33,603 nt of DNA, from the IMG/VR virus record IMGVR_UViG_3300031140_000020, positions 1 to 33,603 of that record, one strand, 5' to 3'. Below the pieces are notes generated by a model, which was not told the origin of the DNA, did not search any database, and saw only the letters and a list, made by a program, of their open reading frames with translations. Each line of letters starts with the position of its first letter. Within the stretch, counting starts at the first letter, position 1. Of this stretch, positions 1-33,603 are shown piece by piece. The stretch is from a virus. Both the position numbers and the translations under genes were made by a program.

Positions 1-1
1 T

Positions 2-283
2 AGTCCTAATAGTTGGATTCAGACTTCTTATAACACGCAGGGTGGTAAACATTACGACCAAGATGGGGCGGAAGATTCGGGTGTGGCACTAAGATACAAT
101 TATGCTGGATCAGGATATACATATGATGAGGTTAGGGATGCATTTATTTCTCCCAAGCCTTACCCCTCTTGGACTTTAGCAGAAGCTACTTGTCAGTGGG
201 AATCTCCAGTTGCTTATCCAAGCGATGATAAATTTTACACTTGGGATGAAGAGATAACTAACTGGGTTGAAGTAGTACCATAG
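2..283 (+). CDS. Virion fibre-like protein, C-terminal part (5' end outside window)
   Basis: The frame is open from the first bases of the window to the TAG at 281-283, so this is the end of a longer gene; a GTG at 83 is internal and probably not the start. The last 50 residues contain a pattern rich in W, P and Y (PYPSWTL, then CQWESPVAYP, then FYTWDEEITNWVEV). From memory this ending recurs at the C-terminus of tail-fibre or appendage proteins in aquatic phages. It lies directly upstream of the membrane/lysis genes, as such genes often do. Role in adsorption is inferred; the missing N-terminus prevents a firmer call. Confidence 0.6.
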   Translation, partial: SPNSWIQTSYNTQGGKHYDQDGAEDSGVALRYNYAGSGYTYDEVRDAFISPKPYPSWTLAEATCQWESPVAYPSDDKFYTWDEEITNWVEVVP

Positions 284-607
284 ATGGATAAGGTTTTAGA
301 GGGTGCATGGGCGTTATTCGTTGCCATAGGATGGTTCTTTATCAACAGAATTACAGCTAAGGTAGATGCTTTGGAGAAAGACAAGGCTGATAACTCTGCT
401 CTTGGTAGACACTCTGAGTTGATCCATGAAACTGATAGAAGAATAGATGAACTACAGCACACGACTGTGCCTCGTCAAGAATATAAATCTGATATAGGAA
501 TGCTGCACCAGCGTGCAAATGAGCTTGAAAAGTCCAAAGAGGACAAGGTTACAGACATCAGGATAGTAGGTGGGGATGAATCTAATGCTGCTAAAAAGGG
601 AAAGTAA
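284..607 (+). CDS. Membrane-anchored coiled-coil protein, lysis-cassette candidate
   Basis: Starts at the ATG directly after the preceding stop codon. Residues 6-22 form one hydrophobic segment (EGAWALFVAIGWFF). The rest is charged and heptad-like up to about residue 90, followed by a short basic tail. One N-terminal membrane span plus a long helix is the layout of inner-membrane spanins, but also of many small phage membrane proteins. Neighbours are two more small membrane proteins and a nested lipoprotein, so a lysis role (spanin-like or holin accessory) is plausible. No sequence family was recognised with certainty. Confidence 0.55.
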   Translation: MDKVLEGAWALFVAIGWFFINRITAKVDALEKDKADNSALGRHSELIHETDRRIDELQHTTVPRQEYKSDIGMLHQRANELEKSKEDKVTDIRIVGGDESNAAKKGK

Positions 608-829
608 TTGGATAAAATTAATGAGGTAGTTGTAGCTGTAAGCGGCGCTGGGCTTGGACTCGGCTTATGGATATGTAAAAGGTTATTCAAATCAATTGAT
701 ATAGCGCATGAACGCATAGACAAGCTGGAATCTAAGCAAGTAGATCGTATATATTTAGAGACACAATTAGCACCGATTAGACAAGATTTAAACATAATTT
801 TGAAGCACTTATTAGAGAATAAAAAATAA
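608..829 (+). CDS. Small membrane protein, single span plus helix
   Basis: No in-frame ATG exists near the 5' end; the TTG at 608 follows the upstream stop directly and has a purine-rich AAAAAGGGAAAG in front of it, so TTG is chosen. Residues 6-24 are hydrophobic and glycine-rich (VVVAVSGAGLGLGLWI), then a charged helix follows (HERIDKLESKQVDR). Its layout mirrors the gene before it, so the two might work as a pair or derive from a duplication, though residue identity is low by eye. Function unknown; membrane/lysis context only. Confidence 0.5.
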   Translation: MDKINEVVVAVSGAGLGLGLWICKRLFKSIDIAHERIDKLESKQVDRIYLETQLAPIRQDLNIILKHLLENKK

Positions 830-841
830 GGAGTATGAGTA

Positions 842-1120
842 ATGGAAATGATGATGAGCCAGAGCTGGTTCCAAATTGCAGGAGAGATTGTTTTGATGTT
901 CACGGCTCTAACAGGAGCCATGCCAGATAGATTTGTTGCAAAAATACCTGTATTGGGTAAGCTATGGCCTATATTTAATTGGCTTGCTGGCAATGTCTTT
1001 AATAACGTCAACCACCCAAAAGGGATGGCTGCACTTAAAGAAGTCAAAGATGAAATTGATAAAGCTAAATCTGAAGTTAGTGATCGTGTTAAGCTGCCTG
1101 ATGTCCTTGATGGGGTGTAG
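842..1120 (+). CDS. Small membrane protein, holin candidate
   Basis: GGAG in TAAGGAGTATGAG lies a normal distance from the ATG at 842. The N-terminal half is hydrophobic (about residues 8-26 and 34-52), compatible with one or two membrane spans. The C-terminal 35 residues are a charged helix (EVKDEIDKAKSEV). Size, hydrophobic core and charged tail fit small holins. The out-of-frame lipoprotein gene starts within its 3' part, an arrangement known for spanin pairs, so it could instead be the inner-membrane partner of that lipoprotein. Confidence 0.5.
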   Translation: MEMMMSQSWFQIAGEIVLMFTALTGAMPDRFVAKIPVLGKLWPIFNWLAGNVFNNVNHPKGMAALKEVKDEIDKAKSEVSDRVKLPDVLDGV

Positions 1121-1337
1121 TGCGCTTACACAAATGGCTGCGCCTGTAGCAAACTTTGGGATAGGCTTATACAATGCTGATTCATACTACTCGAAAGAGT
1201 GTTTATGGTATGAAGAGATAAAGTTTAGTGCTGAGACTAAAGAGTGGTTGAGGAGTATTAACCCTCCTGAGCAGGTCATTAAGGATATAGCTCAAGTAGC
1301 TAAAAATAATGACCTCTTTAAAAAGGTATGCAAATAA
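1050..1337 (+). CDS. Nested lipoprotein, outer-membrane spanin (Rz1-like) candidate
   Basis: The frame is open further upstream, but the ATG at 1050 gives a classical lipoprotein signal: basic start MKLIKLNLK, hydrophobic core, and lipobox LMGC with Cys23 as the lipidation site. The first 71 nt overlap the preceding membrane-protein gene in another frame. The mature part (about 72 aa) has KECLWYEEIKFS, an acid-rich helix and a C-terminal VCK; two cysteines remain. Short proteins with a WYxxI...ETxxWL pattern and a C-terminal Cys are frequent next to phage lysis genes. The nested arrangement resembles Rz/Rz1, but mature-domain homology to Rz1 is not claimed. Confidence 0.55.
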   Translation: MKLIKLNLKLVIVLSCLMSLMGCSALTQMAAPVANFGIGLYNADSYYSKECLWYEEIKFSAETKEWLRSINPPEQVIKDIAQVAKNNDLFKKVCK

Positions 1338-1372
1338 TTGTATTAGTAGAATAATTTAACAGGAGAATTAGT

Positions 1373-1756
1373 ATGTCTTTTATAGGCCCATTTCAATCAG
1401 GCACTGACACTTTAGGAACAGTGGATCAGGCCAAGACCACAATTAAGGTCATCCATACAGAAAATTACAAGCGTTTAATGGTTCGATTCACCGCATCCGT
1501 ACAAGCTATAGATGTATTTGAGATCTCAGCAAGATGTACCGCTGGTGGAACAAATTGTGTTATTGCTGGGCCTACTGCGTCTGGTGGCTTCACTACTCCT
1601 ATTAGGCCTTTATTGGGTGCAAGTGGAGATTTGACGGTTCTATCAGGTGCTACTGGATGGTTCTATATGGATGTAGAAGGCATCTTTGAAGTAGCTGTAG
1701 CCATTGCATTTGCAGGAGATAATGGCACTTATGTTATTGAGTGGAGTGTGCAGTAA
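1373..1756 (+). CDS. Small beta-rich virion protein
   Basis: ATG at 1373 follows a good AGGAGAATT ribosome site. The 127-aa product has no membrane segment or signal. It alternates T/V/I-rich strands with G/A/T turns (TTIKVIHTENYKRLMVRF, VDVEGIFEVAVAIAF), typical of a beta-sandwich. Placed just before a large structural protein, it may be a head-tail or decoration component. Family not recognised. Confidence 0.5.
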   Translation: MSFIGPFQSGTDTLGTVDQAKTTIKVIHTENYKRLMVRFTASVQAIDVFEISARCTAGGTNCVIAGPTASGGFTTPIRPLLGASGDLTVLSGATGWFYMDVEGIFEVAVAIAFAGDNGTYVIEWSVQ

Positions 1757-1792
1757 CGATAACATTAACCCATCAATAGGAATAGGTATTGA

Positions 1793-3361
1793 ATGCCAGC
1801 TATAGCAAATTTAGGTGAACATGGGATAATTAAGGATATATTGCCTTATAATTTACCCCCAAATGCGTTTTCTGGAGGTAAGAATGTACGGCCTTACGAG
1901 AATGCAATAGAGAAGTTTGGTGGGGAACTAGACGCATTTGGAGATGGTTCAATTCCTAATGTAGAAGTAGCTCCTTATTGGCTAACATCGCTTATACAGG
2001 GTGATGAGGCCTTTGTGGTCTATGCTGGTGAGAAGCATATATACGGCACTGAAGGTACTACTCAGTATCCTCTCACAAGAGCCTCAGGTACGTATTCTAT
2101 GGCAGAATTGGACGGCTGGACGGGTGGTGTGATGGGTGGAGTTGTCTTCCTTAACAACGGTGTGGATGCCCCACAGCAATGGGTATCCCCGGCTAATCTA
2201 TCTACCAAAATGACTGATCTAAGTAATTGGCCTGCTTCTGCAACGTGTAAGTCCTTGCGGTCATTTAAGCAATTTATGATTGCTATGAACTACACTAATG
2301 GAGCTGGCACTAACTTTCCTCGCTTACTCAAGTGGTCAAATTCCTCCTCATTTAACTCTGTGCCTAGCACATGGGATGAAACGGATGCTACACAGGATGC
2401 CGGAGAATATGAATTAGCAGATACACCGGGTGACGTTATAGATGGGTCTGAGTTACGTGACGCATTTATGATCTACAAAGAAGATTCTATTTGGGGCATG
2501 CAGTTTATTGGCCCTCCTTTCGTATTTCGTTTTTATAAGATTTCAGAGACTACAGGAGCGATTAATAGACGCTGTATGGCTGAATTTGCGAATGGGCATT
2601 TCGTCTTTGGGGTTAATGATTGTTACGTTAATGACGGGCAAAACTTAACCTCAGTATTGGATCAGAAGAATAGAAGGGAGGTGTTCGATCAATTAGGTGG
2701 AGGTAATTTCTCCAAGTGTTTCGTAACTCCCAATTTTATCCGTTCAGAGATGTGGGCTTGTTACCCAGCAGATGGTTCAACTTGGGCTAATAGGGCTATG
2801 GTATGGAATTGGCGTACTAACGGTATTGGTTTTAGAGATCTTCCAGAAGTCTCATATATACATCAGGGAGTTGCCCCAACTATTATGGTTGGTGGCGGCT
2901 CACCTACTTGGGCTGGTGGAGGTACATGGGCAGAGGAATCTGGATCTTGGGCAAGTACCAATATGTACGATCCTACACGTGTTTATCCGCTAATGGCTTC
3001 TGCTGAAAACAAGAAGATTTTTGTAGCAGATGCGTCTAATATGTTTAATGGCGAGCCTTTTACGGCTATGATTGAGCGTACGGGACTGGATTTTGGTGAT
3101 TCTAGCGTTGTTAAGTTCTGTTCTAGCGTTGATATTAAGATGAAAACCACTGGATCAGTGGATATATATGTAGGATGGCAAATGTCAACAGAAGATCCTG
3201 TCACTTGGGAAGGCCCATTTCCGTTTGATTCTACTACTGATTACAAGATTAACTGTCGTGTTTCAGGACGGCTATTGGCTTTTAAGGTAGAATCAAAGGC
3301 AGATGTTAGTTGGAGTTTGACCAGTTATGACTTGAAGCTAAAACCTGCTGGGCGCAATTAA
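1793..3361 (+). CDS. Large virion structural protein, probable tail component
   Basis: 522 aa starting MPAIANLGEHGIIKD. The opening (ANLG-x3-GIIKD-x5-LPPNAFSGGKNVR) is, from memory, the signature of a structural protein found in many environmental podoviruses, usually annotated as virion structural or tail protein. The body is rich in W, G, S and T with repeated hydrophobic/turn units, suggesting a beta-propeller or other all-beta fold; no enzyme motif is visible. The start has AGGAATAGGT upstream. Neighbours before and after look structural. A tail-nozzle or hub role is possible but inferred. Confidence 0.65.
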   Translation: MPAIANLGEHGIIKDILPYNLPPNAFSGGKNVRPYENAIEKFGGELDAFGDGSIPNVEVAPYWLTSLIQGDEAFVVYAGEKHIYGTEGTTQYPLTRASGTYSMAELDGWTGGVMGGVVFLNNGVDAPQQWVSPANLSTKMTDLSNWPASATCKSLRSFKQFMIAMNYTNGAGTNFPRLLKWSNSSSFNSVPSTWDETDATQDAGEYELADTPGDVIDGSELRDAFMIYKEDSIWGMQFIGPPFVFRFYKISETTGAINRRCMAEFANGHFVFGVNDCYVNDGQNLTSVLDQKNRREVFDQLGGGNFSKCFVTPNFIRSEMWACYPADGSTWANRAMVWNWRTNGIGFRDLPEVSYIHQGVAPTIMVGGGSPTWAGGGTWAEESGSWASTNMYDPTRVYPLMASAENKKIFVADASNMFNGEPFTAMIERTGLDFGDSSVVKFCSSVDIKMKTTGSVDIYVGWQMSTEDPVTWEGPFPFDSTTDYKINCRVSGRLLAFKVESKADVSWSLTSYDLKLKPAGRN

Positions 3362-3796
3362 ATGGCTGTTGATTATACAAAGTACAGGACGCTTAATTAC
3401 TTCCAATTTGAACCACCAGAAGAATACCGTAGGGAGTACTTTGCAGATGAATTTAACAAAATTAGTCATGTGCTTGACCAACACGCACAGGAATTTTACC
3501 CGGCTAAGGGTGCTACTACAATCACAGCTACTTACTCCGCCACTGTCTTGGATGACGTTTTATTATGCACCGGCACTTTTACCGTAACCTTATATAATGC
3601 AATTGGGAAAGTAGACAATTTGGGCATTAAACAGAATGCAGGTAGAAGGATAACGATTAAGAATATTGGAGCTGGAACTATTACTATTGACGGAGCTGGA
3701 GCGCAAACTATTGACGGAGCTGCCACGAAAGCTATCGCAGTTCAATATGACTTACTGACATTGTGTTCTGATGGTGCTAATTGGTGGATAATATAA
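3362..3796 (+). CDS. Virion protein with beta-strand repeat C-terminus
   Basis: Begins at the ATG immediately after the preceding stop, so probably translationally coupled. Residues 1-45 are charged and helical (YRREYFADEFNKISHVLDQH). From residue 50 on it is T/I/G-rich with regular short strands (RRITIKNIGAGTITIDGAG) and ends in SDGANWWII, an ending common in small phage beta-helix or fibre-tip-like proteins. A similar SDGSSWFV ending occurs in the protein at 32338-32784. Structural role inferred. Confidence 0.55.
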   Translation: MAVDYTKYRTLNYFQFEPPEEYRREYFADEFNKISHVLDQHAQEFYPAKGATTITATYSATVLDDVLLCTGTFTVTLYNAIGKVDNLGIKQNAGRRITIKNIGAGTITIDGAGAQTIDGAATKAIAVQYDLLTLCSDGANWWII

Positions 3797-3797
3797 G

Positions 3798-4226
3798 ATG
3801 ATAGCAGGAGACATACAATTAGTAGGAGTACCGTCTAGTGCGGTAGCCGATTTATGGGAAGAGGTTAAGCCTATGCTAGAGAAGGGTATCTCTCATGGTG
3901 ATGGTGAATTAGATATTAATGACATACTGAAATTCTTACTTGACCGGGCTATGCAGCTTTGGGTCTTGTATGACTATAGTGGTGAGACAGTCATTATGGC
4001 AGCAGTGACAGAGATTGTTAATTACCCTAAGTATAAGGTTTGCCGAGCAGTTATTTTAGGTGGTGATAGTTTAGACCAGTGGGTTAAGTATATACAAGGA
4101 GTCGAAGCTTGGGCTGTGGAGATGGGTTGCACGAAGGTCGAAGCTTATGGTCGTAGAGGATTAGCTAAAAAAATGGAAAGCATTGGATACAGTAATAGAT
4201 ACGTTCTAATAAGGAAAGACTTATGA
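3798..4226 (+). CDS. GNAT-like small phage protein
   Basis: 142 aa. The central part (YSGETVIMAAVTEIVNYP, then CRAVILGG) is followed by a helix with GVEAWAVEMGC and EAYGRRGLAKKMESIGY. This order of strands and helices with an RxGL-type end is typical of GNAT-fold proteins found among phage structural genes, which often lack acetyltransferase activity. No clear acetyl-CoA Q/RxxGxG/A loop is visible, so activity is doubtful. Its stop overlaps the next start as ATGA, suggesting coupling. Confidence 0.55.
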   Translation: MIAGDIQLVGVPSSAVADLWEEVKPMLEKGISHGDGELDINDILKFLLDRAMQLWVLYDYSGETVIMAAVTEIVNYPKYKVCRAVILGGDSLDQWVKYIQGVEAWAVEMGCTKVEAYGRRGLAKKMESIGYSNRYVLIRKDL

Positions 4227-4897
4227 GCTTTGAGAAATATTTACGTGGTTTAGGTGGAGAGAAAATTGCTACTTATGCAAAAGTTCCACAATACGGAGTC
4301 GGTGAGGGGCCTTTTGCTACTACTAGCTATGGAGAGGCTACACGCCCTGAGGTAGAATTTGGTGCGTCAGTAGGTGCGCCGTCAACAGCTCCGAGTCAAT
4401 ATGGACGTTATCAAGCGTTTGGTGGATATAGAGATTCAGATGGTAACTTCTTGGGATATGGTAGCGATCCAAATAGTCTATACGCTAACAGCCCAGACCT
4501 ACAGAGGCAGTATCAAGAGTACGTAGAGAAGAGTCCACAACGTGCCGCAGATGATTTAAGAAATGCGAAATTACAAGAAGAATACAGAATATTACAGCAA
4601 CAGGCTCTGGAACAACAGAGAACACAAAGCTTGCCAACCTTAGCCAACTTTAATCCCGCGCCTCAGCAATTTAGTGGCGGTTTAATGGGACAACAACCAC
4701 AGCAACAGCAACCTATGCAACAACAGCAGCAGATGCCACAACCTATGCAGCAGCAACCTATGCAGCAGCAGGGAGGCTTGATTAACTATACTCATAGAGG
4801 TGGCATGGGTGGTATGGGAGGTACGGCTGGTATGGCTGGTGGACTTCATAGAGGTGGACTTATAGCTCCATCAGGTTCAAACGGAGGAGGACAATGA
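4223..4897 (+). CDS. Gln/Gly-rich low-complexity virion protein
   Basis: 224 aa. Residues 1-120 are ordinary sequence with Y and G (GGYRDSDGNFLGYGSDPN). Residues 145-185 are almost only Q, P and M (CAG/CAA-type codon runs at about 4690-4770), and the C-terminus is G/M/H-rich (HRGGMGGMGGTAGM). No catalytic motif. It overlaps both neighbours by ATGA, so it belongs to a tightly coupled run of genes for internal or ejected virion proteins. Family not recognised. Confidence 0.55.
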   Translation: MSFEKYLRGLGGEKIATYAKVPQYGVGEGPFATTSYGEATRPEVEFGASVGAPSTAPSQYGRYQAFGGYRDSDGNFLGYGSDPNSLYANSPDLQRQYQEYVEKSPQRAADDLRNAKLQEEYRILQQQALEQQRTQSLPTLANFNPAPQQFSGGLMGQQPQQQQPMQQQQQMPQPMQQQPMQQQGGLINYTHRGGMGGMGGTAGMAGGLHRGGLIAPSGSNGGGQ

Positions 4898-6042
4898 AAT
4901 TAGAATGTATATGGGAGCTAGAGGAACAAGAGTTCACTGCTAAATTATTTAAAAATGCTGTGTTTAAAGGTGGCGGAGGCGGAGGAGGCCAAAATACCAG
5001 TACCGTAGAGAAGGCCGATCCTTGGGCAGGTCAACAGCCTTTCCTTAAGGATGTATTTCAAGAAGCTCAGGATAGGTATGAATCAGGGGATCCAAACTTC
5101 TTTCCCGGCTCTACAATTGAACAGTTCAATCCAAACGAAATTGGTTATCAGCAGAATGTTTTAGATCAATTTGCGAGTGGTAGAGGACAAGGATTACAGC
5201 AAGGCGCAGAAGGTGCTGTTAACAACTTATTTAGCAGTAATGATATATTTAACGCGACTGGTGGCTTAGCTCCTTACGGACAAGAGTCTTTAGTTGCTGC
5301 GAGTAATTTAACAGATTCGCAGGTAGGTGATACTACAGGCGCAAGTCCTCTAATGCAACAGATGCTTAGTGGGTCGGTACAACAAAATCCATTTATTGAG
5401 CAAGCTAATAATGCAATGGCTGCCGATGCGGTATCTAATTTTCAACAGCAGGTAATGCCAGCTTTGAGAGCTAGTCAGATAGCTTACCAACCGGGTGGTT
5501 CTTCAAGAGGTGATATTGCTTCTGGAATTGCAGCGGGTAATGTAGGCAGAAGCATAACGGATTTTGCCAATACCAACCGAATGAACGCATTTAATTCTGC
5601 ACAGCAACAGCAGATGCAAGCAGCACAATTGCTAGAAGGTGGAAGAGGCCAGAGAGCTAATGAAGCATTGCAACAGGGTAGTACAGCTTTTGGACTTGGT
5701 TTAGGTGGACAACAGCAGTTTGCTGGACAACAGAATCAAGCATTAGGAGCGTATGGCACTGTGTCTCAGACACCGTATGATCTAGCTGGTAATATTAATG
5801 ACGTTGGAATGACTCAACGTGAGCTTGGACAACAAAATCTTGATGAAGATGTTAACCGCTTTCAGTTTGATCAGAATATTCAGGATCAGAAGCTTTCTAA
5901 CTATGCTAACCTTATTCAAGGTACTTATGGTGGTACTACAACAAGTACCGCAGAACGTGGAGGACTCGGATTGGCTGGTAGCTTAGGCCAATTAGGTGGT
6001 TCTGTAGCGGCCCTTGGCGGCCTATTTGGAGGTAAAACCTGA
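4894..6042 (+). CDS. Internal virion / ejection-type protein
   Basis: 382 aa. After a short N-terminus comes a seven-glycine run, then a segment DPWAGQQPFLKDVFQEAQ and FFPGSTIEQFNPNE. From memory this WxxQxPFLxxxFxxAxxxY ... FPGxTxxxFxP block marks a family widespread in podovirus structural clusters just before the large internal proteins. The rest is helical and Q/A/N-rich. It is probably packaged in the head and ejected or part of the tail tunnel; this is inference from position. ATGA overlap with the upstream gene and TGATG overlap with the next. Confidence 0.6.
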   Translation: MKLECIWELEEQEFTAKLFKNAVFKGGGGGGGQNTSTVEKADPWAGQQPFLKDVFQEAQDRYESGDPNFFPGSTIEQFNPNEIGYQQNVLDQFASGRGQGLQQGAEGAVNNLFSSNDIFNATGGLAPYGQESLVAASNLTDSQVGDTTGASPLMQQMLSGSVQQNPFIEQANNAMAADAVSNFQQQVMPALRASQIAYQPGGSSRGDIASGIAAGNVGRSITDFANTNRMNAFNSAQQQQMQAAQLLEGGRGQRANEALQQGSTAFGLGLGGQQQFAGQQNQALGAYGTVSQTPYDLAGNINDVGMTQRELGQQNLDEDVNRFQFDQNIQDQKLSNYANLIQGTYGGTTTSTAERGGLGLAGSLGQLGGSVAALGGLFGGKT

Positions 6043-7025
6043 TGTATGATCCTTATGGAATGTTTAGACCTCTCCCGAGAATACGCAAGCGCAGAGGACG
6101 AGCGCAGACTTTACGTGGTGGCGGCATAGGTGGGCAAATGGGTGGTATTAATCGGCAAGTAAGCCGTGGTGGTGGTGGACAAATAGCTGGCGCACAACCT
6201 CAAATACAACGTGCTATGGGCGGTGGGATTCCACGTGGTGGTAGTAGAGCTACTACTGGCCCCGGTCAGCCAGAGCCTGAACAGGAAGGTTTATTAGGTG
6301 GTATTAAGGAAGCTAAAAGCGCTTACGATAATACAAAGGATGCTTTTAGTGGGGGCAAAAACTTAGCCGAGAAAGCTCAGGACTTATACAATAATGATTC
6401 TTCTGTGGCTTTACGCAATGTATTTAGTGATAAGTATATCCCCAATAGTGGGGATCTACGTGCTGCAACAGAAGCTCCATCGAGAGGATTATCTGGTCTG
6501 ACAGAAGCTCCTGCGACAGTCCCATCAGCCTTGCCGACTAACCCTAATCTACAAGGATTAATTAACTCTCCGAGCGCACAAGCTGCCGGAGCTGTTAGTA
6601 ATGTATCAAGTGGTGTTAATGCTGCTGGTAGCGCGGGTAATGCTGTAATACAGGGTGCGCCACAATTTGCGAATGGCACACAATTAGCTAGTTCTTCTGG
6701 TACGGCTGCTGCTGGAGCTGGTGGTCAGTCTGCTGCTCAGGCTGTAAATGCAGGAGGTAGTACTGCGTCATCGGCTGGATCAGCAACAGGTGCTAGTGCG
6801 GGTGCTAGTGCGGGTAGTAAAGCATTAGGGGCTGCTGGTGGAGCTTTAGGAGTAGGACTCAGCGCTTATGATATATCACAGAATGGAGCAAATTTTGGCA
6901 ATGTAGCTGGGTTGGCTGGCTCCGCAATTTTAGCCGGTACTACGGCATTTGGCCTTGCTAATGCGTGGAATCCTGTTGGCTGGGCATTGCTAGCTGGATC
7001 TGCTGCATATTCAATATTTGGTTAA
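6042..7025 (+). CDS. Ala/Gly/Ser-rich internal virion protein
   Basis: 327 aa. The N-terminus is strongly basic (RPLPRIRKRRGRAQTLRGGG), the middle is disordered A/G/S-rich, and residues 255-327 are hydrophobic with glycine (VAGLAGSAILAGTTAFGLA, VGWALLAGSAAYSIFG), long enough to insert in a membrane. A basic head and membrane-active tail fit a DNA-ejection protein. Start overlaps the previous stop (TGATG). No homologue recognised beyond the type. Confidence 0.55.
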   Translation: MYDPYGMFRPLPRIRKRRGRAQTLRGGGIGGQMGGINRQVSRGGGGQIAGAQPQIQRAMGGGIPRGGSRATTGPGQPEPEQEGLLGGIKEAKSAYDNTKDAFSGGKNLAEKAQDLYNNDSSVALRNVFSDKYIPNSGDLRAATEAPSRGLSGLTEAPATVPSALPTNPNLQGLINSPSAQAAGAVSNVSSGVNAAGSAGNAVIQGAPQFANGTQLASSSGTAAAGAGGQSAAQAVNAGGSTASSAGSATGASAGASAGSKALGAAGGALGVGLSAYDISQNGANFGNVAGLAGSAILAGTTAFGLANAWNPVGWALLAGSAAYSIFG

Positions 7026-7040
7026 TATTAAGGTAAATTT

Positions 7041-8726
7041 ATGAGTATTATGAAGCAGAAGGTTGAAGAGGTGCGGGGTCGTATTGGCAGGAAGGAGATG
7101 ACCCAAGAGGAGGGAATGAACGAGCTACAGGCATTTGCTATGCAACTGAACCCAAAAGCAGCAGAGATGTTTGGGTCAAGTATTATGTCTCAACAGGGAG
7201 CAATGCAAGCTGAAGCTGCACAACAGGTACAGGCTCCTAACCCTGCTCAAGCGGGTGGTAAAAGTTTTGTTGCTAATATGGGCTTTACTCCACCAACGGG
7301 TGGGCAATCATCAGCTAATAATATGTTTGATCAGCTTAACCAAGCTCCAAATGTTTCAAGTCAGCAGTCCTACACCAATACCGGCCCAAGACAAGGCCCA
7401 GAGGCTATGTTTCGGAAGATGGGGCAAGGTGGTGGGCAAGATCAGCCTCCTAGTGGAATGAATGCACAACAGTTTGAGGCCTACCGTATGAAGGTAGAGG
7501 CAGCTAAAGCTCAGCAGAGTGTTATGGGTGGCAATACGCCTATATCACCACAAGGATCAATCCCAGAGGCGCAGTTTGTGAAGCAGCCTTACCAACCTTT
7601 AGGCCCAAATCCGCAAGCACAGAATCAACGAAGGCCGGATGTAAATATTCCTGTAGATAGAGAAATGCTTGTGGATCAGATGGCGGCGCAGCGCAGGATG
7701 GGCAGAGAAGATGCAATGGTCAATAGCACACCTCCACAAGGCCAAGAGCAAGGTCAACAGGAACAGCCGGGTATCTTTAGCCGGATAGGTAGCGGCCTAC
7801 AGAGTGCGGGCCAAGGTATGGGTAATTACGCAGAAAAGTTGTTTAATGATCCTAACCGTATGGCTATGTTACAGGGTGGTTTGTCTATGATGAATCCTAA
7901 CTCTTATTATGACCAGCAAGGCTTTGGTAGTGTGTTTCAGGGATTACAAGCTGGATTAGGTCAGGCACAGAGTGGTATGCAGGGTGTTATGAGTCGTAGA
8001 AAAGCAAAATCAGATAGAGCTTTGGTAGATGCTAAAGCTGGGTTAGCATCTGTAGGTGGTAAAGCCTCGGCTGGTATACAGGGCTACAACCAAGCTAAGA
8101 AAGATGGTTATGAGGGTACATATATGGAATACAAGAAAGAACTTGCAGAGGCTGGAAAGCCTGTCACTAATATTAGTATGGGCAGCAAAGCATTTTCTGA
8201 CTTAAATAAAACATTAGGTAAAAAGTTTGCCGACTCATACGAATCAGCAGAGGGCGATTTGCAGAGCTTAGTTGCCCTACAGGAGGGGCGTAAGATCTTT
8301 GAAAGTGGTATACGAACTGGTCTTGGGGCTGGATCTGTAACCGCTGCGGAGAACTTTTTAGCTTCTAGGTTTGGTATTGGGGAAGGTGATTTGGCAGCTA
8401 GGACAAGTGCCTTTGCTGCTATTATGGGCGTACAGGTTGGACAGGTGATTAAGTTATTTGGTTCTGGCACTGGTCTATCAGATGCTGATAGGGAGTATGC
8501 ACAGAAGATTGCTGGTGGTGAAATTAGTCAGCCTAAAGAGGCCTTAGCAAAATTGCTTGATATCAATGAACGCCTGTTACGTAGAAAACTTGATATACAT
8601 AATGAGAAAGCGGATCGCCTGTTAAATAAAAAAGGCAGCAAGGATATTTATTTTCCGGTTAAAATTGAGAACATACCGGAGTCATTAGATTACGGTAGTG
8701 GAAACGACCCAGCAGGGATACGATAA
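7041..8726 (+). CDS. Large Gln-rich internal virion protein
   Basis: 561 aa starting with a charged helix (KVEEVRGRIGRKEMTQEEG), then a long Q/P/A/G-rich stretch to about residue 250. At about 265-310 there is NDPNRMAMLQGGLSMMNP followed by GFGSVFQGLQAGLGQAQ, a pattern frequent in podovirus internal proteins. The C-terminal 180 residues are an ordinary folded helical domain. ATG with AAGGTAAATTT upstream. Likely an ejected internal core protein, inferred from composition and position between other such genes. Confidence 0.6.
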   Translation: MSIMKQKVEEVRGRIGRKEMTQEEGMNELQAFAMQLNPKAAEMFGSSIMSQQGAMQAEAAQQVQAPNPAQAGGKSFVANMGFTPPTGGQSSANNMFDQLNQAPNVSSQQSYTNTGPRQGPEAMFRKMGQGGGQDQPPSGMNAQQFEAYRMKVEAAKAQQSVMGGNTPISPQGSIPEAQFVKQPYQPLGPNPQAQNQRRPDVNIPVDREMLVDQMAAQRRMGREDAMVNSTPPQGQEQGQQEQPGIFSRIGSGLQSAGQGMGNYAEKLFNDPNRMAMLQGGLSMMNPNSYYDQQGFGSVFQGLQAGLGQAQSGMQGVMSRRKAKSDRALVDAKAGLASVGGKASAGIQGYNQAKKDGYEGTYMEYKKELAEAGKPVTNISMGSKAFSDLNKTLGKKFADSYESAEGDLQSLVALQEGRKIFESGIRTGLGAGSVTAAENFLASRFGIGEGDLAARTSAFAAIMGVQVGQVIKLFGSGTGLSDADREYAQKIAGGEISQPKEALAKLLDINERLLRRKLDIHNEKADRLLNKKGSKDIYFPVKIENIPESLDYGSGNDPAGIR

Positions 8727-10531
8727 TGAACATAACGCAATTTAGAGGGAAGCACCCAGAGTACTCAGATCTTAGTGATTTTGAGGTTGCAGATAGTTTG
8801 CATACGAAACACTATGCAGATTTGCCTAGAGAAAAGTTTATGTCTGATTTTGGCGTAGAAGATAGTATGCCAATGGCAGACGTAGCATCGCAAGCCTTGA
8901 AGAACCTTGAGCCTAGTGGTAAGAAGGTTTTAGGTGATTTAGCTCAGGTCTTCATGCACCCAATAGACACAGCTAGTTCATTATTGGACTTGGGTAAGGG
9001 TATTATACAGTTAGCTGTTCCCGGAGAGCAGGGTGACGAAGAAACTGCAAGAGCTGTGGGGCGTATGATGCAAAAGCGTTACGGCACGATTAATAATATA
9101 AAAAAGACTGCGGCTACTGATCCTGTAGGATTTATGAGTGACTTTTCGGCTTTCCTTACTGGCGGTGGGACTGCTATAGCAAAGGTTGGGCAGATTGGCG
9201 GCAAGCTAGGCAAGACTTACGGCAAGCTCCCGCAGATGGTGCGTGAAGGAATACGTGATACTCCAGTTCACGATAAGGGAACATTAGCTAAACGTGGGCA
9301 GATGGGAAACCAAGTGTCTAGGGGAGGTGTGGCTTCTCCTGACTTACCGAGCAAACCTAACTGGATGGAGCAGTCTGGTGATTGGCTGGCTAAAGCTGGT
9401 AGTAATATTGACCCGTTGCGACAAACAGGTAGACTGGCTGCTTCTGGAGTAAACAAGGGGGGCAAACTTGTATCCGCCTTTCAAGGTAAATTAACCGGAA
9501 CTGGTACAGATGTGATGCGCCAAAGTTATTCCGCTGGGACACGTAACAGTAAGGCGTGGAAGACTGGTTTTGCAAATGTTGAAGATGCTGATGTATTAGT
9601 TAAAGAGGCACGCGCGAACATTAAAGACTTGTCGGTAACTGCTCAGAAGAGGTATATCAAAGATATTGATAAGATGATTAAATCTGCGCCTCCTACTCAA
9701 TGGGAGCCAATTATAAAAAAGGTGAAGGAGCTAAGGAAATCCACTTTTGATGCGGTCACGGGAGATCACAGCACCATTAGGAACCCAGCAGAGATGCAAA
9801 AAGTTACCGAGCTTTTGAGTGTTATAGATGATGTATTAAAAGACCCACGTATGCACAATGCCGGAGGATTTGACTTCTTGAAGAAAGAGTTGCAGAAGAT
9901 CCAAATTAATCCAGCAACTATGCCGACTGCCAATAGGATTAGAACGGGAACGGCGCAAGCAGTTAAGGCTGAGATTGTGAGAGTGTATGAGAAGTATGAC
10001 ACGATGATGGATGGGTACTCTAATTTTAAATCACTCGATAGTGAGCTAGCTCATGCCTTTGGCAAAGAAAAGCACGTAGCTATGGATGTGACCCTGAAAA
10101 AGCTACAAGCGGCTATGCGGAATCAAGTCAATACTAGCATGGGCAACAAGAGAAAACTATTAAAGGAAATAGATCCTACTGAGGCATTAGCGGATAAGAT
10201 TGCTGGTCAAGCTTCAAGTCCAATTATGCCACGTGGTATGGCTGGTCAGATTGGGCCTGCTAGTGTGTTAGGTGCTGGAGCTACATTAGGTCTACCTGCT
10301 GCTATTGGATTATTTGCCGGAGAAAGTCCTAACTTAATGGGCAGGATGAATTTTCACGCAGGACAAGCTTCTATACCGTTTATGGAGGCTGGAAAAGCAC
10401 TTGGGCCTAAAGGTGGTAGAGCAACAGCTCAAGGTTTGCTACAAGCTGGTAGGATAGAAAAGACAGATCGTAAGGCTGATGCAGAAATGACATTAAAGAA
10501 AAAAGCTCCTAAAAAGAAGAAAAGGAAATAA
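8726..10531 (+). CDS. Large internal virion / ejection protein
   Basis: 601 aa. The N-terminus ITQFRGKHPEYSDLSDFEVADSLHTKHYAD matches, from memory, a short helical domain at the start of many phage internal virion proteins. The body is helical and lysine-rich; residues about 510-535 are a hydrophobic glycine/alanine stretch (PASVLGAGATLGLPAAIGLF) that could span a membrane; the last 30 residues are very basic (KKKAPKKKKRK). TAATG overlap with the previous gene. The likely role is forming the trans-envelope channel or delivering DNA, with the transglycosylase made by the next gene. Confidence 0.6.
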   Translation: MNITQFRGKHPEYSDLSDFEVADSLHTKHYADLPREKFMSDFGVEDSMPMADVASQALKNLEPSGKKVLGDLAQVFMHPIDTASSLLDLGKGIIQLAVPGEQGDEETARAVGRMMQKRYGTINNIKKTAATDPVGFMSDFSAFLTGGGTAIAKVGQIGGKLGKTYGKLPQMVREGIRDTPVHDKGTLAKRGQMGNQVSRGGVASPDLPSKPNWMEQSGDWLAKAGSNIDPLRQTGRLAASGVNKGGKLVSAFQGKLTGTGTDVMRQSYSAGTRNSKAWKTGFANVEDADVLVKEARANIKDLSVTAQKRYIKDIDKMIKSAPPTQWEPIIKKVKELRKSTFDAVTGDHSTIRNPAEMQKVTELLSVIDDVLKDPRMHNAGGFDFLKKELQKIQINPATMPTANRIRTGTAQAVKAEIVRVYEKYDTMMDGYSNFKSLDSELAHAFGKEKHVAMDVTLKKLQAAMRNQVNTSMGNKRKLLKEIDPTEALADKIAGQASSPIMPRGMAGQIGPASVLGAGATLGLPAAIGLFAGESPNLMGRMNFHAGQASIPFMEAGKALGPKGGRATAQGLLQAGRIEKTDRKADAEMTLKKKAPKKKKRK

Positions 10532-11341
10532 ATGGATATGGATATGTCAGGTTTATTAGATGGGGCATCCAATTGGGTAGGTGAGAGGGCGAGTGGTCTG
10601 TTTGGGCAATCACCTCCACAACCACAGGCTGCGCCCAATGATTATCCTACAGATAGAGAGTCATATGACTTCTCTTATATAGAAGAGGGACTTGGGTTGC
10701 CAGAAGGCGTATTATATGCCTTGATGATGGCTGAGTCGGGTGGTGATGTAAGCGCTGTATCAACAGCAGGAGCGAATGGGCCTTTCCAATTAATGCCAAA
10801 AACGGCAAATAAACATGGGGCAAACCCATTTGATTTACATCAAGCCGCACTTGCCGCTGGGAACGAACTGAAGTGGCAGTTAAAATCTTGGGGAGGGGAC
10901 TTAGATAAAGCATTGGCTTCTTATAACTACGGGCATGGTAACGTAAGGAGGCATGGTGGTGACCTCGACAAAATATCGAGAGTCCAAATTGCGGAAAGTG
11001 GTAGGGCTGAAACAAAGGAACATAGGGATAGATTTAACAGGACTTACAACGCAAATCGGTCACAGCCACAGCCTCCGATGCAGACACAGACTAAGCAAAT
11101 AGCGCAGAAGCCAAACAACGAGACAGGATTTAACTATCAAGCTCCTGCCTTTGGAACTGAGCCAATGCCAGTACAGGCTAGGCAGGTAGCGGTGAAGCCG
11201 AAGAAGGTAGCAGTGAAGCCGAAGAAAATACCAATGAAAAAAAAGGCTACCAAGAAAGCCATCCCAGATATGATTTTACGAAAGAGTGCGCCACCCTCAA
11301 CGAATGCGCCAGCTTCAATGTTTGGTTTAAAGTTGAGTTAA
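10532..11341 (+). CDS. Lytic transglycosylase (SLT domain), virion-associated
   Basis: 269 aa. The SLT fold is visible at residues 50-150: catalytic Glu68 in LMMAESGG, then ANGPFQLMPKTA (83-92), and ALASYNYG (127-134), the three classic blocks. It would cut glycan strands of peptidoglycan, opening the wall during DNA entry. There is no signal peptide, consistent with delivery inside the virion. The C-terminal 80 residues are basic, with near-tandem VAVKPKK units and a KKKATKKA run. Start is directly after the previous stop with an AAGGAAAT site. Last gene of the run; the next terminator lies at 11478. Confidence 0.85.
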   Translation: MDMDMSGLLDGASNWVGERASGLFGQSPPQPQAAPNDYPTDRESYDFSYIEEGLGLPEGVLYALMMAESGGDVSAVSTAGANGPFQLMPKTANKHGANPFDLHQAALAAGNELKWQLKSWGGDLDKALASYNYGHGNVRRHGGDLDKISRVQIAESGRAETKEHRDRFNRTYNANRSQPQPPMQTQTKQIAQKPNNETGFNYQAPAFGTEPMPVQARQVAVKPKKVAVKPKKIPMKKKATKKAIPDMILRKSAPPSTNAPASMFGLKLS

Positions 11342-11357
11342 ACTTACAAAAAGCTAG

Positions 11358-11386
11358 TTGACATAGGTTTGTACTTCGTGTAGAGT
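11358..11386 (+). promoter_or_regulatory. Sigma-70 promoter
   Basis: TTGACA at 11358-11363 is a perfect -35, with a 17-bp spacer and TAGAGT at 11381-11386 (4 of 6 in the -10). It lies in the gap after the transglycosylase gene and points right. Transcription would begin near 11393 and first meet the terminator at 11478, so its main product may be a short RNA. Confidence 0.6.
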
Positions 11387-11389
11387 GTT

Positions 11390-11519
11390 TTGCAGATGAA
11401 AGAAACAGTGTTCATCTCAAGATTCACACCACGATACAAACGAACTTTAAGGTTTTAGTTTCTACTAAAGCTTACTAAGGGGCTTGGAATTTCGTGGTGG
11501 ATTCCCAAGCCCCTTTTTT
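11390..11519 (+). ncRNA. Candidate structured small RNA
   Basis: The stretch between the promoter at 11358 and the terminator at 11478 is about 130 nt and folds by eye into three hairpins: GATGAA/TTCATC (11395-11400 with 11411-11416), TTTAGT/ACTAAA (11454-11459 with 11464-11469, loop TTCT), and the terminator stem. CACCACGA at 11427-11434 is exactly complementary to TCGTGGTG at 11492-11499 in the terminator loop, so an 8-bp long-range pairing is possible. A 20-codon reading frame starts at 11396 but has no ribosome site. An independent small RNA or an attenuated leader are both possible. Confidence 0.45.
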
Positions 11520-11520
11520 A
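11478..11520 (+). terminator. Strong rho-independent terminator
   Basis: A perfect 10-bp stem, AGGGGCTTGG (11478-11487) with CCAAGCCCCT (11505-11514), is extended by AAT/ATT with one bulged C, and followed by seven T. It would end both the structural-gene transcript and the short RNA from the promoter at 11358. Its 10-nt loop carries the sequence complementary to 11427-11434. Confidence 0.9.
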
Positions 11521-11589
11521 TTTGTTTTCTCCCCCGTTTAAGTGTTTAGGTGCATACATCTGGCAACGGGTAAATTGTCAGGATTGACG

Positions 11590-11630
11590 AGGTTGTTGGA
11601 GGCAACCTGTTATGCGGGTGACCGTATAAC
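11590..11630 (+). promoter_or_regulatory. Structured 5' leader of recombination operon
   Basis: Two adjacent hairpins precede the first gene of the recombination module. The first is AGGTTG (11590-11595) with CAACCT (11603-11608), loop of 7. The second is GTTATGCGG (11609-11617) with CCGTATAAC (11622-11630), nine pairs including one G-U, capped by a GTGA tetraloop of GNRA type. A GNRA cap argues for an RNA-level role such as control of translation or stability. The rest of 11521-11664 shows no gene and no clear promoter. Confidence 0.4.
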
Positions 11631-11664
11631 GCACCACCCTCCCCACATTTAAAGGAGCTATAAA

Positions 11665-11808
11665 TTGACTATTACATTATCTGAGAGACAACTTAATGCA
11701 CTGGAAGTAGCAATGGATTATTATCTGGCTCAGGTGGTAGTCTTGGACAATATGGAAACAGTAAGATTGATCATCCATATTAAAAATTATTTACGGGATT
11801 GCAAATGA
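11665..11808 (+). CDS. Small protein, 47 aa, first gene of recombination operon
   Basis: TTG start at 11665 with a good AAAGGAGC site at 11651-11658. The product (MTITLSERQL... ending YLRDCK) looks helical and amphipathic, with no membrane span or metal motif. Its TGA overlaps the ATG of the exonuclease gene (ATGA at 11805-11808), so the two are probably translationally coupled, which would explain the weak ribosome site of the exonuclease. Function unknown; position suggests an accessory of recombination. Confidence 0.6.
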   Translation: MTITLSERQLNALEVAMDYYLAQVVVLDNMETVRLIIHIKNYLRDCK

Positions 11809-12782
11809 CTATTACAGCAGAACAAATTAAGTTTAGAAAAGGCAAGATAGGGGCCAGTAGTATGGCTCAGGCAGTTGGTTACGGTTACGGAGGTAAAACC
11901 CGTGCCGCTCTTTTTCATTCTATGAAAGGAAATACACAACCAGATCCAGAATCAATAGCAATGAGAGTTGGAAACTTTATGGAGGCCTTCATTCTTGATG
12001 AGTATAACCGCAGTACGGACAGGGGTGGAATCGAGTATCCTCAGACCCAAGTCCATAGTGACGAGCCACGTTTGATCTGCCATTGCGATGGCATTACTAC
12101 GAAAACTACAACTCCCCGCCTGATTGAAATTAAGAATGTTGGCCCCCATATGAAGGACGCGTGGAGAGATGGAGTACCAAAGTATGTACACATCCAAGCG
12201 TGTGGACAATCAATGCTTACAGAGATTGAAAGAGTTGATGTGGTAGCTTATTTTGGAGGCAGTGACTTAAAGGTTTATGAGTTGCAGTTTACTCCTCTAG
12301 ATCACGCCATGTTATATGATAACTTGAAGGACTTCCTTGCCTACCTCGATAAGGATGAAGAACCACCTCATGTGCAGGCAGACCTGCCTATGCTAGCTGC
12401 GTATTTTGGCTATAAAGATGAGGCGATTGAAGCTGATGACACGATCATAGCTGATGCAGTTTTGTTAGCTAAGTTGAAACGTGATTCAAAAGTGTGTACA
12501 ACGGATAAGCTAGCAACAGACGAGTTGGAATATAGGATTAAAGAGTATATGCAAGACAAGGCTTATCTTATTAACAAAGAAGGTGTTCCATTGTTCACAT
12601 GGAAACAGGGAAAGGAGAAGACGACAATAGATTGGGAGGCTGTAGCTAGGAAGCTCTGGATAACAGGACATACCAACAACTTTAATGACCCAGAGTGGTT
12701 AAGCGCTTGCCAATCAAATACAACTACAAAATCAGGATCACGATCTTTTCTATGTAAAATCAAAGGAGTAAATCATGGTTAA
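11805..12782 (+). CDS. YqaJ-type viral recombinase exonuclease
   Basis: Start at the ATG at 11805, which overlaps the previous stop; an in-frame TTG at 11799 is less likely. The PD-(D/E)xK core of lambda-exonuclease/YqaJ proteins is visible: GASSMAQAVG near residue 16, Glu60 in GNFMEAF, Asp95 in CHCDG, and Glu108-x-Lys110 in LIEIK. It would digest one strand of linear double-stranded DNA and supply 3' tails to the annealing protein encoded next. The pair with ERF and SSB is a standard phage single-strand annealing module. Length of 325 aa is normal for the family. Confidence 0.88.
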   Translation: MTITAEQIKFRKGKIGASSMAQAVGYGYGGKTRAALFHSMKGNTQPDPESIAMRVGNFMEAFILDEYNRSTDRGGIEYPQTQVHSDEPRLICHCDGITTKTTTPRLIEIKNVGPHMKDAWRDGVPKYVHIQACGQSMLTEIERVDVVAYFGGSDLKVYELQFTPLDHAMLYDNLKDFLAYLDKDEEPPHVQADLPMLAAYFGYKDEAIEADDTIIADAVLLAKLKRDSKVCTTDKLATDELEYRIKEYMQDKAYLINKEGVPLFTWKQGKEKTTIDWEAVARKLWITGHTNNFNDPEWLSACQSNTTTKSGSRSFLCKIKGVNHG

Positions 12783-13419
12783 TAAAAAGGCAGAAGAACC
12801 ACCAAAGACAATAACGTCTGAGCAAATGATTGTTGGAGCATTAAACGCAGTCATGCAGCAAGTAGCTTATGTGCAGAAGACAGGTAAGGTAAAGTTTGGA
12901 TCTACTAACTATACCTACGCTTCAGAGCAGGACATTCTAGCAGTAGCTAGACCTTACTTTGTAGCCGCTGGATTAATATTGACTCCAAATTGCACAGAAA
13001 TGAGAGAGTCGGGTCACAAAGTATTTGTCAAGGTAGAGTATACATTAGCTCATACGTCTGGAGCAGTATGGCCTCATCCACTATCTATGTGGGGCTGCGG
13101 GGAAGATAAGGGTGATAAAGCCTTGTATAAAGCTCTTACAGGGGCTAACAAGTATTTGTGGGCTAAGATGTTACAGTTAGCTACAGGTGACGATGCTGAA
13201 TCTGGTATACAGCCTGAGCAACATAAAAAAAGTAGTACTACGGATAGAGTAAAAGAATACTGCTTAAAAGAACATGGAGGAGCAGATGATTTTTCAAGGA
13301 AAGAACGACTGACATTACTCAATGGTTTAATGATAGCAGTCAACTGTGATCCGGTCGATAATCCCACCCAGATCACTACTCAACAATGGGATGCAATGGC
13401 AGCTAACCTGCCTTCATAG
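12775..13419 (+). CDS. erf: ERF-family single-strand annealing protein
   Basis: 214 aa, ATG overlapping the exonuclease end by 8 nt with AAAGGAG upstream. The ERF superfamily pattern is visible in residues 10-145: a helix ALNAVMQQV, the YTYASEQDILAVARPYFVAAGL block, a strand with HTSGAVW, and the conserved GDKALYKALTGANKYLWAKMLQLATGD region. The C-terminal 70 residues are variable and helical. It would anneal complementary strands produced by the YqaJ exonuclease and may feed recombination-dependent replication. Confidence 0.85.
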   Translation: MVNKKAEEPPKTITSEQMIVGALNAVMQQVAYVQKTGKVKFGSTNYTYASEQDILAVARPYFVAAGLILTPNCTEMRESGHKVFVKVEYTLAHTSGAVWPHPLSMWGCGEDKGDKALYKALTGANKYLWAKMLQLATGDDAESGIQPEQHKKSSTTDRVKEYCLKEHGGADDFSRKERLTLLNGLMIAVNCDPVDNPTQITTQQWDAMAANLPS

Positions 13420-13429
13420 GAGTAACAAA

Positions 13430-13786
13430 ATGAGTCAACAATGGCATGGCATAGGACGATTAACGCGAGAGTCAACATACGAAGATGCTGGGGAATCCGG
13501 CAAAAAGGTTGCGAAATTCGGACTCGCAATTAATGAGTACAAGGACAAGGTGAGCTTCTTTGATTGTAAAGCATGGGACAAACAAGGTGGTGAAGTAATC
13601 CACAAGTATACGAAGAAGGGTGATCGTGTCAGTTTGTACGGCATCATCTCCCAAGAGAGATGGGACGATAAAGAGGGTAATAAGCGTTCTAAACACGTGG
13701 TCATCGTAAAGTCGGTTGAATTGCTGGAGCCGAAACCAGTAGATGAGAGTGTACCTGTTGCTACAACGGCAGATATTCCTTTCTAA
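13430..13786 (+). CDS. ssb: Single-stranded DNA-binding protein
   Basis: The reading frame is open further upstream, but ATG 13430 has TAGGAGTAAC in front and gives the family N-terminus (MSQQWHGIGRLTRES). OB-fold features follow: KVAKFGLAINEY, VSFFDCKAWDKQGG, GDRVSLYGIISQERWDDKEGN, HVVIVKSVELL. The last residues are TADIPF, the acidic tip ending in P-F by which bacterial-type SSBs recruit partners. At 118 aa it is short but complete for a phage SSB. It closes the recombination operon before the terminator at 13834. Confidence 0.88.
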   Translation: MSQQWHGIGRLTRESTYEDAGESGKKVAKFGLAINEYKDKVSFFDCKAWDKQGGEVIHKYTKKGDRVSLYGIISQERWDDKEGNKRSKHVVIVKSVELLEPKPVDESVPVATTADIPF

Positions 13787-13833
13787 CGAATCGCTACAGG
13801 TATCGTAGCTTACCTCCTTGTAGATAACCTGCC

Positions 13834-13868
13834 GCTGGACAGGGTGATACCTTCCAGCATTTTATTTA
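13834..13868 (+). terminator. Rho-independent terminator after ssb
   Basis: GCTGGA (13834-13839), a bulged C, AGG, a GTGATA loop, then CCT and TCCAGC (13850-13858), followed by ATTTTATTT. The T-run is interrupted by A, so termination may be partial. No promoter was recognised between here and the gene at 13886, so read-through probably feeds the downstream genes. Confidence 0.6.
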
Positions 13869-13885
13869 AACTAAGGAGCAATATT

Positions 13886-14137
13886 ATGGGCAAGAAAGTT
13901 TGGATCGATGCAGACATAATGGGTAATAACAATAACAATGGTATTTGTTTTCAATTAGCTCAAAGCACTGAAATATATGGTGGGGTACAGGAGTGTCGTA
14001 TCTATACTGACTACCCTGAAAAGGGTGGCAAGTTAAAAAAGATTGTATCAGGTAAAGAACAGACTAACCTTCGGGAACAATCGTTTAATAATACGTTCAC
14101 CCCACGTGAAGCAAGTAACATATCGGGGTTGAAATGA
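13886..14137 (+). CDS. Hypothetical protein, 83 aa
   Basis: ATG 13886 follows CTAAGGAGCAAT, a strong ribosome site; the frame is open upstream across the terminator but that part is not coding. The product starts MGKKVWIDADIMG with a run of five Asn, then ICFQLAQSTEIYGG and C-x-IYTDYPEKGGKLKK. No family recognised. The last 4 bases overlap the next start (ATGA), placing it in a coupled gene chain. Confidence 0.55.
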   Translation: MGKKVWIDADIMGNNNNNGICFQLAQSTEIYGGVQECRIYTDYPEKGGKLKKIVSGKEQTNLREQSFNNTFTPREASNISGLK

Positions 14138-14418
14138 ATCCTCCATTAAGGCGTATGAAGGATAGTATGCGTGAACAACGTAAGCTGCTTATCCTTCTCA
14201 ATATCAGGCGTGATGGACTCAAGCAGTCATGGGATGCGGCTACCGACCTACGCCGTAGGAATGATATAGGGGCAGATGGTAAGGCGGTTAAGCTTAGAAT
14301 TAAAGACATAGAAAATTACTTAAAACTTTGTAACACAGCAATGATGAAGGGTAAGGCAGAGGACTACCCTAAGCTTGCTGAATTCCATTACTATAAAGAG
14401 AACTTGAGGGCTAAATAA
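14134..14418 (+). CDS. Hypothetical helical protein, 94 aa
   Basis: Starts in an ATGA overlap with the previous gene and ends in a one-base TAATG overlap with the next. The product is basic and helical (MREQRKLLILLNIRRDGL, VKLRIKDIENYLKLCNTAM), without membrane spans or known motifs. It could be nucleic-acid binding by charge, but this is only a guess. Confidence 0.5.
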   Translation: MNPPLRRMKDSMREQRKLLILLNIRRDGLKQSWDAATDLRRRNDIGADGKAVKLRIKDIENYLKLCNTAMMKGKAEDYPKLAEFHYYKENLRAK

Positions 14419-14639
14419 TGAGTAGAGCTAATTTATTTGATTTGGTTTTAATATCGGCACTGGCTGGACTAATATGGTGGGGATATTATACATACAAGCA
14501 TCCTTTGGCGGCGCTAGAGGTAGAAGTCCCCGCCATAGAGCTTAATTTGGAAAAGAGTATTTATTATAAAAGCTGGGATTTTAAACATTGTACTCCTACC
14601 AACACAGACTGTGGACGGTTAGATGAAAAAAGCAATTAA
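14418..14639 (+). CDS. Small single-span membrane protein, 73 aa
   Basis: Residues 6-25 (LFDLVLISALAGLIWWGYYT) form one membrane span, followed by an acidic segment and a C-terminal part with two Cys (CTPTNTDC) that might be oxidised outside the cytoplasm. TAATG overlap with the upstream gene; 17-nt overlap with the next. Function unknown. Confidence 0.5.
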   Translation: MSRANLFDLVLISALAGLIWWGYYTYKHPLAALEVEVPAIELNLEKSIYYKSWDFKHCTPTNTDCGRLDEKSN

Positions 14640-14922
14640 AGAGCAGCTACAATCTCTGACAAAGCTAGATATGATTTGCGTGGAATGGGTTGACGCAGAG
14701 AAGGATGAAGGGACTTGTTGGGTAGACTTAGATTCAGCAGTTCCTGATAAACAACAGTATGTAACAGCTAGAGCAATTGGTTTCTTTGTTGGTTTTAGTC
14801 CTACACTACTACGTATGACTTCTGATTACGACCCGTCTAACAATAAGATCTACGGCTTCAACGACATACAGACGGCTAACATTAAAACAATAGAGAAACT
14901 TTATGGAAAATCACGTATCTGA
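14623..14922 (+). CDS. Hypothetical protein, 99 aa
   Basis: ATG 14623 lies inside the end of the membrane-protein gene. The sequence has a strand CVEWVDAEKDEGTCWVDL, then VTARAIGFFVGFSPTLLRMTSDYD and a helix near the end. The SP-x-LLRMTSDYD-type segment is seen, from memory, in small phage proteins of unknown function from replication regions. No membrane span or catalytic motif. Confidence 0.5.
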   Translation: MKKAIKEQLQSLTKLDMICVEWVDAEKDEGTCWVDLDSAVPDKQQYVTARAIGFFVGFSPTLLRMTSDYDPSNNKIYGFNDIQTANIKTIEKLYGKSRI

Positions 14923-15130
14923 GGTTGTATTTTCGAGTATCACGTTAATTAGTATTTGGATGGTTACTCATCCTGAGACATTACGTGTCGGTATGTTCTT
15001 AGGATTAGTAATGCAAGCAGTATGGATATTATGGTGGTTGCATACTGGGCAAGAAGGGATTATACTTCTCGACCTTGGCATTCTTATTATTTACAGCAAG
15101 AGATTATGGAGGATTGGTCATGGAGTTTGA
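14903..15130 (+). CDS. Small membrane protein, about three spans
   Basis: ATG 14903 overlaps the previous gene by 20 nt. Hydrophobic stretches at about residues 8-22, 28-46 and 50-64 suggest two or three membrane helices with W-rich ends (AVWILWWLHTG). The spacing GxxLGLxxQxxWIxW recalls PnuC-like membrane proteins, but at 75 aa it is too short for a transporter. Function unknown. Confidence 0.45.
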   Translation: MENHVSEVVFSSITLISIWMVTHPETLRVGMFLGLVMQAVWILWWLHTGQEGIILLDLGILIIYSKRLWRIGHGV

Positions 15131-15293
15131 AACTACCAGATGTGCTTGGTGCGACAAGATGATGGAACCGCTACGAACACGCAAGAGTGGAATATGGCAA
15201 TGTTTTTATTGCTTTAATAAGTTAGTAATATGTGACGATGAAAAGAGCGCACAATATATTGAACCTAAAATCGAGGATGATAATGAGGAATGA
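15120..15293 (+). CDS. Small zinc-ribbon protein, 57 aa
   Basis: The ATG at 15120 has TGGAGGAT at 15107-15114, so it is preferred over the in-frame ATG at 15075. The product contains CAWC (Cys8, Cys11) and CFYC (Cys28, Cys31) plus Cys38, a standard four-Cys ribbon, with an acidic tail. It overlaps the preceding gene by 11 nt. Probably nucleic-acid or protein binding; function unknown. Confidence 0.6.
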   Translation: MEFETTRCAWCDKMMEPLRTRKSGIWQCFYCFNKLVICDDEKSAQYIEPKIEDDNEE

Positions 15294-15747
15294 AAAGTTT
15301 AACCAGATATTGAGTGAGATGCAATCAATGCACGACAAGAAGAACACCGACTATGCAAGCGTAGAAGACCCATTGAAGAATCTTAAAGGCTGCACTCGCT
15401 TGGGGCTAGATCCTATCATCGGTACTGTGATTCGTATGCAGGATAAGGTTGAGCGGATAGAAAACTTCATGCGTAATGGAGAGTTGGTTAATGAGAGCGT
15501 AAGGGACTCTTTTTTAGACTTAGCAATTTATTCTACTTTAGCAATCGTTATACTGGAGGAAATGCAAAATGGAAAACGTAAATCAGGAGATAGTCAGGCA
15601 ACTAGAGATGCTGAACACTGGGATGAGGTTGATATACAACCATATGAAGGACAAAGACGCAGTCAAACCACCACCAGCCGTGAGGCAGCAGAAGCATTAC
15701 ACGAGCCAAAATCTGGAGACAGCCCGGTTCATACTAGCCACTATTAA
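15283..15747 (+). CDS. Nucleotide-modification-associated (Nmad1/DUF1599-type) protein
   Basis: The ATG at 15283, 5 nt after GAGGA (15273-15277), is the best start. Residues 1-94 show the Nmad1/DUF1599 pattern: KFNQILSEMQSMHDKKNTDYAS, then GTVIRMQDKVERIENFM, then ESVRDSFLDLAIYSTLAIVIL. The fold is all-helical and, in comparative genomics, linked to modified DNA bases or nucleotide pools. Residues 96-154 are charged, disordered and low-complexity; that part is overlapped by the next gene for 179 nt. The tail was probably created by read-through into the next gene rather than selected as a domain. Confidence 0.65.
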   Translation: MRNEKFNQILSEMQSMHDKKNTDYASVEDPLKNLKGCTRLGLDPIIGTVIRMQDKVERIENFMRNGELVNESVRDSFLDLAIYSTLAIVILEEMQNGKRKSGDSQATRDAEHWDEVDIQPYEGQRRSQTTTSREAAEALHEPKSGDSPVHTSHY

Positions 15748-15979
15748 ACGTAGTGTTACGATTAAAGATCCCAACATAGCAAGCTGGGCTAATGATGTTA
15801 GGTTGATGGAGACAATAGATAAGCGTAGTGATGCTCAAATACGTGATGCTATTACCCGCTTCTCACATGATCCTTTCTGGGCTGTTACCTGTCGCTCTCC
15901 TATTAGTTTAAGGAAGAATTTTGATAGGTCACAAGTCCTAGAGAAGTCTAAGGGTGAAGATCCTAACCAATACCGATGA
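15569..15979 (+). CDS. Replication protein, helicase-loader-like
   Basis: ATG 15569 has a good GGAGGAAATGCAA site. The C-terminal half (residues 68-120) shows the pattern DPNIASWANDVRLMETIDKRS, then a helix and DPFWAVTCRSPISLRKNF. From memory this W-A-x-D-(I/V)-R-L-M ... FW ... SPxxLRxxF block is typical of primosomal/helicase-loader C-terminal domains (DnaT/DnaD type and phage O-like proteins). The N-terminal 60 residues are charged and disordered. It overlaps the Nmad1-like gene by 179 nt in another frame and the helicase start by ATGA, which supports a loader acting on that helicase. Confidence 0.6.
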   Translation: MENVNQEIVRQLEMLNTGMRLIYNHMKDKDAVKPPPAVRQQKHYTSQNLETARFILATIKRSVTIKDPNIASWANDVRLMETIDKRSDAQIRDAITRFSHDPFWAVTCRSPISLRKNFDRSQVLEKSKGEDPNQYR

Positions 15980-17217
15980 AAACTTTAGATGGAGTACCAC
16001 ATGATCGTGAAGCAGAGGGTCAGCTGTTATCTGCTCTGGTTGCAGATCAAACTTACTTGTATCGCATTGCAACTGTTGTTAAACCTGATTACTTCTTTAA
16101 CGTGGCTTGCAGACGTATCTATAAGCAGTTACTTAAGATTGCGGAATCTGGTGACACGTATACAGAATCTATCTTGGTTGATGCGTTACCTGATGACGAG
16201 ATACCAATTCGTGAAGTATATGATCAAGCCATCACAGGCGGCGTGTCTATACACTTCGCACAAAGGGTAAAGCAATATGCCTACGCAAGAGAAGTTTATA
16301 AGTTTGGCGATACCCTTCACAAACTGGCAGCTAACCTTGATTCGGTTGAGCAGGCCAACGGGGTTTTACAGGATAACTATGACAAACTTAATAGTGAATT
16401 TTTCGCAAGTGGCTCTGATACTTATTCACCCGCAGGAGTCGGTGAAATATGCGAAGCAATCCACCTTAAGAGAAGTAACCCCGGTGTGCATGGAGTCAAA
16501 ACCCTGCTTCCAGTTTTTGACAATGTCGTCAAAGGCCTCAAACTTATTAACCTCATATGCGGCCCCACAGGTTTCGGCAAAACCGCTGTCGCCTTACAGT
16601 GGGCGTATAACATAGGTATAGTACAGAACGTACCAACGCTTTACCTAAACTATGAAATGGAAGCATCAGAGCTTACAGAGCGTCTACTCGCCTGTGGCTC
16701 TGGTGTTCCCCTAGAGGACATACAGAAAGGAAGTACGAATGACGCTGCACACAAGAGAGTCGAGGGGGTATCAAAGAGCCTTAGAAACGGCAAGCTTTAC
16801 ATTACTGGGTGTGAAGCAAAAACTATTAATAGCACAATCAATCTTATTCACCAGTATCATAGCCAACATGGGATTCGTGTGGTATTTATTGATTATATCG
16901 GAGAGGTAGCATTAGACGAGGCTGATCATGGAAAAAACACTTATGGATTGTATGGTGAATGGTTACAGCGTGTAAAGGATACGGTCAGTAAGTTGGGTAT
17001 GAAGTCTGTGATATTGGTACAGCTTAATCGAGAAGGAGAGATTGCCGACTCAATGCAACTATTACATAAGGCTCATACTGCTATTAAATTGTTTGAAGAT
17101 AAAGCAGGTAGACCGTTTTATAAGATGTATAAGAATAGAGGAGGCCCGATGATATTACCTGTCGAGCTTGATTTTAATAAGAAGACACAACAAGTCTCAG
17201 AAAAGGAGCCATTCTAA
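15976..17217 (+). CDS. dnaB: DnaB-family replicative helicase
   Basis: 413 aa. Residues 1-110 are the DnaB N-terminal domain (PHDREAEGQLLSALV, then DYFFNVACRRIYKQL). Walker A is GPTGFGKT at 196-203, and Walker B is VVFID at about 302-306 inside RVVFIDYIGE. A conserved NYEME precedes the Asp/Glu helix (225-229). It would unwind DNA at the fork as a ring and recruit the host polymerase, since no phage polymerase is visible. The start overlaps the loader-like gene (ATGA) and the stop overlaps the next start. Slightly short for the family but complete in motifs. Confidence 0.9.
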   Translation: MKTLDGVPHDREAEGQLLSALVADQTYLYRIATVVKPDYFFNVACRRIYKQLLKIAESGDTYTESILVDALPDDEIPIREVYDQAITGGVSIHFAQRVKQYAYAREVYKFGDTLHKLAANLDSVEQANGVLQDNYDKLNSEFFASGSDTYSPAGVGEICEAIHLKRSNPGVHGVKTLLPVFDNVVKGLKLINLICGPTGFGKTAVALQWAYNIGIVQNVPTLYLNYEMEASELTERLLACGSGVPLEDIQKGSTNDAAHKRVEGVSKSLRNGKLYITGCEAKTINSTINLIHQYHSQHGIRVVFIDYIGEVALDEADHGKNTYGLYGEWLQRVKDTVSKLGMKSVILVQLNREGEIADSMQLLHKAHTAIKLFEDKAGRPFYKMYKNRGGPMILPVELDFNKKTQQVSEKEPF

Positions 17218-17510
17218 TGCAAGAGAAACTAGAGCCAGTAGACTTAACATTTGCTTTTATAGCTAAAGAGATTATACAAGACCGCCATGATGCTGGAGAC
17301 GTGGCAATGACTAAAATCTTAGAGTCAGGCAAGCTTAACGTCAAAGATTGGCCTCCTGCGTTAAAGTTTGACATACTATTGAAGTTACTCATTAACCAAT
17401 TGGGTGAAGCTCAGGCCACACTTACAAGTAATGATCGAGATGTACGTCAAATGATTGCTAACCTACCTGACTTAGAAAAGGAATTTGAGACATGGAAGAG
17501 CCGGAACTAA
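17217..17510 (+). CDS. Hypothetical helical protein, 97 aa
   Basis: Starts one base before the helicase stop ends (TAATG). Helical and acidic with segments LTFAFIAKEIIQDRHDAGDVAM and WPPALKFDILLKLLINQLG. No motif recognised. Coupled position directly behind the helicase suggests a replication accessory, by context only. Confidence 0.5.
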   Translation: MQEKLEPVDLTFAFIAKEIIQDRHDAGDVAMTKILESGKLNVKDWPPALKFDILLKLLINQLGEAQATLTSNDRDVRQMIANLPDLEKEFETWKSRN

Positions 17511-17731
17511 GAGGTATGTATGTACCATTAATTTCACGTGCGGGATCTTATACTAAAAGACCAATTTATGATGGGCATGGCAGGATGGAGTCTTTTGTTA
17601 ATTTGTATAACGCACGTAAAGCAGCCAAGCAATACCTCAAAAAGCATGGTGGAGAGTTTGGGCAGTATGAAATGGAAGCCCATATAGGCTATTATACGTG
17701 TGAAGGAACACCTGATCCAGTTGATGAATGA
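17492..17731 (+). CDS. Hypothetical protein, 79 aa
   Basis: Overlaps the previous gene by 19 nt. The product has YDGHGRMESFVNLYNARKAAKQYLKKHGG, a helix with many basic residues, and ends YYTCEGTPDPVDE. No family recognised. An intact frame, good chain position and normal codon use support it as a gene. Confidence 0.45.
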   Translation: MEEPELRGMYVPLISRAGSYTKRPIYDGHGRMESFVNLYNARKAAKQYLKKHGGEFGQYEMEAHIGYYTCEGTPDPVDE

Positions 17732-18023
17732 GTTATTAATCACAATTGTATTGCTCATCCCTCCTACATCTCAGGGTGTTAGTTGGGATGTGAATGAGAT
17801 ACCTAATCAGATGGTTATTACATACAAAACAGGTGTACAGGCAAGCTACAGTACAACGCAAGTACCCTGTAATGCTGTTGCAATTAAGAAAGGTTGGACA
17901 TTGTATAAAACTAAATCTACTAATCAACCCGTTTGCTACTTGACAGACGTTAGCAGACCGGTTATGGTTAGAGGGTCTTGGACTGGCGTAACAGTTCGCA
18001 CTTATAAAAGGAGGAACAAATGA
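17724..18023 (+). CDS. Small exported protein, 99 aa
   Basis: Start at ATG 17724 (ATGAATGA overlap with the previous stop) is chosen because it makes a clean signal peptide, MNELLITIVLLIPPTSQG; an in-frame GTG at 17700 would put a charged extension before it. The mature part is beta-rich (MVITYKTGVQASYSTTQVP) with two Cys (PCNA, VCYL) that could form a disulfide, and a basic end. Exported small proteins in replication regions often affect the host envelope or exclude other phages; no family is recognised here. Confidence 0.5.
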   Translation: MNELLITIVLLIPPTSQGVSWDVNEIPNQMVITYKTGVQASYSTTQVPCNAVAIKKGWTLYKTKSTNQPVCYLTDVSRPVMVRGSWTGVTVRTYKRRNK

Positions 18024-18250
18024 AAATTACATTATGCCCAACATCAGGAAACATTTTTCTCATATCCGAAACTCCAGAAGATACACAGGATATTCACGCA
18101 TTTTATTGCTCAAACCGGAGCTACAAGGGAGAATTTAGGATGGAGTTAGACACGCCACATGACAAGGGCAGTCTTTGTAGTGATACCATCTTAACCCTGA
18201 CTTGCGAGGCATCGGTGGTGGTGCATGAGAATGAACAAGAAGAAGTCTAA
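18020..18250 (+). CDS. Hypothetical protein, 76 aa
   Basis: ATG 18020 overlaps the previous stop (ATGA) with AAAGGAGGAACAA upstream, an excellent ribosome site. Beta-rich start MKITLCPTSGNIFLISET, three further Cys, and an acidic C-terminus. No family recognised. Confidence 0.5.
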   Translation: MKITLCPTSGNIFLISETPEDTQDIHAFYCSNRSYKGEFRMELDTPHDKGSLCSDTILTLTCEASVVVHENEQEEV

Positions 18251-18398
18251 GAGTAAAGTATTAGAGGGTATGATAACGCTACCCGTTGCTAAACCGACAA
18301 TATTAATACAGTGTGGAAATGTAAGCACTGTATACCCAGCGGAATATACTAAACATAGAATAAACCCTAATTACAAAGGAGAATCAAATGATTGTTAG
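18225..18398 (+). CDS. Small basic protein, 57 aa
   Basis: ATG at 18225 (a second in frame at 18231) opens inside the end of the preceding gene; stop TAG at 18396-18398 overlaps the next gene by 11 nt. The N-terminus is strongly basic (MRMNKKKSKSK), and the rest (MITLPVAKPTILIQCGNV, VYPAEYTKHRINPNYKGE) looks like real folded sequence. The ribosome site is weak. It fills an otherwise empty 140-nt gap in a dense operon, which supports it. Confidence 0.4.
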   Translation: MRMNKKKSKSKVLEGMITLPVAKPTILIQCGNVSTVYPAEYTKHRINPNYKGESNDC

Positions 18399-18744
18399 CA
18401 TTGAGTCAGAAGGTAGTAGTGTACACGTTGAGCAGGAACACATTGATGATGAGGTGTTGTTAGAGGATGTGTTTAATCTACTCATAGAACCTGCTCTATT
18501 GGGGTTTGGCTTCCAGAAAGGCTCTATACTTGATGTTTGTGAAGAGTACATCATGGATAACAGTGATGAGTTTATTACTGTATCTGCGGCTAAAGCTGCA
18601 AGGGCTAAGGAAGATGACGATGAGGATGAAGATGATACAGAGGAGTGTAAGAATAAATGCTCCAGATACACTTCAGGCTATGATAAAGGTTATCTAGCAG
18701 GCTTAAGAGAAGCTATGCTGAAAATCAGAGGACTTACCGAGTAA
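18388..18744 (+). CDS. Acidic hypothetical protein, 118 aa
   Basis: ATG 18388 follows TACAAAGGAGAATCAA. The product is very acidic, with an Asp/Glu run at about residues 75-84 between two helical parts, and Cys in CKNKCSRY. The C-terminus SGYDKGYLAGLREAM resembles a short G-Y-x-x-G-x-x-x-G helix seen in many small phage proteins. Function unknown. It is the last gene before a 206-nt gap. Confidence 0.5.
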   Translation: MIVSIESEGSSVHVEQEHIDDEVLLEDVFNLLIEPALLGFGFQKGSILDVCEEYIMDNSDEFITVSAAKAARAKEDDDEDEDDTEECKNKCSRYTSGYDKGYLAGLREAMLKIRGLTE

Positions 18745-18821
18745 TTTATAGGGGGATTCGGCTTAATTCATGGGGATGGGCGGCTGATGAACCCTTAACG
18801 AATACATAGCAGGAGGCAATA

Positions 18822-18848
18822 ATGCCTAAAGGTAGTACAACAATATAA
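18822..18848 (+). other. Eight-codon mini-ORF behind a perfect ribosome site
   Basis: AGGAGG at 18811-18816 stands 5 nt before ATG 18822, which reads MPKGSTTI and stops at TAA 18846. The ribosome site is among the best in the window but leads to only eight codons. It could be a leader peptide controlling the oxygenase gene at 18951, or the stump of a lost gene. Confidence 0.25.
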
Positions 18849-18895
18849 TTCAGAAAGGTTGATACAATTAAATACTTAGAGGTCTAAAAATCATA

Positions 18896-18938
18896 GGACT
18901 AGTCGCAAATCTCCCCGATAAGCGGCTAGTCCGATTTT
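18896..18938 (+). terminator. Hairpin before the oxygenase gene, terminator-like
   Basis: GGACTAGTCGC (18896-18906) pairs with GCGGCTAGTCC (18922-18932), eleven pairs with one G-U, a 15-nt loop, then GATTTT. The long loop and weak T-run make it an attenuator or weak terminator rather than a strong one. The remainder of 18745-18950 holds only the mini-ORF. Confidence 0.4.
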
Positions 18939-18950
18939 AGGGGTTAGGAA

Positions 18951-19568
18951 ATGACAAGTATTAAACTGGTAAGAATGCCGCTCAATATTGATACAGATAG
19001 CATTGCAAAACGACTCAAATCTTTAAAGAATAAAGGCACACTCTGGGAAAGTAGGAGTGCAGACTTTCCTTTTTATACAGTTGGCAAGGCCTCATATTTA
19101 GATGGTAGATCCGGCAAATATTACCCTGAGGTAAGAATCCTCAATCCAATATTACTACATTTATTTAATGATCTTTACGCAGAAGTAGCTGGCAAGTTGT
19201 CCAAGCATTTTGGTGAATGGGTGACGATGAGGGATAACCTAGCGTTACCCGGCTTTCATATTTTCCCATCAGACGAAAAACTGGTAGGTATAGCAGGACA
19301 TTGGCATTTAGATTACCCTCATACTACTCTCGGCATGGGAGATGAGGACGCACACGCCTTTACAGTAGCTATTGAGCTACCTAAATGTGGCGGTGGTCTT
19401 GATACTAAGGATGAATATATCGGCTATAATGTAGGCGAATTAGTCCTACATGATGGATTAACTAACCATAGAATCTCATCCTATAAAGAGTATCACCCAG
19501 ACGAGTATCGGATTACATTACAAGGGCATATTATCAGGGATGGAGCTTCTCTAATCATGTTTTGGTGA
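18951..19568 (+). CDS. 2-oxoglutarate/Fe(II) dioxygenase-like protein
   Basis: 205 aa, ATG with GGGGTTAGGAA upstream. The iron triad of the double-stranded beta-helix is visible: His119-x-Asp121 in GHWHLDYPH, and His173 in LTNHRI, with Arg187 in YRITLQGH in the place of the 2-oxoglutarate-binding Arg. Strand patterns (FTVAIELP, VGELVLHDGL) fit the fold. In phages such enzymes hydroxylate nucleobases or proteins; the substrate here is unknown. Two PD-(D/E)xK nucleases follow and an Nmad1-type protein lies 3 kb upstream, so a nucleic-acid substrate is plausible. Confidence 0.65.
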   Translation: MTSIKLVRMPLNIDTDSIAKRLKSLKNKGTLWESRSADFPFYTVGKASYLDGRSGKYYPEVRILNPILLHLFNDLYAEVAGKLSKHFGEWVTMRDNLALPGFHIFPSDEKLVGIAGHWHLDYPHTTLGMGDEDAHAFTVAIELPKCGGGLDTKDEYIGYNVGELVLHDGLTNHRISSYKEYHPDEYRITLQGHIIRDGASLIMFW

Positions 19569-19578
19569 AAGGAATGAT

Positions 19579-19998
19579 ATGACAAAGCCAAAGTTAGAAA
19601 CGCAATCAGATATTAACCATAAGAACGCAGCTAAGGATAAGATTGAGATTGCATGGAAATGTAAGATCTTAGACTTGTACGAGCCTTTGTATCGCTTAGA
19701 CTGGTGGATACCTGAAAAGAATGTTTACATAGAGCATAAACAAAGGACGGTCAGTAAGGGTAAATATCCGACTGTGATATTAAGTCTATCCAAGCTGTTA
19801 ATGATGAAGGATCTGAAGGATTTAGTCGGAGCAAGGTGCTTTTTCGTGGTAGGATTCACAGATGGCCTCATGTATACCTTAATAAAGGCTGATTATGATT
19901 ATAAGGTAACAGTAGGTGGAAGAAAAGATCGTGGCATAGAAGGCGATGTAGAGCCAGTAATGCATTTCCCAATGTCTGACTTCTGCAACATATATTAG
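19579..19998 (+). CDS. PD-(D/E)xK nuclease-like protein
   Basis: 139 aa with AAAGGAATGAT before the ATG. The catalytic pattern Asp41 (YRLDWWIPE) then Glu52-His-Lys54 (VYIEHKQR) is clear, followed by a helix (LSLSKLLMMKDL) and strand CFFVVGFTDG, as in small restriction-endonuclease-fold proteins. It may act as a nicking or structure-specific nuclease in replication or recombination. It follows the oxygenase gene by 10 nt, so they are probably co-transcribed. Confidence 0.6.
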   Translation: MTKPKLETQSDINHKNAAKDKIEIAWKCKILDLYEPLYRLDWWIPEKNVYIEHKQRTVSKGKYPTVILSLSKLLMMKDLKDLVGARCFFVVGFTDGLMYTLIKADYDYKVTVGGRKDRGIEGDVEPVMHFPMSDFCNIY

Positions 19999-20100
19999 CA
20001 TAAACGAGTCAAAAACAGGTGGTTTAGCAAAACCTGTCAAGGATTAAGTACATTTATTTTCATTTATTTTGTGCATCTGAGGCTTTTATTTGCACATTGG

Positions 20101-20129
20101 TAGACAGGATGAAAAAGTTGTGTTATATT
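20101..20129 (+). promoter_or_regulatory. Sigma-70 promoter with extended -10
   Basis: TAGACA (20101-20106, 5 of 6), a 17-bp spacer, and TATATT (20124-20129) preceded by TG at -15/-14. Transcription would start near 20136 and give a leader of about 140 nt before the gene at 20274. The rest of 19999-20273 contains a tandem CATTTATTTT repeat (20051-20070) and no gene. Confidence 0.6.
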
Positions 20130-20206
20130 AAACAAGACCTGAGAAAAAGAGGATCATAAATCTAGTAACTGCTTAATCTACTCTTAAGTAGTATAAGTAT
20201 AAATAC

Positions 20207-20244
20207 CTCTTGCGGTGAGCAAGAGAGATAAGTACAACTTATCT
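20207..20244 (+). promoter_or_regulatory. Tandem-hairpin leader element, copy 1
   Basis: Two perfect hairpins abut: CTCTTGC-GGTGA-GCAAGAG (20207-20225) and AGATAAGT-ACA-ACTTATCT (20226-20244). They sit in the 5' leader of the nuclease gene at 20274. A near-identical first hairpin, also next to a 7-bp, 3-nt-loop hairpin, occurs inverted at 32851-32887. The repetition and retained pairing suggest a functional structure (RNA processing site, protein-binding site or attenuator). Confidence 0.5.
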
Positions 20245-20273
20245 AATCCCGTAGTTAATGGAGAATTGTATCA

Positions 20274-20645
20274 ATGAGTAAAGCCGCTCGGCTCAAAGGT
20301 CAATCAGGTGAACGTGAAGTTTGTAAGCTCTTAGGCGATGCCTTGGGGCTTTCGTTGTCTCGTACTCTAGATCAAACTAGAGATGGAGGTTGCGATATTA
20401 TAGTAGGAGATTGGGCAGTAGAAGTGAAACGCCAAGAACGATTAAATATCAAAGACTGGTGGGCGCAAGCAATGCGGCAAGCAAAGGATCTCAATAAACA
20501 ACCTGTTTTGTTTTACCGTCAATCAAGAGATGATTGGCATGTGATAATGCCTTTTGCATTAGATCGTGACCCTGCGAGGTATTGGGTACATGGTGATATA
20601 GAGCTATTTTTAGAAAGGGTGGGCAATATACATGGAGACTCTTGA
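20274..20645 (+). CDS. PD-(D/E)xK endonuclease, Holliday-junction-resolvase-like
   Basis: 123 aa, ATG with TGGAGAATTG upstream. The motif set of Hjc/VRR-type nucleases is visible: KGQSGEREV with Glu13, GGCDIIVGDW with Asp41, and Glu50-Val-Lys52 in AVEVKRQE, then a helix WWAQAMRQAKD and strands PVLFYRQ and WHVIMPF. It would cut branched DNA, resolving recombination intermediates before packaging. It has its own promoter and a structured leader. The next gene overlaps its last 14 nt. Confidence 0.7.
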   Translation: MSKAARLKGQSGEREVCKLLGDALGLSLSRTLDQTRDGGCDIIVGDWAVEVKRQERLNIKDWWAQAMRQAKDLNKQPVLFYRQSRDDWHVIMPFALDRDPARYWVHGDIELFLERVGNIHGDS

Positions 20646-21000
20646 AAAGGTCATAGAATGGGCTAAGATGTACGCCGCTGAAGAGCCTCAATTGCATCTA
20701 CTATATAAGATAGATAAGGAAGGATTTCCTAATTTAGGGTTAGCGTGTCAGTCAGCAGATGATCGCTTTAATGCTATGTATATCTATATACCGGAGCCTG
20801 ATGCTAAGAATAAGCTACCTAAGAGAATAGAAGAGACAATGGACGATCTCGCGCAGGAGTGTAATTTTGTGATAGCTTGTGATAACTGGGAAACCACGAA
20901 AAACTTTATAATGGTTTACCTCAAGAATGGAGAAAAGAAAGGCCTAGACCTGAATGGCCTAGACCCTCGCTTATTCCCCGATGAAGTTAGTTTGAATTAG
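20632..21000 (+). CDS. Hypothetical protein, 122 aa
   Basis: Overlaps the resolvase-like gene by 14 nt. Alternating helices and strands (EKVIEWAKMYAAEEP, FNAMYIYIPEPD, CNFVIACDNWETTKNFIMVYLK); no motif recognised. Its stop overlaps the stop of the leftward gene by 4 bases, so the two transcripts meet tail to tail without a visible terminator. Confidence 0.5.
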   Translation: METLEKVIEWAKMYAAEEPQLHLLYKIDKEGFPNLGLACQSADDRFNAMYIYIPEPDAKNKLPKRIEETMDDLAQECNFVIACDNWETTKNFIMVYLKNGEKKGLDLNGLDPRLFPDEVSLN

Positions 21001-21203
21001 TCTTTTTCCCCCTCGTATAGTAGTGCATCTCCTAAATAGGACTCAATGCGCCAGTCTGAATACTCACCATCTTTATAGGTGGCACGCTTCCAACCTCCGT
21101 GACATTGCCATACATGCTGATTGCCTTTTATAAACGTCCTACCACCATCTTTTGTGTCTATTGTATAGCCCATTGATAGAGCAATCTTAGCTGATTCAAT
21201 CAT
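20997..21203 (-). CDS. Hypothetical protein, last gene of leftward operon, 68 aa
   Basis: Start at 21203 is chosen because GGGAGGG lies just upstream of that ATG on the minus strand; the frame is open to 21245 but that part overlaps the previous gene. The product has RTFIKGNQHVWQCHGGWKRATYKDGEY, with aromatic and basic residues as in small nucleic-acid or protein-binding domains. No family recognised. Starts within the end of its upstream neighbour (4-nt overlap). Confidence 0.5.
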   Translation of the reverse strand: MIESAKIALSMGYTIDTKDGGRTFIKGNQHVWQCHGGWKRATYKDGEYSDWRIESYLGDALLYEGEKD

Positions 21204-21478
21204 TCTGCCCTCCCTTCTAGATAACACCCAGCCCAATATGAACAATCAATATACTCCAAATCTCCTAAATTCTCCTTTGTCTTAGTACCCGTTGATAATA
21301 CATATTGAGCAATGAGTCCTTCATGCGTACATATATCACGAGTGCCATGTATAGCGATCTGGCAGGACTCTATCGAGCTATGTTCTTGAACAAAGGCATA
21401 AGGCCCATCGTTTAATAATGTCGTGCTAGATATGAAGCTGCCGAACATAATGGATGCTACTGCAATAAAAGCTGTCAT
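21200..21478 (-). CDS. Small exported or membrane protein with four cysteines
   Basis: AAGGAGTAGTACT precedes the ATG. Residues 1-19 are hydrophobic (MTAFIAVASIMFGSFISS), a signal peptide or anchor. The mature part has four Cys (SCQIA, DICTH, DCSYWAGC), suited to disulfides outside the cytoplasm. Early phage genes of this kind may modify the host envelope or block superinfection; function unknown. Confidence 0.5.
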   Translation of the reverse strand: MTAFIAVASIMFGSFISSTTLLNDGPYAFVQEHSSIESCQIAIHGTRDICTHEGLIAQYVLSTGTKTKENLGDLEYIDCSYWAGCYLEGRAE

Positions 21479-21499
21479 AGTACTACTCCTTGATTTAAG

Positions 21500-21751
21500 T
21501 TATAAGTATTCTGCAAAAGTGAGTGTTTGATTGGGTTCCGCTTTTGTAATATGTTTGAGCGTTACCTCTATATTGAGCATCGGAAATACCTCCTCTGATG
21601 GTAATTCTACTGGTATATTTATCGTAAAATCGTAGTCTGACACCTCCCAGCTATCGCTCCTATAATAGAGTAAGCCGCCATATTTTAATAGTTTATCAAC
21701 TGCCTTTTTAGCTAGCTTATCGAAATCTTTCATTTTATAAACTGTATACAT
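21500..21751 (-). CDS. Hypothetical protein, 83 aa
   Basis: ATCGGAGGTTACATC precedes the ATG, an excellent ribosome site. The N-terminal 25 residues are a basic helix (MKDFDKLAKKAVDKLLKYGG), followed by beta-rich sequence with many acids. No family recognised. Confidence 0.5.
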   Translation of the reverse strand: MYTVYKMKDFDKLAKKAVDKLLKYGGLLYYRSDSWEVSDYDFTINIPVELPSEEVFPMLNIEVTLKHITKAEPNQTLTFAEYL

Positions 21752-21783
21752 GATGTAACCTCCGATTATTAGATTAAGTTTTA

Positions 21784-22143
21784 CTACCTACCTTTTGTAT
21801 ATACTGGCCTTCGTGGCGCTAAATTTACCAATGAGCCTTGATCCATGCCCTTAGATACGATTATGGCGCATCCCTGCGATTTCATAGCATGGTGACGTTT
21901 TGGTTGAATTTCCATAGCGTATTCTGATTTATGCATAGTGCGTGTAAATGTAAACACCTGTCCTACTGGCATATCTTGGTATTCAACCACCTGCCAGCGC
22001 TTGGAGTGATGTTGATCCTCTAGCCGGTCGATCCGGATATTGAGATGCTTAATAAGCTGTAGATTAGGTTCTGGGGCTGATTTTTCGGCATTGAGTTCAA
22101 GTCTGGCTTTTCGTAGTGGTGCGGGTTCTTTTTGCTTAATCAT
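21784..22143 (-). CDS. Hypothetical basic protein, 119 aa
   Basis: The ATG at 22143 has AAGGAGAACACA upstream and is preferred to the start at 22182, which would overlap a 23-aa gene. The N-terminal half is a charged helix (PAPLRKARLELNAEKSA, HLNIRIDRLEDQ); the second half has strands WQVVEYQDMPVGQVFTFTRT and CAIIVSKG and a basic tail. Possibly nucleic-acid binding; no family recognised. Confidence 0.5.
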   Translation of the reverse strand: MIKQKEPAPLRKARLELNAEKSAPEPNLQLIKHLNIRIDRLEDQHHSKRWQVVEYQDMPVGQVFTFTRTMHKSEYAMEIQPKRHHAMKSQGCAIIVSKGMDQGSLVNLAPRRPVYTKGR

Positions 22144-22153
22144 TGTGTTCTCC

Positions 22154-22225
22154 TTAGTTAGGGTTATTGCCTGATTGGTCAAAGATCATTATTAAAACTA
22201 GAATACTTAAGAGATATTTACCCAT
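22154..22225 (-). CDS. Tiny membrane peptide, 23 aa
   Basis: ATG at 22225 with AAAAGGATTAAATT before it; reads MGKYLLSILVLIMIFDQSG and ends NNPN. One hydrophobic helix with a Lys at the start. The following gene's AAGGAG begins at its stop codon, so the spacing fits a real operon member. Short single-span phage peptides can act on host membrane complexes; here that is speculation. Confidence 0.45.
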   Translation of the reverse strand: MGKYLLSILVLIMIFDQSGNNPN

Positions 22226-22237
22226 AATTTAATCCTT

Positions 22238-22345
22238 TTATAATATAAACGCAAGTATTGAAAGTGCAAAATAGTTGATTGCTGAATAAACTATAGCGAT
22301 TGCAGTTAAGCCGCATAGAAAGCCTGCTAGATGGTTGATGCTCAT
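22238..22345 (-). CDS. Tiny membrane peptide, 35 aa
   Basis: ATG at 22345 overlaps the stop of the preceding gene (ATGA) with AAGGTGG upstream. Two short hydrophobic parts (LAGFLCGLTAIAIVY and YFALSILAFIL) make one or two membrane helices. Translational coupling and the ribosome site support expression. Function unknown. Confidence 0.5.
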   Translation of the reverse strand: MSINHLAGFLCGLTAIAIVYSAINYFALSILAFIL

Positions 22346-22563
22346 AGTTTCACCACCTTATCGAGTTTAGATAGCAGTTTTGGGTCTTGTATGCTGGCCA
22401 AGCATAGGCTTAAACATCGCCTAATATATTCTGCCCTCGCGATCTTGTAGTGCCTGCAAACTATATCGAGCGCCTTAGAAAATAAAGGGTCAACGTGTAA
22501 CTGAAGCAAATGGGTCTGGGTATTGGTTTTATGGGCTTTTAATTTCTCTTCTATAGTGGCCAT
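22342..22563 (-). CDS. Small helical DNA-binding-like protein (ribbon-helix-helix candidate)
   Basis: AAAGGATACCA precedes the ATG. Residues 18-57 have a strand LLQLHVDPLF then two helices (SKALDIVCRHYKI, RAEYIRRCLSLCLASI), the order and size of a ribbon-helix-helix DNA-binding domain. If correct it would be a repressor of this operon or of the divergent promoters at 24700-24900. Three Cys have no evident metal spacing. Evidence is pattern only. Confidence 0.5.
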   Translation of the reverse strand: MATIEEKLKAHKTNTQTHLLQLHVDPLFSKALDIVCRHYKIARAEYIRRCLSLCLASIQDPKLLSKLDKVVKL

Positions 22564-22572
22564 TGGTATCCT

Positions 22573-22824
22573 TTAACTTAGGTTTAAAGCTGTAGCAATA
22601 CGTTTTGAATTGCCGCCTGCTTTGATTAATGCCTGCGCCATTACTTTTTTCATATCTTTATCAGGGAATTGTGACATAAGAGATAAATATTGCTCAAGGT
22701 GGCTGTGGGCAGTCTTATTGCTTGATTCTATCCTGTTAACGTGTGGTTTTAAGGTAATTGACATATCGTTAATAATGGCTTGTGTAGCTTTATTGGCGGC
22801 TTTGATTATCTCCTGATTATTCAT
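22573..22824 (-). CDS. Hypothetical helical protein with HTH-like end, 83 aa
   Basis: The ATG at 22824 is preferred over an in-frame GTG at 22833; AAGGTGAAAGCA precedes it, and it overlaps the stop of the zinc-ribbon gene by 8 nt. All-helical; the C-terminal 25 residues (VMAQALIKAGGNSKRIATALNLS) look like a Fis-type helix-turn-helix. A regulatory role is possible, unproven. Confidence 0.5.
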   Translation of the reverse strand: MNNQEIIKAANKATQAIINDMSITLKPHVNRIESSNKTAHSHLEQYLSLMSQFPDKDMKKVMAQALIKAGGNSKRIATALNLS

Positions 22825-22990
22825 TGCTTTCACCTTGGTTAAATGTGATTGAAGTTTCCATACCGCATTGTTGACAGTTATAGTGTGCCGATTGACCTAA
22901 CATACCTAACATATTTAGAGTACCGTTGCAGACTTCACAGAATTGGATTTCTTGGTCGAAATATTCGTTTTCGGTTTCTATGTCATTCAT
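22817..22990 (-). CDS. Small zinc-ribbon protein, 57 aa
   Basis: ATG at 22990 follows TAGGAGGTTATAACA, a near-perfect ribosome site. Cys18-x2-Cys21 and Cys39-x2-Cys42 form a four-Cys ribbon; the N-terminus is acidic. It fills the gap between the Cys-rich 223-aa gene and the HTH-like gene, overlapping the latter by 8 nt. Likely binds nucleic acid or a host protein; many anti-host phage factors have such folds, but no target is claimed. Confidence 0.6.
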   Translation of the reverse strand: MNDIETENEYFDQEIQFCEVCNGTLNMLGMLGQSAHYNCQQCGMETSITFNQGESNE

Positions 22991-23006
22991 TGTTATAACC
23001 TCCTAT

Positions 23007-23678
23007 TTAGTGTATTGGGATAACTATATTTTTGGCTTGACTATCAGTACCGCAACAAAGGCCGCAATCTTTACATTGGATAGAATGGGTAAAGTTGGGG
23101 CATACGATCTCATCGGACGCGAGTTTATTCGCGGCATACTTAACCGTGCGAAATGTTCTAAATCCTAGTTTATTAGCTTTAATCTTATCATTTATATTAT
23201 GTACGCTGGCCATGCACCAAGATTTAAGGAAGTTTGACTTCTTATCTTGCCAATTATGAGTATATCCCAGCAATCGTTTGAATTTAGCTCTAATAGATAG
23301 GCTTACTTTTTCAGGTCTTGCGGCTGGGTCACCGTAGGCACCGTCACGACCTAAATTATAGGCTTTATCCGGTTTAGTTACTAGTAACTTGCTTTTTGTT
23401 TTATGGATAGCATTAGCCGCAAAGCCGCAATTAACATAGCATGGTTGGTCTTCAATTGGCTTATCCTTATGTAATAGAGGACGCAATGGGCAGTTGCCAC
23501 AGATTGCTTGATCTAGTCCAGACTTCAAAGAATCGGTAGGTTTTTCGTTTGAACAAAGGATAGTAATTTGTGGGATGTTACCAGTTTTGATGTTAGTTGA
23601 TTTCTCTGTTAACGTAGAATAGATATCATCTTTGGTATATTCTGATTGACCTGCCCATAATAACGATGTATTCGCCAT
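23007..23678 (-). CDS. Conserved Cys-rich phage protein (DUF7227-like)
   Basis: AAGGAGGATAAACC precedes the ATG. The 223-aa product has Cys60-x2-Cys63, Cys80/Cys84, GAYGDPAA (113-120), GYTHNW (138-143), a WCMASVH segment and a final block CPNFTHSIQCKDCGLCCG. From memory this combination marks a family found in many phages and some archaeal viruses, described only as a domain of unknown function. The Cys clusters suggest metal or Fe-S binding. It is the largest gene of the leftward operon. Confidence 0.6.
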   Translation of the reverse strand: MANTSLLWAGQSEYTKDDIYSTLTEKSTNIKTGNIPQITILCSNEKPTDSLKSGLDQAICGNCPLRPLLHKDKPIEDQPCYVNCGFAANAIHKTKSKLLVTKPDKAYNLGRDGAYGDPAARPEKVSLSIRAKFKRLLGYTHNWQDKKSNFLKSWCMASVHNINDKIKANKLGFRTFRTVKYAANKLASDEIVCPNFTHSIQCKDCGLCCGTDSQAKNIVIPIH

Positions 23679-23710
23679 GGTTTATCCTCCTTATTTAAGA
23701 TTGATTAAAA

Positions 23711-23986
23711 TTAATATTGTCGGGTAACAGTCGGGCAAATTGCTTTAAGTGCCGTGTAAATATGATCATCGTTAAGGTAAGAATACAGGGTATTGCAAAC
23801 GTATTTAGATAAACCAGCCCCAAACATTAAATCAAAGCAAAAGCGTTTTTGTAAGTCTTTTGTTTTATCACTTCGTGAAAATAGCCCCGTTTCATATTCT
23901 TTAATGAGATTGTCCCGACCATGTACTGATAAAGTATGGTCTATTTCCTGTTTGATATGATTGAAATGTTCTGGTTTAATTTTCAT
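23711..23986 (-). CDS. Conserved hypothetical phage protein, 91 aa
   Basis: AAGGAACAATACC precedes the ATG. The helical sequence ends with FCFDLMFGAGLSKYVCNTLYSYLNDDHIYTALKA; the GLSxxVCxxLYSYLNDDHIxTALRAI pattern is, from memory, common in small proteins of environmental phages. Function unknown; leftward early operon. Confidence 0.55.
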   Translation of the reverse strand: MKIKPEHFNHIKQEIDHTLSVHGRDNLIKEYETGLFSRSDKTKDLQKRFCFDLMFGAGLSKYVCNTLYSYLNDDHIYTALKAICPTVTRQY

Positions 23987-24025
23987 GGTATTGTTCCTTA
24001 TTTAAGATTGAAAAGGTTTAAGAGT

Positions 24026-24235
24026 TTAGGCGGGGTTGGTATATTGATGGATCATTTTACCGCTGGCATTGTTTAGGCTTAAGTGATTAAGCTGGCCTGA
24101 CTCCTTACATTTATTATTAAGGGATAATAGGCGCTTATATTCCATTGCGGCATTGGTAAACTCCTTTGGATTGAATGAGGTATTAACGAGTTGGCCGTCT
24201 TTGTATGCTCCGTTTATTGTGTATCCTGTTACCAT
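24026..24235 (-). CDS. Hypothetical protein, 69 aa
   Basis: AAAGGAGCATCAATC precedes the ATG. Begins MVTGYTINGAYKDGQLVNTSF, then a helix EFTNAAMEYKRLLSLNN. No family recognised; supported by ribosome site and operon spacing. Confidence 0.45.
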   Translation of the reverse strand: MVTGYTINGAYKDGQLVNTSFNPKEFTNAAMEYKRLLSLNNKCKESGQLNHLSLNNASGKMIHQYTNPA

Positions 24236-24251
24236 GATTGATGCTCCTTTA

Positions 24252-24413
24252 TTAAATAACTTTAGTGTTAGGATTTAACGCTTGTATTTTTGCTTTGACT
24301 TCATTCAATGGCATACTTAGAAAGAATGGCGTTGGGTAAGTATCGCCGGTATCTGAAAAAGTAGCAAGGTATATATTTTGTTGAGTGTTGGTGGTGATTG
24401 TGATTGTTTCCAT
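24252..24413 (-). CDS. Small protein, 53 aa
   Basis: ATG at 24413 with AAGGAGCATACA upstream. Beta-rich start (METITITTNTQQNIYLATF), then a PTPFFLSMPL segment and a helix. Its stop lies close before the ribosome site of the next gene. The excellent ribosome site and fit in the chain support it. Function unknown. Confidence 0.55.
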   Translation of the reverse strand: METITITTNTQQNIYLATFSDTGDTYPTPFFLSMPLNEVKAKIQALNPNTKVI

Positions 24414-24423
24414 TGTATGCTCC

Positions 24424-24510
24424 TTAATTGTCGTTAAAGATAAATAATTGCGGAATAGCTATAATCAGGACTAACGCTATGCTCACTATGATAAAAACTG
24501 TTATAAGCAT
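24424..24510 (-). CDS. Tiny membrane peptide, 28 aa
   Basis: ATG at 24510 with GGAGG just upstream, inside the end of the previous gene. Reads MLITVFIIVSIALVLIIAI then PQLFIFNDN: a single membrane helix. Its last codons run into the ribosome site of the following gene. Function unknown. Confidence 0.5.
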   Translation of the reverse strand: MLITVFIIVSIALVLIIAIPQLFIFNDN

Positions 24511-24511
24511 A

Positions 24512-24676
24512 TTAGAACCTCCAAATCGAATCATCATCCATTTCTTGAACCATTTCGCAATTCTCTATGAAGAAACGTAAAGAGAATAAAATCAGGTCTT
24601 CATCATCCAAAAGCTCGGTATCTTCTGGGAAGCGTCTTCTGATTTCTTGTAGCTTTTCGGTGATTGTATTTTCCAT
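24512..24676 (-). CDS. Acidic small protein, first gene of leftward operon, 54 aa
   Basis: ATG at 24676 follows ATAAGGAGAAGCAACC. Helical and strongly acidic (FPEDTELLDDEDLILF, MVQEMDDDSIW). It is the first gene after the leftward promoter at 24723-24751. Small acidic early phage proteins can mimic DNA or bind host enzymes, but nothing specific is shown here. Confidence 0.55.
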   Translation of the reverse strand: MENTITEKLQEIRRRFPEDTELLDDEDLILFSLRFFIENCEMVQEMDDDSIWRF

Positions 24677-24722
24677 GGTTGCTTCTCCTTATTTATAGAA
24701 TGAATACTGATTTACTATCCAT

Positions 24723-24751
24723 ATAATAAACCCTATGATTTGAGATTGCAA
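24723..24751 (-). promoter_or_regulatory. Leftward early promoter
   Basis: On the minus strand TTGCAA (24751-24746, 4 of 6), a 17-bp spacer and TATTAT (24728-24723, 5 of 6). Transcription would start near 24716, giving a 40-nt leader before the first leftward gene. It is the only good leftward promoter seen upstream of the operon. Confidence 0.55.
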
Positions 24752-24783
24752 TGTTTATTTGTATATTATTTAATTTAGTTTGT

Positions 24784-24806
24784 AACTCCTATGAATATAG
24801 GGAGTT
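24784..24806. promoter_or_regulatory. Inverted repeat, operator candidate
   Basis: AACTCC-TAT and ATA-GGGAGTT form an imperfect palindrome centred near 24795, 33 bp upstream of the leftward -35. A TTTGTAACT half-site overlaps its left end (24779-24787). Size and place fit a repressor or activator site. Confidence 0.4.
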
Positions 24807-24844
24807 GGTCAACAATAGATATATACCATGCGAATTGCGTGTAC

Positions 24845-24873
24845 TTTGTAACTGTGTTACTATTTGTGTAACT
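24845..24873. promoter_or_regulatory. GTAAC operator cluster
   Basis: GTAAC-TGT-GTTAC at 24848-24860 is a perfect palindrome, and a third GTAAC at 24868-24872 overlaps the -35 of the rightward promoter. With TTTGTAACT at 24779-24787 this gives repeated TTTGTAACT-like sites across the divergent region, as expected for a dimeric regulator that controls both directions. Confidence 0.45.
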
Positions 24874-24893
24874 TTTATACAATATGCTATATT
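24864..24893 (+). promoter_or_regulatory. Rightward promoter with extended -10
   Basis: TGC-TATATT at 24885-24893 is an extended -10; TTGTGT at 24864-24869 is a weak -35 with an 18-bp spacer. It would start transcription near 24900 and drive the gene at 24944. The -35 overlaps the GTAAC half-site. Confidence 0.45.
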
Positions 24894-24943
24894 ATGATGA
24901 ATAGGTATAAACGCAAGCGATTAAAGGGAAATGCATTATATGG

Positions 24944-25636
24944 ATGATAAGGGAGCGGTGCGAGATATGGGGAAATGTCAAGGGAAAAGTGAGAGGGATA
25001 AAGCGTTATGTTCCAAGAAACACAGCGGTCGGTGCTTCGGTGAGTAAAGGTAAACCTATCTCTAAATTATATCATCTATCCTTCGACCAACTACCAGCAT
25101 TAGAAGAACAGTTAATGAAATTAAAGTCTCGATCGAATGAAATGCGACGGGGAATTATATCAGCAATGGCGAGTGCGATAGGATTGTGTGACGTTGCTCT
25201 ATTAGCTGACAGAATGGGCTTAGCCCAATTGGGCAGGGAAAGTTTGGCACGTAACTTGCAAGCAAGCAACGATCATGCCGCAACAAATGGCACGGACATT
25301 GCAAGGTGCAAGGATGATGCCGCATCTCTGGCACGGGACTTGCAAGGGGATTCTGGCACGGGTATTGCAGGGAGAAGTGAGGGGGTGGGGGGGGGTATAA
25401 ACAAGCCGCTACTTAATTTATTTGAGGATCCCTCATACCTTGACTCACCTATCTCCCCAAAAAAAAATTCCATTCAAGAGACATATGCCGATTTTGGCTT
25501 TAGAGTGGTAGAGATGTTAGAATATTGGAATGAAATTAAGTTAGAGGATGCAGAATGGACAGAAAGTTACAAATCATACGTATTAAAGAACAAAGAAAGC
25601 CGGAGCGATCTAGTTCAGCGGCTGAGCGAGTTATAG
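24944..25636 (+). CDS. Unrecognised protein gene that carries the TGGCACG-N4-TTGCA array
   Basis: 230 aa from ATG 24944; no in-frame alternative is better, though the ribosome site (AAAGGG) is distant. Residues 1-90 are basic then helical (KLYHLSFDQLPALEEQLMKL, RRGIISAMASAIGLCDVALL). Residues 100-150 are encoded by the repeat region and are low-complexity; the C-terminal 70 residues are an acidic helical domain (FGFRVVEMLEYWNEIKLEDAEW). No family recognised; a DNA-binding protein that acts on its own internal repeats (as lambda O does) is one idea. G9 at 25387-25395 and A9 at 25459-25467 make the frame prone to slippage. A second frame is open at 24931-25047 (ATGs at 24931 and 24940) with three Cys. 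Confidence 0.55.
   Translation: MIRERCEIWGNVKGKVRGIKRYVPRNTAVGASVSKGKPISKLYHLSFDQLPALEEQLMKLKSRSNEMRRGIISAMASAIGLCDVALLADRMGLAQLGRESLARNLQASNDHAATNGTDIARCKDDAASLARDLQGDSGTGIAGRSEGVGGGINKPLLNLFEDPSYLDSPISPKKNSIQETYADFGFRVVEMLEYWNEIKLEDAEWTESYKSYVLKNKESRSDLVQRLSEL
25245..25260 (+). promoter_or_regulatory. Sigma-54-like site 1
   Basis: TGGCACG-TAAC-TTGCA. In the codon phase that gives SLARNLQ. Perfect at all twelve fixed positions. Confidence 0.6.
25288..25303 (+). promoter_or_regulatory. Sigma-54-like site 2
   Basis: TGGCACG-GACA-TTGCA. Read in a different codon phase from site 1, giving NGTDIAR. Confidence 0.6.
25329..25344 (+). promoter_or_regulatory. Sigma-54-like site 3
   Basis: TGGCACG-GGAC-TTGCA. 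Same codon phase as site 1, giving SLARDLQ. Confidence 0.6.
25354..25369 (+). promoter_or_regulatory. Sigma-54-like site 4
   Basis: TGGCACG-GGTA-TTGCA. Same codon phase as site 2, giving SGTGIAG. If used as a promoter, the start would be near 25380, leading into the packaging genes. Confidence 0.6.
25381..25395 (+). repeat. Poly-G tract (G5-T-G9) inside the gene
   Basis: The G9 run at 25387-25395 is read GTG-GGG-GGG-GGT. With one G lost the frame meets TAA two codons later; with one G gained it meets TAA after about seven codons. It lies 12 bp after site 4. Confidence 0.7.
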
Positions 25637-25743
25637 AGTATGCTGACGATGATGATATTGGTATTTCTAGTAATTGGCCTATTATGGTTGACAGATTAAT
25701 AGAGTTACGTAAGAAGGAGAAGGCATGTATTTATTCGTATTAA
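25555..25743 (+). CDS. Hypothetical protein, 62 aa
   Basis: ATG 25555 with AGAGGATGCAGA upstream overlaps the array gene by 82 nt in another frame. Basic start (MDRKLQIIRIKEQRKPER), then an acidic DDDDIG and a helix MVDRLIELRKKEK. No family recognised; the first gene wholly downstream of the sigma-54-like sites. Confidence 0.45.
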   Translation: MDRKLQIIRIKEQRKPERSSSAAERVIEYADDDDIGISSNWPIMVDRLIELRKKEKACIYSY

Positions 25744-25925
25744 TTCACATAGTATTATCGGCCCCAGTGCCTTATGTAGATCATATGCAGGTTATCAGTT
25801 TTCATCAGAGTGCTATGGAGTGCCAGAAGGTACATGACGCTACTCTAGTTAAAATGAAAGATGATAACCCATTACCCAATGGGGTTAACCTTGGCTGCGT
25901 GCCATTAAATGGACAAACGACATGA
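25725..25925 (+). CDS. Small exported protein, 66 aa
   Basis: AAGAAGGAGAAGGC precedes the ATG. Residues 1-14 (MYLFVLIHIVLSAP) look like a signal peptide; the mature part has two Cys (MECQKVH, LGCVP) suited to a disulfide. The C-x(~24)-C arrangement recalls small phage envelope proteins of unknown role. Confidence 0.45.
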   Translation: MYLFVLIHIVLSAPVPYVDHMQVISFHQSAMECQKVHDATLVKMKDDNPLPNGVNLGCVPLNGQTT

Positions 25926-26104
25926 GCGAACAAAAGGCGAAGATTGAAGCACACCCTGATTTTTTCACAGATATATCCCATAGAGATTGGTTAGCAGGTA
26001 TGGCTATGCAAGGTTATATAGCTTCTGCTGAGTGGCGTGATACTGATGTTCCAAAATATGCCTATAGGATGGCAGATAAGATGATAAAGGACTCTAATGA
26101 CTGA
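25922..26104 (+). CDS. Conserved small phage protein, 60 aa
   Basis: ATGA overlap with the previous gene. Contains SHRDWLAGMAMQGYIA then YAYRMADKMIK. From memory, the RDWFAGxAxxG ... AYxxADxM pattern is very common in small phage proteins of unknown function. Overlaps the TerS-like gene by 8 nt. Confidence 0.55.
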   Translation: MSEQKAKIEAHPDFFTDISHRDWLAGMAMQGYIASAEWRDTDVPKYAYRMADKMIKDSND

Positions 26105-26486
26105 TAAGCGTTTAATGAATCCTAATTCATTGAAGAACCTTAAGCACAATGGTAGGCAGAAGGGTTCTGGCAATAAGCTTGGAGCGTCCTTTAAGGAGGA
26201 TCTATTAGACTTATGGAACTCTATAAAGAAGGATGATGATGGTCAGTACAAGAAGAGAGGTCAAGTACTCTTAAGGAAGGCAGCGGATAAAGACCCGTTG
26301 GGCTTTGTGAAGATGATGGCTACTTTAGTGCCTAAGGAAGTTACACCGTTAGAAGAGGCTAGGAGTGAGGCTAGTTTCGCTGAAACTCTTATGAGGATGA
26401 ACGAAAAGACATCTCAGGCAGAGCTAGAAGATGTAATTATTGACGTTGACGGCATTATAGGCCGAGAAGGGGAGTTAGATGATTGA
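26097..26486 (+). CDS. terS: Terminase small subunit-like protein
   Basis: 129 aa. A disordered basic start (NPNSLKNLKHNGRQKGSGNK) is followed by FKEDLLDLWNSIKKDD, RGQVLLRKAADKDPLGFVKMMATLVPKEV and a charged helix. The F-x-x-x-L ... ADKDPLxFVKMMATLVPKE block is typical of DUF5681-type small terminase or terminase-associated proteins upstream of TerL. It would bind the packaging site and deliver DNA to the large subunit. Proximity to TerL supports this; the array at 25245 lies 850 bp upstream and could be its target. Confidence 0.6.
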   Translation: MTDKRLMNPNSLKNLKHNGRQKGSGNKLGASFKEDLLDLWNSIKKDDDGQYKKRGQVLLRKAADKDPLGFVKMMATLVPKEVTPLEEARSEASFAETLMRMNEKTSQAELEDVIIDVDGIIGREGELDD

Positions 26487-26712
26487 GGGCATATTACTAG
26501 GGTTATGTGTGGTTGCATTAGCATGGGGTATTCCGTTTGCCTTCATGTTGAAGGGAAGTATAGGGCGTGAGTTTGAAAGGGCCAGAGCGATGCCTCAGGC
26601 TCCTCATATCAACAGTGCAGGCGAGGAATGGTACTTTGTCGGTGACACGATGAAAGATGGTAGTGAAGGCCCAAGATCTTGGAGGTTGTTACGCACTGGT
26701 GTGAAGGTATGA
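26479..26712 (+). CDS. Small membrane protein, 77 aa
   Basis: GGGGAGTTAG precedes the ATG. Residues 2-24 form one span (IEGILLGLCVVALAWGIPFAF); the rest is soluble, with EEWYFVGDTMKDGSEGPRSW. Function unknown. Confidence 0.45.
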   Translation: MIEGILLGLCVVALAWGIPFAFMLKGSIGREFERARAMPQAPHINSAGEEWYFVGDTMKDGSEGPRSWRLLRTGVKV

Positions 26713-27497
26713 AGATAGCTATTGTGGGGTTTAGTGCATCTAGTTATGATGATGCTCCTTGGGAGGACGATAAGTGGGAGAAGTGGGGTATGCCTTGGGA
26801 CGGTAAAGGCTGGGAGCGTTATGACAGGTTATTTGAGATGCACTCTCCAGTATTATGGGATTCTAAGATGGCAGAGCCTTTTATTGAGTTTTGGGATGGT
26901 GACAAGTTTCACAGGAAGAGCCATCGTCCAGACGATTACTACCCTATAGAGGGTGAAGAAGGTCGTTTATTAAAGGCTGCTCACAGTACTAAACATAAGG
27001 TGTATGCTCAGACAGGTATTGAGGAGTGTAACGTCAAGAATAGTCAAGGCTTAATCACTTATCCATTTAAGCGTGTAATTAAGGTTACTGGCTGTGATTA
27101 CTTCCAGAGTAGCATTGCTTATGCTCTAGCATTAGCTATTACAGAGATTAAGGCTAATGATGCAATAGTAATAGCTGAGATAGCTCTTTATGGAGTGGAT
27201 GTATCTCCTGATGAGGAGTGGTCGTATCAGAGGGCTAATATTGAGTACTTGATAGGTGTAGCACGTGGTATGGGTATTGAGGTGACTATCCCTGAGAGTT
27301 CAGCCTTATGTAAGTTTCAGGATCAAGTGATTAAGTATGGTGCTATGGATGTAGCGTATACGAAGCGTTATGGGGTTATAAGGGAGCCTCAGACATTTAT
27401 AAGGCATTCTTTAGGTGAAAAATACAGTATTAAACAATTAATGACTTTGGATTTACCAGAGAGACTAAAAAAGGAACTATTAGACTATGCCGGATAA
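26709..27497 (+). CDS. Conserved phage protein, Rossmann-like, next to terminase
   Basis: ATG 26709 in an ATGA overlap is preferred over the in-frame ATG at 26679, as it starts MKIAIVGFSASSYDDAPWED, a nucleotide-binding-like first strand and loop. Later blocks are WERYDRLFEMHSP and SIAYALALAI, then EIALYGVDVSPDEEWSYQRANIEYLIGVARGMGI and IPESSALC. From memory this GVDM ... YxxQRxxxEYLIGxAxGxGI ... PxxSxL pattern occurs in a family common near phage terminase genes, with no known reaction. 262 aa is usual. Confidence 0.6.
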   Translation: MKIAIVGFSASSYDDAPWEDDKWEKWGMPWDGKGWERYDRLFEMHSPVLWDSKMAEPFIEFWDGDKFHRKSHRPDDYYPIEGEEGRLLKAAHSTKHKVYAQTGIEECNVKNSQGLITYPFKRVIKVTGCDYFQSSIAYALALAITEIKANDAIVIAEIALYGVDVSPDEEWSYQRANIEYLIGVARGMGIEVTIPESSALCKFQDQVIKYGAMDVAYTKRYGVIREPQTFIRHSLGEKYSIKQLMTLDLPERLKKELLDYAG

Positions 27498-27663
27498 GTT
27501 GACTGCTGCTCAGCGAACACAAATAGAAGCAGGCCGACACCATGATTTAGAGACGTTAGTGGATGAGCGTACTCAGGAGTTCTGGATCACTATCTGCCAG
27601 ATGCAGGCCCAAATAAGCGCATTAGAGGAGTATGCGGATAGGATGAAGGTATTGCATGAGTAA
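27487..27663 (+). CDS. Small helical protein between Rossmann-like gene and terminase, 58 aa
   Basis: ATG at 27487 with AAAAAGGAACT upstream; overlaps the previous gene by 11 nt and the terminase start by 8 nt. The product is helical and acidic (IEAGRHHDLETLVDERTQEF, MQAQISALEEYADRMKVLHE), coiled-coil like. It is too short for usual gene calling but fills a 158-nt gap exactly. Possibly a terminase accessory. Confidence 0.6.
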   Translation: MPDKLTAAQRTQIEAGRHHDLETLVDERTQEFWITICQMQAQISALEEYADRMKVLHE

Positions 27664-29047
27664 GGATATAATTGCACAGTTACAAAAGTGGCGTGAACGA
27701 CCTGATTTGTTTGTTAAACAAGCTTTAGGAGCAACACCAGAAAAATGGCAGGTCACCGCATTACGATCTATTGCCATTAATGACCGGGTTGCTGTTAAAA
27801 GTGGTCATGGAGTAGGCAAAAGCGCGTTTTTAGCTTGGATCATGTTATGGTGGCTACTTACACGTTTTCCTGCCAAAATAGCCTGTACTGCGCCTACTTC
27901 TCACCAATTAGAGGACGTATTATGGGGTGAGGTAGCTAAGTGGTACAGAAGGCTAGATCCTTCTTTAAAGAGCTTAATTACGGTTAAATCAGACCAAGTA
28001 GTACTTAATGCAGCTCCTAATGAAAGTTTCGCAGTAGCCCGAACAGCTAGAAAAGAGAAGCCAGAAGCGTTTCAGGGCTTTCACTCAGAGAATATGCTGT
28101 TTATGATAGATGAGGCTTCAGGCGTAGATCCTATCATATTTGAGGTAGGAGAAGGTGCTATGTCAACAGCAGGAGCTAAAACTCTGATGACTGGCAATCC
28201 TACTAGAACAAGTGGTTATTTCTATGATGCTTTTCATAAGATGCGTGAGTGGTGGACTACTTACACAGTTTCGTGTAGTGATTCTACACAAGCTACAGAA
28301 GAGTATGTAACGCAGATGGGCCAGAAGTGGGGTACAGAGTCTAACGTGTACTCAGTGCGTGTATTAGGTAACTTTCCTAAGGATGATGATGATTCTATTG
28401 TTTCACGTGCTTTAGTTGAGGCTTCCATTGGGAGAGACATATTCGTTGATAAGTCTGAGCCAGTTATATGGGGCTTAGATGTAGCACGTTTTGGGTCGGA
28501 TAAGACAGCCTTATGTATACGTAAAGGCCGAAAGATAATTGGTAAGATAGAGACTTGGAGGAACAAGGATACCATGCAGGTAGCCGGTATTATTAAAGCT
28601 AAATACGATAAGGTGGCAAATTATGAGCCAGAAAGACCCGCTGAAATTATGGTCGATAGCATTGGTGTCGGAGCTGGAGTCGTGGATAGACTACGTGAAA
28701 TGGGCTTACCCGCACGAGGAATCAATGTTGCAGAGTCAGCGTCTGTCGAGGCTTTGTACCATCGCCTTAGAGATGAACTCTGGTTCAGAGCCAAAGAGTT
28801 CTTTGACGGAAGAGATGTAACAATGGAGGAGGATGAGGACTTAATTGAGGAGTTATGTTCCGTTAAGTACGAATATACCTCATTAGGTAAGCTAAAAGCC
28901 GAGTCTAAGGATGATATGAAGAAAAGAGGCTTAGCCTCACCTGATATAGCAGATGCCTTCTGTTTAACACTAGCAAACAATGTAAGTGTAGGAAATAGCT
29001 CATCATGGAGTAGTAAACTGGCATATCCAGATTTAGGAGATTATTGA
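27656..29047 (+). CDS. terL: Terminase large subunit
   Basis: 463 aa. Walker A is KSGHGVGKS (48-56), Walker B LFMIDEA (148-154) and a TGNPTR motif III (179-184). The nuclease domain shows GLDVARFGSDKTAL with Asp275, IMVDSIGVG with Asp334 and SPDIADAF with Asp433, the usual three metal-binding Asp. It cuts concatemers and pumps DNA into the prohead. Its last bases overlap the TTG of the HNH gene. Confidence 0.93.
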   Translation: MSKDIIAQLQKWRERPDLFVKQALGATPEKWQVTALRSIAINDRVAVKSGHGVGKSAFLAWIMLWWLLTRFPAKIACTAPTSHQLEDVLWGEVAKWYRRLDPSLKSLITVKSDQVVLNAAPNESFAVARTARKEKPEAFQGFHSENMLFMIDEASGVDPIIFEVGEGAMSTAGAKTLMTGNPTRTSGYFYDAFHKMREWWTTYTVSCSDSTQATEEYVTQMGQKWGTESNVYSVRVLGNFPKDDDDSIVSRALVEASIGRDIFVDKSEPVIWGLDVARFGSDKTALCIRKGRKIIGKIETWRNKDTMQVAGIIKAKYDKVANYEPERPAEIMVDSIGVGAGVVDRLREMGLPARGINVAESASVEALYHRLRDELWFRAKEFFDGRDVTMEEDEDLIEELCSVKYEYTSLGKLKAESKDDMKKRGLASPDIADAFCLTLANNVSVGNSSSWSSKLAYPDLGDY

Positions 29048-29382
29048 AGCCTGCTTCTGAGCGAACTAACCGGGTTAGATATGAGCGTAAGGCTATGCTC
29101 ATTATGCATAAAGGGGGTGAGTGCGCTCACTGTAAGCTCTCCTACACAGGAGAGAACGGCTACCTTTTAGACTTTCACCATCTCGACCCGTCTAAAAAGA
29201 AATTCACATTAGATATTGCTCATCTAACTAAAAACATAGCAAGTTTATATACAGAAGCCAATAAGTGTATATTATTGTGTGCAAACTGCCACAGGACTGA
29301 ACACTATAATCTACATAAGAAAAAGGTTGCACAAAGGGATACAGAAGTTACAATAACTGATAAACTAATAGATAAGGAGTAA
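29044..29382 (+). CDS. HNH endonuclease
   Basis: 112 aa. TTG start at 29044 in a TTGA overlap with the terminase stop, with TTTAGGAGATTA upstream; an ATG at 29095 would lose the N-terminal helix. The HNH pattern is complete: Cys27-x2-Cys30, Asp43-x-His45-His46 (LLDFHHLDPS), and Cys79-x2-Cys82-His83 with Asn81 (LLCANCHRTEH). It may be a homing-type enzyme or a packaging-associated nuclease, as HNH proteins next to TerL stimulate cos cutting in some phages. Coupling with TerL favours the second or a stable insertion. Confidence 0.8.
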   Translation: MKPASERTNRVRYERKAMLIMHKGGECAHCKLSYTGENGYLLDFHHLDPSKKKFTLDIAHLTKNIASLYTEANKCILLCANCHRTEHYNLHKKKVAQRDTEVTITDKLIDKE

Positions 29383-29385
29383 GAT

Positions 29386-29574
29386 ATGGCTGTAAGCGAA
29401 TTTTGGGCAATAGAGCAGAGACATAAGAAATTGTTACTAAAGGTAGAACGGTTGGAGCAACGACTCGTATCATTGGAAGAAATAATCTCCATTGGTGATG
29501 CTAAGGACGATAAGCAAAGTTCCGGTATCATGGATAAGATTATGAAGAAGCCACTAAAAAAAGCGACTGGATAA
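29386..29574 (+). CDS. Small coiled-coil protein, 62 aa
   Basis: AAGGAGTAAGAT precedes the ATG. One amphipathic helix (HKKLLLKVERLEQRLVSLEEII) with heptads, then a basic tail (MKKPLKKATG). The stop abuts the portal start. A packaging or head-assembly helper is possible by place only. Confidence 0.5.
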   Translation: MAVSEFWAIEQRHKKLLLKVERLEQRLVSLEEIISIGDAKDDKQSSGIMDKIMKKPLKKATG

Positions 29575-31797
29575 ATGCCACAACGAGGTAAGTCTCCGCA
29601 TCGTGGGGAAAAGATAACAGAAGACGTACTGAAATCCATACTGGACTTTGAGGTACGTGAGGCTTTAGGTAGACATGATGGAGAGCTATCAGAGCAGCGC
29701 AGGAAGTCTATTCGTGCGTATTACGGGCAAAGTATAGGTAATGAGGTAGCAGGTCGTTCCCGCATAGTTACACGTGATGTAATGGAAGTTGTGGAGTGGG
29801 CTATGCCTGAGCTTATGGACGTATTTGCGTCTGATGATGCTGTAGCTCAATTCGTTCCAAATTCAGAAGCGGATGAGCAGGAAGCTAAGCAAGCAACAGA
29901 TTACATTAACCATGTGTTTTTTAATCGGAACAAAGGTTACGAAATATTCCATGATATGTTCAAAGATGCCCTGATGCAGAAGTCCGGCGTTACGAAGGTA
30001 TGGTGGGACGATACAGTTGAAGTTAAACGAGAGGAGTATAGTGGCTTAGATGATCCATCGTTTCAAAAATTGGTATCAGAAGATTCTGTTAAAGTTTTGG
30101 CACATACCGCAACTCCACTTACGGATCAAGAAACAATGCAAGCCCTCGGATTAGAACCGGGTATGGAGTTAATGCTGCATGATGTTGAGATTGAGCGCAC
30201 AAACGATAATGGTAGGATTAGAGTTGAAGTAGTTCCACCTGAGGAATTTCTAGTGTCCAAACGCGCAAAAGGCTTGGACGATGCCGAGTATAAAGGGCAA
30301 AGAATACACATAACTCTCTCTGATTTAGCAGCTATGTATCCTGATACCGACATGGAAGAGATGCGTAGGATGATCGGAGATGATGAACAGGAGTGGGATG
30401 AAGAGTATAATGCAAGGCATGATTTTGATGATGTTTACGTTGGCGAGCGTAATTATGCGGATAATTGGCTAGGTAAGAAGATATGGATTACCGAGTCTTA
30501 TTTGCACGTTGATTGGGACAATGACGGTGTTGCTGAGCTACGTAAGATTACAAAGGTAGGCAATGTAATACTTGGAAATGAAGAAGTAGATGACCATCCG
30601 TTCTCTTTGATAACGCCTATCAAGATACCACATAAGCTGTTTGGTATGAGTTTAGCTGATATTACAATGGACTTACAGGTTACCAAATCTGCCCTATTAA
30701 GGGGTATTTTGGACAATATGTACAACCTGAATCATGGTCGATTTGAGGCTTTGGACGGCAATGTTAATTACGATGATTTATTGACTTCACGCCCCGGCGG
30801 AGTTATTAGAGTTAAGCAAATGGGCGCTATTAGGCGTTTAGATACACCCTCATTACCCAACGGGGGTTTTGAGATGCTAGACGTTGTAGATAAGATGAGA
30901 GATGGCAGAACTGGTATTTCTAAGTTCCGCACAGGTTTAGATACCGACTTCTTGAACAACGCTAAGGCAGGCCCAGTAGATAATCAGATGGAAGCTGCTA
31001 ATGCGCGACTTCGTCTGTATGCAAGAAATTTCAAAGAAACTGGAGTAAAAGACACCTTCACTAAGATGTACCAAACTATGGTACGCCACCAGCAGCATGA
31101 GGACGTTGTTAAGCTACGTGGTAAGTGGACACCTATAGATCCTTCAGCTTGGGCTGGAGAGTGTAATGTGACCGTACAGACGGGCTTAGGGCATGGTGAT
31201 AAAGGTAAGAGAGTACAAGAGATGGCAATGATAGGTCAGCAGTTTGGAATGATGCGACAGGATCCTGAATTAAAAGAGATGGTTACACGTGACAACGTAT
31301 ACCACACTTTTTCGGAAGGGCTGAAGGCTATGGACTATAAAAATGTCGGAGACTTTATTACAGATCCGAAAAAACTTCAACCATATAAGCCACAGCCCGA
31401 CCCGAAAGAAAAAGCAGAGCAGATGAAGGCTCAGCTTGAAATGAAGAAGATTGAGCTAGAAACACAGAAGATGCAGGCTGAGGGACAATTGCAGCAGCAG
31501 AAGCTTCAAATGGAGCAGCAGCGTGGTCAGATGGAAGTGGCTAAATTGCAGATGGAAGCTCAGAATCAAGACACTAAGAACCAAATTGAGGTTGCTAAAT
31601 TACAGGCTCAGTTACAGGGTGAGCAACAACAGAATGCTTTAGAGCATGAGAAGTCTAATATTGAGGTTATGAAGGTACAGGCTGATATGGCTAAGATGCA
31701 GGCTGAGCAGATGCTTAAGGAGAAGGAATTGATTCTTAAGGTAGCTGAGCTTGAATTGGAACGTACTCAAGAGCGACCCATAAAAATAGGTAACTAA
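29575..31797 (+). CDS. Portal protein
   Basis: 740 aa, ATG abutting the previous stop. The N-terminal part RRKSIRAYYGQSIGNEVAGRSRIVTRDVMEVVEWAMPELMDVFASDD is a pattern recurring in podovirus portals, with further blocks KSGVTKVWWDD, VPPEEFLVSKRAK and HPFSLITPIKIPHKLFGMSLAD. It forms the dodecameric vertex ring through which DNA passes. Residues 600-730 are a long Q/K/E-rich coiled coil (KMQAEGQLQQQKLQMEQQRG), probably the barrel that reaches into the head. The length fits large podoviral portals. Confidence 0.88.
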   Translation: MPQRGKSPHRGEKITEDVLKSILDFEVREALGRHDGELSEQRRKSIRAYYGQSIGNEVAGRSRIVTRDVMEVVEWAMPELMDVFASDDAVAQFVPNSEADEQEAKQATDYINHVFFNRNKGYEIFHDMFKDALMQKSGVTKVWWDDTVEVKREEYSGLDDPSFQKLVSEDSVKVLAHTATPLTDQETMQALGLEPGMELMLHDVEIERTNDNGRIRVEVVPPEEFLVSKRAKGLDDAEYKGQRIHITLSDLAAMYPDTDMEEMRRMIGDDEQEWDEEYNARHDFDDVYVGERNYADNWLGKKIWITESYLHVDWDNDGVAELRKITKVGNVILGNEEVDDHPFSLITPIKIPHKLFGMSLADITMDLQVTKSALLRGILDNMYNLNHGRFEALDGNVNYDDLLTSRPGGVIRVKQMGAIRRLDTPSLPNGGFEMLDVVDKMRDGRTGISKFRTGLDTDFLNNAKAGPVDNQMEAANARLRLYARNFKETGVKDTFTKMYQTMVRHQQHEDVVKLRGKWTPIDPSAWAGECNVTVQTGLGHGDKGKRVQEMAMIGQQFGMMRQDPELKEMVTRDNVYHTFSEGLKAMDYKNVGDFITDPKKLQPYKPQPDPKEKAEQMKAQLEMKKIELETQKMQAEGQLQQQKLQMEQQRGQMEVAKLQMEAQNQDTKNQIEVAKLQAQLQGEQQQNALEHEKSNIEVMKVQADMAKMQAEQMLKEKELILKVAELELERTQERPIKIGN

Positions 31798-32123
31798 TGG
31801 AAGATGAAGCACAAAGAGCAAATGAAGTAGATCGAGGGAATAAGGCTAAGGTCATTCTCACAGACCCTCTATTTCAGGAGTCTTTTGAACAATTGCGAGA
31901 GTTATACTTAACTGCTTGGGAGAAAACCGCTATGAAGGACTCCGAAGGTAGAGAGCGCTTATGGATGATGATTGCGAACTTAGGTGATGTAAAAGCTCAC
32001 TTAACGACAGTTCTGGAAACCGGTAAAATGTCTTCCAAGCAATTAGATGATATTGAGTCGGAATATGAAGATAGTCCCGGTATTGTTAAACAAACACTTA
32101 AAGAGTGGGGAATACGTAAATGA
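31797..32123 (+). CDS. Hypothetical virion-region protein, 108 aa
   Basis: TAATG overlap with the portal stop. The helical product (ANEVDRGNKAKVILTDPLFQESFEQLRELYLTAWEKT, then RERLWMMIANLGDVKAHL and ETGKMSSKQL) resembles, from memory, short proteins that follow portal genes in podoviruses. A head-assembly role is plausible from the position. ATGA overlap with the next gene. Confidence 0.55.
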   Translation: MEDEAQRANEVDRGNKAKVILTDPLFQESFEQLRELYLTAWEKTAMKDSEGRERLWMMIANLGDVKAHLTTVLETGKMSSKQLDDIESEYEDSPGIVKQTLKEWGIRK

Positions 32124-32326
32124 AGATGAAATATGGCAAAAAGGACATGTCATACGGTAGTAAGCCTATGAGCTATGAGATGCCACGTGATGGTGGATCT
32201 GGTTATGACAGTATGATGAAGCAGGGCGTGAATTACGAAGGATGTAAGGACGCTGATCAAATGCGTTCAATGGTTAACTACGGTAAGTCTGGCGGATACG
32301 CTAAAGGCTCCAAATACCCAAAATAA
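32120..32326 (+). CDS. Small Gly/Ser/Tyr/Lys-rich protein, 68 aa
   Basis: Low-complexity sequence (MKYGKKDMSYGSKPMSYEM, NYGKSGGYAKGSKYPK) without hydrophobic core. Similar small basic YG-rich proteins sit between portal and scaffold genes in related gene layouts. Starts in an ATGA overlap. Structural or DNA-associated by guess. Confidence 0.45.
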   Translation: MKMKYGKKDMSYGSKPMSYEMPRDGGSGYDSMMKQGVNYEGCKDADQMRSMVNYGKSGGYAKGSKYPK

Positions 32327-32337
32327 GGAATTAAACT

Positions 32338-32784
32338 ATGAGTATGTCACCTTTCTATAGGAAGATGCGTGTGAAAGAAACGGCACACGTTGAAAAACTG
32401 GCTACAAAAACAATCACAGCAGATACTACGCTACAGCCAGAGGATTCCGGTAAGGTTATTTTCATGGGAAAAACTGGAGTAGATATTACGCTCCCTGATC
32501 CTCCGTTTGATGGATTTAATGTAAAAATAATCCTGAACGAAAATAACGCAACCACAGCTTGTACGATTACTGCTGATGCAACTGGCGAATTCTTTGCTGG
32601 TAGTGTGTCAACCGCTGACGGTGCAGCATCTGCTGTGTTTGATGGAGCCGCTGACGATGTTATTTCGTTTCATGCAACTCTCGCTGAAATAGGAGACTTT
32701 GTAGATATTATTTCAGATGGATCGTCTTGGTTTGTTTCAGGCCAAGCTTCTGTTGGCGGTGGTATTACATCCGCAACTTCTTAG
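32338..32784 (+). CDS. Small beta-rich virion protein
   Basis: AAGGAATTAAACT precedes the ATG. After 20 charged residues the sequence is T/I/V/G/D-rich with short strands (GKVIFMGKTGVDITLP, FNVKIILNENNATTACTITAD) and ends SDGSSWFVSGQA, resembling the C-terminal part of the protein at 3362-3796. The two may share a beta domain used for capsid or fibre contacts. Last gene before a structured 250-nt gap. Confidence 0.55.
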   Translation: MSMSPFYRKMRVKETAHVEKLATKTITADTTLQPEDSGKVIFMGKTGVDITLPDPPFDGFNVKIILNENNATTACTITADATGEFFAGSVSTADGAASAVFDGAADDVISFHATLAEIGDFVDIISDGSSWFVSGQASVGGGITSATS

Positions 32785-32792
32785 TAACTTAA

Positions 32793-32838
32793 GGCACTAC
32801 TCTCCTTAGACTTCTTAACGGAGTCTTTGGGGAGTGCC
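32793..32838 (+). terminator. Complex hairpin after the beta-rich virion gene
   Basis: GGCACT (32793-32798) pairs with AGTGCC (32833-32838), CTCC with GGGG inside it, and AGACT (32808-32812) with AGTCT (32822-32826) at the top. There is no T-run, so it may be an RNA-processing or stability element rather than a terminator. Confidence 0.35.
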
Positions 32839-32843
32839 GAGTT

Positions 32844-32946
32844 AGAGGTTGAGAAACTTTGTTTCTCTCTCTTGCTCATCGCAAGAGGAAGTTATTTCTT
32901 TTATTCTTAGAGAAGATTAAACTAAATTATTTGAACCTCTTTTTTA
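32844..32946 (+). terminator. Multi-branched terminator with inverted copy of the paired hairpins
   Basis: AGAGGTT (32844-32850) pairs with AACCTCT (32934-32940), which is followed by six T. Inside are GAGAAAC-TTT-GTTTCTC (32851-32867) and CTCTTGC-TCATC-GCAAGAG (32869-32887), plus a weak TTCT/AGAA hairpin. On the minus strand the second hairpin reads CTCTTGC-GATGA-GCAAGAG, one base from the hairpin at 20207-20225. It may set the ratio of portal-region to scaffold and capsid transcripts. Confidence 0.45.
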
Positions 32947-32953
32947 TACATAC

Positions 32954-32968
32954 GCTAGATTAACTAGC
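32954..32968. promoter_or_regulatory. Perfect 15-bp palindrome before scaffold gene
   Basis: GCTAG-ATTAA-CTAGC. It lies between the terminator and an AT-rich TATAAA (32989-32994) that could be a -10, though no -35 fits. Operator or weak promoter region of the scaffold/capsid genes. Confidence 0.3.
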
Positions 32969-33034
32969 TGTGTCAAACGCAAACACAATATAAATGGCCT
33001 GAGATACAAGATCAAAGGCATTTAGGAGATAAGA

Positions 33035-33603
33035 ATGGCAGAGACTAATCCATCGGAAGTCCCGGCAGGACAACAAGTAAACATGAGTAGAGCTACTGCA
33101 TCTGAACATGAAGCAGCCCAGCAGATATTGCAGGCTGGAATCATACCGGAGGCGGATTCTGGAGACGAAGAATATGAGCCTAGAATTCACGCTGCGGACA
33201 TAAAAACAGACGAGCCTACAAGTGATGAGGGGGAAGAAGACGATACTGCTGAAGAAGATCCTCAAGAGGATTCTGAAGCTGAAGATGATGATGAATATGA
33301 GCAAGTTGAGGAACCAACTTATACCGTCAGAACAGGCGGCAAAAATGAGGCGGTCACCCTAGATGAGCTTAAGAGTGGTTACCAGAAAGGTAGCGATTAC
33401 ACACAAAAAACGCAAGAGCTATCCAAAAACCGTAAGGAGTTTGATGTAGAACGGCAAGCGATAGTACAGGAACGGTTACAGTATCAGAACGCATTGGGCC
33501 AATTCCAGCAGTTGTTAGCTGAAAATAAGACACAATACGATCAGATCGACTGGCAGACATTGGCAGAGGAAGATCCAACAACTTATGTATTGAAGCAGCA
33601 GGA
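33035..33603 (+). CDS. Scaffolding protein, N-terminal part (cut by window end)
   Basis: ATG 33035 with TTTAGGAGATAAGA upstream; open to the last base. The first 190 residues have an acidic disordered part (many Asp/Glu at about 50-95), a short folded part TYTVRTGGKNEAVTLDELKSGYQKGSDYTQKTQEL, then long helices (KEFDVERQAIVQERLQ). The V-T-L-D-E-L-x-x-G-Y-Q-x-x-x-D-Y-T-x-K-T motif is typical of phage scaffold proteins next to portal and capsid genes. The major capsid gene should follow. Confidence 0.75.
   Translation, partial: MAETNPSEVPAGQQVNMSRATASEHEAAQQILQAGIIPEADSGDEEYEPRIHAADIKTDEPTSDEGEEDDTAEEDPQEDSEAEDDDEYEQVEEPTYTVRTGGKNEAVTLDELKSGYQKGSDYTQKTQELSKNRKEFDVERQAIVQERLQYQNALGQFQQLLAENKTQYDQIDWQTLAEEDPTTYVLKQQ

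Follow-up and report, generated by a model that had tools for sequence, protein, structure and literature searches.

Why a phage should carry several consensus binding sites for a bacterial sigma factor inside one of its own genes is the question raised by this viral DNA, a stretch of 33,603 nucleotides that we call the window. An earlier note on the sequence had claimed four perfect copies of TGGCACG-N4-TTGCA, the recognition sequence of sigma-54 (RpoN), with N4 of TAAC, GACA, GGAC, and GGTA. We found these exactly as described: all four lie on the plus strand, start at 25245, 25288, 25329, and 25354, and span 25245–25369 (125 bp), and no further perfect or one-mismatch copy was detected in the 33,603 bases of the window. 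Each copy has the TGGCAC and TTGC elements of a sigma-54 site with GG and GC 10 bases apart, and four perfect sites in 125 bp also make a dense cluster of strong sites of the datA and iteron type. We agree with the note that what is unusual is the repetition of sites, as opposed to a single promoter.

The sites were scored with a matrix of 42 intergenic sigma-54 motifs from Escherichia coli ChIP-seq (PMC4591121). With scores of 17.6–19.8, they outrank 30, 39, 41, and 41 of these 42 motifs (E. coli median 15.7), while the highest score elsewhere in the window is 13.2 and 20 Markov copies of the window peak at 16.6. Because two weaker reverse sites fall between the perfect copies, the layout reads + - + - + +, which is also present in the arrays of other phages. 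The sites are as follows:

25245–25260, plus strand: sigma-54 site 1, TGGCACG-TAAC-TTGCA, exact; score 19.1, ahead of 41 of the 42 ChIP-seq motifs of E. coli
25265–25280, minus strand: degenerate sigma-54-like reverse site, CGGCATG-ATCG-TTGCT; 10.4 with the array matrix and 10.9 with the E. coli matrix
25288–25303, plus strand: sigma-54 site 2, TGGCACG-GACA-TTGCA, exact; score 17.6
25307–25322, minus strand: degenerate, weak sigma-54-like reverse site, CGGCATC-ATCC-TTGCA; 9.7 with the E. coli matrix
25329–25344, plus strand: sigma-54 site 3, TGGCACG-GGAC-TTGCA, exact; score 18.8
25354–25369, plus strand: sigma-54 site 4, TGGCACG-GGTA-TTGCA, exact; score 19.8

The first reverse site is the sole non-perfect match in the window that scores at least 9 with the array matrix, and the second has the orientation and position seen in the alternating arrays of other phages. 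Soon after site 4 there is a nearly pure run of G at 25381–25395 (GGGGGTGGGGGGGGG).

The array lies within an open reading frame (24944–25636) that had been taken for a phage gene, and this held up: the C-terminal 71 residues of its product show 63% identity to a homologue at the edge of contig L101, so we consider it a real gene, and its codon signal, though weak, is best in the annotated frame. No Pfam or PHROG family matched it, and it is itself neither a packaging nor a capsid gene. An AT-rich divergent region directly precedes it, and the terminase genes follow downstream:

24944–25636, plus strand: array-containing gene, 230 amino acids, with a C-terminal homologue in L101
26097–26486, plus strand: small gene in the position of a terminase small subunit (TerS), putatively assigned as such; conserved upstream of the terminase large subunit (TerL) gene in L100–L107, its product having a weak PHROG match only
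27656–29047, plus strand: terminase large subunit (phrog_2, E 4e-47)
29575–31797, plus strand: SU10-type portal protein (PF23899, E 6e-194)

A DnaB-type helicase gene is also present in the window, and no tRNAs were found in it. On the minus strand at 23007–23678 is a gene for a phrog_2554 protein of unknown function, relatives of which occur near arrays in seven loci (L041, L027, L054, L068, L080, L076, and the window).

Arrays of this kind were detected well beyond the window. Searching for same-strand pairs of perfect sites no more than 30 bases apart, we found 88 viral contigs that form 53 groups without shared DNA, and opposite-strand pairs (15 convergent and 16 divergent contigs) bring the total to 112 viral contigs; reversed and permuted control patterns gave 0 and 0 matches in the viral collection. 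The same pair pattern had five matches in 257 Gb of bacterial genomes, at least two of which adjoin mobile-element genes. In these two, from an Alphaproteobacteria MAG (L097) and a Eubacteriales MAG (L096), the pairs are adjoined by a VapE/primase-polymerase gene and a Mom gene, which suggests that prophages or other mobile elements carry arrays too. Because clustering of such sites is exceedingly rare in bacteria, the arrays have the look of a viral innovation, possibly one that serves to soak up the RpoN polymerase of the host or to redirect it. Perfect sites averaged 0.5 per genome in 76 alphaproteobacterial genomes (59 with RpoN), so that one phage genome with four exceeds the typical chromosome of that class. 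Among 50 array contigs, including ones as long as 142–352 kb, the sites of a genome mostly concentrate in a single place, and a control pattern matched 0–1 times per contig.

The arrays range from 2 to about 20 sites, and alternating-strand arrays are frequent. Tandem neighbors are mostly 25–28 bp apart, then 36–38 bp, and spacings under 25 bp are few, as though a footprint set the packing; convergent neighbors are spaced 17–21 bp and divergent ones 23–26 bp. Spacing maxima at about 26 and 37 bp would fit packing on opposite faces of the DNA, but the periodicity is weak in a scan of gaps of up to 30 bp. In contig L057, six reverse sites at 12128–12273 follow one another in exact 26-bp steps and continue past the contig end; five of the six are identical in letters and spacer, a recent tandem growth of that array. 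Many arrays adjoin terminase or portal genes of unrelated types, and in about half of the groups a terminase is absent near the array within the fragment seen. We found no description of phage sigma-54 arrays in a literature search that reached few subscription papers or preprints; these viral arrays of sigma-54 sites form a widespread class that has so far gone unnamed.

The imperfect sites are informative about what reads the arrays. One-mismatch sites are concentrated near perfect ones (63 in 19 kb vs. 25 in 416 kb elsewhere), and three changes, C5>T (21), A15>T (15), and G6>A (11), account for 47 of the 63 (P about 1e-37 against uniform substitution). These same changes are common among E. 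coli sites bound in experiments, and variation within the arrays falls at tolerated positions. Spaced repeats that had lost GG and GC were named in the earlier note as a pattern that would speak against sigma-54; GG or GC is altered in 4 of the 63 one-mismatch sites, which favors sigma-54 instead. The free positions are biased as well, with T at -1, purine-T-T-C in N4, and T after TTGCA, and preferences such as the T before TGGCACG and the T after TTGCA are consistent with sigma-54. Together, the substitution spectrum and the position preferences identify the array motif as that of sigma-54 rather than a mere look-alike repeat. The -24/-12 promoters and intragenic sites of E. coli share their consensus, tolerated substitutions, and near-invariant GG and GC with the arrays, and intragenic binding there includes sites without known promoter function (PMC4591121). 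In contrast, the E. coli sites are single, whereas the viral sites are clustered in groups of 2 to about 20 at 17–46 bp spacing, often on both strands. The match to the E. coli matrix, the substitution spectrum, the recurrence in unrelated viruses, and the absence of control matches support sigma-54, or something of the same specificity, as the reader of the motif, and it is very likely that the array binds sigma-54 itself.

We suggest that the array is a decoy that captures sigma-54 polymerase in closed complexes, and we give this reading a probability of about 0.5. The polymerase forms stable closed complexes that await an AAA+ activator (PMC7057263), so strong sites clustered where no activator is at hand would keep it idle. 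Occupying the -24/-12 sites in this state, polymerase would be held at 4 to about 20 strong sites per phage genome copy, a number multiplied through replication, until the array copies captured the small sigma-54 polymerase pool of the cell and withdrew it from host genes for nitrogen, envelope and phage-shock, motility, and RNA repair functions. Sigma-54 is a low-abundance protein. In E. coli it is bound at about 135–250 sites (PMC4591121), so tens of phage copies with four sites each could compete, although early in infection, before replication, a count of four per genome may not suffice for titration. The hosts would presumably have RpoN, the protein would be bound to the array in the infected cell, and capture, not transcription, would be the benefit; the spacing and the mixing of strands fit capture better than transcription. 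Sigma-54 does play a part in infection: deletion of rpoN in Salmonella changes phage susceptibility through glutamine supply and RpoS (PMC8744999).

Among the rival explanations, an origin by chance, or as a side effect of repeats that the array gene has at the protein level, was rejected and deserves next to no weight. The region is indeed rich in repeats and the gene reads through it, but the sites occupy two reading frames (LARNLQ/LARDLQ and NGTDIA/SGTGIA), and the codon-preserving control called for in the earlier note gave no gene with three or more perfect sites among 20,000 synonymous-codon shuffles (no site in 19,124, one in 863, two in 13). These two results indicate that the DNA, not the protein, is under selection, and the control scans of the viral collection agree in giving zero matches. 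A phage protein (a terminase small subunit, repressor, or replication initiator) might instead bind the array, with the match to sigma-54 arising by coincidence or mimicry. Repeats close to terminase genes are a typical mark of packaging sites or origins, such as lambda cosB and iterons. Yet the same motif, with the substitution spectrum of sigma-54, stands beside unrelated terminases, and the 50 array contigs searched have no sigma-54 DNA-binding domain above the family cut-off. No phage-encoded RpoN-like protein was found among them, the best of several weak matches to the RpoN box being an IS3-type transposase. This explanation is very unlikely. Somewhat less improbable, though still doubtful, is a purely local action, in which closed complexes of sigma-54 on the array would serve as a nucleoprotein barrier or insulator, either in the region that separates early from late operons or close to the packaging end, and would halt read-through transcription, nucleases, or the movement of DNA. 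The density of sites is enough to coat DNA, and arrays often adjoin TerS, TerL, or portal genes of several unrelated terminase types, but the groups without a nearby terminase and the arrays inside coding genes, including that of the window, argue against it.

Real sigma-54 promoters of phage operons, multiplied for output or sensitivity and gated by a host AAA+ activator of the PspF or NtrC type, are the chief rival, which we consider unlikely overall but clearly ahead of the other alternatives. We keep it in that place because of the mostly fixed orientation of the sites in the TerL family of L012 and because of a sister clade. In 80 terminase relatives sampled blind to arrays, 143 of 143 strong sites lie 0.5–2.5 kb upstream of TerL, intergenic between divergent operons and mostly in one orientation. 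One subclade has arrays of 3–6 sites, and its sister clade has mostly one site or none. Where present in the sister clade (L267, L262, L263, and relatives), a single conserved sigma-54-like site stands about 1.5–1.8 kb upstream of TerL; such a site, TTGGCACACCTTCTGCA, is followed by a ribosome-binding site and the ATG of the divergent operon in the one case read closely, and is possibly a genuine sigma-54-dependent phage promoter. The strong sites of the window are all directed at the terminase operon (TerS/TerL), so a promoter may act there, and the density of NtrC-like palindromes is slightly raised around arrays (18 in 43 kb vs. 95 in 385 kb). Against promoters stand the face-to-face and alternating arrays and the tandem spacing of 25–28 bp. 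Across arrays there was no excess of gene starts shortly downstream in the direction of the sites, the single sites of the sister clade being the exception: in groups with a dominant strand, a gene start lay within 150 bp in the direction of the sites in 7 of 40 and in the other direction in 6 of 40. No AAA+ activator domain (PF00158) was detected in the 50 array contigs, and the sites of the window fall within a gene, where no activator site was identified. Of the functions that the earlier note had proposed, state-gated firing of packaging and capsid genes is not supported by the class as a whole, given this absence of gene-start bias, the alternating strands, the lack of an encoded AAA+ activator, and the orientation of the sites upstream of TerL in the 80 relatives, where 120 sites face away from TerL and 21 face it; the sigma-54 specificity on which its ideas rested stands, and a sponge for sigma-54 is plausible. 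Sponge and promoter are compatible readings, as an array could have grown by multiplication of an ancestral promoter.

Capture of sigma-54 polymerase by a DNA decoy would have both precedents and differences among known systems. The E. coli locus datA titrates DnaA, and plasmid iterons and incA titrate Rep. These loci and synthetic transcription-factor decoy sites (PMC7826281) resemble the arrays in that clustered sites lower the amount of free DNA-binding protein, but the viral arrays would aim at a sigma factor, their carrier is a virus, and titration by them is only proposed. T7 Ocr inhibits sigma-54 transcription and blocks sigma-70 as well (PMC7064336), and the arrays would likewise cut sigma-dependent transcription of the host, as Ocr and AsiA-type proteins do; these are proteins that act on polymerase, whereas the arrays are DNA sites. 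It is possible, if somewhat less likely than not, that many unrelated phages convergently evolved a DNA-based anti-sigma device, in which arrays of consensus sigma-54 sites would trap polymerase in inactive closed complexes during infection and keep RpoN-dependent stress or defense genes off without an inhibitor protein. AsiA-type anti-sigma proteins are the corresponding phage inhibitors of host transcription. If the decoy reading is true, control of RpoN would be a common battleground of infection, and a sigma factor could be inhibited or harnessed by DNA alone; if the sites are promoters instead, they would add an unexpected sigma-54-dependent layer to phage gene control. The arrays are easily found by sequence and may help to connect uncultured phages with RpoN-using hosts.

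Within its own lineage, the window phage shares the array with the same virus from another sample, a contig 99.98% identical. The other relatives that could be checked have no array, so the trait appears sporadic; the contigs of the closest relatives stop short of the array position. The nearest named relatives are distant (terminase at most 55% identical, portal about 32%), and four named phages considered as carriers, Lau218, Providencia PR1, C72C1, and Manatee Spring phage, had no arrays in the regions checked. Elsewhere among the loci, L095 (Konateibacter massiliensis) and the 142-kb viral contig L050 are apparently one element, with the same gene lengths. Here, paired TGGCACGTTTTTTGCA sites lie 19 bp ahead of a gene whose 335-residue product has a weak HTH match, and the pair looks like a doubled sigma-54 promoter.
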